Source: Filobasidium wieringae (Eukaryota; Basidiomycota; Tremellomycetes; Filobasidiales; Filobasidiaceae). Taken from it: 64,000 bases of DNA. The position numbers were made by a program, and so were the translations under genes. Each line of letters opens with the position of its first letter. The stretch's first letter is position 1. A model generated the notes under the pieces. It saw only the letters and a program-made list of their open reading frames with translations. It had not been told where the DNA came from and made no database searches. Below are positions 1-64,000 of the stretch, one piece after another. The stretch covers positions 558,001 through 622,000 of the forward strand of contig BCIV01000013.1 of assembly GCA_001600055.1 (NCBI GenBank), read 5' to 3'.

Positions 1-126
1 GGGCCGTACTCGTTGACGTGCTTTCTGTTCTTTTCTTATGATTTCTCTCCGGATTTCTCGTTTTTACTGGCTGGCGATTTCTGGGGAGACGAGGGTTGAC
101 TGATCTGGGACGTGTTTTTTATACAG

Positions 127-1248
127 GGAGAGCGCGAGAGGAAGGTTTGCTATTATCCTTGCGTCAAGGCGGTGGAGGACCATTTCTCCCATCTCCCTCT
201 CTCAGGCAGGTGAGCCTAGTCCGTTTTGTCGGGGGTTTCTTTACGGACGATTACTGATTCCAACTCCGGTCGAATAGGGGAGAGATCAAGGTCCTCGTAC
301 CAGGTGCCGGTCTGGGGAGATTGGCTTTGGATTTCGCTAGTAAAGGTTAGTCGATCTGAAATTCGCTTAAATAGGGGGAAGTATTGATCCGTTTAAAATG
401 GGACGGTTGGGATTAGGCTTCGCCGCTCAGGGGAACGAATTTAGTGCGCATATGTTGATCGCTTCCAATTGGGTCTTGAACGAGTCAGTCCGATCGGGTT
501 GTTTGGAATAAAGGGTGAGACCCTAAAAACTGAACATACTCGCTTGCAGATCGACGAGCGCAAATCAATTCCAAATCTTTCCCAACCTCCATTCGTTCTC
601 TAACCACCTGACGACTGAACAAAACCTGTTGCGTTCATATACACTCCCCGACATCCTTCCCTCCTCGCTCCTTCCTGCGGATTCTCAATTCAGTTTCGTC
701 GCAGGGGATTTCGAAGAGGTCTATGGGGGTAGACAAGAGAACGGCGCTTGGGGGCCTATACCGGAAGATCAAGCGGGTCAATGGGGAGCCGTCGTCACTT
801 GTTTCTTTCTCGATACCGCTAGGAACGTGATCAATTATTTAAAAATAATCAAAGGGTTGTTAAGGGAAGATGGGATTTGGGTCAACGTAGGGCCGCTGTT
901 GTGGCATTGGGAGAACGTTCAGGATAGGGAGAGGGGGGAGGGAAGTATCGAGTTGAGTTTGGACGAGGTCAAGGAGTTGGCTAGGGAAATGGGATTCGTC
1001 GTTTCCGTACGTGTGGCGCGTTTCAAATGGGGTCTGGTCGAGAGCTGATCATGATGATTGGTTTGGTTCTCTCTTTGCAGAACGAAAAGATGGATACGGC
1101 AACCTACACGGGAGATCCTGATACCATGTTACGTTCAGAGTACCAGGTGAGTAGACGTGTACTCTCGATCTCACCTGGGGGTATAGCTGAGATACGTCGA
1201 CGCTAGGTCGCTTTCTGGACCGCAACCAAAATCAAAGAATCGGAATAA
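127..1248 (+). CDS. Carnosine N-methyltransferase family protein (N2227-like), 3' part
   Basis: S-adenosylmethionine-dependent methyltransferase of the CARNMT1/YNL092W family, which methylates carnosine-type dipeptides. My exon model is 127-209, 278-345, 417-483, 550-1006, 1081-1146 and 1207-1248, which sums to 261 codons with the stop and stays in frame through every junction. The SAM-binding loop VLVPGAGLGRL is in the second listed exon. The family signatures DTARNVINYL and WVNVGPLLWHW are in the long exon. The family is usually nearer 350-400 residues, so the N-terminus lies upstream of base 127, partly or wholly outside the window. All introns are 60-75 bases with GT-AG ends. Identity is well supported; the 5' end is missing. 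Confidence 0.85.
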
Positions 1249-1993
1249 AAAATCCCGCAACGGATCGGTACACAGGTACGGTCAACGCTGGCTAGTTGAC
1301 TGGAGGTGGTTTAACGTTCAAGAGTTAATAAACCAGTAGAAGCGCAATACAAACCAGGTGATGTTGTATTATTGGAAGCAGGGATGCTTGCACATGAAAT
1401 CATGCCATTTGAGAGCAAAACGCAATGTTTAGTTCTGTTCGTACATGCTCACCATGTTCTGGACGAAGTACTGGTACTATAGCATCTATAATCCATGACA
1501 GATCGACATCTTACTGGTAGTGGTAGGGGCAAGAGCGAGCAGTGATTCATATCCAGCCCTAAGCACTCGGCCTACGTCTTGTACACGCTCGCATGCCAGA
1601 TATGGCACCTTCCTGACCGGCAGGAAAAGCGGTCGAGGAATGGGCAAATCTGATCAACAGAGTTGTATAATCGATCGGTGCTAATCATATCATTGCAAGG
1701 GAAAGGTTGGAATGTCTAACAACAAAATCCCACTTGTGTTTGGACCTCGACCATAGAACATTTCTCGCTGTGTAGGTAGCGCAGAAATGATCTAGATGGT
1801 AATGAATGCTTCGAACGTGTTTGATACCTGCACTCTCCCAACATTGCTGAAAGATCGCTTCCATTCAATCGATTATGCATAGGACGGGTGTATCGTGATG
1901 GTTGTACAACAGCAACAATGATATGCAGGTGATTGATTATGCGAATGATGGCGTTGTCCCATCCTCTTGACTCAAAGTGTACCGATGGCACGC
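1249..1993. other. Intergenic, convergent 3' ends
   Basis: This stretch lies between the stop of the methyltransferase gene (+) and the stop of the RsfS-like gene (-). It must hold both 3' untranslated regions and polyadenylation sites. I see no open frame with a credible start, no RNA gene and no repeat in it. Confidence 0.5.
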
Positions 1994-2837
1994 TCATCTC
2001 GAATCGCTCTTCCAAGCGTCCTCTAGTCCCCACTTTTCTCTCCCTTCAGCGGTCATGATGTTGATACAGACGCTCTGTCCTGCGTCGAGCAAAGACCATT
2101 CTGAATCCGGATTAACGGGGCCGGGGACTTTGAGCTTCTTGGATGGATTCAGGTTTGGACGTGCAGGAGCGTTGAGGGGGTTGAAATGTAGGTATTCTCG
2201 GATAGATCGTTCGCCCCTTCCGACCTGGTAGAAATGAGCTTGAGTTTAGTTGCTGGTGGATGGTGATCTGCGGGAGACGACCACGACTCACCGCTCCTTT
2301 TCCTCTAGCGGCTACCTGAACGACGACAATCCAATTCCAAAACGCTCCCACTTCATGCCCAGGAATAACGATCCCATCCCCGCTGTCCGTCTTCCCTCTC
2401 CTCCGTTTCCCCCTCTCCATCTGCATGTCGGAGAAATCAGTGAACGATTTCGAGGCCTTGGAACCTTGTGTCCGATTGAAGCTTATCGAATGAGGAACAA
2501 AGAGTTCGTTGGTCGTAAGAAACGTGTGTAGCGGTTTGGCGTATTCAGGAAGGTCAGAAGGAATGGGTTGAAGAGGGATATCTTGGGCTGGTTCGGGTAG
2601 AGTTGTCATCGGGTTGTACGTCGTGAACACGGGTCCAGATGATCGAGAGGATGGTACGACATGGTCGTCTTCCTCTTCTATGTACCAGGCTTTAGCTTTA
2701 GCCTCTGCCGCTTGGGCTCGTTGTCTTGCTTGGAGAGACGATTCGGCTTCAGGGATGACTCGGGAAGCATGGAGGTATCGACATCGGGTCGATCGCAGCG
2801 ATGAGCGGATAATGGGGGTAATGGATCTAGGGTTCAT
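1994..2837 (-). CDS. Mitochondrial RsfS/Iojap-like (MALSU1/ATP25 N-terminal type) protein
   Basis: Two-exon gene, 2292-2837 and 1994-2224, totalling 259 codons with the stop; the 67-base intron is phase 0. The start at 2837 gives an Arg/Ser-rich, acid-free N-terminus (MNPRSITPIIRSSLRSTR) typical of a mitochondrial presequence. An in-frame ATG 30 bases upstream (2867) would add ten residues. The C-terminal block WSLLDAGQSVCINIM followed by REKWGLE resembles the end of ribosome-silencing factor RsfS domains, where a W-x-L-L-D-x-G strand precedes an R-E-x-x-x-L-E helix. IVVVQVAARGKGA matches the preceding part more loosely. The known family role is to bind mitochondrial uL14 and prevent premature subunit joining. 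The assignment is from pattern memory only; a lineage-specific mitochondrial protein is the alternative. Confidence 0.5.
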
Positions 2838-2991
2838 GGCGAACTGTAATCTGTACGGTTGAACCAATTGAATGAACAGATGGACAGACCGGTAGATGAG
2901 ATGCTAGATGAAATTAGTCAGTTAGCGGGATATCGGGAAGCTCGATGCGTAATGGTCTGGTCACGTGAAATTAGAGAGGCAAGACCGCGTT

Positions 2992-3348
2992 TCAGGTACT
3001 GCCTTGCCAAAGTGGATCAAGCTTTCTGGCCAGACATATGGCCGGAGGTTTTGGGATTAGTTTGTACATGGAATCATATATGAAGTGGGTCGAAGGTTCA
3101 GCAGTGTATTTTACCTTGAAATATGGCGAATTTTCTTCGACCTGCATTCCTTGAGAACTCCAAGCGAGCGACTCTTTGAGAAGCTTGAGCACCTCTGCCT
3201 TGAAGTGGATGACGAACGGTCTGTCTTTCTCCCCAACATTGAGGATTGTCCAAACTGGCGAATTTTCAGGTACAATCCCACCCTCCAAAAGAAGATCGAG
3301 AACACGATTTCCAATCTTTTTGGCTGCCTTCATATCTTTGTCGTCAAC
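2992..3348 (-). CDS. Possible coding exon(s) of an unresolved minus-strand gene
   Basis: The minus strand holds an open block that reads like a normal globular protein (for example RVLDLLLEGGIVPENSPVW and RPFVIHFKAEVLKLLKE). It has a possible acceptor at about 3349 and a possible donor near 3120. A second open stretch in another minus frame (about 3340-3730) could be an upstream exon, but I found no splice path that joins them convincingly. I recognise no family. This could be a real multi-exon gene, a decayed gene, or chance. Confidence 0.25.
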   Translation of the reverse strand, partial: VDDKDMKAAKKIGNRVLDLLLEGGIVPENSPVWTILNVGEKDRPFVIHFKAEVLKLLKESLAWSSQGMQVEENSPYFKVKYTAEPSTHFIYDSMYKLIPKPPAICLARKLDPLWQGST

Positions 3349-3729
3349 CTGACCTTTTTAGTGATCAAACTGATCGACGATGCCATTGTTCTGCTGGGCG
3401 ACTGGCCAGACCAGCAGTTGATAGAGCCGTCGCAGTCGGTGGATCCATCTTCAATGGAACCCTCGATTCGCACTATCTTTTTGGAACTGCGACATGGGCC
3501 CTGCCTCAAGATGCTTCTTATCGCGCTCGAGTTGGAACCGATTACTGGTCGCGCAGACAGGCTGTCACACGACTGTTCATCACCTCGCCCTTCATGATTT
3601 TGAGTGAAAACTGATGATGTAGAGGAGGATACGGAAGCTGAGGTAGCGGATATGACCTTGAATACGAATTGCTGAACAGTGTGTGTCGGGCAACGTTCAC
3701 TGAATGGTGTTTCTCCGAGGCTGCATTGA

Positions 3730-4378
3730 CGCTGATCAGGAGGTGCAGTTCAACTGTACTTTGTGCTAGCCTTTCTGTCCAGTCCATATGGAGAACCTTG
3801 TTATGAAAGGAGTGAAAGATCTGCAAGAACTCCTTCAGATAAGAGAAAGTCATGTTCCGTCGTCGCGTCCCCGGCAGCGAGAAAACGCGCGACTTCTTCA
3901 AGCGTTCCGCGTGACAACGATCAAAGGAAGGACCCCGTGTCGCAATATTCCGTCGTCCCAGTCTAAGGGAATTTTGGTACAGCTAGCTGATACTCGTACT
4001 GTCTCGACGTTTGATTGATCAATCTTGTTTGAAGATCATTCTGTAGATCGCAACGGATGGACCTATCCCGTTGGTGATACACCTAGTGTAGGAATCCAAA
4101 CTCATCAAGGCGAAGGGAGACTTGTCGCAAATCTGTAGACGGTTGTTTCTTTGGAAGCAGATCGTGTACCTGGTATACAGCGATGCGAGATAGAGTGATA
4201 GAGATATGGTAAAAGCCCTTTGAATCTGCATACACGTGATCGATCGCATCAGATTTATAGTCGCATGCGTACAAATGGACAGGTGCTCTTTCGATGACAG
4301 CTCTGACGAGAATATCACGCATACAACAATAGTCTCGATCGGACCTTATGGATCTACCACTGGTGCCACGTTCCACGC
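3730..4378. other. Unassigned stretch
   Basis: Short overlapping frames exist on both strands. One minus-strand frame (about 3815-3900) has protein-like composition, but no complete gene could be built. No RNA gene or repeat is evident. Confidence 0.3.
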
Positions 4379-4972
4379 TCATCTCGCGAACTGTCTCGAG
4401 CCGTGGCTGCTATAATCGTTCGGGGACCTTCCGGACTGTGCCATCTGTGAATATCTCTGCCTTTGACCCCTCTGAGTAGCCGGATCTTTGTTTGACGCCA
4501 GAGTTTCTTTCCTCTTGATCTCCATCTCGATTTTTCGTAATTTACCCCCGAAACGGCCTTGGTCGTTGGCACAGAGGTCTTCTCGATTGAGAATTTCTTT
4601 GACGAGTGCCTTCACTTCGATCCAATCCTTGCTTAGCATCAAACTCGCTACCTTTTTACGGGTTTCAGGTGATACACTCAATTTGTCGAGACCGAGGTTG
4701 AATGCTGGTTTGAAGGTGACAGACGATGCCGTGACAAACGACGACGAGCATTCACCGTCGCTCCCCAAGGCGGGGTCTTCCTGCTCTTCTGTCAGGCTCG
4801 AATTGTTTGGCAAAACCGAAATGCTCGAGTGCATTGAGGACATTACGAACAACTTTGCTATGTGATCTTTGGGCTGCACAGCTGGATATTTGATATGAGA
4901 AGAGACGTCAGCATATATTCCTGCCACTACGAGTTGTGGCGTGAACGGATCTTCTTGTGAAAGGAACGCCAC
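4379..4972 (-). CDS. Hypothetical protein, 197 aa
   Basis: Single open frame of 197 codons on the minus strand, starting at ATG 4972. The first 50 residues are low complexity. The middle (PETRKKVASLMLSKDWIEVKAL onward) looks like a helical domain running through ALVKEILNRE, followed by a basic helix (GKLRKIEMEIKRKETL) and a Gln/Arg/Ser-rich tail. I do not recognise the family. A later in-frame ATG at about 4846 is an alternative start, and possible splice signals near 4860 mean that the N-terminal third may be intronic. It lies upstream of the tRNA gene with nothing suggesting a shared function. Confidence 0.45.
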   Translation of the reverse strand: MAFLSQEDPFTPQLVVAGIYADVSSHIKYPAVQPKDHIAKLFVMSSMHSSISVLPNNSSLTEEQEDPALGSDGECSSSFVTASSVTFKPAFNLGLDKLSVSPETRKKVASLMLSKDWIEVKALVKEILNREDLCANDQGRFGGKLRKIEMEIKRKETLASNKDPATQRGQRQRYSQMAQSGRSPNDYSSHGSRQFAR

Positions 4973-5352
4973 TCATCGGGTTTGAACTTTCGGCTCGAAA
5001 TGTGAATCCTTTTCACTAGCCAAGTGTGAGTCGTTCGTTCGGACAAACCGGCTATCGCGACTGGTTCCGGCTCGTAGCATTTGCCCTGAGCGTTTGCCCG
5101 AGCCTGCCGACAGAAGAGTCAAGTAGTTAGAAAATACCATTTACCCGGTAAATGCAGCAGACGTGTGGGGGTCGCCCACTTGAGAGGATTCGTCTTTGGT
5201 CCAAAAATTATGCTCGATCTGAGCAAAAGGAGGCCGAGCAGATGCAGTGGCCATCATCTTGGGCTGATGCACTCACGTGCACCAGAAGAGGATGGCAGGA
5301 CGTGAAGGTACGAGATTTGTTGCCATACGCGCACTCTGCGCGAGAAATGGCT
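4973..5352. other. Intergenic between hypothetical gene and tRNA
   Basis: No supported gene. The only open frames here are unstructured, and one runs into the tRNA on the opposite strand. Confidence 0.5.
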
Positions 5353-5357
5353 AAAAA
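5353..5357 (-). terminator. RNA polymerase III terminator of tRNA-Ala
   Basis: A run of five T on the minus strand begins three bases after the discriminator base of the tRNA, which is the expected position and form of a Pol III terminator. Confidence 0.85.
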
Positions 5358-5359
5358 GA

Positions 5360-5443
5360 TGGACACAATGGGAATTGAACCCATGATCTCTTGAAAACAA
5401 GCGGTTATGCAAATCAAGCGCCTTACCCCTGGGCCATGCGCCC
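5360..5443 (-). tRNA. tRNA-Ala (anticodon UGC) with a 12-nt intron
   Basis: Read on the minus strand, all cloverleaf parts are present. The 7-bp acceptor stem GGGCGCA/TGTGTCC includes the G3-U70 pair that is the classic alanine identity element. There is a 3-bp D stem (GCC/GGC), an anticodon stem CTTGA/TCAAG, a T arm ATGGG-TTCAATT-CCCAT and discriminator A73. The anticodon loop is 19 bases rather than 7, which fits a 12-base intron after position 37. The anticodon is then TGC (alanine). Length 84 = 72 + 12. The intron and G-C-rich stem fit a nuclear gene rather than a mitochondrial fragment. No CCA is encoded. Confidence 0.95.
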
Positions 5444-5483
5444 TTCAATATTTCAAGCCACACATTGGCCATTCACAAAATCC

Positions 5484-5513
5484 GCGGCCTACGGCCGCAC
5501 GCCCTCCGGGCGT
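5484..5513. repeat. Two tandem perfect GC-rich hairpins
   Basis: GCGGCC-TAC-GGCCGC (5484-5498) is followed directly by ACGCCC-TCC-GGGCGT (5499-5513). Each is a perfect 6-bp inverted repeat with a 3-base loop, with no base between them. The pair lies 41 bases upstream of the tRNA-Ala 5' end. Confidence 0.8.
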
Positions 5514-6311
5514 TTACTATGGGAGATCTGTACTCAGGTCCACCGGTCGCAACCCGTTCAATTTTATCACTTCACTGCAGTACTAGCGTCGTACATTGGA
5601 AGTCGCTGCTTGCACATTCATTTGGTCGAAAATTCCTGACGCGAAACTCGAAAAAAAGGCGTGAGCTCAAACAACTAGCGCAAGTACAGCCAATTTCGAA
5701 CTAACCTGTAGTTCAGTCTTCAAAATTTTGGGGTTCCGCCGCATTCACTCAGGGTTTTCATTCCTGTGAACTGTATGATGCTGCCCGCCCATCTCGCCGA
5801 CTTAGAAGAGTAGAAAAATGGAACTCTGCGGTCCAGTCACTCGTTTCAGATGCCCCACTTCTGTCGTTGTCCGCACTAAATTTCCTTACATACTTCATGT
5901 TGCGCGATTAGCCCGTAACAACAGGAGTTCATCAGTTCGTTGAGATTTTGGAGTAGAAATTCGGTCCAATGATGAGGCTCGCTTAGCACAAATGAGAGTA
6001 GATGTCTGATTCGACGTTTCGACGATCAATCTTTGCGTGGATCGCGCTAGGAGTCCGAGCGTCAAGGACAAAGGAGGCAAGAACGTAAGGATGTCTCATC
6101 TTTGGATCTTTGGCCATGCTCGATCAAAATAAAAAAGACAACGACTTTCCTTTCACGGACGCTATATGGCACCCCGTTCGGATCGTAAGAAACTCTTCAT
6201 ACCTGCCTCTGCAAGAGGTTCTTCTCTCCATCGACTGAGGAACACAGCTCGAATAACCCACCTTACGCGTAACTGGATCACCTACCGACTCTCCCACATT
6301 CTCTCGCTAAT
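5514..6311. other. Intergenic upstream of the 10-exon gene
   Basis: No supported gene. An ATG at 6166 opens a 104-codon frame, but it lacks protein-like composition. This region probably carries the promoter and 5' untranslated part of the next gene. Confidence 0.4.
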
Positions 6312-9300
6312 ATGGAGCCTTCACTACGTGGCTACCGACCGGAAGGACGAAAGGCCGAGATCAAACGAGATCAGAGAATGGATGAAAGATATGGACTCGG
6401 TTCACTGGACTATGCAGATAGGAGGTCAAGACTCGTCAAGGAGAAGCAAGCTGATCTTGCTTCTTGGTCGAATGCAGTGATGCAAAGATACAAAGTTCGA
6501 AAGGACCTCATCGGGACGGGAGAAATCGACAGGGACAAGGTCATTACGATCATAAACACTACACTCGATATGAACGGCATGCGCACCGCCGTCAACGACA
6601 ACAGACCCTTCTTCGATTTGCTTGGGGAAAGAGCCAACGGTCTCTTCGAATTGATGCGGGATCTCATAGTCAATCCACTCGAGTTTGATGCGAGTAAACA
6701 TGGCTGCCTCAAATTGGTCGAGGACATCGAATCTACCACTGAGCAAGGAAGTGACGACGATATTCTTAGCGAAATTGGGGATCAGACGGACATTCAGTCT
6801 AGCGTTAATACCCGTATCAGGCATTACATTCGGGTTTGGAACGTACCAACTTGTAAGAGGATTCTGGACACGATTAAAGAGCTGGACTTGAAGCGATGGT
6901 CTCCCTTTAGCTACTCTGGACGAATGGGAAAAGAAATACCCGGTCGATTTCTCTCATTTGTCGGTCAAAAGAAAAGCTGCCACCTCAGCCAAGGTCACTC
7001 TATTATATGTCGGTGCAACTATCGGATCGACCCCTCTAGGGAGTTACCAGAGTGATGCAGCTGCGCCGATGATGCAGTCAAAACTAGGCCACTTTCTCGA
7101 GTTCGCCGAAGAAGAGGAGGACGGGCGATGCTACGAAATTCTTCCCCTTTCCATTGCCCTTCCTCATACTGAAAAACCAGCCACCAAAGAACGCCCAGCA
7201 ATGACAGCAACTGATCTCTGGGATCTCAACTCTGAGCTTTGGTGCATCGAAAGGTGTCTGATTGCAGGGGTGACACGAGAGGCTGGCTTGAATTCAGCAT
7301 ATGGAGGACAGTGAGTGGGATCTGAAATCGTGACGAGTATGTGAGCTGATTGCCCTCTTCGCTAGCTACGTCGAATTCCAACCTAGCCAGGAGGTGAAGA
7401 ACCTCATCGAACGCGCAAAAGAGTGGCGTCCTCCCCAAACGCCTCCAACAGAGACCGACCCAAATACTGAGCTACGCATCAGGCAACATTTTGAGCAAAC
7501 AAGAGAATTAGCTCGGATTTACAAGCAGAAACCGATCTCATTGACCGCCTTGGAGCATGCGATATCTAACGCTTCGAAGACTACATCCAAGTTGGTTCTC
7601 AACGTCGCTAAGGATATCCCCGTTAGAGACGCGTTTGGACTTGCTCACTGGTATGGAGATATAGCTGGCCCAGCAGCACAGCTTTATCGCTCTGCCAACG
7701 ACGTTGTCAACGATTGCGAAATCAGTATTCAGACTACGTTCATGAACTTTTGGGCGGTCTGCATTCTACACAAGATGATTGCGATTTACACCATATTTTT
7801 CGTGAGGATTCTGTGCATCATACAGCCCAGAGTCATTCTGGTAGCTTCCAACAAGGTACGTGAGGGTATGCCTGCAACAGCGTCGGTGAGACTCACAGTC
7901 GAACGAACAGGTGTCTAGCATACTCTGCTCGAAGAAAAGGATGGTCCTGAAGCACGATGATCTTGTTACCAGAATCGTCGAAGACCTTGAATCTGACAGG
8001 GTTATAAGCGACATAGAGACGCTATGCGGAACTGAAGACGACGAGTGGGACAACATGGCGGGCGGCGACTTTATGAGCTACGTTGGATGTCTGCGTGTTG
8101 TGTGCTACGGTTACGCCGGTGGGAAACGGCTACACCGGTCGATTGCCTTGTGTAAGTAATGATTCTTTTTTAAAATTCATAAGGTTTACACTAATCTTTT
8201 TCTGCACAGTGCGTTTTGATTGTGGTTTCATTGCCTATCGACCAGACCTACAGCGCCTGTTGCAAGATATCAATCTGATTCTTGCTATAATGCGTAATAT
8301 TGTTACTTCTATTGCTGGAAACCAGACAATTTGGAATGAGACAATTGCGCAGGAAGTGGTAATGGAAGCAGAAGGTATTTTTACCAATATTGGCCTTTCT
8401 ACCATTCTAGATCAACGGCGCCAGCAGTACCTCTTATTGCAAAGGAACTTGCTCAGTCTCTCACAACTGGTCACCAATGCAGAAGATGATCAACAGGCAT
8501 TTGATGAGTATCTAATACACGCTTCTGCTACATCTAATGCACGTAGGGAATCCCTTTCAAAGATGGAAGTTGCAGTTGGGGAGCCAGGCAGTGTGACCAG
8601 GAATGTCCAAATTGATCGCCTCGCTCTGATAGAGGACAGTCCTTGTCCTTCTAGTATGACTATTGGGGACAACGAGTGGCGACAATGGCTGCTGACCAGG
8701 AAACCGGGTATGTACTCATCGAGCCGTTGCGTGAGTTTGACGAATCTGATCGGACACACAGGCACCGCTCTAGCCATCTCCGCTACCACGCTGAGCGGAC
8801 CTCTCAAAATCGCCACTTTGGACAATAATAGTGTCGCTCGCAGAGAGGAATTGAATGCGCAGCGACAGTACCCAGGTTTCACGTCGACCGAGGAATCGAG
8901 CGTCATCAACGCGGTCAAGTATCTGTGCAATGTCGATACCGTCAACAGTAGCAGGGAATCCATCGCAAATGGATGGCGTTTGATCGTCTGCAAGAGATGT
9001 TCTGCGGCGGGTATCGTTCGCAACTCTCAAGCCAAGCACTTCTGCCGGGACGAGAACGGTACGTACGTGGCGCGCGCGCAGGGTACAACGACCGACTCAT
9101 CGGGGGTGTATGTACAGGGAACATCATGATTGGCGAGCCAATCTTGCAGAGAGATCAACACTTGTACAACGTGCGGCTGCTGTATCCAGCTCAAGTACTG
9201 TGTCACCCTGTCTTCGGTCGCGCCTTCTTTCAACAGGCTGATCTCAACGAGGTGAGAGGTTTCGTGAGTCGAGCAGCTCTCGTGACGCGCTAATGTTGCC

Positions 9301-9816
9301 TCAGTTCGAGTTTCAACGTTCAGCAATCGTTGAAGCTGCCGGAGTCGAACCGAGATTCGTCGCATGGCTCAAGTCACAGCGAGCACGACCGGATTTGATC
9401 TACTGGCAAGTGAGTCAGGAGATGCTTCTCCACCATGTGGAGCGTTATTTCTGCCCCGTCGTGAACGCCAACCTGAAAGATGTAAGTCAGCGCGAGCGGA
9501 TTGTACGATCGATACTGAAATCCGAAACGGTCTAGTTTCTATGGCTCGAGCAGGACGTAGAACTGGGCAAACGATACCGTGTTGTCAAACGGGAGGTCAA
9601 GCTTATCCGTCGAAAGAGTGGTTCGTGACGGTGTCAGGTTGATGCATTCGTAAACTGATATTTGCCACCTTTGCAGGTCTACCCGTGTCGCCGTTTCGAT
9701 CGGCATGGGATTTCCCCGAGGATTTCGTTCTCGCACTAGAAGAAAATCCGCTCGGTGGATACACTCGAGGCGTAGATCGTGACGGTATTCATCCATCTCA
9801 AAGGCATTTGTTGTAG
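6312..9816 (+). CDS. Large multi-exon protein of unknown function, about 1000 aa
   Basis: Ten exons by eye: 6312-6852, 6911-7310, 7366-7855, 7911-8151, 8210-8707, 8762-9058, 9118-9251, 9305-9481, 9536-9620 and 9677-9816. They sum to 3003 bases (1000 residues plus stop), and every junction keeps frame with short GT-AG introns. That internal consistency is the main evidence that this is one gene. I do not recognise any domain. The N-terminal third is acidic/mixed and helical. A hydrophobic segment at the end of exon 3 could be membrane-spanning, but its 69 bases (7757-7825) also begin with GT, end with CAG and have no stop, so it may be a frame-preserving intron. Exon 5 is visibly richer in A/T at third positions than its neighbours. 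The start at 6312 is a choice; an earlier exon is possible. Confidence 0.6.
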
Positions 9817-10049
9817 TGCATGTAGTGACATTGAGACTATGATTTTATGCAACGAGTGATCGAGAATCTCGGGAGGTTTCTTTACGCGTTTCAGAGTCTC
9901 GGCGTAGGCCGTCCGTCCGCTCAGGGCTCTCAACTTGAATGTTGGGGTGTACTTTTCGCGGCATTCGGACACACCTCACTGCACAGCACGCACATCAGTC
10001 ATATCTACACCTAACCACTGTGCCTCTACTATTCGAATCAATCGCTACC

Positions 10050-10450
10050 ATGGATGCCCTCAATCTGCGGGCCCCGGGAACCACAGGCCCAGAAATCACA
10101 GGCCGTTCGCATGTCCCCCCCTCCAAGTCCTCTAAGTGTCTCAAATGCTTAATCGTGAGGGTGGGGCAGTGTGTTGGACAACCATGCACAAGCTGCCTGA
10201 CCAGGGGTACTACATGTGTGATGTATCTGCCTGGAATGACTCGTGCTCAGAAGGCACAGTTGAAGAAAGGTGTGTTGGCTGTCCTCGTACTGCCATCGTT
10301 CTTAACGATCTAACTTCGCAACATCTAGACTTTGCCAAAGAATTAGAAGGGAAGACTCCAGCAATCAAGCTAAAACGTCGTTCTGAAGGTACCGATGGGG
10401 AAGATGCCGTCAAAGGGGAAGGTTCGGTCAAGAAGAAAGCGAAAAAGTGA
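10050..10450 (+). CDS. Small Cys-rich basic-tailed protein, 113 aa
   Basis: Two exons, 10050-10269 and 10329-10450, joined by a 59-base GT-AG intron; 114 codons with stop. Residues about 30-55 hold six cysteines spaced C-x2-C-x7-C-x4-C-x2-C-x6-C. This resembles a fungal Zn2Cys6 binuclear cluster, but the second spacing is one residue longer and the third shorter than the classic pattern, and the basic residues usually found between the first cysteines are mostly missing. The C-terminus is Lys-rich (VKKKAKK) and looks like a nuclear targeting tail. A small Zn2Cys6-derived nuclear protein is the best guess; metal binding is not established. Confidence 0.5.
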
Positions 10451-11566
10451 AACACAAGTTCACGAGTTAGGGGTACGTACAGATTTGCATCGGTATCGAC
10501 TCACTTGTTTGGGTAGCTGATATGTCGTAATATGCAGAGGTTAGCGAGTTGATAAGGTGCTGATGTTAACCCAGGAGGCTCGTCAGAGATAGGAGGACAG
10601 ACGAGCGTATAGGGCTAGATAGGGGACGTATTGCCATATCGCGGACAGCCTATATTACACAATCTCATATCACCACGACAGTACTGTCAACACTTTTTGG
10701 AACAGGAGTTAACGAGCGTCGGTTATACTTTTGAGATCCCTTATCTGATTGAAGGGCAAACTCTAGAAGAGCATGCCGTTCTCGAGGTCACGAGCTCGAT
10801 TTCATTTCGCATGTACGCAAACGACACGACTTGTGGAGGCGGTATGCAGGTACGAACGCACGAGGAAATGTTGATCGCATGTTCCAAATTGATTGGACCG
10901 TTCACATTGAGTGATGCCTCGTTCTGAACGGGGCTCCTTGGGTTCGATCTACAGCAATAGAAATGATAAGCAGTGTCACAATGGCCTACAAATCGACCAT
11001 ATTTCCTCCGGGAACTTGTGCTTTCACACCGACTGGAGCAGATTAGGGCCGAACACACTCGTTCAGAAATTTCGTTCGAGGTATTCTATTACAATTAACG
11101 TGCAGAACTGCGAAAAAAAGTCATCGTGATGTCCGGCCGATCACAAGATCTTAACAAGGAATGACAGGACAATCACAGGGATGCGACGAGAAGTGACAAT
11201 CGTTCGGACCGCAATCGCAAATCTGAAACTGGAGACCCCTATCTCAACCGAAACGGGTAGCCATCGTGTGACCCCGAACCTGTTCGTACTGACCATCCGA
11301 CAACAGCACATGACCGACCATCTCTAAAGCTTCGTTCCGGGTCAGGCTATGATGCATATCATGCAGGACCATGCTCGACGTTTACAACCATGACATGCGT
11401 TACCCTCATCTATCAGCGTGATTTCACCGTCGATACAGGATTTTCTTGTATCGACGACAGAACGTCACGACGCCTTCGCTCACTCTCATTTACTCTCATC
11501 CTTCCAGCTCAACCCGTACCCTGCCGCTTCCTATCAAAAGTGTACCAATCAAATCGTCGCCCATAC
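10451..11566. other. Intergenic
   Basis: About 1.1 kb without a supported gene. A 98-codon open frame at 10631-10927 has no ATG near its start and no recognisable content. It probably contains the 3' untranslated regions of the flanking genes, which point towards each other. Confidence 0.4.
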
Positions 11567-12578
11567 CTAGATTTTCAGAGTTTCATGGCGGCGGCTCACA
11601 TCGAAAACAAACCCATCCAACGCCTCCATCCCTCTCCTCCCCCAGTCCTTCATGGGGTCGTCCCCTGATTGCAAATCCACGATCTTTATGAGAGAAGCGT
11701 TCGGGGGCGAGATGAATCCCTCTTCGACTGCCTTTTGTATCAGTTCTTTCAAGGACGAGTAGAACCCGTTGACTGCGGGTCCCGAACGGATGAGCTAGTG
11801 TTGGATCAGGTGCGGGATAGAACGGCGACTAACCGTTGAGGACGATGACGGGGAGTTTTTGGATGCCTAGTTGTGACCAGGTGGTCATCTCCATGACTTC
11901 CTCGAACGTACCGAATCCGCCTGGGAGTACGATGAATCCTCCTTGAGATATCTCAGCCATTCTAGCCTTTCTCTATGGGAGCGAGATCGGGCGTTCATTG
12001 GAGGGAATTCTAAGGGAGCGGTGCATCACAGCGACTTGCCTCGTGCATGGTGGAAACGATTTCATTTGTGAACCGATCACCGGTGAACTGCCCGTCGACG
12101 ATCTTGGCCCCGGTTCCTTCTTTACTTTCCCCGTCGGTTTCTCCCCCTCGACTGGAGCTGGACTGAGCGTTCGGTTCAGGTGTTCCAGACGGGGTAGTGA
12201 CGCTCGAATGATTCCGTAGGACCGGTTGTGTGAGGGCTTTAGGAATGATTCCGTGTACTTTCCCACCCGCCTCTAGGCATGACGCTGCCACGAAACCTGA
12301 CAATTGGGACCTGCATTCAGTACCCAACCGGGAGTCGAGGAGACGGTTCATGCAGCTCACCCATGACCCCTCGAACTCCACCACCGTAGACCAAAGTTCG
12401 GCCGGAATCGGCGATGGACGCGCCTAGAGATCGAGCTGATGCTTCATAGACTGGTCTTACACCTGGCGAAGAGCCGCAGCTGTATCGCAACGAGGTAGGA
12501 TCGATCAGTTGGGCGAGATGACGAATCGACTATCGTGCCGGATACTTGCAATACACAGACGGGAGGTTTGTTGGTCAT
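11567..12578 (-). CDS. LOG-family nucleoside 5'-monophosphate phosphoribohydrolase
   Basis: Five exons, 12550-12578, 12361-12479, 12040-12296, 11834-11972 and 11567-11772, total 250 codons with stop. The Rossmann-type LOG fold is clear: N-terminal VCVFCGSSPG, then [12 protein letters not shown], then the catalytic signature RKARM followed by PGGFGTFEE. The family releases the base from cytokinin-type or other nucleoside monophosphates. The first and third introns start with GCAAGT and must be spliced as GC-AG; no GT donor nearby gives the required phase, and the resulting joins recreate invariant family residues. The linker between the second and third motifs holds a Ser/Pro/Glu-rich insert of about 40 residues that LOG proteins usually lack. 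It is divergent from NMT1 across 331 bases. Confidence 0.9.
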
Positions 12579-12909
12579 GTTGGTGAACGATACTCGAGAA
12601 TTTACGGCGGTGCGTTCTTGTATCGAAGGACGGGCGAGGTCCAGAGCGAGTACTTATAGTCGAGTTGCGAGTCGAGAGCTGACGATGGTGAACAAGGGAG
12701 AACCTCGATGAGTGGAGCCCCGCAAGTTAGCAACTCGAAGTCCAGGCTCTGTAGATTCGTGTCTACTGAGCGTGTTCAAGGTGGAAACAAAGAGCGTCCA
12801 TTCCGTCTTTATCCCATCAAACGTACAGTAGCAGAGTACTCTAACTCGGCTCAGCTTGGTCAATCACTACACTAGCACCAGAGTCACAGTCTCTGTAGAC
12901 GTCACAATA
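12579..12909. promoter_or_regulatory. Shared divergent promoter region, LOG gene / NMT1
   Basis: The two start codons face away from each other with 331 bases between them, so both promoters must lie here. No TATA box or other element could be singled out by eye. Confidence 0.5.
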
Positions 12910-15580
12910 ATGACTATCCCCACGGAAGAACAAATCCGGGATCCTCGAATCGGCGAGCTGCCCAAGCCCAAGATCAATGACCCTAAACACTTTACCTCCT
13001 TGATGGACATGCTCACAGAGGACGCCGAGGACCAGCCTCTAGATGAAGTCGAGGGCGAGGTCGGATCTGATGAGGATGATGGGAAAGCCGTAGCGGAGGG
13101 CGGGGAGGGCGCAGAGGGAAAGGCCAAGAAGAAAAAGAAGAAGAAGAAGAGTAAAGGTTCGAAAGCTGTCGACAAGCTGAGGTCAGTTTAGTCGCTCGTC
13201 GTGTGGTCCATGAACTGACGTTGTATTTCAAACAAAACTCACTCCTTCCTTTGAATGTTCAAATCCAATCATAACCTGGATCGTGCCCATCGCAGAGAAA
13301 CCCTGACCCCATCGGGAGCCGTCCCGGAGGAACTCGTAGATGCGGTCAAGAGGGAGATGAAGCAGAACCCGCAAGGTCCTCCCGGTCAGGTCGTAGACGA
13401 TGGCAAGTCCACTTCCGCCGCTGTTGGGGCAGGAAATGATGTTACGAGTTGCTTATCAAGTGATTTACGACGATTGTAGAGGAGATCAGGAAAGCTCTCA
13501 AAGCGATGGATCTGATCAAGATTTTGGAGGGGAAACAAGCATTGGGTAACAAGTCCAACACGAAGGATATCGGGGAACACAAGGTTCGTCCTCTTTCCGT
13601 TCACGCTTGCATCAGCTTCCACCCTTACTTTGTCCTCGTAGTTCTGGAAAACTCAACCAGTCCCACAAACCCTCAGTCAGAACCTAGCTCGAGCTTCGTC
13701 CTCGCAACAAGCTTCTTCTTCCTCCTCCTCGACTCTTACCGCAACGGTAGCGGAGGTCGAACAAGAAGAAGACGGTGCGATCGACAAGGTCAAGACGGTC
13801 GACGAGGTCAGGAAAGATCCGCTAGGGTTGCCTAGTGGGTATGAATGGGTCACGCCGGATATCCTGGACGATCAGCAGGTCAGTCTCTCGAGCATATTCG
13901 AGGCGGAGAACGGCAGTTGTTGATCAGTCGAAACACAGTGTAAAGAGGTTCAAACGCTTTTGTCAGAGAACTACGTCGAGGACGATGATGCTTCGTTCCG
14001 GTTACATTACTCCAAAGAATTCTTGCTCTGGTGAGTTGGCTCGAGCTCGTTTTCCTCGATCGCAAGTTTGGTCTCTGATGACTTGAACGACCCCGATCAC
14101 AGGGCATTAACGCCTCCTGGGTATATCGCGGATTGGCATGTCGGAGTAAGAGTATCGAGTAACAAGAAGTTGGTCGCCTTCATCTCGGGTATCCCACTTG
14201 ACACTCGAGTCCGAAAAAAGTGAGTACTACAACCATCCATCTGGAAAGCCAGCCCATTGACACCCGACCTCGACCTTTTGTAGCACCTTCACCGCGGCGG
14301 ATATCAACTTCCTCGTGGTACACAAGAAATTGAGGTCGAAACGACTTGCACCCGTCATGATCAAAGAGGTCACTCGACGGGTCAACATGAGGAACATATG
14401 GCAGGCGGTTTACACGGCTGGAGTCGTCCTGCCCACTCCTATTGGGGTCTGTCGGTAGGTCCCAAAAATGACAATCATAGAAGCGTAAAGGTGTTGAAAA
14501 GTTGAAGTCTCGCAGATACTACCACCGAACGCTCAACCCCGCAAAGTTGGTCGATATCGGTTTCACTCCCGTTCGAAGGGGTGATACCGTCTCCAAGATG
14601 GTACGACGATACGCGCTTCCCGCTAAACCGCTTCTCCCGAATTTCCGAGAGATGCAGAAAGAGGACGTGCCTCAGGTGTCGGCTCTCCTGAGCAAATATA
14701 TGGCTAGGTTCGAGCTGGAACAGAGGTTCGATCAGGAGAGCGAGATCGAACATTGGTTCATCAGTGGACGAGGAACGGGCGAGTACAAGGGCGGTAGAGG
14801 GAGAGAAAACCAGGTCGTTTGGTCGTACGTTGTGGAGGTGAGTTCCCCGACTGAAGCGCCGCCGCTAGACCTGAGTTAAGGACGATTGGGACTCCACACA
14901 GGATCCCGAGACTCGACAAATAACCGATTTCATGTCGTTCTACTCGCTCCCATCCCTCATCATGAGGCATCCCAAGCATTCCGATTTGGGAACCGCCTAT
15001 TCCTTCTACTATGCGACCGATGTTGCGCTCTCTCCATCCGGTAGCCAAGGAGGGGAGGAGATGCTCAAGGAGAAACTCGCGAGGAGGTTGAACGACTTGG
15101 TCAGGGATTGTATGATTGTTGCCAAGGATGTGAGTGGTACAAGAGTCGCCAGGTGGAACCATTTCTCTTATACCGGTTCCTGTGCAGGCCGGGTTTGATG
15201 TTTACAACGCATTGACCCTGATGGACAACAACCTGTTTTTGAACGAACAATTGGTAAGAAGCGTCTTATTAAGGGCTCTACCGCTCACTGCTGACGGTTC
15301 AACTTTTTCACAGTTCGGACCAGGAGATGGATACCTTGTAAGCATTCTGATCTTCTCCTCCTTACGCCGTCTGTCGCTAACCATAGACCGTTCACTTGTC
15401 CTTTCTCATCGTAATAGAACTGTAAGTTTACCTCACTTCACTTGTACCCTCGCAATGAACTGAATCTTTGTCCCACGCGCCATAGACTACCTATACAACT
15501 GGCGATCCGCACCAATTGACGGCGCTGCCGACGGTGTTAACGCTCAGAGGACGTCCAATATCGGTCTTGTAATGTTATAG
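12910..15580 (+). CDS. NMT1: Glycylpeptide N-tetradecanoyltransferase (N-myristoyltransferase)
   Basis: Transfers myristate from myristoyl-CoA to N-terminal glycines; cytosolic and known to be essential in Cryptococcus. Exons: 12910-13181, 13296-13402, 13480-13583, 13642-13878, 13939-14030, 14103-14219, 14284-14454, 14516-14837, 14902-15129, 15188-15253, 15314-15337, 15418-15421 and 15486-15580, totalling 613 codons with stop. Recognisable family blocks include KFWKTQPV, the AINFL-type strand ([15 protein letters not shown]), [41 protein letters not shown] and DGYLNYYLYNWR. The acidic, Lys-rich N-terminus ([13 protein letters not shown]) matches the ribosome-binding extension of NMTs. Intron 2 is GC-AG (donor GCAAGT at 13403). 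The twelfth exon is only four bases (AACT). Loss of either junction would break the conserved C-terminus. Confidence 0.96.
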
Positions 15581-15782
15581 AGGTCAGAAACGCGAACCAT
15601 ATAGATTAATGTTTTTATCCTTATCATGTCAAGACTACCGATGCACACAACCACGACCCAGAAATTATAAACTAAGACATACCAATCATACTATCAGGTC
15701 GTACGGAGAACACAACAAGAATCCCAAACCCACTGCCGCTCCTGGTTGAGCCATCTTCATCCCCCGACGCCCGCGCTTCCCC

Positions 15783-17738
15783 TCAAAAGCACTCGTCGTC
15801 ATCCAGGACCAGCCCTGCCTCCAAGGCATCCTCCTGGTCCCATTCATCGTCCGAATCCACATACGGCGGATCCTCCTCCCCTACGTTTGGCCCGAACGCG
15901 TCGTCCACGATGAGACCGAGGACCAAACTCGGCGGCGTTCCTCGAGGTGGCGGGACAGGCAAGGTAGCCCGTGGAATGAGAGGCCGAGACTGTCCTATGT
16001 CAGGAGTAACGGTCGTCGTATCCTCCTCAGTTCCACCCTGCGCCAGAGCTTGCCCCCTTGCGAGCTCCACAGCGTCAGACTCCAGCAGCCTCATCCAGGC
16101 TAGGGAGTGTCTATGCTCCGACATAAGACTGTTGTAATCAGTCCGCAGCTTCTCATAGCACACCTCGCCCTCCTCTAGCTGCAGATTGAGAGTGGACAGT
16201 TCGCCCTCAAGGTCCCCGCTCTTAACCTTGAGGTCCACGATCTCCTCCTTTAGGACGACCGTCTCCTCGCTCAAGGCTCCGATGTCTTGCTCGAGAGCGG
16301 GAACCTGCGCCTCGAGCATTGTGGCCGCCTCCATCCGTTGGTCGCGAGAGGCAACCTCCTCCTTGAGGGCGCAGACTTCTTCTCTCAGGACATTAATGTC
16401 CCCCTCTAGAACGGACACGTGTTCTTCGAACATCGTATCCATCGAAGCCTGCTCTCCAGCCGTCTCGAGCAGTTCCCCCAACTGCTTCTCCGCCTCGAGA
16501 CGATGCCTCTCAGATTCTACCAACTTGCAGTTGGCATCGCCGAGCTCGGTCACGGCATCCGCCCATGCCAGGTCCGCCTTCTCTCTCTTCCTCTCCTCCT
16601 CCTCTGCCTTCAAACGAAGCCGATCTTCTCTGATCTTGCATGCAGCTTCAACCTCCCTCCTGTTGTTGAATTGCTGCATGAGATGCGTTCGTTTGTCAAG
16701 GAGGGTTTGCTTTTTGGCTTCGAACAGGTCGTCCCTCGCCTGAGCCAATTCCCTCCTCAGATCCTCGTTCTCCTTGACGAGGTCCCTGTTCCTCTCTCGG
16801 TCTTGAGAGGTAGACTGATCGAGCCGAGGTTGGTCGATAAGATCCTTCACAGGGACTGTCAAGGCCGCTAACCACTCTTTAGAACCGAACGGGAGAGTTC
16901 TAAAGAGGCTCGACCTCATGTACCCGCGCGAGCTGGCGGACTTGCTCGACCCGGCCGGTACGCGGCCGGGGGAAGCGCTCGCCGAGGGAGGAACCGGCGA
17001 GTAAGATCCTGTCTCTGTCCCTTGAGCGGGCTTGACGGAGGGCAGAAGAGCAGCTACCCTTGCTGCGAGGGAAGCCCTAGACGCCTTGGGCAGAGGCAAC
17101 ACCGTAGGGTTGACTTGGATCGGTCCAAGAGCTTCCCGCTTGGCTGGCTGCCTGGTAGCCTCGACGACCCGAAGACCTCCTTCGGAGATCCTCTTCAAGT
17201 CCCCGCTAGCTTTTCTCCGCCTCAGAGTAGGCTGGGGGGGAACCCGAATCCGGGTCTCGAGCGGAGAAGTGGAGGCCTTTACCTCCCGAGGATCGACCTT
17301 CTTTAACCCTTGTGCTTTGGTCGCAAGCACAGGGACCTTGCTCTTGGCCTTGAGAGCGGTGGCGATCGTTGGAGCCGCGATCCTTTTTACCAAGGTAGGT
17401 AAACGGGTAGGAATGAGGGCGGGAGCGGCGGGGACTGGAGCCGATCGGAAGAGGATCGGCTCACCTCGAGGGGTCTGGACTGGAAGTCCAGAGATGATAG
17501 GTACATGGGTACCTACAACCCTGGGGATCCGAGTCCTGATCTGGACCACCTTTCCAGGTAGTCCAGTGATGATCTGCTCCTTCTGAGCAGGTTTAGAGAG
17601 TCCCCTAGGAGGAGGAGGGGAGAAGACGACCATCTTGGTCGAAGAGGGAACGATGGCTGCCATCGTAGCAAAGGTGGTGCCAGCTTTGATAGCGGCGGTA
17701 GAGACGGAGGTAGAGGTGGAGATGGTGGTAGAGCTCAT
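15783..17738 (-). CDS. Coiled-coil protein, 651 aa, unknown function
   Basis: One uninterrupted coding frame from ATG 17738 to the stop at 15783. A longer open frame to 17807 exists, but the bases just upstream of 17738 form an intron acceptor (TTATAG at 17743-17748), so the ATG at 17738 is the first in the spliced transcript. Residues 1-290 are Pro/Ser/Thr/Lys-rich and probably disordered, with two related blocks (ITGLPGK and ISGLPVQ). Residues about 310-590 form a long charged coiled coil with heptad-like Leu/Glu/Lys. The tail is acidic and ends in DDDECF. No known domain was recognised. It is unusual that the CDS is intronless while the leader carries five introns. Confidence 0.75.
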   Translation of the reverse strand: MSSTTISTSTSVSTAAIKAGTTFATMAAIVPSSTKMVVFSPPPPRGLSKPAQKEQIITGLPGKVVQIRTRIPRVVGTHVPIISGLPVQTPRGEPILFRSAPVPAAPALIPTRLPTLVKRIAAPTIATALKAKSKVPVLATKAQGLKKVDPREVKASTSPLETRIRVPPQPTLRRRKASGDLKRISEGGLRVVEATRQPAKREALGPIQVNPTVLPLPKASRASLAARVAALLPSVKPAQGTETGSYSPVPPSASASPGRVPAGSSKSASSRGYMRSSLFRTLPFGSKEWLAALTVPVKDLIDQPRLDQSTSQDRERNRDLVKENEDLRRELAQARDDLFEAKKQTLLDKRTHLMQQFNNRREVEAACKIREDRLRLKAEEEERKREKADLAWADAVTELGDANCKLVESERHRLEAEKQLGELLETAGEQASMDTMFEEHVSVLEGDINVLREEVCALKEEVASRDQRMEAATMLEAQVPALEQDIGALSEETVVLKEEIVDLKVKSGDLEGELSTLNLQLEEGEVCYEKLRTDYNSLMSEHRHSLAWMRLLESDAVELARGQALAQGGTEEDTTTVTPDIGQSRPLIPRATLPVPPPRGTPPSLVLGLIVDDAFGPNVGEEDPPYVDSDDEWDQEDALEAGLVLDDDECF

Positions 17739-17741
17739 CTT

Positions 17742-18664
17742 TCTATAACGCGTAAACGAAAACAAAATAGGAGTAAGTCCCGGGTGCGACCGATAACGAT
17801 ACGTCATGAAGACCGATCGGAAAGCTGGACTTACGATATATTATGGGTTGTTGAGTGTTGAGTTGGAAGGGTAATGTTCAAGAGTGAATGAGATCGGTGG
17901 TTCCTGTAACAAGCGAACGATCAGTTACGTTTTGGATCGTGTTAGCGATCACGGACAGGCGAACGCGCGATGAGTGATGAGATGACTTACGAATGAACGA
18001 TTTGATTGGGAAGTAGACAGTTTCTGAGGGACGGTTGTTAGGCTCTAGAAGATTTTACTGCAATAAAGTGATGTGATCAGAAATCAAGGGGGATGTCAGG
18101 GATTTATGCATAGATCAGGAACAAGGACAAGACCAGCGAACGATCAATGGTGACAGTATCGAATTGGCAACTTACGTCTGCTAGAAAGCTGTTGAGTAAG
18201 ACGGAAGACAACTATGATACTACTTTTTAAGTAGTTGATGACTGTATGATATGGAGAGATTGTATAGAGTCGACAAGAAAAATCAGTTTTGATCTGGACT
18301 GATGGTTTCGATGATGAGGTACGGCTTACAGTTCAAGCTTGGAAGGAACGACTGGCAAGAAGATTTAGTCTTAGTTGCTTTGTTTAATTTGATCGACTGT
18401 TTATTATGAGGACCGATTGAATCAGTAACGAAGGCGAAATAAACAGTAGGTGGATGATCTGGACCGAACTGGGAAACTTACGTTGAATGCGATTTGAGCG
18501 TTTGATTGCGGTTGTTTGATCGAGTGTGTTGGTAAGGTTGGTTGTTTGCTTATGTGCGTTGATATCGAGTGTCGGTTATGTGACTGCGTTGGTTGAGAAG
18601 AAGGGAAAAAGGCGATGATGGTGGTTGAAGAGTAAAAGTGGTTGTTGGTCGATACTTTGTACTG
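17742..18664 (-). promoter_or_regulatory. 5' untranslated leader with five serial introns
   Basis: On the minus strand, five GTAAG donors pair with good CAG/TAG acceptors. Leader exons are 18482-about 18664, 18330-18396, 18176-18241, 17991-18057 and 17835-17903, and then the acceptor before the coding exon at 17742. The four internal exons are 67, 66, 67 and 69 bases; the five introns are 85-118 bases. None of the exon segments contains an ATG, whereas introns do (for example just before 17800). This is what a real spliced leader would show. The upstream edge of the first exon is uncertain. Confidence 0.7.
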
Positions 18665-18885
18665 CCACAGACTAAGCGAACGATTCGAAAGTGGAAACTG
18701 ATCAAACCATAGACTTGCCGCGAGCGATTGGATCTTACGTCACGCCATCCAACCCGGATCCGCTGCGTTAGGTAATCATGTTTTCTGGACTTGGTCATAT
18801 CCCAGGCTCGATTTCTTGAATTGATAATACGCTTGATAGATCTGATATCTGAGAATCCTTACACCGCAATCACAAAAGTAACAAC
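18665..18885. promoter_or_regulatory. Divergent promoter region, coiled-coil gene / SLT11
   Basis: This is the only space between the inferred first leader exon (-) and the SLT11 start (+), so both promoters should be here. No specific element is identified. Confidence 0.4.
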
Positions 18886-20456
18886 ATGCCCCCTAAACTC
18901 GATATCAACGTGCGTTGTCGTCCGAAGGGATTTCGGTAATCATGCTGATGTCTCCTATCACCTTTAGAAAGCTGGAGTGGAGAACTCCGATTTCCCAATC
19001 TTGTGAGCTGGTTATAGAACCAAGACGTCGGTAGAGTGGAAAGCTAATCGGAAGCTACTCTCAGGTGCGAAACATGTTTGGGAGATAACCCTTACGTGCG
19101 AATGGTAAGCTACCCTATACCAGCTAAAAGGCTCAGTATTGATGATTTTGTTCGCTCGGACATTAGAGCAAGCAAGAGTATGGAAAGGAGTGCAAGGTGA
19201 GTCCAACTCGATAGCCCCGAATATTTGCTCTTCAACATTTGCTAACTTATTGACAACCTTGTTCTTTGGGTCGAACAGATCTGTATTAGACCATTCACCG
19301 TATTCCGATGGAACCCCGGTTCAGGTGCTCGATTCAAGAAGACCGAAATCTGTACGACCTGTGCAAAGATCAAGAACGTCTGTCAGACTTGTTTGTTGGA
19401 TTTGTGAGTCGTTGCATGCAAATAAAGGTAGGGAAGATCGCGTGCTAAATGTGAGGTTGCCCATGTAGAGAGTACGGATTGCCAACTCAAGTCAGAGATG
19501 CGGCGTTGGGACGGGTCAACACCGCCCCTACCTCCGACATTAACAAACGTACGTCCTTCGTAGTCTATCCGTAACGTAGTTTCCCCACGCAATAACGTCA
19601 CCATATGTCATAGAATACTACACCCAGGTGATGGAGCAACAAATGGCAAACACCTCATCAGGACAAATGGCCGATACCCACGACGCTCAACTCGCCACCT
19701 CGGCCGCTAAAGAAATGTTGAAGAACCTCGCTCGAAACGACCCGCATTACAAACGAAACAGACCGCATTTATGTAGTTTCTTCGTCAAGGGGGAGTGTAA
19801 GAGGGGGAGCGAATGTCCCTTCAGGTTAGTTTCCGTCAAGGATATCTATCTCCTTCCCCTGATCAATCAGCTAATAAGACGTTCCTCTGAGATCAGACAC
19901 GAGGTACCGGATGACAAGGAAGGGTTGCAGAAACAGAACATGCAGGATCGATATTACGGTCGAAACGACCCCGTAGCGAAAAAGATCCTAAAGGAGCATT
20001 CAGAGAGTAAAGGACTTGTCGCTCCGGAAGATCAAAGCATTGTAAGTGACATGTGGCTTACTTTACAAGTGGAGAACTAACAGGTCCGTTTTGGTAGACC
20101 ACGTTGTTGTTCTTGACGCTACCTGTTTGTCAGGAGGAGGATGTGAGGGTAGCCCTCATGAGTCACTGTCCATTCATCCAGCCTGCTCAAGTGAAGAATA
20201 TCACGGTCGTAGCAGCAAGCCGTACGTCCACTCTGACGGCTTGGACAGTATCGAGGTCGCTGATACTATTGCTCTTTCCACAGACTGTGCTTTCGTGAAT
20301 TTCAACAGTCGAGCGGCAGCAGAGCGAGTAGCCGATGCTCTGACGGTACAAGGCGGGATCGAAGTGCTCGGGAAGCGAGGAAAGGTCGTATGGGGCCGTG
20401 CTCGACCGGCCAAGAAGGTCGCTCCTGCTGCGGTACCTGCGGCTGTAGCAGCTTGA
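18886..20456 (+). CDS. SLT11: Pre-mRNA-splicing factor SLT11/ECM2 (RBM22-like)
   Basis: Ten exons: 18886-18909, 18968-19002, 19065-19104, 19167-19196, 19279-19403, 19469-19548, 19614-19824, 19897-20041, 20098-20221 and 20284-20456; 329 codons with stop. The N-terminus has the paired zinc-ribbon cysteines of this family ([43 protein letters not shown]). The middle has a CCCH finger (C-x7-C-x5-C-x3-H within [13 protein letters not shown]...), and the C-terminus an RRM with the RNP-1-like CAFVNFNSR. The family contacts U6 snRNA in the activated spliceosome. The C-terminal tail is Ala/Val-rich and short. Four of the exons are 40 bases or less, which is notable for a splicing factor's own gene. 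Confidence 0.93.
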
Positions 20457-20551
20457 AGAGGTGGCGATGCATGATTCCTGGTTGTATATAGATACAGTGT
20501 TTCACATATAAGCAATGCAGTGCATAGTACAAATCTCTATTTTGAATTATA

Positions 20552-23500
20552 TTAGCGGTAAAGGATTTCCTCTTCGTCCGCATGAGTGAGTCGTGGTTGT
20601 GACAAGAAGGATTGGACTCCAAAGAGAGTTTTAGCGGTCTTGAGGAGCTGTCGAGTCCAAGATCAACACCTGGACTGAGGCGAGTGATAGGTAATTGACT
20701 CACATCTTCCACAGTATGACACAACTGAGTCAGCGCCTCTCGCTCGGCAAATGCATACAATATAGCCAGCTCGGGACTCGTCATCCGCTCAGCAGCATCT
20801 ACGCTGTTCCTGACACTGGGAGAGCGAGAGCGTGAAGGTGATCGAAGATCTTGGAGATGCTCTTCGGCTGCTCTAGCCCAATTGTTCACGGCCTCAACAG
20901 GCGATGCCAAAAATTGCGGCAGCGGCGTTCGAGAGCGTGCGGCATGCGCAACCGCAAAAAGGATGACATAGACTGAAGAGACCTATGCCACGAAATCCAA
21001 AAAAAAGGTTAGCAAGCACAGCTTAGACTCACGAAATCAGCCCGACTTACAAGATTCTGCCGTAACGGCAACACATCGAGTACGGTCTCCCTTCGAGGTA
21101 TACCCTGCCTGATGTTTCGAATCTCCACGAGGAGACCAAAGACCTTAGCTAGATCATTGTTCAGTTGAGCGTGCAATAGGTGAGGCTTCGGTAGAAGCGA
21201 GAGTTCCAGTTGCTGAATTGTCGCCAAAGATCGACACTGACCGATTCCGATCTGGGAAGCCATCCATCTGATTAGTATTAGCCACAAGTCATGATATAAT
21301 AAGACTCCGACCGATGCTTGCCTCGATACTCCTCTCGAGACCGGCGTACTGGTCGCCTTCCGCACGATTTACCAAGGAGGGTCGTAAATTCTCTCTGTAA
21401 ATAAGTTTAGCAACCTGAGTGAATCGTCAGGACATCTAAGCACACATACCGACTCATGGCCAAATCTACAGAGATCCAGTTATGAGAATTATGAGTGAGT
21501 GCTTTGATAATATGACAAAGACAGACTTACATAGATCTCCAAGCGAATCCAGTGTTTTGGCAACAACTTTGTGGTATCGTGTGCGCGCATGATATGGGAA
21601 AATGAACATGTTGACCAAGAAAGCAGCAACGATTCTGAAACCAGAGGCGATCAGCTGGGCTGTGCATACCGACTAACCCGTCTTGCTTACCCAATGGTAA
21701 TTTGACAGGCGCGCCACAGGGCGACAATGATGACTCCAGAGTATGAGTCGCGTTGGAGGTAAGGGATAAATAGAACAGATGGTAGTGTAATTCCTCTGCG
21801 TCATCAAAGATAATCAGTTGATTAAATGGCAGGGTTTTGATGGCAGGAGACTTACGCAACGATACCAATTCCAGGAAACGAGGAGAACAACATGATCCAG
21901 GCAATCGGGATACTCGCAAGGGTAGCTATCGCGGTTAGTCCATAGGCATTACCTCTTGCAATTATGTAACCCTGAGTATCCTGGTTAGGGACATCATACT
22001 GAATCTAACCACGTCATCTACTTACGACGTAAGCGAAGATAGCTCCTCCAACAGTCCCAATGACACGCCAAATACCAACTCGGAAGGTGGCTCCCGTGGT
22101 CACGTCCAGTACGTACATGCTACGAACGGGGGTCGTTGCTCAAATTTTTTCATCACTGCTCTTCAAGGTAATATGGCTTACTAGCTGATGACGGACTGTC
22201 ATGTCGCATGGATTAGTGAACGAGGTCTAGAACGAAGACAGCAAGGCAGAACTTACCCATTGACCTCGAGCGCTCTGGAAATAACGTCTAGCTATTTCAC
22301 AAGTGGATAATAAGTCGATGAAGAGGCGCCTTGGTCCACCTGACTTACAACTACTGCCTAGCGGAAGCAAACCTGGTAGAGCTAAAAGCATAACGCCCAA
22401 GGCCAATTTGAGAGCATATTGAACGTGCCTAGAACTCTTGATCCCTGATAGCCATTTGGACAGCTTGATACGGTCTAGCATGCAACGGATAAATAGCGGA
22501 AACTTTATGGAACCCGTTACAAACTCACTCGACAGTGTTCGTTCTGATTCCCACCATTTCATCCACGTGATCTTTAACCGAACGATCGGATTGCCGATAG
22601 AACGCCTTCGACGAGTCTCTGACTTTTCCTTGATAGCTGTGTTGCCATAATTCATTTCTCCCGACTGACTGCGTTGATGCGAGATGGTTCTGGCTAAACG
22701 TTCTTCGTGCTCTGTTGCTTCTCGGCTATCTTCCTGCTCTTCCGAGTCTTCCCGCTCAGCTTCTAAATACGCAGTTGCATTTAGGGACCACTACCGTATA
22801 TCGTTCCATGCATAGAGTACACTCACCTGTAATTTCTTGGTGCCAACGGTCTGATTGCAGACCAGCCTGCAGACTACCACGTTCCAACCAGGCTAGATCG
22901 AATAGAGGAAAGTAGAATCTCTTCATTTGAAGCTTGAAATGAGGACTAGTCCGGTCTTGCGCAGCGTTCTGGAGAAGCTCTTTCGTGGCAGAACATAGGA
23001 CATTGACGTCTTTGGCAAGCTGAAAAATCGTTTATCAGCGAGTGATTACGGCCGGTAGTTGGCCGAGAGACATACATCAAGCATTGCAACGAGCCAAGCA
23101 GCAGCCTTAACCCTTTCTTTATGAGCATCATCCATGTTTCTCTTCGGACCTGGCATTGAGTCTTCAACAATCTCTCTCTCGGTTGCATCATCTCCCTTAA
23201 AACCCCGTCTACCTCTGACTTTGTCACGTTTGAATAGCATCCTGGCGATGTCACGGCTAGACATATCCTTCATCTCTCTTTCCGTGATCTCTCTTCCACG
23301 AGCAGGACATCCAAAGAATCCAGTTTCCAGCCAAGCCAAAAGATCGTGCTCATACGTCCACACTGCATTCAGCAAGGATTCCTGAAATTGCTCCAATCGT
23401 CTTCTTGGATCCCGTTCCTGACTGCCGAGTACATCTTTCTCGAAACGATTGTTCCGTTTGACCATAACGTAGTTCTGCCAGAACCCTAGCAGTCCTCCGA

Positions 23501-24984
23501 GGTGCTGACGGCCAGGACTATCGTCTTGGTGCCAATCATACGCTTCTCTGATCCCACGTAAAGATTCTTCCAACCCGGTCGCGATCAATCGTCTTAACTC
23601 TCTTAGACTGCCCTCTAATCGATCTTTCCCCTTTCCATGGCTCTGTTCAAAGACCCGCTCACCATCCCCTAGATCCGTCGTGGTAGTACTCTTCGCGAGT
23701 CCTTTCACGATTGGATTTCTTCCGATGTGAGTATAAAGAATGGTGAGAATTGGCCTAAGTCGACGAGTGGACATGGGGTCGTAAGTGATTCCGTGCAAAG
23801 CGATAGAGTACTGTTCTCGTATCAACGGCAGCAGCGTAACCAAAGGACGAAAAGATATCTTCTTGATCTGTGTCGTATCCGAGCTGACTTTCTGCTTCTC
23901 CTGGTTTGAAGCGGTGTTATCGCCTTGGTTTCCGGTACTTTCCGAAGGAGAACTATCTTCCTCCACGACGGTCTCCGCGTTGGACCATTGAGCCGTTTCT
24001 TCTTCCCCTCTTTCGTCGTCCACTCCGTCCGGACCATCAAGTCCACCAGCCTCCATTGCCATTTCCGTTCTCCCATGTACCGAATCTATCCTCGACGGAA
24101 CTCGGAGGATCTGCTGTTTCCCTTTAACGCCTTCAGCAAGACCTTTCAGACCCTCTCCTAGGATATCATTGAGCCGTTTCCGTTCGGGAGGAAGGATTGA
24201 GTGACCAATAATAAGACTAAGGATCGAGATAATCGCTGACCACAAGGTCGGATAGAACAAGAGAAGGAAGTGGGATGAATTGACCTGGATTTCGTTTATG
24301 AGCCAACTTCAGACGACGAAAGATACATGAATCGTTCTTACATCTTCAATTTGACTGGCATTGACAAGACTCCATACACTATGGAAAACCAGGATCCTCG
24401 AGGCATTGACCAGTCTTGGCGAAGTTGACCTGATCCAACCAGCTAAAAACGGCTTACAAATTAATACCTTGTGTCGTGAAAAACGTTCCTCAGGGACTTA
24501 CCAAACAGAGACACTATCAACAATCCGACAGAGCAAACAAATCTTGCTCCAACGGTCTCTCTGGCAATATCTCCTGTTATAGGATCGAATCGATCTGATT
24601 GTCCTTGCAGATGCCTATTACAGAGTACGGCGAAATATAAGAAGAGATTGGAATATGCTAAAGCGATGACTCCTCCTAGCAGACAGAGAGCTATATACAA
24701 GACATGAAAGCACCAGGTCAGATGTCCATGCACCTTTTCTACTTGGATGGGAATAGCTCACCGCTGCTCTCGATCAAGGCACTCAGGGTTCCAGCCGGAT
24801 AGAAATACAAGAATTGTAACGTCGAGACGAGGAAGGCGAATTCCTGCGAAAGGTCCGCTATAGGTCGTACGACAATGAAGACGCATGCTACTAGAGCTGC
24901 AATTGTTGGTGGAAGTAGAGCTGCTACTAAGCTTCGAGAGGGTATCAGGCCGCCTGAATGGAGGCGAGCGATTATTCTATTCAT
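20552..24984 (-). CDS. FUSC/ArAE_2-type (DUF2421, brefeldin A sensitivity-related) membrane protein
   Basis: Large multi-exon gene with start ATG at 24984 and stop at 20552. It encodes roughly 1050-1150 residues in many exons; the longest is about 23070-24260. An N-terminal cluster of membrane segments (LLPPTIAALVACVFIVVRPI, then GGVIALAYSNLFLYFAVLC) precedes a long cytosolic part with acidic/Ser-rich linkers. A second cluster (ALKLALGVMLLALPGLLPLG, YVLDVTTGATFRVG, IPIAWIMLFSSF) precedes a cytosolic C-terminal domain ending in ADEEEILYR. This two-halves arrangement is that of the fungal ArAE_2/FUSC family, whose members relate to aromatic-acid exporters and aluminium-activated malate transporters. 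Substrate unknown. Exon limits are not all resolved; the last intron joins TVED to LLKTAKTLFG. Confidence 0.8.
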
Positions 24985-25780
24985 ATCTTCTCAGGTGTCG
25001 AGCTGTAGCTATCGCTTCAGGGATATCATTATGAGAGATAGGGTATTATCACAGGTCGATTCTATTACCACATCATGGCCCGACACTTCATATGAGATTA
25101 ATATGTGATCTATGAGATCTATGAGCTATGTGATGTATGTAGCTTAAAAGCAGATCGTTCGGCAATGGTCCAAGCATGAGAGTTGAAATCAAGTCAGAAA
25201 GGTGGAGGTCGAGTAAGGTGAACCTCGAATCTCAGCTCAGAACGGAACGTTTCATCCCGGATTCGCGCGGATCATAGCATGAGACATAAGACATCTGTAT
25301 ATAAGTTCAAGCATGCATCAGAAGCCTACAAGGTCCCTTAGCAGGCAGCCCATAAAGTCCAGTAGCTAGTATTGCCCAGTTATTTAGAGGAGCTAGAAGT
25401 TTATACTGGAACTCAAGCGATTCGCGCGATGTCTGCGAGGGACTGTGGGAGATCTGCGCCAGCGGCGTTTCAATCCTTCCTTTGACAATTGACTACATCA
25501 GCTCCGCAAGCGAGAAAAAAGTTCTTTACATAAGTTACGCTTTGAATCTTTGTATCTCTATACAAATTTCCATATCTCCATACTTCAAGCAAGCATCGAG
25601 CCCGATTCAGACCAATCTTCTGGATCTTAGTGCATATCTTTCCNCCCCGCCGGTTCCACAAAGCGCAAATCACAGCAAGCACAACCCTTCAAGGATCAAT
25701 TCTTCGTCACTTGTGAGTTGTTATACGCTTAATCATTTCGAAGCCGAATCATAGTAACCTTATTCTATTATTAGTTAAAA
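24985..25780. other. Intergenic with a 5' UTR intron for the next gene; one undetermined base
   Basis: No gene supported. A GT-AG intron of 62 bases (25713-25774) ends six bases before the ATG at 25781, suggesting a spliced leader for that gene. An n at 25644 marks an assembly ambiguity beside a short C run. Confidence 0.5.
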
Positions 25781-26236
25781 ATGACGTCTTCTTGTACTCA
25801 TACTTCAAGTGACAATGTTGATATACCTTCACAGGTGAATTCATTCATTGACAGTATGGATCCTTCCAACAATTCCTGGCACACCTTAAGTCAGGAGGAT
25901 AAGCAAAAGGCGCTGTCATCACTCATCAACAGCTCATCTTGCTTCAGTCAGGATCGTCCGCTCAGCTCACGACCGATACTTGAGATTGACGCGCGGTTCA
26001 ATCACCTGATTCATTTGTGGCAGGTATCTGTCGTATTGCTCGGGGAGGGCGCTCAGGGCCACAAAGGGCTTGAGGAGGTCTTCAAAGCTGCTGTTCTAGT
26101 ACATGAAGCAAGTTCGCCTCCTTGGCACTTCATCCAAAAAGTTAAAGCTAAGATGGTCGATCAAGAAGTCACAAAGCCTTGCCTGACTGAGGCAAAAGAT
26201 TCAGTGATGGCGGAAATGTACGGTGTTTCTTCGTAG
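25781..26236 (+). CDS. Hypothetical protein, 151 aa
   Basis: Single open frame from ATG 25781 to the stop at 26236, with AAAA directly before the ATG. The N-terminal 40 residues are Ser/Asn-rich. Residues about 70-125 look like an amphipathic helical domain (FNHLIHLWQVSVVLLGEG, then a second helix around EEVFKAAVLVHEA). I do not recognise a family. Base composition is more A/T-rich than the housekeeping genes nearby, as in the next small gene, so both may be fast-evolving or lineage-specific. Confidence 0.5.
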   Translation: MTSSCTHTSSDNVDIPSQVNSFIDSMDPSNNSWHTLSQEDKQKALSSLINSSSCFSQDRPLSSRPILEIDARFNHLIHLWQVSVVLLGEGAQGHKGLEEVFKAAVLVHEASSPPWHFIQKVKAKMVDQEVTKPCLTEAKDSVMAEMYGVSS

Positions 26237-26639
26237 AAACTTTGGTGTCGGGTATATGGGCGTACTTAGGCGTATATCCGATCCAATCTATGAACATCAT
26301 TCAGCTAGGAAGCCAGAGTTCAGCCCTGTCAGACACGTCAGGCTTTTAAAGGTGCTCGGCTTGCTATGTTAATTAACTGACGGTACTTCTCTTGCTGAGA
26401 ATAGCAGATCGGTGAAGTGACGCTCACGCAGAATGATACAATCTTTGCTAGCCTTCTATCGTAGGTAGCGTCAGGTCACTTTCGCAATAAACAAACGTGC
26501 CTTTCACACTTATCAGTATGACGACGATAGAGTCACGCGCAACGCTATTGAGAAGACAGCTGATAGCTAAACAAGGGAGCTTCACTGTACAGTAGATGTC
26601 GTAAATACTGGTCCTCCTTTGAAAGATTATGGTGCTATC
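26237..26639. other. Intergenic between two small hypothetical genes
   Basis: No gene, RNA or repeat seen. It may contain an upstream exon of the following small gene. Confidence 0.4.
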
Positions 26640-26936
26640 ATGCCACAGCTACTACCTGCACAGTATATAAATCTAATGGTCCCGAACGAATCCCAAGCTA
26701 TCATCAACACATACAATGTATCACATCACACATCCCGCTGCACCGACGACATGCCCGAATCCTCAGCCTTCTCCGACACTGCCAGCACTACAAGTTACCA
26801 ACAGAGTACCGATGCATTTCAGGGAACCGTCAAATCCGTTAGGTTCGCGTCAACTGATGGCGGCAACGGCAGTTCTGCGCAGCAGCATTCTCCCGCCTCA
26901 GAAAGGAGGCCGGCAAAAGGAGCAGGCAAGAAATAG
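26640..26936 (+). CDS. Hypothetical protein, 98 aa
   Basis: Open frame of 99 codons with stop from ATG 26640. The product is Ser/Thr-rich and largely disordered in appearance, with a basic C-terminus (RRPAKGAGKK) and a short motif GTVKSVRFA that could be a docking peptide. Not recognised. An upstream exon cannot be excluded. Support is only frame length and composition. Confidence 0.35.
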   Translation: MPQLLPAQYINLMVPNESQAIINTYNVSHHTSRCTDDMPESSAFSDTASTTSYQQSTDAFQGTVKSVRFASTDGGNGSSAQQHSPASERRPAKGAGKK

Positions 26937-27380
26937 CATCTGTCAAGGCTAGGAAACTGTCCGTGATATGTACTCACGCGAGTGTACATGACAAATGGAA
27001 TGAGAAAGATTTAAGTTGTTTCGAATCGATTGATACGTGTTTACCTTTTTTTTTTTTGGCATGGCATGTTGAGAGCTATACCTTTTCTCTATATCATACT
27101 CCATTCGTCGTCAATTGATTGATAACAGATCTTTCGTCATGTTACGTTGAAAGCCTCCAACAACCGGCGAATATGCTTCATTAATTCAAGAAGTTAAAGA
27201 ACACTTTCTTCGGCCGAGTAGCATGTACTGAAGTCTCACTAGCCGAAGGCGAACGTAGTCCGGCAGTTATATCGCCACTGTACAAAGTACCTTGCCCATT
27301 TTGTAATCACTTCGATCGATGCATCGGTTGCGAATTCACATATTTCTCATAGCGTCATCTTTCTACCTACATCAATCACT
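26937..27380. other. Intergenic between a small hypothetical gene and OST3
   Basis: Holds the 3' ends of two convergent genes and a T10 run at 27047-27056. Nothing else was recognised. Confidence 0.5.
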
Positions 27381-28667
27381 TTAACCAAACAACATCGAGA
27401 AAGGATAACCTTCAACCAGACACACACATCAGCCCCTTGATCATAAGGTTAGACCGATCATATTATAACTCACCTCCGTTTTTGACCTTGAAGACCCTTA
27501 CCAAGAGACTGAAGATGAATACGCCGATTCCGACAAAAAGGTATACGGCGAGCCTTTGACGCTGGGATCCTTTCATTTGGGGAGCGAAGGTGCCCAGAAT
27601 GATAGCTGCGAATCCAAGGACTCCGTCTGATAGGATGTACCGTTAGATAGTGATCAACATCGATAGTTCTGTGATGTTATGCTCACAAATTCCTGCAACG
27701 AGGTGCGTCTCGACGACGTATTGGGAACTGAAACCAGGCTGTACTATGGTTCCATCGTGACCCTGGTACTGTGCCCCCCTAATCCTGTTCCACATATGAC
27801 CACTGGTGAAGACCAAAATGGCTACCAAACATCCTCCTTGCCAGAGGATTTTGTTCTGCAAAAGGGGTACAAGGTAAGGCCAGGCGAAGTAAAGAGTGAC
27901 AAGGGAACTGGAGATGATCAAGGGGATCATGATGAAGGGAATCGGGTTGAACGGTTTGTGCAATGGGAATTCGGAGGGAGTGAGACCCTTCTGCCACGAG
28001 TGGAAGGACTCTGGGCTGAACCCGCTGATAACCCATACAAGAGAGTGTGAGCTAAAGGTCAATGGGCACCACAGAAGCGGAAACGAACAGTCTATTGAAT
28101 TCGTAAGTGATGTAGTCCTGCTTCAATTTACTGGCATGAGGGCCGGCCTTGGCTCCGAAGAACTGGAGAGTAGGGGCATTTTGTAGTCTCAGCTGTAAGA
28201 GCAATCTTTTCAGCATTCGTCAATCAAGCCTGGCTTTTCGATAGCATGTACCTTCTGGTAAACTGCCTGTCCATTGGGGAAATCCAATTCTGCAAAGAAA
28301 TGCTCCGAGTGTTGTTGGCCACTAGCCTTCATCCACGAGTTTGATACTGCCTTGTATGAAGGGTCAAAGAGACTGCGAGATCCGCTATATAAGACGCCCG
28401 TCAAAGGGAACGTGACAATCACACTGACTGGCATGGTGCACATTTGTACTGCTCGTCTAAAGCAGTCAACAAGATCGTGACACTGTAATCTCTCGGTTCA
28501 GCAGCAGTGCTGGCGATAAGCTCCTCGTAGCTGTTGGAATCGAGTTGGATGATCCCGTTTGGCGAAGACTTTGCTTTAGCTTTGAAATGCGACTTGTTGA
28601 TAGCTTGAGCCGACAGGGACAACAGAGAGACGGTCCCCACCGCTAAAGTGGCAAAAGAGAGCTTCAT
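27381..28667 (-). CDS. OST3: Oligosaccharyltransferase subunit OST3/OST6 (thioredoxin-like)
   Basis: Subunit of the ER oligosaccharyltransferase complex for N-glycosylation. ATG 28667 opens with a clear signal peptide (MKLSFATLAVGTVSLLSLSA). A lumenal thioredoxin-like domain with the redox motif CAPC follows, then LDFPNGQAVYQK. Four membrane segments come next (for example IPFIMIPLIISSSLVTLYF and GCLVAILVFTSGHMWN). This matches the family layout. The penultimate exon ends at 27474 after VFKVKNG. A 64-base intron then leads to a short last exon (27381-27409) encoding the expected YPF-type C-terminus; reading through would end only three residues later (GEL) without it. CXXC proteins of this family form transient mixed disulfides with substrate cysteines. 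Confidence 0.9.
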
Positions 28668-28904
28668 TTTTGACCCGTTGAGTAAAGTAATGATCTCGAG
28701 GAAGCACCAAGACTTTGTTCTATTGAGAGGTTGTTTAGCTGTTCGCAGCGACTAGGGATGAGGTGTCCAGCCGGAACTTGGTTCCACGACCTTATTATTT
28801 CCACCTGCGATTGCGATTTCAGGAATTAGGTCATGTATTCAAAGCAGCGCAATGTCCTAACGCTGAAGCGATAAATTGGGATCCGAAAGTATCGAGAAGT
28901 AAGG
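28668..28904. promoter_or_regulatory. Divergent promoter region, OST3 / PGS1
   Basis: 237 bases separate the two outward-facing start codons. No specific element is identified. Confidence 0.5.
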
Positions 28905-30872
28905 ATGAGCAGAGTTTCGTCTTCTCTAAGATCCCTGTGGCTGGACAATCTGAAAGCATGCAGGATCGGGGCCTACCGACGACGACAATTGCCCGCCGTA
29001 TCAACCACGCGAACATATTCGACAACTCTTGGTGACGACATCAAGTTCGACCATCCGGCGATCCAGCAACTGAAAGATGATTTGACCGTCATGCAGCCAT
29101 GCTTTGGTGTGCGAGGGGATGAGATCGACGTTTTGTTCGAGCCGGTAGATTTCCACAAACGGTTGCTGGTAAGTGTAACTGGTGTGAACAAAATCATCGA
29201 GTAAGCGTATCTAAATCGACTTCGACGATTCATAGGAAATGATCAAGAAAGCGAAAAGGCGAATATTGATCTCGGCGCTTTACATCGGAACGGAACAAGG
29301 CGAACTGGTAGGTGAGACCTAGCAAACGCTCAATCCTATACTCGAAGCCAAATGACTAACACTCTACCAATTAGGTTGAAGCTCTTCGACAAGCATTGAC
29401 CAACAACCCGAACCTACGAGTGTCGATTATAGCCGATCTACTACGGTCGACAAGGGAGCAGTCCCCCTCCCCGTCGACAGCGACTATGTTACTCCCCCTT
29501 GTCGCCGAATTTCCCGACAGAGTGGAAGCTTGTTTCTATCGATCGCCCAAGTTGAAGGGGTTGATGGAAAAGATCGTTCCTAGGAGATACGACGAGGGCT
29601 GGGGTCTGTGGCACTGCAAGTGGTATGGAGTGGATGATGAGGTCATGTTTTCAGGGTGAGTCTGCAGCGCTGCTTCTACATGCGGGAATACTCATCCGCT
29701 ATCTCATCTTGATAGAGCGAACTTATCCGATACCTATTTTACGAACCGTCAAGATCGATATTATCACATACGCAACCAACCCAGCATAATATCCTACCTA
29801 TACTCTCTCCAACGACTCTACTCTTCCTATTCTTATCGCTTACTGCCTACCCCACAACCATCCTCTTCCCCTCGCCACTTGATCCCCCTGACCCCTATTC
29901 CCTCCTCTCAGACACATGGAGAGATGACACGGCCGGCCCTCGTTTGGCCAGAACCTACAGTACATCCTCGATACTTCTCCCATCACGCTTTGGCAACCAT
30001 CACAGCGTTTCAGCGGTCTTGGCGGGAGATTCGAAGGGGACGGAGGGTCGATGTGGACACCTGGATTTACCCCATGATTCAGGGCGGGGTGTTGGGGGTT
30101 GGAGAGGAAGAGAGAGGTGTAGGGAGGCTGTTGCAATGTGCAGAGGACGTTCTGAAGTCAAATGAACCTGGAGGCGTACAAGTAGACCTGACGAGCGGCT
30201 ATTTTGGGCTGTACTCAGCTTATAAGAAGGCGGTCCTTGAAGGCAGAGCTCCTTACCGGATCGTGGCTGCTTCGCCTGAGGTCAGTTAGAAGAATAGGGG
30301 GTTGATAATGTAGAATGAAGCTGATTGTTTTGTTTTCGATTTCAGGCCAACGGATTCTATGGATCGGCAGGTGTATCCAGGCTGATACCGGAAGGTTACA
30401 CATTGCTGGAGAGTCAATTTCACGCAGATGTTGTGCGAAGAGGCAGGGAATGGGATGGAACTGCTGACGGAATCGAGTTAAGCGAGTGGAAGAGGGACGG
30501 CTGGACGTATCACGCCAAAGGTCAGTACGCCTGGTATCGAAATCCAGCCCGGCCACACATCTTGACGCGCTTTAAGATTCGATAGGTATATGGCTGTCGT
30601 CCACATCGACATCACCTTATTCCCCACCGAAACCATTCGCGACATTCATAGGCTCTTCGAACCTATCGACCCGATCGCTCAAGCTGGATTTAGAACTGTC
30701 CAATATAATACTTACCACCTCGACTGCACTGCGGACGAAAATGGCCGCCGAAGTTAAGAACATCAGGATAAATTCACACACTGTAGGATCGGAAACTTGG
30801 AAATTACCAGAGAGAAAAGTCAGTCTAGGTGCACGGGCTTTGATGCTGTTAGGAGTCGAGGGGATGTTGTAA
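28905..30872 (+). CDS. PGS1: CDP-diacylglycerol-glycerol-3-phosphate 3-phosphatidyltransferase, mitochondrial
   Basis: First step of cardiolipin/phosphatidylglycerol synthesis in mitochondria. Exons 28905-29168, 29236-29307, 29375-29655, 29716-30280, 30346-30520 and 30586-30872 total 548 codons with stop. The start gives an Arg/Ser-rich presequence (MSRVSSSLRSLWLDNLKA). Both phospholipase-D-type HKD motifs are visible: HCKWYGVDDEVMFSGANL with its H-x-K-x4-D, and HAKGIWLS with FIGSSN downstream. The second motif is split by the last intron between K and G. Other family blocks are SALYIGTEQGELV and SGYFGLYSAYKK. There is no frame break. Divergent from OST3. Confidence 0.94.
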
Positions 30873-31077
30873 ACGAGATTACAATCCATCACTCAGCCTT
30901 TTGATTAGATCCCCCGCTAAAGATCCCGATATGCGGAAGCAAATCGGGCGATTAGCGACCTGGTAACGATTTCATTACTCATGATATCTATTACTACCTG
31001 TGCTGTTAGCATCATATGCAGTGCCAGCAGGTGCCAGATAGATCTAGACATTCCCATTAATCTTGCTCAATCGAACC

Positions 31078-34000
31078 ATGACTATCGAAGTGGCGGAACC
31101 CGTAGCTGACGAAAACGAAAACGAGCTATGCCCTCTCTGCCCCGATACCAAACCCCCTTCGCCTTCTTCACCCTTTTTCGGAGAGGATCAAGACGAAGAC
31201 GAGCGTAATGTCGTCAGACCAGGCAAATGGAAGGAAGTAGATCTCAAATGGTTGGGATGCACGAGATGTGATGACAGGTGGTATCATGCTGTGTGTCTTG
31301 CTAGAGAGGTTCGGAAGGATGGAAAGGCTAAGAAGGAGCCGACGGAATTGAAGGGCTCAAACGGACAGGTGGAGGATATGGACGAAAACGTCTACAAGAA
31401 GCTAGCTCTAGTATCAGATACCTTTCCAGACCAAATGCTGGTGCAACTGTCGAAGCGATCTTTATTTTGGGATTATACGAAATACATCTCGAGCTGGTAA
31501 ATTCTGGAAACAAGCATACTCCTCTGAGCTGCAATCTGAATCTTCACATCTCTTACAGGTTTTGTCTCACATGTATCTCTAAATCGAAGACTCAAGCCTC
31601 TCGCACTCAGCCCAAAGCAACCTTACGTGAGGACCTACCGCTTCCCCCGCTTCCTGTAGCATCGAAATTTCGCAAACACCCTCATACGACACATACGCCT
31701 TCACCATTAAACTCGTCCTATTCTCTGACTGAAAACGGAGAAATCAGTGCGAACGGAAAGACCAGACCGAAAAGGCAAGCCGCTCTACACCAGCCGGACT
31801 ACCATGCATTGCATAACAACATTCCTACCCCAACTGGAAAATGGTTGAACCTGATCGCCGACCCAGAGAAACTAGGAAGGAAGATCAGTGATAGTGAGTC
31901 GTATAGACAGCTCAATTTGGTATGACGCTGAGATTTTGTTTGGTCATCCCTAGGACCATATACACAGATGAATGGCGCAGAGTTGACGAAAGCCTGGCTT
32001 GACGCAAATGAACCTTCCTCGTCTGGTCCAAGTGGTGACCTGTTTTATGGGCCGAATAGAGAACCTATCGTCATTCCCAAGTCGATGGGAGGATTTGAAT
32101 CTTTGGGAGGAAAGGTTCCTGATGCTAAAACGGGATTTCAAGATATCGCTAATCTCGTCGGACGTGAAAAGACCTTGGATGTCATCGACGTTGCTACCCA
32201 AAAGTCGTCTCAATGGTCGCTAGGGAAATGGGCGGACTATATTTCAGAATACAGGGAGGAGGCTCAACCAGAGGCTTCTTCTTCTGCCTCTGCCTCTTCG
32301 TCGCCACCTCAAGGGAAGAAAGCATACCAGCAGCGCAACAAGGTATGCAACGTTATCTCGCTTGAGATATCTGGAACGGCCTTAGCCAGAAAAGTGAGAC
32401 CGCCGAAACTTGTCTCCGAGATCGATTGGGTCGACAAGTACTGGCCGGACGTTCCGGGCAAACGAAAAGCTAGGAGGTTATATCATAGAAAAGCCGAAGA
32501 TGGAGAAGACGAAGAAGCCGAGGAAGAGAGGGCGAAGCAAGTTGAAGAGAGTATCAAGGAGGAAGAGATGCTGGCTGAACAAGGAAGAGCGGACTGGCCG
32601 AAAGTACAACTATACTGCTTGATGGGGATGAAAGGGAGTTGGACAGTGAGCTTATCCCTCCCTTACAATTGTCGTTTTGCAAACTAATTTTAATGGCACC
32701 TAGGACTGGCATGTGGATTTCGCAGCGAGTTCGGTATACTATACCGTCCATAAAGGATCGAAAGTGAGAAGCTCCGTCGAGGTTTCGAACACCGTTCTTA
32801 TTATATGTTCATCTCAGACTTTCTTCTTCATACGGCCGACCGCGGCTAATTTAACGGCTTATTCTAAATGTCAGTCTTCTTTCCCTTGACCTCTCCGCTT
32901 GATCTTACGCCTCTTCAACTGTTTACGAATGTACAAAGGGTCGAGCTCGACGGAAAACCAAGATCAGGTCTGGTTAGGAGACTGGTGTGACGAAGTCAGG
33001 AAAGTGACCTTAAAGGCAGGGGATACGATGTACGTCAATGAGAATCCACTGACAGTATCGACATGAACTCTAACTCTTGTATTTCATCGATTCATAGGAT
33101 CATTCCATCAGGGTACATCCATTCTGTTGTAAGTAGTAATTTAGGACTCGAAAGGTTCAACCGGAAAGCTAACGTGTTCTGTGTGAGAATAGTATACTCC
33201 ACTAGACTCTCTAGTCTTTGGAGGTAATTTCCTTCACTCGTAAGTGCCTTATAATGTCTGTGAGGCGTCTATGTCTGACTTTGCTCGTTTCTCCTATAGG
33301 TATAATATTTCCACTCGTGAGCTACCCAGAATAGAAACGTTGTTATAGCACTCCCACTGACAGTTAATACTATGACGCAGAAACCCGACTGAGGGATATT
33401 GAGATCGAAACCAAAGTGCCACAACGATTCCGATTCCCTTTCTTTGACCGGTAAGCCGCGGTCGTCCAACAATTCAATTCCCTCACCAAAGTCTGACGAC
33501 CAATGCCGGTCCCTCCCTCAGGCTGTGCTGGTATGCCGCAATCGACTTCCTGAAAGAACTGAGGGAATCCGCTCCTTCCCCTTTTCCACGCAAATCCAGC
33601 ATAAAAGGATCTAAAACACCGTCTCCTCCTTCCGACCAGATCCTCAAGGAATTTCTGCACTTGTCGTTATTCTTGAACAGAGAGCTTGAGGTACTGTATG
33701 CTCCTACTGTAGAGGAGAAGAAACGAAAGGCTATACAGGACAAGATCCCGATGAAGGAATTGGGTGCTACGCTTGGAGGATTGGACGGCAAAGGACTCGT
33801 TAGGGAGTTGAGATGGCGGTGCGAGGAACTTTTGGGAGTGGAGGTCCGGGAAGATAGGGAAACCAAGGAGGACAAAGAGGAGGAGGTCAAAAGAGGGAAG
33901 AAGAGGAAGATGGGACCGGATAAGAAAGAGGAGATGGGGATCACGTTCGCTCCGGCTGCTAGGCTTAAGAATCATCTAGCCGAGTAAGTCTAGGTTTTCA

Positions 34001-34376
34001 TTATCGATACCTTATATTTGAATCAATAAAAGCTGAGATTTTCATCCTTTGTTCGAGCAGACCTTGGAACATCTCCTTACTCGAGGAGACAAGCGATTCC
34101 TCTGCATCTGCCAACTGCACGACCACAACGGCAAGGCAAACTAGGTATCGAACGAGACCATCCGAGTCTGAACAAGACGTATCGATCAAGGAAGAACAAG
34201 AGATCGTCATCACGACTCGAATAACGAGGAGGTCTGAAGGATCGATCAAGACCGAGACGAACGATACTGCGGACGAACCTTATCCACACACAAAGAATCC
34301 CGAGACAGGTTCTCCAGCGCTTACCGCCGCTCCTCTTGCGCCTGCTGATGAAGAGGAGACGATGAATACCGATTAG
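31078..34376 (+). CDS. JHD1: PHD-JmjC histone demethylase, JHDM1/KDM2 type
   Basis: Predicted Fe(II)/2-oxoglutarate H3K36 demethylase. Twelve exons: 31078-31496, 31559-31893, 31954-32645, 32704-32763, 32818-32869, 32939-33029, 33098-33128, 33193-33239, 33300-33316, 33381-33450, 33522-33983 and 34061-34376. A PHD-type finger opens the protein ([25 protein letters not shown]), its last cysteine pair lying in exon 2. Then comes the JHDM1 block [13 protein letters not shown]...EIDWVD, the metal-binding HVDF, the basic VHKGSKTFFF, the third ligand in GYIHSV, and GGNFLHSYNI. The C-terminal third is Lys/Glu-rich and low complexity. Exon 9 is only 17 bases. The first PHD segment contains about 60 Lys/Glu-rich residues inserted between ligands. 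Confidence 0.92.
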
Positions 34377-35703
34377 TAATCACGTGTTTCCATGTACCTC
34401 GTCCTTAGCGCGCGGAGTCTATTTATGGAATGCGCAGGGCGATCAGCGGGAGATCGGCAAGGGGAGATTATCGATGAACTTTATAACGGATCTGGGTGGT
34501 CTGAACCAGGGAGATCAGGGTTAGGAACGTCTCTTCTGGCGGTGGTTTCGGTGTGTAGCCACTCAGGTTGTGAGCAAGGTCACCGGTCATATAGCGATTG
34601 GAGAGGTAGGCTCGGCCCAGAGGAATCCAAGTATGGAGCTGCTACGGAGCCGGTGGGATGGAGGCGGTGTTTATCGATGACAAGTTATTATCGGGCATTG
34701 ATACGGGATTGTACGAGGAGAAGAGAATGGTATAAGAGGGATATACTTGTATGCGACTAGCTGCGAAGAGCGAGATCGAGGCGAATGGTCCGAAACCTGT
34801 TCATCCAATACGTTCCATCGTTCTGTCCACCACTGTTTGAAACAGGGTGATCGTCATAATAGCAAGAATCCCTTTGAAAGGGTCGAAACACCTTTGAATC
34901 GGTAGAACCGAGTGAGTATGGCCTTCCTTTGCTAGAAATCCTCGCACCCGATTGAATCAAAGGTTGACGCGTATTTCCCCTTCGGATCGGCAGAGATCGC
35001 TGGGAGGTCGTTTGTTTACGTTTCAGAGTAGAACCTGTAGAAAAGGATTTTGACCAGAGTAGTAATTACCCACCTTCAGGTGAGCCATCTTTCATTTCAA
35101 CAACAATCGTTTCAGACTGACGTGTTATTATCTGGCCTGCTCACTCAGCCAACTGTATCCAAGAATTATCAGGAAAAAGAATAGAAAGAAGCTTACAGGT
35201 CAAACGCCTCTGCCTCAATTTGAAACGCGCAACGAAACGCAGCAAGCAATCAAGATAGATCGTCGTTCTCGTTTGAAACGGACACGATCGAACATCAAAC
35301 GCCAGTAAGACATTGTTATTGCCTACAAAGGGTCTTTAGTGCTTAGTGAGTCGGTTGTGAGCTGTGTGGGAAGCGATAAGCATCGGTCGAATATATAACT
35401 GATCGCAGGACTTGGTAGCAGAACGGACAATCCGATTGACATTGGAGGTTGGACTGAGATAGGGCAGGAAGAGAGACTGGTTCTTTCCATTGCTGCTAGG
35501 CACTTTTTCAAGGAGGAACGAATAGATACGACTAAGAGGTGAGTGAGGTAAAGCGATAGGGATCATGCACACGGACTGAGTAAGACAGCGATCGAACGAA
35601 TAGGTCTGGAACCTCAACACACTGTAGCGGACAATCAAACGAAATTAGACAACAGCAAGCTTCATTCACAGATCGTTGATCGATTACATTTTCATTCATC
35701 ATC
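34377..35703. other. Intergenic upstream of the ferric reductase gene
   Basis: About 1.3 kb. A 122-codon open frame with an ATG exists at 34392-34760, starting 15 bases after the JHD1 stop; it has no recognisable content and probably belongs to the 3' untranslated region. The remainder probably holds the ferric reductase promoter. No iron-response element could be identified with confidence. Confidence 0.4.
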
Positions 35704-38666
35704 ATGTCCACCGCTACACTCAACCCAGCCATTCAAACCCTCACAAGCCTCATCCTTCCTTCTTCCCTTGTCATTGCTCCTGCAGTATCGACAACCACTT
35801 CTGCACCGGGAACGAGCTTGTCTTCTACAATCCAAAGCGCTACGACTCAGGCAGTCAAGGCTGCTGTAAGCAAGACTCCAGCACAGATCAAGGCGGCGGC
35901 GGAGACGGCGAAATGGAACGGTACGTCACCCGCCTTTCCTCGTTCCCCTCATTTCCGAAGACTAACATCTGGTACCTGGGACAGACAGAATGCCGGTTGT
36001 TTACTTGGTCGGATGCGCAGTCTTCTTAGGAATCTGGTTGATTCTAGATCATCCGAGATTCTTCGCTAGGATGTTCAGTTCGAAGAAGAAGACCGGGCCT
36101 CGTCGCGCATCGTCATCAGGAGAAAGCTCCGAGTTTACCCCTTCTTCTGCTACCTCTATCGCTTCTTCCACAAGAGGTTTACTCAAATCGGGGGAAATAT
36201 GGGACGGTTGGGTTCTGAAGTCAGGCACTTCCCCTAAGAAGGATGACAAGAAACGAGCTTTCCAGTATCAACAGAGGGAGAAGGAACCTTCCCCTCAGTC
36301 CAGTCCTTCTACATTCTACTCCGAAAAGTTTCCCGAACAGACCGGAGCTCAAGTGATCAAACGACCGGAAGATGCCTATGCCTTTTCCCCTGCCAAGGCT
36401 ACACCGGGTGAAGGCGTTTTCGACAACTGGGTCCAACGCGGTGGATTCAGACCTACTTTGGAGAGGATTCAGACGGATGTTCTTGCTCCGAATGAGAAGC
36501 TTGAGGGCGGAAAGGAAGATCTGAAGCATCTGTCTGCGGTACCTTCACTGTATTCCCAAGATTCCACTTATGTGGATCATGACGCGGAGAACGTTCAGGC
36601 GCGCGGGTTGAAGAGGTCTATGAGCAGTCATAGAAAGGCTGTTCCTCGATCTACCCCGTTCGAGACTATCCCCGAGGAGGAACGTGAACGAAGGTTTTCC
36701 AGAAGGATGTCTTCTCTTGCATCTGCTTTGTTCAACGGGGGCACGCATCACAGGGCTTCGCTAGTCGACACGCCGATTTTGTCCGCGATCAGTCCCTCAG
36801 CAGGGAACGCGCATAGGAGGATGACGATCTTTCAATCGGATGGTGAACAGACCAACACCGTCTCGCCGCCGATGTACATCAGACGTCCTCTGTTTCATAT
36901 ACCTGGAGTAGAAGCTGCGCTTCTCTACATTCCTTTCAAGCGGTTGCTGCCCCAGATGACGGTTGGAGCTTTCCTTATCTCTCTGCTTTACATCGGATTG
37001 GTCATCGCCGCTTCCTTCTACAAGTGTACCAACTGGGATTGGAACGCCAAGACGAACCCGTCAGGTCCCAATCTATACAGAAGCGGTATCATCGCCACCG
37101 CTCAAGTCCCTGTCATCATTGCTCTTGGTGGAAGGAATTCGCCGATTAGATACATTTTGGGAGGAGGCGAGGCGAAGACTGTCAACCGTTTGCACAAACT
37201 GTCCGGATGCGTTTGTTTCGTTACTATGCTGCTTCACGTTCTGGGCTTCAGTGAGTCGATAAAGAACGGTAGGCGTTAGCAAAGCGGGCTGACCATTTTC
37301 TCTGGTATTAGGTATCAAATGGGCGATCGCAGGAACATTTATCCCCACTGCCAAAAAGCCTTTTGTCGTTTGGGGATTCGTTTCAACTGGAAGTCTGGCG
37401 TTTATGGTTCTCACCTCTTTCCCCTTCTTCCGACGCCGGCTCTACAGCCTTTTCATGATCTGTCATATCATCGGTCTAGCCGGTTTCTTGTTGGGGCTTG
37501 CCATGCATGTACCTTACGCCGTACCGTATTGTATCGCTGGAGCCGCGATCTACGCGTTCGAGCTGGTCTGTAGGGCAGGGAAGACTAGAGTCACTACTGC
37601 CGAATTAAGGGTGATGTCGGGCGCAGAATCGGTCGTCATTAGTATCGGGAACTTGAAATCCGGATGGAGAGCAGGGCAGCACGTGATCCTTAGGGTACCT
37701 GCTTTGGTAAGTTATGTCTCCGAACAAATGGAAACATAATCCTAATCTATCACCCCCTCCAGCCAAAGAAAGGCGGCTTCCGTTTTATTGAAGGTCACGC
37801 GTTCACTATTGCATCAGCTCCAAGTACCGACGGAATAGTTTTGATTGCAAAGAGAGTATGTGTCATGGTTATTCAATAGGACTCAATCAACAGCTAAACC
37901 ATTGCGCCTCAACCAGACCGGTGATTGGACGCGAGCGCTGTATGACATGGCCGCCGGATCTGAGGGACCAGAGTCATTTCGCGCGGGAAAGACTACCACG
38001 AAGGTGATCGTCGAAGGCCCATATGGGGGACCTGGTAACAACTTATTCGATTCGTACGGAGCTGTCATGCTGGTTGCTGGAGGTAGTGGTATCACCCACA
38101 CGCTTGGAGTGACGGCGACTTTGATCAGCAAAGCCGCCTCGCACGGCAGTGTTCGCGCTTCTTTCCTTAACGTGATCTGGGTCGTCCGAACTCAAGACGT
38201 CGCCCGGCCACTCATGTCTACCTTCCGGTCCTTGATCGAGGACGCCAAGCTTGCTCAGTGCAACTTAGCAGTACGCTTCCAAATCTACGTCACTCGAGAA
38301 TCGCCCGCTGAGATCAACCTCCTGAGCGACGCTGCTAAAAACCAAATGAATGCGCCGTTCACTATGCCGGGAACGATAACAAGCGGTGGAGTCGCAGATC
38401 TACCTATATCGTGGCCCTGCGGAACGAACTCCAGAATAGAGATCATCGCTGGATCTAGGCCTGCATTCAATGGTCTCTTAACTGAACTCATTGATTCTGC
38501 CGTTTCTTTCGACGAGGAGATGGGCCTAGCTCGGCAGGGCTGTGGAATCGCTGTATGCGGTCCTTCAGGTCTGTGCGACAGCGTTAGGAAAAGTGTCCAG
38601 CGAGTCGATGCGAAGAGAAAGTCACGAGTTGGTGGTATCGAGTTACTGGAAGAGAGCTTCTCATAA
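35704..38666 (+). CDS. Ferric reductase-like transmembrane oxidoreductase (FRE family)
   Basis: Plasma-membrane-type metalloreductase. Exons 35704-35920, 35985-37250, 37312-37706, 37763-37855 and 37917-38666 total 907 codons with stop. A first membrane segment (VVYLVGCAVFLGIWLIL) is followed by about 280 Ser/Lys-rich, probably cytosolic residues before the reductase core, a longer loop than usual. The core has paired haem histidines (HKLSGCVCFVTMLLH; CHIIGLAGFLLGLAMH), the FAD motif HAFTIAS, the NAD(P)H glycine loop AGGSGITH and the C-terminal CGPSGLCDSV. The C-terminus ends ESFS rather than the usual E-x-F-x-W, which some FRE members also lack. The acceptor of exon 5 could instead lie upstream of 37917. 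Confidence 0.9.
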
Positions 38667-39413
38667 ATGACATCAGTTCTACTGGACTTGCTGTTTTCAT
38701 CGAGCAAGAATTGCGAGACGCAGGCGCATGCCCGCTCATCGAACTTCGTGTACCGTAGAATATTTATGGACGTAAATCAGATATATGGTTCAGTCACAGG
38801 TCTCATTCCATACTATCGAAATGCCTTGCAGCGCTCCCTGCCCATCCGTTATCTTCGAGCCGACAGCTCCAACGATTCGCTATCAGGATTGTCCATCTTA
38901 GTGGTGTTGTATGCAATCATTTCAGCATCAGCTTCTTCACCTCATCCTAGTCATCACCGGCCAGCCTACAAGACACTCAAGCCACGATCCTCCAATAAAT
39001 TACATGTTGGCCTCATATCCATCCTCACCAATGCCTGCCAAAAGACCTGCCCATTCATATACGTGTTTAGTACGTAGGTGTCTGAATAGTCACACTTTCC
39101 TTTCTTCATGAACCATCAAAGATACTGAAGAAGTCGACAAGATCATTTCTACAACACATACATTCACATCTCCCACACACGCAACATACAGCTATTGGAT
39201 GGAAAAGGCTGATGGCAGTTCAACAATAATTACCTGTTTCAGTAAACTCCCCTTAGAAGTGCTGTTGGGGTAATTGACGCGCGCCTTTTGTCGAGTTGCT
39301 GGAAGAAGAAAGTTCTCGTGATGGGCAGTGGAATTGCGATTTGCAAATATAACAGCGTTGTAGATTATGCCAACAGTTCTCATTCGTACAGAGGGTTGTA
39401 TGGATACAGAACC
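38667..39413. other. Intergenic, convergent 3' ends
   Basis: Between the ferric reductase and DRS1 stops. A 136-codon frame begins at the ATG overlapping the reductase stop codon (38668), but it has no domain-like content; I treat it as 3' untranslated sequence. Confidence 0.4.
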
Positions 39414-42294
39414 TTATTTCCTACCCTTGCCCTTCCCACCCGTCTTCCCCTTACTTCCGCTTCCACCCTTTTTCTTCCCCAGACCAACACCGTCACTTCG
39501 TCCAGCTCTCATCCCTTCTCGAGCTGCTTTCCCTCGCTTATTCATGTCATCATCGAAACCTCCCTTTCCGAGGGCTTTCGCTTTCATACTGGAATCGCCC
39601 TTCCTGCGCTTCGCTCTTGGATCGTGCTTCTTTGGAGCAGCCTCTGTGATCTTCGTAGGTCGTCCTGCCTTCTTCACTGCTCGAATTGCTCCATTTCGGA
39701 CGCCAGCAGCACCATCCTGGTCATCCATTTCACGCGCTATCTTACGTCGAGTCTGTTGCCGTGAGAGACCTTCATACTTTCCTCGTTTAGGCTGTAAGAG
39801 AAAGTGGTGAGTAGTGTTCTTGTGGCGCTCAATGGTGATGACGTACCTTATCAGCGTCTGACTTGGTCTTCTCCTTTTCGGCTGGGAAGGCCGATACGTA
39901 AGCAGATTTACTAGCCTCTGTATCACGATGTTGTGTTGTGAGCTTTCAAATCTCCTTCAAGGCTCCAACTCCTACCTACCCTTCGCCTTCTGCTTCTCTT
40001 TTTCAGTTTGGAACCAAGTCCTCTTCGGTCGACCAAAGATCTCCTCCTCATGCTCGATCATGTTCTGTCCTTTGGTGACCTCCATATCAGCTTGTCTGAT
40101 CGCCTTCTCTTCTTTTTCTTCATTGAGTACTGCAGCGACCTCCGATCGAAGCACTTCAAGCTGTTTAGCACAGGTCTGAATGGCAGAGCTAGGAATGACT
40201 CGGTTTTGGATTTGCGAAGAAGTAGATTGCTTGATAGCGGCCTTCAGCATTCGTCGATCGGCTTCTCCGACAAGCGTGATAGATCTGTTGACACGGGTCT
40301 TTGTCAGCTTTGTGGCATTGAAGCAATCGCTCGCTTTGACTTACCGACCGTTTCTTCCAGCACGTGCGGTACGACCCACTCGATGAGTGTAAGCGCTCAA
40401 TTGACCAGGCATATCGTAGTTGATGACGGTCTCGACTCCCTTGATATCCAATCCTCGGGAGGCCAAATCAGTAGCTAACAGGTAATCAACTTGGCCCGCT
40501 TTGAATTCCTGGAGAGCAACGAGACGCTAAGATGGAAATAGATGGTCAGAGACTTCCGCTTTTGATAGTAGACTGATTATTATTTACCTGCTCCTGCGTC
40601 AAGTTTCCATGCAATTCTCCGGCCTTAAGACCACAGAGACCAAAAACGATTCTCATCTGATGGGCAAGAGCCTTGCTCCTGAAGAAGATAATACATTTAT
40701 CCTTCACCGTCCTTGTGACCAAACTCAACAGGGTAGCGGCTCGCACACGGTCTTCTCCCTGAACGGCAGGACCATCTCCATCTTCGGCCTTGGTGTTGCT
40801 GCTGTTTGACAATCGGCCTCGAATTCGGACGAATTCCTGGATAAGGTTCTTATTCGTTCCCCTCTTCGCGTCAACGAAACACCTGACAGGTCGATCGAGG
40901 GAGAGCTTGACGAGCTCGTCAATAGAATCCGTCATGGTTGCGGAGAACAACATCGTTTGCCTTCTCTTAGGACAGTTCTTGATAATCTCGTTCAACTCCT
41001 GCGAGAACCCGACCTCGAGCATTCGGTCGGCCTCATCGATGACCAAGATGTCCAATGCAGAGAGGGAGAACGAATGCGAATTGTTGATATGGTCGATTAA
41101 TCGTCCAGGGGTAGCGATCAAAATATCCGGCAAACTCCTCAACTGCAGAGCTTGAGCGCTCAAACTCAATCCTCCCACTAAAAGGGCAAATCGGATGGAA
41201 TCCAGTCCGCTCTTCTCGACCAAACTCTTTCCGACCGCTTCACACTGGACGGCGAGTTCTCGAGTAGGACAGAGAATCAAAACTCGACAAGCTGCTCCTG
41301 CTCTTGATTTATCTCGATATTGCAATCGCTCCAGGATGGGGATAAGGAAGGCAGCGGTCTTTCCTGAACCGGTCACAGCACTTCCCAAAATGTCCCTTCC
41401 GAGGAGAGCAAGAGGGATACTTCTTGCTTGGATGGGAGTAGGAGTGGAGAGGTTAAGAGCGGTCAATGCTCGAAGGAGAGGTCGAGAAAGAGACATCTGA
41501 GAGAAGGAAGTGGGTAATACGGGGGTAGAGTCCAATGTAGGGTCTTTTGAGAAGAAAGCATCTTTCCTGGCCTTTTCCGCTGCAGTCTCCTCTTCCTCTT
41601 CTCCGTCAGAAGAAGAGGCGACAGAGTTCATCTCTACCTCGTCATCTTCATCCTCAGCTTCTTCTAGATCAGAATCACCAGCTTCCTCCCCGGACTCATT
41701 TTCAGCTTCCGAGTCGTCTTCTTCTAGATCGCTCTGTACACCCATCCCAAACCCTTCTCCCTCACTCTCCTCCTCATCGTCCATAACAACATCTTCCTCC
41801 TCCTCGTCGTCTTCGCTATCCTCCTCCTCTGGCTCAGATTTGACGTCTTCCTCATCAGATTGATCACCGGCAGGCCTTTTCCTCTTCTTAGTCTTTTCTC
41901 GATGAGATAAAATTGGCTTTCCCGTTCTTCGTTCAATAATATCATCTACGTTCAATGGTTGCTATGATGAAAGTAGAGCGGTATTCAGACCGTCAGAGCC
42001 TGTCTTTCGAAACAACCCAGATTCAACCGTACTGACCGACTTGCCACCTTTAACCTGATCATCTTCCTGTCCCCAGAAGTCCACCCCATCCATCAACTGT
42101 TTATTTTTCGCAGCTTTTCCGTCCAGAGCAGAGAAGTCCAATTCGAACCCATCGTCTAATGCGAATTCTTCAGTCTCCTCAGGCTTAGGCGGTGCCTGTT
42201 TCTTGTTCGATTTTGTTATTCTTTTGGAGGAGGAGGGAGCGGAGGTTTCCGGCTCAGAGTCCGAATCGAGGGTAAGGATGAAGTCGTCAGGCAT
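39414..42294 (-). CDS. DRS1: ATP-dependent RNA helicase DRS1 (DDX27), ribosome biogenesis
   Basis: DEAD-box helicase for 60S subunit assembly in the nucleolus. Start ATG 42294, stop 39414. Main exons: 42037-42294, 40588-41961, 40345-40526, one from 40284 downward, then one or two short exons and the last from about 39793. All core motifs are present in order: [53 protein letters not shown] and [12 protein letters not shown] highly acidic N-terminus (runs of Glu/Asp/Ser) and a Lys/Gly-rich tail ([10 protein letters not shown]) are typical of DRS1. The helicase core is split by introns between LTQEQ and RLVAL and before RSITLV. Confidence 0.95.
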
Positions 42295-42593
42295 GATGAA
42301 TCGATGATGAGTAGTTTAGAGATCAGGGGTTTCCGGAGTGGAACTTGCACGACTCGAGATCACTCAAGATGTTGCATGCAATTGAGAACATCCATAATAA
42401 TTTCAATAAGCGCATCTCTCTGATCTCGCGCTTCTCCTTGGCGAAACACGTCTACGGAAGCTATTACCCCGATCACATCTATACTTCCGGATGCCGAGGA
42501 AAGTGCTGCAAGCTGCAACCTGCATGGATACATCTATGCATATCAATCTCATACATAAGGCTCCTCGAGTAAGAAGACAATGAAACCCTTTTC

Positions 42594-43884
42594 TTAAGTA
42601 ACAGTGATGACTTGTCCAGAAGCGTCTTTAAGGACGACGATGTCGCAGGGGATAACTTCACCCGACTCGTAGTAACTGACATGAGTCTGGTCGAGGGGGT
42701 CAGTCCTTTTCACACGATAAGGATTCTGATCAGCTCTTCCCTTCTCCACTTGCTGTATCTGTTGCAAACAAGTGTACTCACTTGATTCCCATCCTCTCCA
42801 TCCAAGATCGTCCAAGCACAACATCAAAGTTGACTTCTTCCGAGATCATAACGGTATGCTTCTCCGTCCTCGATCCGACGGTGATAGGGAGTTGGCCGAG
42901 GTTGACCAGTCCTGCGTATCCGTAAGTTCCCATAGCGGACTGCAGCAATACAGGATAATGCAGTGTCAGGATGTGGAGGAAAGGTACGAAGAAGAAAGAC
43001 AGGACGAACAGTTTTAGGTATCAGGCCTTTGGACATGGCGAAAGGTCTTGAGACGTAAACGTGTCTGTATCCGGCCTTCAAGAGCATTCGAACTGCAAAC
43101 GGATACCATGTATCAGCACGTTGCTCGGACTTGGAATCGCGTCATATTGTTCTTAAGCTCACCTTCCTTCGCTCCAGCGATATCTCCAACAACAGTCCTG
43201 ACCCCTCGTCCCTCATGGAAAGCCTTCCATCTCCTCTTATGCCTGTCCCCCAAACTTTCACCAGGCACGTCATCTGGCTGTTCATCGTACCCCTGAACCG
43301 CACCAGTGTTAGGATGAACCGACTTGGGTCGAGAAGTGGTCATGGTGGATCTCATAGATTTCGAAGACTTGGGAGCTTTGGGAAGGAGCTTGTCGGAGGA
43401 GGGAGGCTGGGAGTTGGTAGGGGGACTGTAGAGGTTGTTTGAACCGTTTGAGGGGGTGGAGCTGGTAGGGGGAGTGAGGTGGAGGGTTATAGAGGGAGTC
43501 GAAGAGGGTGGGTATCGGGACTTCATGATCTCCAGATCATCGTCTGTGTCGACAGAGCAAGTATCTTTTAGTAACCAGTACAACCTCGGAGGATTGTGAC
43601 CGAAACTCAGACTGACCATCCTGTAGACTCCACCTTCCACCCTCAAACTCGTACTGCAAGCTAGCTCCGTCTCGTCCGTCCTTGACTCCTAACCGGCTCT
43701 TCTCCTCCAAGCCTGATTTCCTCAGAATCCTGTCGATTAGGGCAGCAGCCTTCTCATCCTCTACGTATGGAACACGAACAATCAGCTTGGTTTTAACATG
43801 ACTTCGTCGGGATAAAGGGTGCTCACCTCTGTAAGGAAGAGCAAACGAGTGCTGCGGTGTGTGAGTGTTCAGAATGAGAGGCAT
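42594..43884 (-). CDS. Protein with N-terminal ubiquitin-like-sized domain and retropepsin-like C-terminal domain lacking the catalytic Asp, 311 aa
   Basis: Exons 43827-43884, 43617-43760, 43163-43543, 43010-43092, 42782-42939 and 42594-42705 total 312 codons with stop, in frame throughout. Residues 1-75 are compact, with a pattern compatible with a PB1/ubiquitin-like fold (not certain). Residues 80-180 are Ser/Pro-rich. Residues about 195-311 follow retropepsin topology: MLLKAGYRHVYVSRPFA sits where proteases have L-L-D-[TS]-G plus the following strand, a flap-like GTYGYAG follows, and VVLGRSWMERMG matches the I-L-G-x-x-W-L helix. The D-[TS]-G triad reads K-A-G, so it should be proteolytically dead. 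It may be a domesticated retroelement domain; this is inference from motif order. Confidence 0.6.
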
Positions 43885-45414
43885 AGTTGGCTATGGTGTG
43901 CTAAAAGGTGATGCAAGTATAGTAGAAGGACGCTTTCCGAGAAAGTAGAAGAGGAAGGTTGCTTTTAGTTCTAGCTAGCAGCTAGCGTTGTAGTTCATTT
44001 CCGCTTTCGATCGTGTCTGTCGGAATCAAATTCTAGAACAACACCGCGCGCGTCATAGGTTCCGCATCCGGACCATAACGGCATTGGCATAAAGTCATTC
44101 TGAAACGTAAGATATATATCGCATGAGCCGTATTTTCTGCGTAAGATTTCGCAAGACAAATATCCTTCGACTCTAACAATCCAGGATAACAAGGCACTTC
44201 TGTAGGACTGTAGCACCTTGTTTAAGTCGAGTGAAGGACAGAAATCGGATCATCGACCCGACATTTTGAACGTAGTGTGATTCGGCCTACCGTAAGTTGG
44301 TTTCCAGCTAACAAGACCCATGGCAGGTTTTCATTCAAGTTTAACAGGTTATCCAGAAGATAAGATGGATGCAGGTCGAGCGTATGAATGTGACACTTGA
44401 GCACGCCAGGTAGTGATCCAAGTCGTCAAGCACATCAAAGCGATGCAAGAGAGAGAGTCACATATCAAATGAGTATATGAGTATCGACTGCGGGCCTGAG
44501 ATCTGAGTACAACAAAGAAATGATGTGGAGCGACTCCTTTCGTGTCTCATTTTATGTCAAGTCAAGCGGCGAGCGGTGATCCCTGCTTAGCGTGCCTTTG
44601 ACGTTTCAGGATCAAGCGCGCGCATGGTGATCGTCGTTCGGTTGCTGCCAAAGGGCGCGGCAATCCTCTTCGGCGTTGTTTGCTTTGTCTTGAAACGAGG
44701 TGTTACTTCCCGCCTAGTCCTGCTCAACAGGGGTTGCAGCGAAAAGCCAGATAAGCTATCCCTCGTCTTCTGGCTTGATGTTGGAGGAAGATACTACTGT
44801 GGGTACTGAGGAAGAACTATGAGTCTCTGGTAGTATCGAGCGAGGTTGATGAGTGGAAACCATATGTAACCTGATCACACGGACCAACGATCTGGGGTAC
44901 TGGAAGGTTTCATCGGAGGCTGTTTCACCTGTACGAGAAGAATCTAGAACGACGCGATCGGAATCCGTATTGAGGAGGATATGGATGGCGAAATCCCGCA
45001 GTACTTGTAACAGTGAACTTAGATTCGTTGAATCATATGTCAAATATACGCATAAATTGCACATCACAATCCGTACGGATATGTATACCTAGTTTGCTAT
45101 TGATTCTGCAATCGAGTCTCCACCACAACATATCAGCATAATCACACATCCATAATCAACTAGAGTCGCGAGTCTCTATCGGTTGACTGCTCAACCGACG
45201 CTGGTAGGCTCAAAACCTCCTTCGAGGAAAGAGCTTTGGCCGATTTTCTGCGGAAGTAGGGAGGGAGATCAGATGTCTTGCGAAGCTATATGATCTGTAT
45301 GGACAACCCACCTTCCCATACATAATGATCTCAGAGCGCAGTTCCGTTTCACCACAGTAGATCCTGCATCTAAAATGGTCTGATACCGCATCCAAGCAAT
45401 ATTTTAGTCAAAGC
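43885..45414. other. Intergenic
   Basis: About 1.5 kb without a supported gene. Short open frames on both strands lack protein-like content. It contains the upstream region of the retropepsin-like gene and the 3' end of the Hsp70-like gene. No RNA gene or repeat was recognised. Confidence 0.45.
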
Positions 45415-47980
45415 TCAATAATCCCGATAGCTGTCTGGCAACTGACAGCGAATGATGGAGATTCCGGCATTCGACTGCGTTTTTTCTCCCTTCATGAACG
45501 AAGGGATCACAAATTTGAATTGACCGATCTTTTCTACGCCTGTACGGAGATCACAAAAACTCAATTGATATGAAAGAGACCTGAAATTATGCTTGAGCTC
45601 CCACTGACCTGCTCCATCCGTGAACTGCGGAGGGTTCTCGCCGCCGTAAGAATAGACTGTCACGACGGTAACCCTTTGGATGTCGTTCAAACCAAAGTCA
45701 CGGATATAGGTCTGATCTTCGTATTCTCCTTCCTTGACCACAGCGTCCTGGGGAGGAAACAGTGAGCTCAATGCAACAACTCATCGAACGCCTGAAGCAA
45801 GAATCGATCTTACCTTGCTGACGATCACGCTCAAGAGTCCTGTCAGGTTCTTGTCTCCGAAGACCTCGATTATACGCTTTGGGTATGAGGCCATCTCGGA
45901 TTCAGAAGCAGTGTGCATCGCACTAATCCCGATATGACTTTGGACTATGATATGATCGCTCGTTCATGTCAGCTGGAACCGACGTAACTTGCTCTCATCA
46001 GTCACATACCTGTCCTTTTCGAAACCCATGTAGTCGACCCAAACATACAAGCGCCGAGGGAAACAGCCTTCGAGCCACTGATAGAAGCCGGCGGTTACAC
46101 ATCAGGAGCTTTCTATATCTTCTTGAGAGTCACTCACGATGAAGATGACGTCTGCTCAGGTTGGACGACTTTGAGAAGTTTTCCGACACTCTCTTCAAGA
46201 CATCCTCGTAGATACGGACTATCTCCAAATCCTCCCGAGCAAAAGAGGTACTGTTAGACTGGGTTCTAGTACCGAAGCATGGTATGTACTGTCGGAGGTA
46301 TCGTTACCTGCGGGTTGTACAATTCCAGGTCCTGAATGATCTTCATGATCGAGCTGACGATTTTGGTGACGTGCGGCAAGAAAGCCGCCTCGACCGTTTC
46401 CCTAATCCAGCATAACGGTTAGACGCGGCTCGAAGTGGAGAATATCAATTCTCTGACCAAGGGATCTCCACTCCACCTTCATCGTAGTCATCATCGTCCG
46501 AGGAGATGTCCCAGAAGCCAGGAGTTTTCTGAGCAGCGGTGAAACCCAATTTCTTTGTACTAACAAATATGTCCATGGCGCGTTGAATGTGGCGATCGGT
46601 AATCTTAGTCAACGGGTAAGTAGCCGAAAGGTACTCTTTCAGTTCCTTTTCGAAGCTCTTATCAACGAAAGTCGATCCCGCAAACAAGCAGACCTTGGAA
46701 GCTTTTCCGACCTCCTCAAATTGCAGGGGATCGAGCTGGGTGATCTTGTAAGAGGTAAAATCCTGTGCGGTTCACGATGCAGGTAGTTGAAAATTCAGGT
46801 AGACGCGCGCAATCGGGCTCGCACTTACAACAGTACCTCCACCAGCATCCATCATGACAAAAACGTCGTCTTGCTGTGGTTCGAGATGCAGTTTATTTCA
46901 GTCCTCAATCGTGTTGACAAGTATACGTGAACAGGACCTACCTTGAGAACCAAATGCTTCGTCTGCTCGTACTACAGGTGCAGGTCGAACGTCAGGTGAG
47001 AAAGCCTTCAAGTGTGACCAGACAAACGTACACAATGCAAGGCACTTGCTTCCGATTCAGAGCAAAACTTCAGGCATTCAGCATTATCAGGACGGATGAG
47101 TCCGATGCGGCGAGCTTGTAACCTGAGTTCTGACATGGTGCCGGGATCTATTGCAGCGTATCATCATGACTCATACTCCGTTTGGAAATCAGATGCATTA
47201 GCGTACCTTGTTGCCAGGCCACAGGGATTGTGACAACGTAGATGACTTTTCCCCGCTTCTCTAACTCCCCGATCCATGTAATGCCCAGTTCCTCCTGAGC
47301 CGCTTGTTTGGCGGCGGAGCTCAATTTCTTCAAAAAGTCTCCCCAGACTTCAGCCCCGGTCTTGGCGGCAGGTAGACTCCTAGATCCCCCTTTCATATCT
47401 TCTTGGTTGGCCGTCAAGTTGAGCGGGTCGATGTGAACTAATGTGAGGGACGAGTCAGGCGACTGACAGTCATGAACGCAAACATTATCAACTAACGCTT
47501 AAACCATTCAACCTTCTGCCATTCTCTCTTCTTGATTTTAGTCTTCTCGTCCTTAGACAAATCGCTCAATTGAGATCCCCACTTCTCTTGGCAGTTTCCC
47601 CTAGGATAATACGGTAGTGTGGGCAAGATCAGCCACTAATTAAGACTCGAATCAGTTGAATTCAATGATGCTGACTGCTTATCGTAGAGTAGCACCGAGG
47701 GGATCTTGGCACGTCCCGGAGTCTGACCTGGGAGCTTCTCCAGGACGGTAGGAGCGCGGCTGATTTGCATTATGACGGGGATTTAACAGACTATCTTATT
47801 CAATTGAATCTCATTGACTTACTGCGCAGAGGTATCAGGTGCCACATAAGTGACAGCAGCACCAGCTGAAAAATACGCGTATCAACGACAGGACCCAGGT
47901 CAGAATTCCCGAGCAGTGAACATACATTGGGTAGTCCCAACATCGAGTCCGAATACAAGAAACTCAGTGTCGGAGTCCAT
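45415..47980 (-). CDS. Hsp70-superfamily ATPase, HSPA12-like
   Basis: Minus-strand multi-exon gene from ATG 47980 (first exon 47926-47980, 55 bases) to the stop at 45415. Actin/Hsp70 nucleotide-binding signatures are present: FGLDVGTTQSGAAVTYV (phosphate 1), DVFVMMDAGGGT (phosphate 2) and YLFCSGGFGDSPYLR (adenosine loop), with KAVSLGACMFGS after it. The C-terminal part is not a canonical Hsp70 substrate-binding domain. This fits the HSPA12-like families that are numerous in basidiomycetes, whose substrates are mostly unknown. A strongly acidic insert (DISSDDDDYDEGG) lies in the middle. About ten introns are present; not all limits are resolved. Confidence 0.85.
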
Positions 47981-49303
47981 TGCGTAGAAAGTAGAAGAAT
48001 CGCTGTTTGATTTCAAGTCTTCGTGCGCGTGAAACTAAGTTTGGGTGGCGATTGTTGAGTATCGGTTGATATTTAGGTCCTGTCTTTCAACAGTTTGAAT
48101 TCTGTGATTATATAGTAGCAAGAGGCAAGAGGATAACCGCAATGGGAAAGTAGTCGAGGCCAAGTTCTAAGAAGCACAGCAACAGAATCCTGGAGTAAAG
48201 AAGCGCGAAATAAGAAGCGTAGGATAAGAAGCACAAACCAAGAAGCACAGGACAAGAAGCGCGAGATCAGAAGCTTGGGATAAGAAGCCAACAAATGACT
48301 GGCTACAGCCACAAAGGAATCCTTTGATGAGAAACTCCGAGCTTCGTCCAGACTTTGTGTCTCGATGGGCATTGACACTCAAAGTAGTAAAAAAATGTGC
48401 GGCCCTTCCGCTGTGTGACATTGTAGGAAGCGCCAATTCCCACTGATCGCGTGATTCATGATACGGCAACAACTACTACTTGTACGATCTACGAGTACTT
48501 CGTCATACCGGTCATACCAACTCTTTCCGCTACCCCTTGACGATTCGAGACTCCATCGCTTCGGACCTGTCCTTCCCGTCACAGAATGGGATTGTTTAGT
48601 TACCTCGCTAAAGGTGAGCAGAGCCTTCAACAAAACGTAGTATCGTTGTTGAAAACGTAGACTTCAGTCGCTGGATCTCCTACTAGTACTCCCGAGAAGA
48701 AAATGAGAACTCAGCCGGGTCCAGCTACGGCGCAAAGTAAAATAGGACAGCCTTACCGATCGATATATAGGACGTCGTTAATTGAGAACCATTACAGATG
48801 AAACTACCAAGTCTTACACGAGCAGATCTCGCGCGAAGCAGGACAAGAGCAGACTTCCCAATGCCAAGACCCGCTTGAATGAACCTATAACAGCTATTAT
48901 CAAGGTAGTTGGTTAACGTGTCTGTGATGATGCAACCGGTCATTGTTGATCGTTTCAATCTGTCCAGTCCTCTCCGCCAGTGGGGGAGACTTCTTATGCC
49001 CAGAAAGCCGCGGTGGGCCTGTCTCAGCCGGTCCGTACTGCTTCCGTGGATCGTTTCGGCAGCTCGCGCTTATTGAACGCCCATCTAACTTGATGTTCGT
49101 GCAGAAAATTACGGAAACGACGCTCAATCGAACGACCTCCGCCGAGAAGGAGAAGATAGAGAGGGATCAGTGTCAGAAGGTGGGTAAGGATGCACAAGGC
49201 GTCAAGCAGAAAGCTCATACTTATGGCGCATACTTGGATTACATGACAGCCGATCGGGGCCCTACCTCCCTCGCGTTACGATCAGAGTGCAGTCACCATA
49301 ACC
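47981..49303. other. Intergenic with a degenerate repeat tract
   Basis: About 1.3 kb between the Hsp70-like gene and the next coiled-coil gene. It contains the AAGAAGC repeat listed separately. An open frame at 48943-49488 overlaps the next gene in another frame and could include an upstream exon of it, but I could not support a join. Confidence 0.4.
48168..48290. repeat. Degenerate tandem repeat containing AAGAAGC
   Basis: The hexamer-plus core AAGAAGC (once AGAAGC with a changed flank) recurs about nine times within 123 bases at spacings of roughly 12-18. It is usually followed by a dinucleotide such as AC or GC and then a variable purine-rich spacer. Spacing and spacers are irregular, so this is an eroded minisatellite, not a CRISPR array. 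Confidence 0.7.
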
Positions 49304-50430
49304 ATGGTCCAAAAGAGTCAATCAGAGTTAGACAGATACAAGAAAATGTACAACCAAACGCTCGATCAACTCAACCTTGCACAGCAGAAGATCGAGGAGC
49401 TCGAAAGCGAAGCGGACATCGCGAAAAAGCGTTTGGAAAAAGCGAGGGATATGTGCCAGAATCTGACTCAAATTGCGACTCGACTTGATTTGACTGAAAA
49501 GGCTTTGAACGAGGCAACCTCCTATACAACCCTGCTTGTGTCTCAGTTGAGAGAATCACAAACAGAGACCATGAAGTTAAGGTCAGAGCGTAGTGCGCAA
49601 GTTAGCGGACTACCGGCTTCTACTCGGACGGAAGAGGACTACTTGAAGGAGATGCTTGCTCTTAATCAGAAGCTTACGGACATCGCGCATCAGATGCAAA
49701 GTTCTGCTGTAGCTAAGCAGCATTTCGGGGACAAGCGAAAGATTAGATCCTTCCGGTTGCAGGCGTACGTGGCGAAGGATATCTGGATCTACGTCTTCGA
49801 TTCGTTCTTTCCTGCACTGGATTCTTCCGTGGCACCACTATTTGAACAGCTAAAGGGCGAGACGTATAGTGACAGTAAGTTGCGTTAGCTTTAGTTAAGC
49901 AGGCGAATTGATAAGGCTGATGTCGTGATCATGTGTATCAGAAACTGCACTCATCTGGAAATCGCAAACTTACTCACGTTTGTTGATACGTTATCCAATG
50001 CTGAGCATACAGGCTGGTCTCATCGATTACTTCTGTTATAACGCTCGTGTAGAGTTTGACCTGAACAGTCCGCTTGTAAGCAAAGAAAACCCATCATATT
50101 CGAAGAAGCTGCACGATACTGAAGTGATTGTCAAAGCATTTGGAAACTTTGTTCAAGGATATGGCCACACAAGTAGTCGAACTGCAAACAGGTTGGACGT
50201 TGGAGGGGAAGAATGTCCGCGTCCTCTACTTCCCTGCTGGCACTCCTTTCGATCCAATCGCGATGATGGATGCATCCGGATCCCAACCGAATGATGGCAA
50301 GGATCAAGCTGTAAACGTTACAGAGCCAGAGAGCGTTCCGTCCTCGCGCATCGTCGATACTACCGTGGCTTTCGGCTTTGCTGGTACCGCCGGAGTTCTA
50401 CAGAAGTGCTCCGTACTATTGCAATGTTAA
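49304..50430 (+). CDS. Coiled-coil protein of unknown function, 332 aa
   Basis: Three exons, 49304-49874, 49942-50075 and 50137-50430, total 333 codons with stop. The ATG at 49304 has a good context (ACCATGG). Residues 1-95 are a continuous coiled coil (YKKMYNQTLDQLNLAQQK, then EELESEADIAKKRLEKA). The C-terminal 200 residues look globular with mixed alpha/beta character. I do not recognise a family. The exon 2 to 3 join uses an AAAG acceptor; without it the frame drifts into low-complexity sequence. A further upstream exon is possible. Confidence 0.6.
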
Positions 50431-51047
50431 AGCATCAATACAAGTTATCTAGTGCTGCTCTTATGTTAGGCTTGTCTCGAAATTATGCTGTACCTATGTG
50501 TCATGGAGATTCATTTATATCAACCTTTTCAACAGTGTAAAGACCATGTATCGGAAGATGGGTGATCAATTCACATCTCAAGAGGAGCGGTCTGGTGCCT
50601 CCAATAGCCTGGTATACAGTTCGATAGTACATCCCTCATACGCATGCGCAGGGTGCGGTAACTCACTCCAATCGCGACCACACCGTCCGGGCTTCGTCAA
50701 ATTTATTTTGTTTGCGGCTGTTGCCCATATGGCTTCAACCAGCTGCTTCCAACTTTTCGCTTCTTGAGGCGATCTATTCAGTGGAAGGTATAGCTCTTGC
50801 CAACGCGAACGATGGATGACCTCATTTATAAGGGTCGTAAGCTTCAGAAGATAAGATAGTCAGACTCTTTAGGATCATTGAAAGCAGACAGTCAATTTGA
50901 ATGCATTTCGCTCAGACCAGAATCACACGGAATTCGTTAGCCGGATCAGTAACGGTTGGATTCGGTACAGCAGCGCGAGGAACCTATCCTGTAACGCTCT
51001 CAGGTACAGTCCAGAAATCTCTTGTTGATGTCACTGCATAAAATTCC
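50431..51047. other. Intergenic, convergent 3' ends
   Basis: No supported gene. An open frame at 50498-50767 has no domain-like content. Confidence 0.45.
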
Positions 51048-52116
51048 CTACTTCTTCGCGGCAGCCGCTTTCTTCTTCTTCTCAGTCTCCTCCTTCTCCT
51101 TCTTATCCGCCTCCTCTGCAGCGTCACCAAACGTATACTTGGGAACGTAACGCAACATCGGCCAATTTTTCCACGTATCTTTCTGTTCTGCTTTTACCAC
51201 TTTTTCCGTCTTATACTTGCTTTTCCCGAAGAAGGCTTCCCAAGTCGTTCCTTGACCGCCGTTCTGGCGATATTTATAGTATCTGTACCATAAGAACAAA
51301 GCCACCTGTCTCGCGCGTGTAAGACTCCATGCCTACGATTTCCGCGAAACTGCTTACAATTACTACCAGCACTGCGAATACTATCCCTATGGCAGTAACG
51401 GTAGGCACATCGTTACTTGTTGTGTCCTTCTGCCCTACGCTGAACGGATCCGACTGCCCAAAAACCCCTCCTGAAACAGCTGTACGCGCTGGCCCGTATC
51501 CATAACCGCCTCCATTGGGTAAAGCGGTTTCTGTTTGCGTCACTATAGGTACGCCACTGAGAATGACTGAAGCTCCTGTAACAGCACCTGCGAGTGTGCC
51601 TGTAGCAACAGGCGCTGGTGAAGGGTTCTGCCCGTCAACAGCTTCATCGCCAGGAGATGTGCTCGCATAATCGAAAGCAAGGAGACCGCCACCTGCGGAA
51701 TTACTGAGAACCACTGTATGAGGCACGTTTGCCGCCAGACCGGTCTTACTGTAGATAAGCGCTTGAGTGGAAATTGTTGCAGCCTGACCTGACGTCGTTT
51801 CACCAGCCCCGTCAATCGTCACAGTGAAGGAGCCGAAAGCAGGCCCTTTCACTCCAAAAATGTAGATTGAAGAGCCATAGAATTGGAACGCGGCCGAACC
51901 TTGAGCTGCAGAAGTCTGGTGCACTGTGTTACTCTTCGGACAGGTGCCTGTCGTTTGACAATCTGCTTGGACTTGAGCAGAAGGGAAGGAGGAGTATTGT
52001 ATCTGAGAGGAACCGTCGTCTAGAATGTACGGGCCGGTTGAACTGTTTATTTGAGGAGATATGTAGAACGGTAACTCGTTAGCTTGTGAAGCTCCGGCAT
52101 ACATTGAACCGCACAA
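51048..52116 (-). CDS. Single-pass membrane protein with extracellular Ser/Gly-rich domain
   Basis: The last exon is 51048-51305; a 52-base intron (51306-51357) separates it from the long exon, whose open frame reaches at least 52116. The ectodomain of about 200 residues is Ser/Thr/Gly-rich and beta-like (FQFYGSSIYIFGVKGPAFG, VTIDGAG), resembling the carbohydrate-binding-like ectodomains found in many basidiomycete single-pass proteins. One membrane helix (VTAIGIVFAVLVVIVALFLW) spans the splice junction. The cytosolic tail is Lys/Glu-rich, ending in AAAAKK. The true start and signal peptide are probably in an upstream exon between 52120 and 52950 that I could not fix. Confidence 0.65.
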
Positions 52117-53004
52117 GTTTACCTTTGCGTTTGCCGCTTTACGATAGGGGATATGGAAAAGGGTGGCATGTTAGCTGAAACGATGAAAGAAGGAATAGGT
52201 TTGAGTCATGGGTCAGGTTTCCAGATACAACCAGTCATCGTCGAGATGTCTTCACGATTCACAATAAGGGAAGAATTCTGCAAAGATGAAGCGCGCCGAA
52301 CAACCCCTTCCCAAGTCAGGAGAGTATGTCAAAGGAAGTAGCAGCGTTCGCCAAAGAAGTAATCCCCATGTACATTCGTGAGTAGCATACCATATGTATA
52401 TGTGCACATAATAAGGGGACCATTCACGACGCAAGGTCTCGGTCTGACTCCCTCGGCCTGGCTACAAAGTATCAGCATAGTCGATCTGAAACATCTGAAC
52501 GTTCCGCGAGAAGTGACCTGTTACCTTCACGTTTACCAAGAAGAAGCGCGACACGCGTGGGAAACCTTTTCAGCGACCAAAAAACGCGCTTGCTAGTCCT
52601 CACTGCTCGTCGGAGCGAGATCGACTTGAGCCTTGAGTTGACGATTTGTTGGTAAAACGGTATCAAGAAGAAGGCTTCCTAGGCAGCTCAATACGGTCGA
52701 CATCAGCAAGTGAGTAGACATTACAGAAACAACAAACGGGAAAGGAAGTGTGAAGGATGCTTTTGGTTGGATTATGGTTGGCATCGGCACGGCAAATTTT
52801 AGGCGAAGCAAATGTGTTGAAGGGAATACGGTGAACGAATAGGGAGGAGACGACATCAGACTAGGGACAATCTCGGTTTCAAGATTCAACAGTTTCCATA
52901 GCCGCCACTCTGCCAACTCAGCCATTAGCATCTAGAGCACTTCCTCCCGCAAGTTGAGTTGTAGAACGGTCAACTAATATCTCAACTTTCGTCTGTCGAC
53001 AGAA
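52117..53004. other. Upstream region of the membrane-protein gene and RPL32 promoter
   Basis: Minus-strand open sequence at 52610-52800 contains a hydrophobic stretch (FTLPFPFVVSV) that could be a signal sequence exon for the membrane protein, but no splice path was convincing. The last 100 bases before 53005 should hold the RPL32 leader. Confidence 0.35.
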
Positions 53005-53640
53005 ATGGCCTCCTCCATCACCATCGTCAAGAAGCGTACCAAGGTCTTCAAGAGGCATCAGTCCGACCGATACCACGGTGTCAAGGAGTCATGGAGAAAG
53101 CCAAAGGGTTCGTTCATACCTTGCAGATCACAACAAATTCAATAAGCTGAACAGGATGTATCCGGGTGATTAGGTATTGATAACCGAGTCCGACGAAGGT
53201 TCAAGGGTCAGACCCCTATGCCCAAGATCGGATACGGTTCCAACAAGAAGACCAAGCACATGATGCCCAACGGTTTGAAGTCGGTCGTTGTCTCCAACAT
53301 CAAGGACGTGAGTATCGAGGTTATAGCTATCAGATGGGGGTCGATCGTGGATAGGAAGAGATTTTTCTGCGATCGACCGACCCGGAACATGAGGAAAGAA
53401 GGAATGCTAAACTTCCTTTCATTCATCAGTTGGACCTTTTGTTGATGCACACCAGCAAGTACGCCGCTACCATTGCCCACAACGTCTCTTCCAAGAAGAG
53501 GATCGAGATCTTGGCCCGTGCCAAGGTTTTGAACGTCAAGTGGGTTTCGCTCAGGCAATGCAAATAAGGATCAGAAACTGATGATTTTTCGTTGCAGGGT
53601 CACCAACGCCGCTGCCCGTCTCCGTACCGAGGAGGCTTAA
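53005..53640 (+). CDS. RPL32: 60S ribosomal protein eL32
   Basis: Exons 53005-53107, 53174-53307, 53430-53539 and 53598-53640 total 130 codons with stop, the normal length for eL32. Family blocks: [49 protein letters not shown] and [11 protein letters not shown]. The first intron has a GTTCGT donor, seen also in NMT1 intron 3. Codon choice is strongly C-ending, as expected for a highly expressed gene. Confidence 0.97.
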
Positions 53641-54333
53641 GCGTTTTCTACATTACGACTGGGAAGAATCTAATGCGGATGAAAGTTGTTGGAAGCGTAG
53701 TAGTAGCTACCAGGGATGCAGCGTTTGGAGAGAGACAAACAGATCTCTTCAGCGCGAAACGAGTCGAATCGGAAGAAGCATATGGACGGATTGTAAACCT
53801 CTTTTTATCCTGTCAGCGACCTCGTGTTCGACTAGGCAGGACGGATGTATGCTTTGGATGAGGAGATGCCATTTTCTTTGCCCAAGATATCCGACTGTTT
53901 CAGTGATGCTTGTTGTGATCAGACCGATTAGAACGAGGTTTGCGGTGCTAAAATGGGGTTTGCGCATGCTATTTTCTGCCACCGCTGGTAAGTCTTCAGG
54001 TGAATACCACAAGGCACCTCGCAGTTTTGGCTCTCGTGAAGGCTGTAGAATGTAGAATGTACGCATGGTGTTGTCATGTGCTATGCAGAATCGTTGACTT
54101 TGATGGCTGTACCACTTCTTCCCCGTCGGCAATTTCTGGATCCGCTTTTAGTTCCGGCTCCGTGATACTGATTAGCTTGAGTGGCTCGGCTCGACTTGCA
54201 ACTTGAGGACCTGTCCGGCCTGTCTATGATCTGGTGACATTTTCGTAACACCAGGTCAATCATACACGCACAAAACCCTCACAATTAGGAGTCTGGAATT
54301 CCAGATACCCAGTGTACTCCGCTATATGCAACC
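53641..54333. other. Intergenic
   Basis: Between RPL32 and the transporter gene. Open frames on both strands are short and without recognisable content. Confidence 0.5.
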
Positions 54334-56206
54334 ATGTCGGACCGTACGTCGAGGGAATCCATCCCACTCGAACCTCTGAAATCGAGTGGAAGTGGGAGTA
54401 GTCAACCAGGTTCTCCTAATCACGACGACGAATTTGACGATGGCATCCTCAATCAACCTTTAATGAGTGCAAAGTTTAGAGATCTGGAGGCGGCGAAGGA
54501 GATACGAGACGATGAAGAGCTCGACCTGGAGGAAAGTTCGGGTCAGCCTAGAAAGATTTCTCCTTGGATAATGAGTGAGTGGAATGTGAACGTCATAGTA
54601 TTACAAAAAAGAACTTCAGACAGCTAAATCTTCCCTGACCTGGTATTTGGACAGTACCCTTATGGGTGAGTTCATGTTTGGCGTGAATCGGCTAATTATT
54701 TAACATGCTCACGTATCCAATTCCTCGTTAGATTACGCTGAGCAGCTCTGTGATCATCCTGAACAAACATATCTTTACGAAAATGCATTTCCCATACGTG
54801 AGTCTTCATTCTCCTGGTCAGACAGTACATCTAGACCTTATCGCTAATTCATTGAACCTCCACCAGCCTGTTTTCTTGACCGCATTCCACATGGCTGTAG
54901 CAGTGAGTCTCGTCCGCGAAACTAGCATTCCACAAACTCGGTTATTAATCCTAGTATCGTGCTCTCTTCAAAGACTATCGGTACTCAAATATTACGACGA
55001 ACGACTTCCCTTTTGGATCAAACGAATCAGCAACCCATGGATGTTAGTCGCTACTTTCTACAAGTGTGAAAGCCCCTAAATCTAATCACTTGGCATCCGA
55101 TAGTTTCAAACTTATACCCGTTCTATTTTACCCCTCGGAGTCCTCTTCTCCGCATCCCTTGTCCTGAGCAATACAGCTTATGTCTACCTCAGTGTATCTT
55201 TCGTTCAGATGTTAAAAGTACGTATCAATCTTCTCACCCTTGCCTGTTCTGTTCCCACGCCAAGCAAACTCAGCCTGATCTCTTTGCTGAAAAACAAACA
55301 ACAGGCGTTCATTCCCGTTCTCGTCCACTTGATGAGCTGGAGCATCGGGTTGGCACATATGGATACAACGATAGGAGTAATTTTATCCTTGATCTCCGTT
55401 GGGTGCGTTATCGCTGCTCTGGGCGAGTTGACATTTTCGACTTTTGGGGTCATATGCCAAGGATTGGCCGTCGTGGTGAGTCTTCTTCTGGCTATTTCTT
55501 TTGGTTGGGGAAAAGAAGCTGACCAAGGGAATGCGTGTAGGTCGAATCGGCTAGATTGGTCGCGGTACAGGTCTTGATCGGGAAACAAAAGTTATCCCCC
55601 CTGGTTCTCGTTTACCTTTACGCTCCCGTGAGTTTCTCCCTTTGGTGTTGTAGCATCGTAACGAACTTGGGCCAATCTTGCTTTTAGTTATGTTTCTTGT
55701 TCATCTCGATCTTGCAACCGATGATCGAAGGTCCTCAAGCATATGCGGATCTTCATAATGTCGGGATACCTATAATGATGTTGAGCGGAGGTCTGGCTTT
55801 CGCTTTGAACGTCGCAGGGGTGTATCTAATTCATTCGGCTGGAAGCTTGGTTCTTACCCTATCGGGGGTATTGAAGGTGAGTTTGAGATGGATGCCAGGT
55901 TGAAGAGGATGAGATTGATTGATTGGTTTGATATGTCAGGATATCATCCTGATCGTGCTGGCCGTTATGCTCGGATCGGTGATGACATTGACTCAAGCGA
56001 TCGGTATGTTTTCATTTGGGCCGGGGGTTTGGTTATGGCTTATTCCTCGCGCCTCGTCTGCTACAGGGTATGGAATTGCGTTGGTTGGATTGGTATGGTT
56101 CAAACGAAGAGGGTGCAGCCCTCCCGACAAAACATCCACGGCGATGGGGGAAGGGGCATCGACGAGCTCATCATTGTTTACGAGACTGCTTGCTTCACTG
56201 AGATGA
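54334..56206 (+). CDS. TPT/nucleotide-sugar transporter family membrane protein (SLC35-like)
   Basis: ATG 54334 (context ACCATGT) to the stop at 56206, with several introns. The N-terminal 80 residues are acidic and Ser-rich and cytosolic. Then come the drug/metabolite-transporter repeats: ITLSSSVIILNKHIFTKMHF with the N-K pair typical of the family, PVFLTAFHMAV, SARLVAVQVLIGKQKLSPL, and near the end GGLAFALNVAGVYLIHSAG, LTLSGVLKDIILIVLAVML and GYGIALVGLVWFKRR. This C-terminal half matches triose-phosphate/nucleotide-sugar translocators of Golgi or ER. The second intron's donor is ambiguous (about 54667-54700). The retrotransposon starts 79 bases past the stop, probably within or just after the 3' untranslated region. 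Confidence 0.8.
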
Positions 56207-56281
56207 AAATCGCATATACCCGCTTGACGTGTGAAGCGATTGAGAAGGTCACCCAAAGTCTTGGCTCAGCCTTACTGAGAG

Positions 56282-56285
56282 CACT
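56282..56285. repeat. Left copy of probable 4-bp target-site duplication (CACT)
   Basis: CACT directly before the 5' LTR is repeated at 62159-62162 directly after the 3' LTR. Four bases is short enough that chance cannot be excluded. Confidence 0.65.
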
Positions 56286-56394
56286 TGTCACGTGACTCGT
56301 TTGACGACCTATAAACATTCGAGAAAGACTCGTTTTCATCATGTATCTAATTAGAGAGAAATCAGCATATTCTTATCCTACTTGACGCCTGACA
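56286..56394 (+). repeat. 5' long terminal repeat, 109 bp
   Basis: Starts TGTCACGTGAC and ends GCCTGACA. It differs from the 3' copy only by T versus A in the GAGAAA[T/A]CAGC segment. It is very short for a Ty3/gypsy LTR, so promoter, start site and polyadenylation signals must be tightly packed. Confidence 0.97.
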
Positions 56395-56397
56395 ACT

Positions 56398-56405
56398 TGG
56401 TAGCG
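56398..56405 (+). other. Primer-binding site, initiator tRNA-Met type
   Basis: TGGTAGCG lies three bases after the 5' LTR. The same octamer begins the primer-binding sites of Ty1 and Ty3, which pair with the 3' end of initiator tRNA-Met. Pairing beyond eight bases was not checked. Confidence 0.75.
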
Positions 56406-56523
56406 TTCACTCAAGGCAGTAGGTTTGAAGTACAAGCTCCAAACCGCATACGGGGGTCATTAAAACACCACATCTCGATTTAGAGCGCAGGAGATTATCC
56501 AAACAACAAAACAATAGCCGTAT

Positions 56524-57966
56524 ATGGCCTTACAAACAAGGAGACGTCTCCAACAAACACAAGAAATATTAAACGAGCTTCCTTTCAACAATACCACAAT
56601 GGCTGAACACTATTCACAGTTACCGCTACCGCCATCCCAATCCGAATCAGCACAAACCGCATCAGAGAGGGCACCATCAGATCGAAAGCCCCCCTATTTC
56701 AATATGCCAAGCCCAATCATAGGTACAATCAGATCGCCTGAACCCCGTACTACGCCAGGAGCAAAAGAATGGGGAAGAGACACCGAATCGGCGGGACGAC
56801 CGGCTTACATGGGAAAAAGGGACCAAGGTTATGGGGTACGACCACAACAATACTACAAAAATCAGCCCTACCCAGGTTATGGTCCTCCACCTCATAACCC
56901 GGCAAACTTCATGTTCAACAGAGAAAGAGAACAGCTGGGAAGAGGGTTCCACAACCATGAAGAACAGCGTCAGGACAGGGACTCACGAACTATACCACCA
57001 ATGGGGTCATATGCGGCAGTACCGGGGTTCTACCCCTATCCAACGGGAGGACCACCTCAACCGGGGGTGTACCGTAACTACAAACAGCCAATGGACCTCG
57101 CAACAATGCGCATGATCAACGACATTAAGAAGAGCTTCCTCGGAGAGCCCCCTATCTTCAGCGGACTAGCCGAACAAAACGTGGGGGACTGATTGGTCAC
57201 AGTCGAAGATCAGCTCTTAAGGTGGGGTATTACGGACGATAGGTACAAACTCGCACTGGCCACGGGATTACTATCGGGTAACGCAATGGCGTTATTCAGG
57301 ACCTGGACGGCGCAAGAAAGGGTGGATTGGCCTTCGTTTGTTGGGCGTATGAAAGGCTCGTTTAGTAGGCCGGCATCCTGGTTAACGGACAGAATGGAGC
57401 TTTGCAGTCTCAGACAGAGCTCCGGAACTGTCCACTCGTACTTGGACAACTTCAACAGGGCGTCCAACAGAATGACCCTAGGTCTATTGGAGGAGTTCAA
57501 GGCTATGGCGTTCCTTATGGGGCTTAGGCAGGCCATCAGAAACAAGGTGGTCAGTCGAGCGTCATTGAGGTCGGATAAGCCCGTATACATGTTCCAAGAC
57601 GTCGTGGATCTGGCGTTACAAGTGCAGTCGGTGTCTCCGCAGGCAGCAGCCCCTATCAGTCTTCCACCGGTACAGTCATCGAGGGCTAAAGGAAGACAGC
57701 CGATCAGTCTACACGTCACGGAGGAAGTTACGGACGATTACGAGCTTCCGGACAGTCCGGAGGCGGAGGATGAGCTTTTCGCGTTGGACGGGAAGAACAC
57801 CTTCCGGACAAGGGATCCTAGGGCCAAACCAATTCATGAGCCGTGTCCGTCATGTGGGAAAACAGGACACAAGGAAGACACGTGCATACAGAAGATGTCC
57901 AGGGATCTAGCGGAAATGAGACTACTCTTCCAGTCTAAGCAGGGAAAAGACGCAGGGTCCCAGTAA
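56524..57966 (+). pseudogene. Retrotransposon gag, split by one in-frame TGA at 57190
   Basis: A frame of 481 codons from ATG 56524 to TAA 57964-57966, open except for TGA at 57190-57192. The N-terminal part is Pro/Gln/Gly/Arg-rich. After the TGA the frame continues at once with capsid-like sequence (retrotransposon gag helices around DRMELCSLRQ). A single C-x2-C-x4-H-x4-C zinc knuckle (CPSCGKTGHKEDTC) follows near 57842. The interruption sits at a position where gag proteins of this group commonly have an aromatic residue. It may be a recent point mutation in this copy, a sequencing error, or read through. Confidence 0.85.
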
Positions 57967-60900
57967 ATGGCGTACTCGGACCCAGCATTAAACCTCAGCC
58001 ACCGCCGGATAGGCGAGTACGTTTTGCGGAGCCAGCTGGAAAAGAAGAGAAGGAAAACAAATCCCGTGTAGAGTGGTCACCGGAGCCGTCAGCGGGCTTC
58101 GGTGTTGTGGGGGTCGGGGGGCGCACAGCCTCCCGTCCGGAAGTGGTACGTTCAGTTTCCACAGCTTTGCCCAGAGGGGAACCAGCTCTAGATACCGCTG
58201 ATCAATGTTTAATACGTGATCACGGTTCAGAGTATGGTGGCAAAGTCAAAAACGTACTCCTCGATCTTAATGAAATCACTACAAACCCAGAACACATGTT
58301 CAACCAAACAGCCATTATCAATGGCAGCTCTGCCAAAGGCCTGTTGGACACGGGCTCTGGGGGTGATTTCGTTAGTGAATCTTGGGTACAACAAAACGAC
58401 ATCCCTCTACAGGATAGGGATACGTTTCAAATCAGGACCGCAGCGGGGGACATAGTCCGTCAAGGCAAACAAGCTCGGGTTATCCTGCAAACCAACACCA
58501 TCACAACCGAGCTGGTCCTCAAGGTCATACCACTCTCTTCGTACGACTTCATCCTTGGGCGTCCGTTTATTTCGGAACATGTCAGTCAAATAGACATGCG
58601 TTCAAAAACCATCACATACCGGGACGACATCCCCAAGAACAACCCCTTGCTGAAGGGTGACAAAATCGAGATCGTAACGCAACAGGAAATGGAGCGCATT
58701 ATCAACGACCAATCTGGTACCAACGACGTAGGCTTCGTTCACATATATCCTTCCAACGAAGAGGCGTATGACGTATGCGAAGTGGGCGACCCCGGGTTTC
58801 CATCCAAATTCGAAGGACCGGTACCGGGTTCGGTACAGGCCCAGGTCATCATCCAGCCGCAGAACCTGGCAAAAGGATCCTTTGGCACCGGGATGCAAGC
58901 AGTACTCGATAGGTATAGGGACCGCTTCAGAAAAGGTGTTCCACGGCCGGCACTGCCAACGGAAAATGATACAGCACAAGGAACAGCGGTGTCTTCTTCG
59001 TTACTGCAAACGGGGGATGCGCTTCCGCGTCGGGCCGTACCAAGGCCTATGTCTCCGGCTGTACTAGCAGAGTTGAAAGCGCAATTAGTACCCCTTCTGG
59101 ACAAAGGTTTCATACGTCCCTCGCGCTCGCCGTGGAGTTTGGCTGCGTTATTCGTAAAGAAGAAGGACGGATCATTCCGCATGTGTATCGATTACCGTGC
59201 TGTAAACGCAGTCACGCAGAAGGATTCTCACCCCTTGCCCCGTATTACGGAATGCCTGGACCAGTTGGGACGAGCCAAGGTCTTTAGCAAGATCGATTTA
59301 AGTTCTGGCTATCACCAAATACCGCTAGTACCGAACCAGTGCGCCAAGACGGCGTTCGTATGTAGGTACGGCCAGTTTGAGTGGACGGTCATGCCTTTTG
59401 GCTTAACCAACGCTCCGGGAGTCTTTCAACGGCATATGCAGCAGGTATTGGGTGACGCGGTCGATAAGTATGTCGTAGTATACCTGGATGACATACTGAT
59501 CTACTCGGAGTCTATGGAGGAGCACCTACAGCATGTTAACACGGTACTAGGGAGATTGAGGGATGCAGGCCTATGGCTCCACCCCAACAAGAGCGCTTTC
59601 GGCGCAGAGGGGATGGAGTTCGTGCGCCACTGGGTTTCTAAGGACGGAGTTCATGTACTGCAAGATAAGGTACAAGCGGTCAAGGAATGGCCAAGACCTG
59701 AGACAGTGCATGACGTGCGTTCTTTCTTGGGACTGGCTGGTTACTACCGAAGGTTCGGTAAACAGTTCGCAGCCACAACCGCGGTGCTGTATAACCTAAC
59801 TAAGGGCTCACGACGGCGCAACGACAACGTGGCGTGGACACCGGAGTGCGAAGCGGCGTTTGTACGCACAAAGGGAGAACTTTGTGAAGTGCCTGTGTTA
59901 GTACCTTTAAACGCGGAACTGCCGTTGCGAGTACGATGTGACGCATCCGGCCAGGCCATTGGAGGGGAGCTACAACAACTATGCAATGGAGAGTGGCACC
60001 CAGTAGCTTTCGAATCAAGGAAGCTCTCAGCCGCGGAGTTGAATTACCCCACACCCGAAAAGGAGTTACTCGCTATTATTTATTGCTGGAATAAGTGGGA
60101 ACATTATTTGAACGGTGCCAAGGATGTAACCATACAAAGTGACCACCATCCTCTACAGTTCTTACAAGGCAAAAAGAAGATTCCTGCTCGACTGGAAAGA
60201 TGGTTAGATTCCCTAGCGCTAATCACAGCAAAGATACAGTATCAGTCAGGGGAGACAATGACCGTGCCTGATTTACTATCAAGGCGGGCGGATTACATAC
60301 CATTGAACGAGGTATCAGTATCCCACGGGTTTCTACTAACAGATTGGCCGCTACTTGTCGGCAAGGACATCACAGCGAACAACGACTACCCCCCTAAAGC
60401 GGTGGAACTAGCGTTAACCAATAGGCGCTGGTTCCTCATCGCTGGAGGAGAACCCGTATTCCTGGAGGATAACGGGGTAGAACAAAGTCCTTTCATACGT
60501 TTCGTTGAGAGGGGGGATCTACTCGATATCTTACACAAGGATTTCGGCCATCAATCCGAGAAGGGTATGTTAAGTCTATTACACGGCCGAGGATGGTGGG
60601 TAGAGCACATCAAAGACGTGGAATCGTACATCAGAAGTTGTCCAGAATGCCAGGCGTACGGACGATCAAAAGGAAACCAGAACGTGGAACCAGCCAGGTC
60701 ACTACCGACCATCTCCAAACCGTTCTCAAGGTGGGGAATGGACTTCATAGACATGGGCAAATCTTTCACGGGCCATAAGTGGATTCTCACAATGATCGAT
60801 CATGCTACGGGTTGGGTAGAAGCGGTCGCCATGAAAACAGCCACTAAGGAACGGGTGGCGGACGTTATTTATGACTATATCGTAACTAACTACGGGGCTC

Positions 60901-62036
60901 CCGACGAGATCTTAACGGACAGAGGAGCCAACTTCCTTTCCTCCTACGTTACGGAGTTCATCAAACTCATGGACACCAAACGACTACGTACAGCCGCATA
61001 TCACCCACGGTCAAATGGGAAGACGGAGCGGCTAAACGGTATCCTTGAATCATTCATATTCCAAATGAATGATGGGGACAAAAGGGACTGGCCTAAGTAT
61101 CTTAGACCGGCTCTATTTGCAGTACGTACGAGGACCCACTCAACCACGGGCTGGTCACCATTCGAGCTAGTATACGGGGTCAAGCCAAAGCTACCTCTAG
61201 ACCAGCCGGACCTCTTCGCACCCTACATCCACGCACCTACATCAACGGAGCACCAGCAGCGAATACAGTCCCTGAAAGAAAAGCGGGACTTAGCGGCGGA
61301 ATCATCCAGGGTACAGAACGTAGTGGACGCAAGGAGGAGGGATCAGAACCTCGCAGCGAAGGAGTACGCAGCGGGTGATCTGGTCTGGGTATGGAACGAA
61401 CAACGTTTCAAAGGGGAAACTGCATGGTACGGCATGTACGTCGTAGTGAAAAGACTCGACCTCGGCGCATACATACTAGCGGAGCCCAGCGGCAAGGAAT
61501 TAGACGTACCAATAAACGCAAATCGTCTAAAGACAGCCGTTAGCCGTACAGGAAGCGCAGTAGCCGTATCGCACCCTAAACCCTCCAAAGAGAAGACCAA
61601 AGCGGGAGATGCAAGAGCAGAAGTAAGGCGTAGGGAAAACGCAAAACGTACGGAAGAGAGAAAGGGGGCCAAGGCCAGTATGGGAGCGGCGACGAAAACC
61701 GCGCAAACAACGTCGGGCGAAGGTATAGCTAGCGGGCCAATGGGCAGTGTGGGAGCGGCGACGAAAACCGCGCAAACAACGTCACATAAAGGTATAGCTA
61801 GCGGGCCAATGGGCAGTATGGGGACGGAGACGCAAACCGCACAAACAACGTCAGGCGGAAGTATGACTAGTGGGCCAACGGGCAGTATGGGAGCGGCAAA
61901 GACCACCGCGCAAACAACGTCTAGTACGGTGAGCGGTACTCCTACAGACCCTCCAACTAAAGTAGCCAGTAGAGGCGTCGAGGGGAACAAAACAATCACC
62001 CTACGTTTCAAACGACCACCCATAGCGCAAGCTTAA
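57939..62036 (+). CDS. Retrotransposon pol polyprotein (PR-RT-RH-IN)
   Basis: Frame -1 to gag, open from 57939 to TAA 62034-62036 (1365 codons). It has no ATG close to its start, consistent with expression by frameshifting. Domains in order: aspartic protease with LLDTGSGGDF (about 58343), reverse transcriptase with SKIDLSSGYHQI and the YLDD box (about 59478), RNase H with RCDASGQAIGG, integrase HHCC zinc module (H at FGHQSEKG to C at SCPECQ), and a catalytic D-D-E (GMDFID, LTDRGANF, NGKTERLNG). After integrase there is a GPY/F-like module (AWYGMYVVVKR), then a low-complexity tail with 23-residue repeats. No chromodomain was seen. All catalytic residues looked for are present. Confidence 0.96.
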   Translation, partial: AGKRRRVPVNGVLGPSIKPQPPPDRRVRFAEPAGKEEKENKSRVEWSPEPSAGFGVVGVGGRTASRPEVVRSVSTALPRGEPALDTADQCLIRDHGSEYGGKVKNVLLDLNEITTNPEHMFNQTAIINGSSAKGLLDTGSGGDFVSESWVQQNDIPLQDRDTFQIRTAAGDIVRQGKQARVILQTNTITTELVLKVIPLSSYDFILGRPFISEHVSQIDMRSKTITYRDDIPKNNPLLKGDKIEIVTQQEMERIINDQSGTNDVGFVHIYPSNEEAYDVCEVGDPGFPSKFEGPVPGSVQAQVIIQPQNLAKGSFGTGMQAVLDRYRDRFRKGVPRPALPTENDTAQGTAVSSSLLQTGDALPRRAVPRPMSPAVLAELKAQLVPLLDKGFIRPSRSPWSLAALFVKKKDGSFRMCIDYRAVNAVTQKDSHPLPRITECLDQLGRAKVFSKIDLSSGYHQIPLVPNQCAKTAFVCRYGQFEWTVMPFGLTNAPGVFQRHMQQVLGDAVDKYVVVYLDDILIYSESMEEHLQHVNTVLGRLRDAGLWLHPNKSAFGAEGMEFVRHWVSKDGVHVLQDKVQAVKEWPRPETVHDVRSFLGLAGYYRRFGKQFAATTAVLYNLTKGSRRRNDNVAWTPECEAAFVRTKGELCEVPVLVPLNAELPLRVRCDASGQAIGGELQQLCNGEWHPVAFESRKLSAAELNYPTPEKELLAIIYCWNKWEHYLNGAKDVTIQSDHHPLQFLQGKKKIPARLERWLDSLALITAKIQYQSGETMTVPDLLSRRADYIPLNEVSVSHGFLLTDWPLLVGKDITANNDYPPKAVELALTNRRWFLIAGGEPVFLEDNGVEQSPFIRFVERGDLLDILHKDFGHQSEKGMLSLLHGRGWWVEHIKDVESYIRSCPECQAYGRSKGNQNVEPARSLPTISKPFSRWGMDFIDMGKSFTGHKWILTMIDHATGWVEAVAMKTATKERVADVIYDYIVTNYGAPDEILTDRGANFLSSYVTEFIKLMDTKRLRTAAYHPRSNGKTERLNGILESFIFQMNDGDKRDWPKYLRPALFAVRTRTHSTTGWSPFELVYGVKPKLPLDQPDLFAPYIHAPTSTEHQQRIQSLKEKRDLAAESSRVQNVVDARRRDQNLAAKEYAAGDLVWVWNEQRFKGETAWYGMYVVVKRLDLGAYILAEPSGKELDVPINANRLKTAVSRTGSAVAVSHPKPSKEKTKAGDARAEVRRRENAKRTEERKGAKASMGAATKTAQTTSGEGIASGPMGSVGAATKTAQTTSHKGIASGPMGSMGTETQTAQTTSGGSMTSGPTGSMGAAKTTAQTTSSTVSGTPTDPPTKVASRGVEGNKTITLRFKRPPIAQA
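57942..57948 (+). promoter_or_regulatory. Probable -1 ribosomal frameshift site GGGAAAA
   Basis: G GGA AAA in the gag frame fits the X-XXY-YYZ rule. It lies between the last stop in the pol frame (57936-57938) and the gag stop (57964-57966), so it is inside the only window in which a -1 shift could join gag to pol. Downstream structure was not computed. Confidence 0.8.
61681..61920 (+). repeat. 69-bp tandem repeats in the pol C-terminal tail, about 3.5 copies
   Basis: Units begin near 61681, 61750, 61819 and 61888, exactly 69 bases apart, so each adds 23 residues in frame. The protein core is [AE]TKTAQTTS followed by a GIASGPMGS-type segment. Copies 1 and 2 are almost identical, and later ones diverge. 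Confidence 0.95.
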
Positions 62037-62048
62037 GGTGGTGGGTGG
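62035..62048 (+). other. Polypurine-like tract
   Basis: AAGGTGGTGGGTGG ends one base before the 3' LTR, the position of the plus-strand primer. It is purine-rich but interrupted by T. Confidence 0.55.
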
Positions 62049-62049
62049 T

Positions 62050-62158
62050 TGTCACGTGACTCGTTTGACGACCTATAAACATTCGAGAAAGACTCGTTTT
62101 CATCATGTATCTAATTAGAGAGAAAACAGCATATTCTTATCCTACTTGACGCCTGACA
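62050..62158 (+). repeat. 3' long terminal repeat, 109 bp
   Basis: 108 of 109 bases are the same as the 5' LTR. It is followed by CACT. Confidence 0.97.
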
Positions 62159-62796
62159 CACTCACCGCCTATGACCCCTGATACTGACACCCGGTTTGTC
62201 CCGCATGACGCTAAATTTAAACGAGATCGGATTTTACTCCCGTTTACACTACCGCGTGCTGGGGGCATGATACGGTGGCGGTGGCATTTGTGACGGGTCA
62301 TGGCTCTGTCTCAAATTTCATGTCACATTTCCACTCGAACAGTCTGTCAACCGCAATCTGGCCACATACGCTCATCATACAATCGCTTCTCAAGTCGACA
62401 GAACTCGTCGGGTCGGGGCGTCTCGTGGGATGGTAGCTCAGCGCTATGCTCGGAACTGATGACCTCGTGGGAACGCTCTCACGAGCGATGTGAAGCGTAC
62501 CTCTGACTGTCCTCAGTACCTGAAGATCCGGCCGGTTGGGTGAAGTCTCACATGCACAAGAAACTCCGTTGCGCCTAAACCTTGTTTGAACTTGGGAATC
62601 CACCTTTGGCGATGAGACTGCTTTTCCCTGACGCCCCAAATACCTTCATGATCGGATTGCAACTCTCGCTGGCGACGATTGATTCTGCCTGTCTTCTACC
62701 CTTTCACGATCCCATCACCGAATCGCAACTTTCGCTGGCGATAGTTGTTTCAGCGTATCCCTTAGACTTTATAGACGTTTGACTACAATCCTCAGC
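62159..62796. other. Intergenic upstream of the esterase gene
   Basis: No supported gene. Two imperfect copies of a 36-base segment start at 62653 and 62719 (28 of 36 bases the same, 66 apart), close to the start of the next gene. Confidence 0.5.
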
Positions 62797-64000
62797 ATGT
62801 ATCGAGAAACAACACGGCTACGATCTTTTATCGCTCTGGTCTTCCTCTTCACCTACATAGCTCAATCGCCCTGCGTCCTGGCCTTGCGACACCCTCCGGT
62901 AGGAAATGTCTGCACGGCAGAAGAGATTGCAAACGGGCAATGGGTGGTTCACAAACCTCTCACAACGCTGGACGAAATGAGAGCAAGATATGGGCTCTCC
63001 GTGAGTTGGCATCTCACTTTCCGTCCCTTACTCCGCGTAGTAGTACTGACATGTAACAACTACATGCATTCGTCCAGTCTACTGCCGTCACTCGATGTGA
63101 CCCTGTCGGTCCTAAAATTCAAAATCCAGAAGGAGGTCCAGATTATTACGACCCCGATGAAACGCTGGAACGTACTCTCGCAGTGGCATCTCCCGAACTG
63201 ATCCCTCGATCACCGGGATGCAAGGTGCTAAATCCAACGAGGGTACAACTGATCAAACGATTGTTGAGGAGTCGAAATGGGCTTATGTAAGTCGTGGCGC
63301 TTTGAGTGTGACTAGTGCTAGAGTAAGTGACTGACGTTTGTGTTCATATTTTCGATATACAGCCTCGTGGGGGATTCGCTGACCGAGCATCAGACCCAAA
63401 CCATCGCCAACTTCCTGCACCAATCTGACGAATTGGTCCATCAAGAATACAGTGGAATATGGGGTGCTAAATTCTGGCTCAATCCTGATCATCCTCTGAC
63501 CGATTCCCTCCTCCAAGAAGCCGGCGTAGCTCCGACCCGTTTGACCGTTCCCCTCGTTTCCTTCTGGAGGCATCATCATCTTCTCGACTGGTCCGAAAAG
63601 GCTGTCGTCTGGAAGGATGCGGGGTCGAGATACAAGCCAGACAAGGGAAGAGAGGATGGACCGGATTGGTTCTCACTCATGATCGACCAAGCGCATGGTC
63701 ATGATTTGATCAGGAACAAGCACGTTTTGGAAGAACCTACGTTCATGCTTCTGAACACTGGAGCGCACTTTGCCAGATTCGAATTGGGATGGAATTTGAC
63801 CGAGTCGGATTTCGCCAAAGCATTCGAGAAAACTGTAAATAACGATCGTGCAGGGAAAATTCTGGGAATTTGACTAACGGTTAGGCTCACCTTTCAGATC
63901 AAAAAAGTAGAAGACAAAGTGGCCGGTGCATCCATACCCATCTCCGCTACCTGGAGAACCATGGCCCCTGGACATATAGATTGCGATATTCAGTCGATCC
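62797..64000 (+). CDS. Secreted or membrane PC-esterase / TBL-like protein, 5' part
   Basis: Exons 62797-63000, 63078-63286, 63363-63834 and 63898 onward, running off the window. ATG 62797 begins a signal peptide or signal anchor (FIALVFLFTYIAQSPCVLAL). The GDS motif LVGDSLTEHQ, at about residue 140, and the layout C-x-x-x-x-x-G-x-W early in the chain (CTAEEIANGQW) match the PC-esterase/trichome birefringence-like family, which acetylates or deacetylates cell-wall polysaccharides. A later block near the window edge (SATWRTMAPGHIDC) would hold or precede the catalytic D-x-x-H region, which is outside the window. The capsule-type polysaccharide O-acetyl role is possible in tremellomycetes but not shown. 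Confidence 0.7.

What the first reader, a model, noticed from the sequence alone, without database searches (positions are those of the whole stretch)
17742..18664. Serial five-intron leader in front of an intronless coiled-coil gene
Five GTAAG donors on the minus strand pair with strong acceptors to give four internal untranslated exons of 67, 66, 67 and 69 bases, all without ATG, separated by introns of 85-118 bases. In an otherwise intron-dense genome the 651-codon CDS has none. Near-equal exon size suggests segment duplication or a selected architecture (intron-mediated enhancement, alternative leaders, or nuclear retention control).
Basis: partly seen in the sequence, partly recalled or inferred. 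Interest (0 to 1): 0.75.

Follow-up and report, generated by a model that had tools for sequence, protein, structure and literature searches.

The report
Five-intron leader, intronless fungal gene
A fungal gene whose protein-coding part has no introns is preceded by an untranslated stretch that looks cut by five ordinary introns, an unusual arrangement that may help the gene make stable messenger RNA in a genome rich in introns.

Summary
On the minus strand, 18660-17743 carries five GTAAG donors, each with a branch-like site and a first-AG acceptor, giving introns of 85, 88, 118, 87 and 92 nt and ATG-free exons of 67, 66, 67 and 69 nt. A splice model trained on 414 predicted coding introns of the same genome puts four of the five at or above the 81st percentile and the fifth at the 43rd. 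As a chain the leader ranks first of 77 upstream regions; 0 of 1000 shuffles reach it; none of 14 further genes has more than two. A and T content supports the boundaries without using splice signals. The 651-codon CDS has no intron where about 7.3 would be expected. Exons and introns are not recognisable copies of each other. Best reading: a single-coding-exon gene with untranslated introns ('uiSEG'), whose leader supplies introns needed for mRNA accumulation. That function is inferred by analogy with Cryptococcus; no transcript and no related-species DNA could be examined. The CDS is also rich in perfect hairpins. An extreme member of a known kind.

The parts
18482..18660 (-). leader exon 1 (untranslated, about 179 nt; 5' end inferred from the start of the A/C-rich, G-poor stretch)
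   Evidence: A 0.36, C 0.36, G 0.07; no ATG
18397..18481 (-). leader intron 1, 85 nt; GTAAGT, branch TACTGAT (branch A at 18422), ACAG
   Evidence: total 10.68, 92nd percentile of 414 predicted CDS introns
18330..18396 (-). leader exon 2, 67 nt
18242..18329 (-). leader intron 2, 88 nt; GTAAGC, branch AACTGAT (branch A at 18283, 42 nt from the exon), ACAG
   Evidence: 9.72, 81st percentile
18176..18241 (-). leader exon 3, 66 nt
18058..18175 (-). leader intron 3, 118 nt; GTAAGT, branch TTCTGAT (branch A at 18077), GCAG; holds an out-of-frame ATG at 18111
   Evidence: 10.13, 87th percentile; the alternative acceptor 18045 scores 10.15; for the ATG
17991..18057 (-). leader exon 4, 67 nt (54 nt if acceptor 18045 is used)
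17904..17990 (-). leader intron 4, 87 nt; GTAAGT, branch AACTGAT (branch A at 17921), ACAG
   Evidence: 11.33, 97th percentile
17835..17903 (-). leader exon 5, 69 nt
17743..17834 (-). leader intron 5, 92 nt; GTAAGT, branch GACTTAC (branch A at 17774), ATAG; ends 4 nt before the start codon; holds an in-frame ATG at 17807
   Evidence: 7.76, 43rd percentile; retention would add 23 residues
15783..17738 (-). intronless CDS, 651 aa: disordered N-terminal half, long coiled coil, acidic C-terminus
   Evidence: gene model starts at the same ATG; AlphaFold2 helices at 310-315, 334-487, 493-589, 658-663 of the 674-aa form, residues 1-307 below pLDDT 50; the relative P0001 is 93% identical
18661..18885 (.). 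about 225 bp between this leader and the start codon of the divergent gene (18886, +), whose protein looks like Slt11/RBM22 (name recalled from its sequence, not searched)
   Evidence: gene model; translation

Best explanation
A single-coding-exon gene, with no second copy found, of an intron-dense fungus (probably a basidiomycete), whose roughly 450-nt 5' untranslated leader is cut by five ordinary spliceosomal introns. Shown by sequence: five introns with genome-typical signals, an ATG-free spliced leader, an uninterrupted ORF kept in a close relative. Inferred: the introns are spliced, and their co-transcriptional removal marks the transcript for nuclear stability, export and translation, so that the leader supplies the intron number (5, against a mean of 5.4 per gene model) that a normal gene carries in its CDS. 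Retention of introns 1, 2 or 4 would add no upstream ATG, retention of 3 adds an 18-codon uORF, and retention of 5 adds 23 residues in frame, so splicing may also tune output; that is the less certain half.
For: Splice signals; chain rank 1 of 77 and 0 of 1000 shuffles; at most 2 among 14 further genes; A and T contrast at the boundaries; 3.74 introns per kb of CDS, 7.3 expected in this CDS and none present; the introns are longer (85-118 nt) than the CDS median of 65, as reported for UTR introns of Cryptococcus (118.3 nt, leader and 3' UTR together; PMC7049704, passages). In C. neoformans, removing introns greatly lowers mRNA of most tested genes, cumulatively, with Pab2, Xrn2 and Rrp44 involved (PMC3744415, abstract and passages). 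An Rrp44-like S1 domain is encoded in this genome. ORF conserved in P0001, 660 aa, 93% in the alignment.
Against: No RNA evidence at all. The same paper found a gene (UXS1) expressed without introns, and two external introns of CAS3 that lower mRNA, so leader introns need not help. The 'quota' idea rests on one gene: the 7 other gene models with at most two coding exons (some of them partial) have 2, 1, 1, 1, 1, 1 and 0 candidate introns upstream, no trend. Whether the relative has the same leader could not be seen. Kinship of this fungus to Cryptococcus is inferred from intron features, not tested.
Confidence: 0.55

Rival explanations
1. The five introns are real but neutral: UTR introns turn over fast, and this leader has drifted to five without a function.
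For: In C. neoformans half of 5' UTR introns are lost or differ in position between two varieties, while 99.5% of CDS introns keep their position (PMC5851062, part 1 of 3 read; PMC5006051, passages).
Against: Five is far out in the sample (1 of 77 regions), signals are above the CDS median for four of five, and the CDS has none of the seven expected.
Confidence: 0.25
2. A regulated leader: alternative splicing or retention switches expression, for example intron 5 retention gives an N-terminally extended, basic, possibly organelle-targeted form, and intron 3 retention a uORF.
For: In-frame ATG at 17807 open to the CDS, 23 residues with net charge +5; the unspliced leader holds 2 ATGs where 7.3 are expected (P 0.008) and its introns 2 where 6.2 are expected (P 0.02), while 405 predicted CDS introns hold 432 where 491 are expected; UTR introns are retained more often than ORF introns in C. 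neoformans (PMC5006051).
Against: The 17807 ATG has a poor context (GTCTTCATG); the metagenome ORF P0001 begins at the shorter Met, though that is weak; by my estimate, not computed, an in-frame open stretch of 23 codons is not rare by chance.
Confidence: 0.12
3. Two overlapping units: a spliced noncoding RNA from the shared promoter, and a separate promoter close to the CDS; leader introns 1-4 are not part of the coding mRNA.
For: Divergent arrangement with about 225 bp to the neighbour; continuity between exon 5 and the CDS rests on intron 5 alone, the weakest intron.
Against: Intron 5 ends 4 nt before the ATG and links the array to the CDS; no Rfam family reaches its gathering score here, which does not exclude an undescribed RNA.
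Confidence: 0.06
4. The exon-intron units arose by tandem duplication of a unit of about 155 bp.
For: Donor spacing 152, 154, 185, 156; near-equal exons; 10- to 12-mers shared between introns 1 and 2 and between introns 3 and 4; exon+intron units have mean z 1.12, with pairs 2-3 and 3-4 at 2.60 and 2.39.
Against: Exons mean z -0.25 and intron cores 0.08; the unit score includes shared splice signals; Tandem Repeats Finder reports no array of this period, only a 15-bp one of period 7 in the leader.
Confidence: 0.05

Closest known systems
uiSEG: single-exon coding gene with untranslated-region introns (term of Jorquera et al. 2018 as quoted in PMC8302217, passages)
   Same: One coding exon, introns only in the untranslated part
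   Different: Five leader introns, in a genome with about 5.4 introns per gene model; leader introns of fungi are few (1204 constitutive 5' UTR introns against 35,822 in ORFs in C. neoformans var. neoformans)
Cryptococcus genes with transcript-leader introns (887 genes with one or more, PMC7049704), and intron-dependent mRNA accumulation (PMC3744415)
   Same: Short introns, similar density (3.35 per kb there; 3.74 here), longer introns in untranslated parts
   Different: Nearly all genes there have introns, mostly in the CDS; here all are in the leader; dependence on introns not shown here
Intronless mammalian coding exons behind untranslated exons, such as olfactory receptor genes (recalled; only a search listing seen)
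   Same: Intronless CDS behind spliced untranslated exons
   Different: Unrelated protein and lineage
Retrogenes that gain introns or regulatory regions (PMC3565874, PMC2413143; search listing and abstract starts only)
   Same: Intronless CDS, possible acquisition of a spliced leader
   Different: No parent gene found in this genome

Membership tests
uiSEG | CDS in one exon | tested here: met
   Open ORF of 651 codons; gene model has one exon; relative P0001 is one 660-aa ORF
uiSEG | introns in the untranslated region of the same transcript | tested here: inconclusive
   Strong predicted introns but no transcript data
uiSEG | nuclear, functional protein-coding gene | tested here: inconclusive
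   On a 742,298-bp contig between gene models of 13 and 10 exons; protein 93% identical in one metagenome relative; no expression data
Intron-dependent expression (Pab2/Xrn2/Rrp44) | loss of mRNA when introns are removed, partly restored by loss of Pab2 | not testable with these tools
   Needs alleles and RNA; only an Rrp44-like domain was looked for and found
Retrogene | intron-bearing parent in the genome | tested here: not met
   Six-frame search of the genome at E up to 10 finds only the locus itself (3 candidates scored); a lost or very diverged parent is not excluded
snoRNA or other structured RNA host leader | known RNA family inside the introns | tested here: not met
   No family at gathering score in the leader; the two matches at E 0.29 and 0.32 lie outside it
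Tandemly duplicated exon array | sequence similarity among units beyond chance | tested here: not met
   Mean z -0.25 exons, 0.08 introns; units 1.12 with signals included; ancient duplication not excluded

The most novel reading that the evidence does not exclude
A displaced intron quota: in a fungus where mRNA survival depends on the number of introns, an intronless and strongly folded CDS is licensed by a dedicated splicing array in its leader, with five regularly spaced introns, about the gene average, and promoter-shared 10-mers inside the introns. If so, the leader is a portable stability module for intronless genes.
Probability: 0.2. Interest if true: 0.7.

Novelty: new member of a known kind. 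Interest (0 to 1): 0.42.

Why it matters
It would be a natural test case for a question raised by work in Cryptococcus: whether introns count by number or by position for mRNA survival. Here all predicted introns lie in untranslated sequence and the whole CDS is intron-free, so the two effects are separated by nature, and the leader could be moved as a block in front of other intronless genes.

Tried and rejected
Retrogene origin: no second copy found. Mobile or repeated leader: one match, itself (that search skips simple repeats and very common words). Known structured RNA in the introns: none. Recent tandem duplication: no similarity among exons or among introns on average. Donor spacing as a genome-wide hallmark: the pattern GTAAG-N145-175-GTAAG-N145-175-GTAAG has 50 matches, fewer than its reversed control (69), and four of the 50 overlap one neighbouring gene with introns in its CDS, so spacing alone says nothing. 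Protein function: no Pfam family above cut-off (best E 0.093), no PDB relative (best E 0.51), no prokaryotic relative confirmed among 73 pattern matches, one relative in two protein searches in which only the 7995 and 7998 candidates sharing most words were scored; the model is disordered plus coiled coil (mean pLDDT 52.4), so no fold search was run. The first version of the gene finder diverged and was discarded; the second converged. Its models are unverified; the two other 'single-exon' predictions look like pieces of longer genes (my reading), so 3 of 77 is an upper figure.

Papers: PMC3744415, PMC5006051, PMC7049704, PMC8302217, PMC8770142 and PMC7904048 were seen as passages, PMC5851062 as part 1 of 3; all others only in search listings. 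Searches touching multi-intron fungal leaders or single-exon genes listed no paper that I recognised, by title and abstract start, as describing this architecture; most lists were cut (20 of 42, 12 of 138, 10 of 33, 10 of 18 and 10 of 50), one search was listed in full (18) and held none.

Full report
What is there. The window is part of a 19.76-Mb genome in 33 contigs, fungal by its genes and introns. On the minus strand an ORF at 17738-15783 encodes 651 residues, and about 920 bp of leader sequence precede it. Five GTAAG donors (18481, 18329, 18175, 17990, 17834) pair with acceptors ending at 18397, 18242, 18058, 17904 and 17743. The introns are 85, 88, 118, 87 and 92 nt; the internal exons 67, 66, 67 and 69 nt; the spliced leader 452 nt including four bases of exon 6, without ATG. 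In all five introns the chosen acceptor is the first AG after the branch site (my reading of the sequence).

Are the introns credible? I joined 200 kb of neighbouring contig with the window and trained a simple gene finder on the 264 kb without outside annotation. It settled on 77 gene models with 414 introns, donor GTRAGT, branch CTGAY, acceptor YAG, median intron 65 nt and median internal exon 119 nt; introns average 65 nt in Cryptococcus (PMC5851062). It started this CDS at 17738 with one exon, and none of its introns lies in the leader. Against those 414 introns the five leader introns fall at the 92nd, 81st, 87th, 97th and 43rd percentiles. Scored as chains over up to 1000 nt upstream of each of 77 start codons, this leader has 5 introns and a score of 15.8; the next region scores 8.8 with 3; one other region has a chain of 4 that scores 3.3. 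In antisense the best chain (14.8, 4 introns) is this same leader read from the divergent neighbour; the next are 8.5 with 3 introns, 6.7 with 3 and 6.4 with 4. Shorter chains are no commoner in sense than in antisense (summed scores 157.5 and 148.5). Of 1000 dinucleotide shuffles of the leader none reaches 15.8 (maximum 8.0). In 50 kb of another contig none of 14 gene models has more than 2 in sense. A test that ignores the splice signals agrees in part: exons are richer in A and poorer in T than introns, and only 1.8% (A) and 1.2% (T) of circular shifts of the mask do as well when exon 1 is left out; G gives 10.7% and C shows no contrast.

How odd is it? Intron density is 3.74 per kb of CDS, so 7.3 introns would be expected in 1956 nt, and there are none; gene models average 5.4 introns. 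Near-equal exon sizes have P 4.5e-5 for four exons drawn from 340 internal coding exons, or 5e-4 if drawn only from exons of 30-120 nt, and 0 of 160 consecutive quadruples in the sample match. This was chosen after the fact, and acceptor 18045 would break it. Donor spacing alone is not special genome-wide. On average the units show no sequence kinship. Two 10-mers recur: ATCGTTCGCT at 18684 (upstream of exon 1), 18144 (intron 3) and 17921 (intron 4), and GTCCAGATCA in introns 1 and 2 and in the CDS. Spaced triples of a 10-mer occur in 18 of 1040 half-overlapping 1200-nt windows; eight of the 18 hold four or more and, where printed, look like repeats, and at least two of the 18 are this locus. 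ATCGTTCGCTT occurs 25 times in the genome, two of them here; its reversed control occurs 9 times. This is weak evidence for shared cis elements.

The protein. No family above cut-off and no structure match; one relative, 93% identical in the alignment with gaps of two to four residues, while a helicase exon of the same window has 7992 matches at E up to 1e-20. Both searches score a capped candidate list, so more distant relatives may exist. The model shows a disordered first half and a long coiled coil. No second copy was found in the genome.

What it most likely does. In C. neoformans most tested genes lose mRNA when introns are removed, in a cumulative way, with Pab2 and Xrn2 in one route and Rrp44 in another (PMC3744415), though one gene did not need introns and two CAS3 introns act negatively. 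UTR introns there are less conserved and more often retained (PMC5006051). By analogy the leader most likely provides the introns that this intron-free CDS lacks. This step is inference. Drift of fast-turning UTR introns is the main rival. A regulatory leader is possible: the unspliced leader has 2 ATGs where 7.3 are expected, introns 1, 2 and 4 can be retained without an upstream ATG, intron 3 retention gives an 18-codon uORF and intron 5 retention a 23-residue in-frame extension. HUSH silencing of intronless transgenes in human cells (PMC8770142, passages) shows that intron content can matter at the chromatin level, but short introns protected little or not at all there. This genome encodes a Piwi domain, so RNAi surveillance cannot be ruled out either.

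A second oddity. The CDS holds 11 perfect hairpins of at least 7 bp, where synonymous codon shuffles give 2.6 on average and never more than 7 in 300. Its hairpin density is the highest of 57 CDS of at least 900 nt (5.6 per kb, mean 1.0), but by observed/expected ratio it is not first: two CDS with 4 and 2 hairpins rank above its 3.8 and another with 2 equals it. In windowed folding it is third of 57 (z -4.1), behind the retroelement model and a gene with a 3229-nt exon that reads like an RGS-domain protein (the name is my reading). Whether this is linked to the leader is unknown.

Verdict.

Noticed in passing
15783-17738: CDS rich in perfect hairpins (11 of at least 7 bp; 2.6 expected under synonymous shuffling), including an 11-bp stem at 16907-16875.
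   Followed up: partly
18557-18575 and 18892-18910: 19-nt inverted repeat (89% complementary, 14 exact) that places the same sense-strand motif in exon 1 of this gene and at the first exon/donor of the divergent Slt11/RBM22-like gene; it is the only exact 14-mer inverted pair within 400 nt in 131 windows of 2 kb.
   Followed up: partly
18684, 18144, 17921 (-): ATCGTTCGCT upstream of exon 1 and in introns 3 and 4; GTCCAGATCA in introns 1, 2 and the CDS.
   Followed up: partly
21289-24062 (-): Neighbouring gene model with GTAAG at 22348, 22181, 22025, 21855, 21690 and 21530, about every 160 nt (one more at 22256), within its coding part.
   Followed up: partly
L004:237-563 (G000:C13:368237-368563) and similar matches on C3, C4, C10, C19, C22: Repeated stretch that begins with GTAAGTTCAAAGTTCAAA; in L004, the only copy I read, it ends in TGCATAG inside apparent coding sequence. 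Looks like an intron of a multicopy transposon-like gene.
   Followed up: partly
57394-62036 (+): Ty3-type retroelement with a long pol-like ORF (58296-62036), by reading its translation; observed only.
   Followed up: no
12910-15572 (+): Convergent neighbour that reads like N-myristoyltransferase (name recalled from the translation).
   Followed up: no
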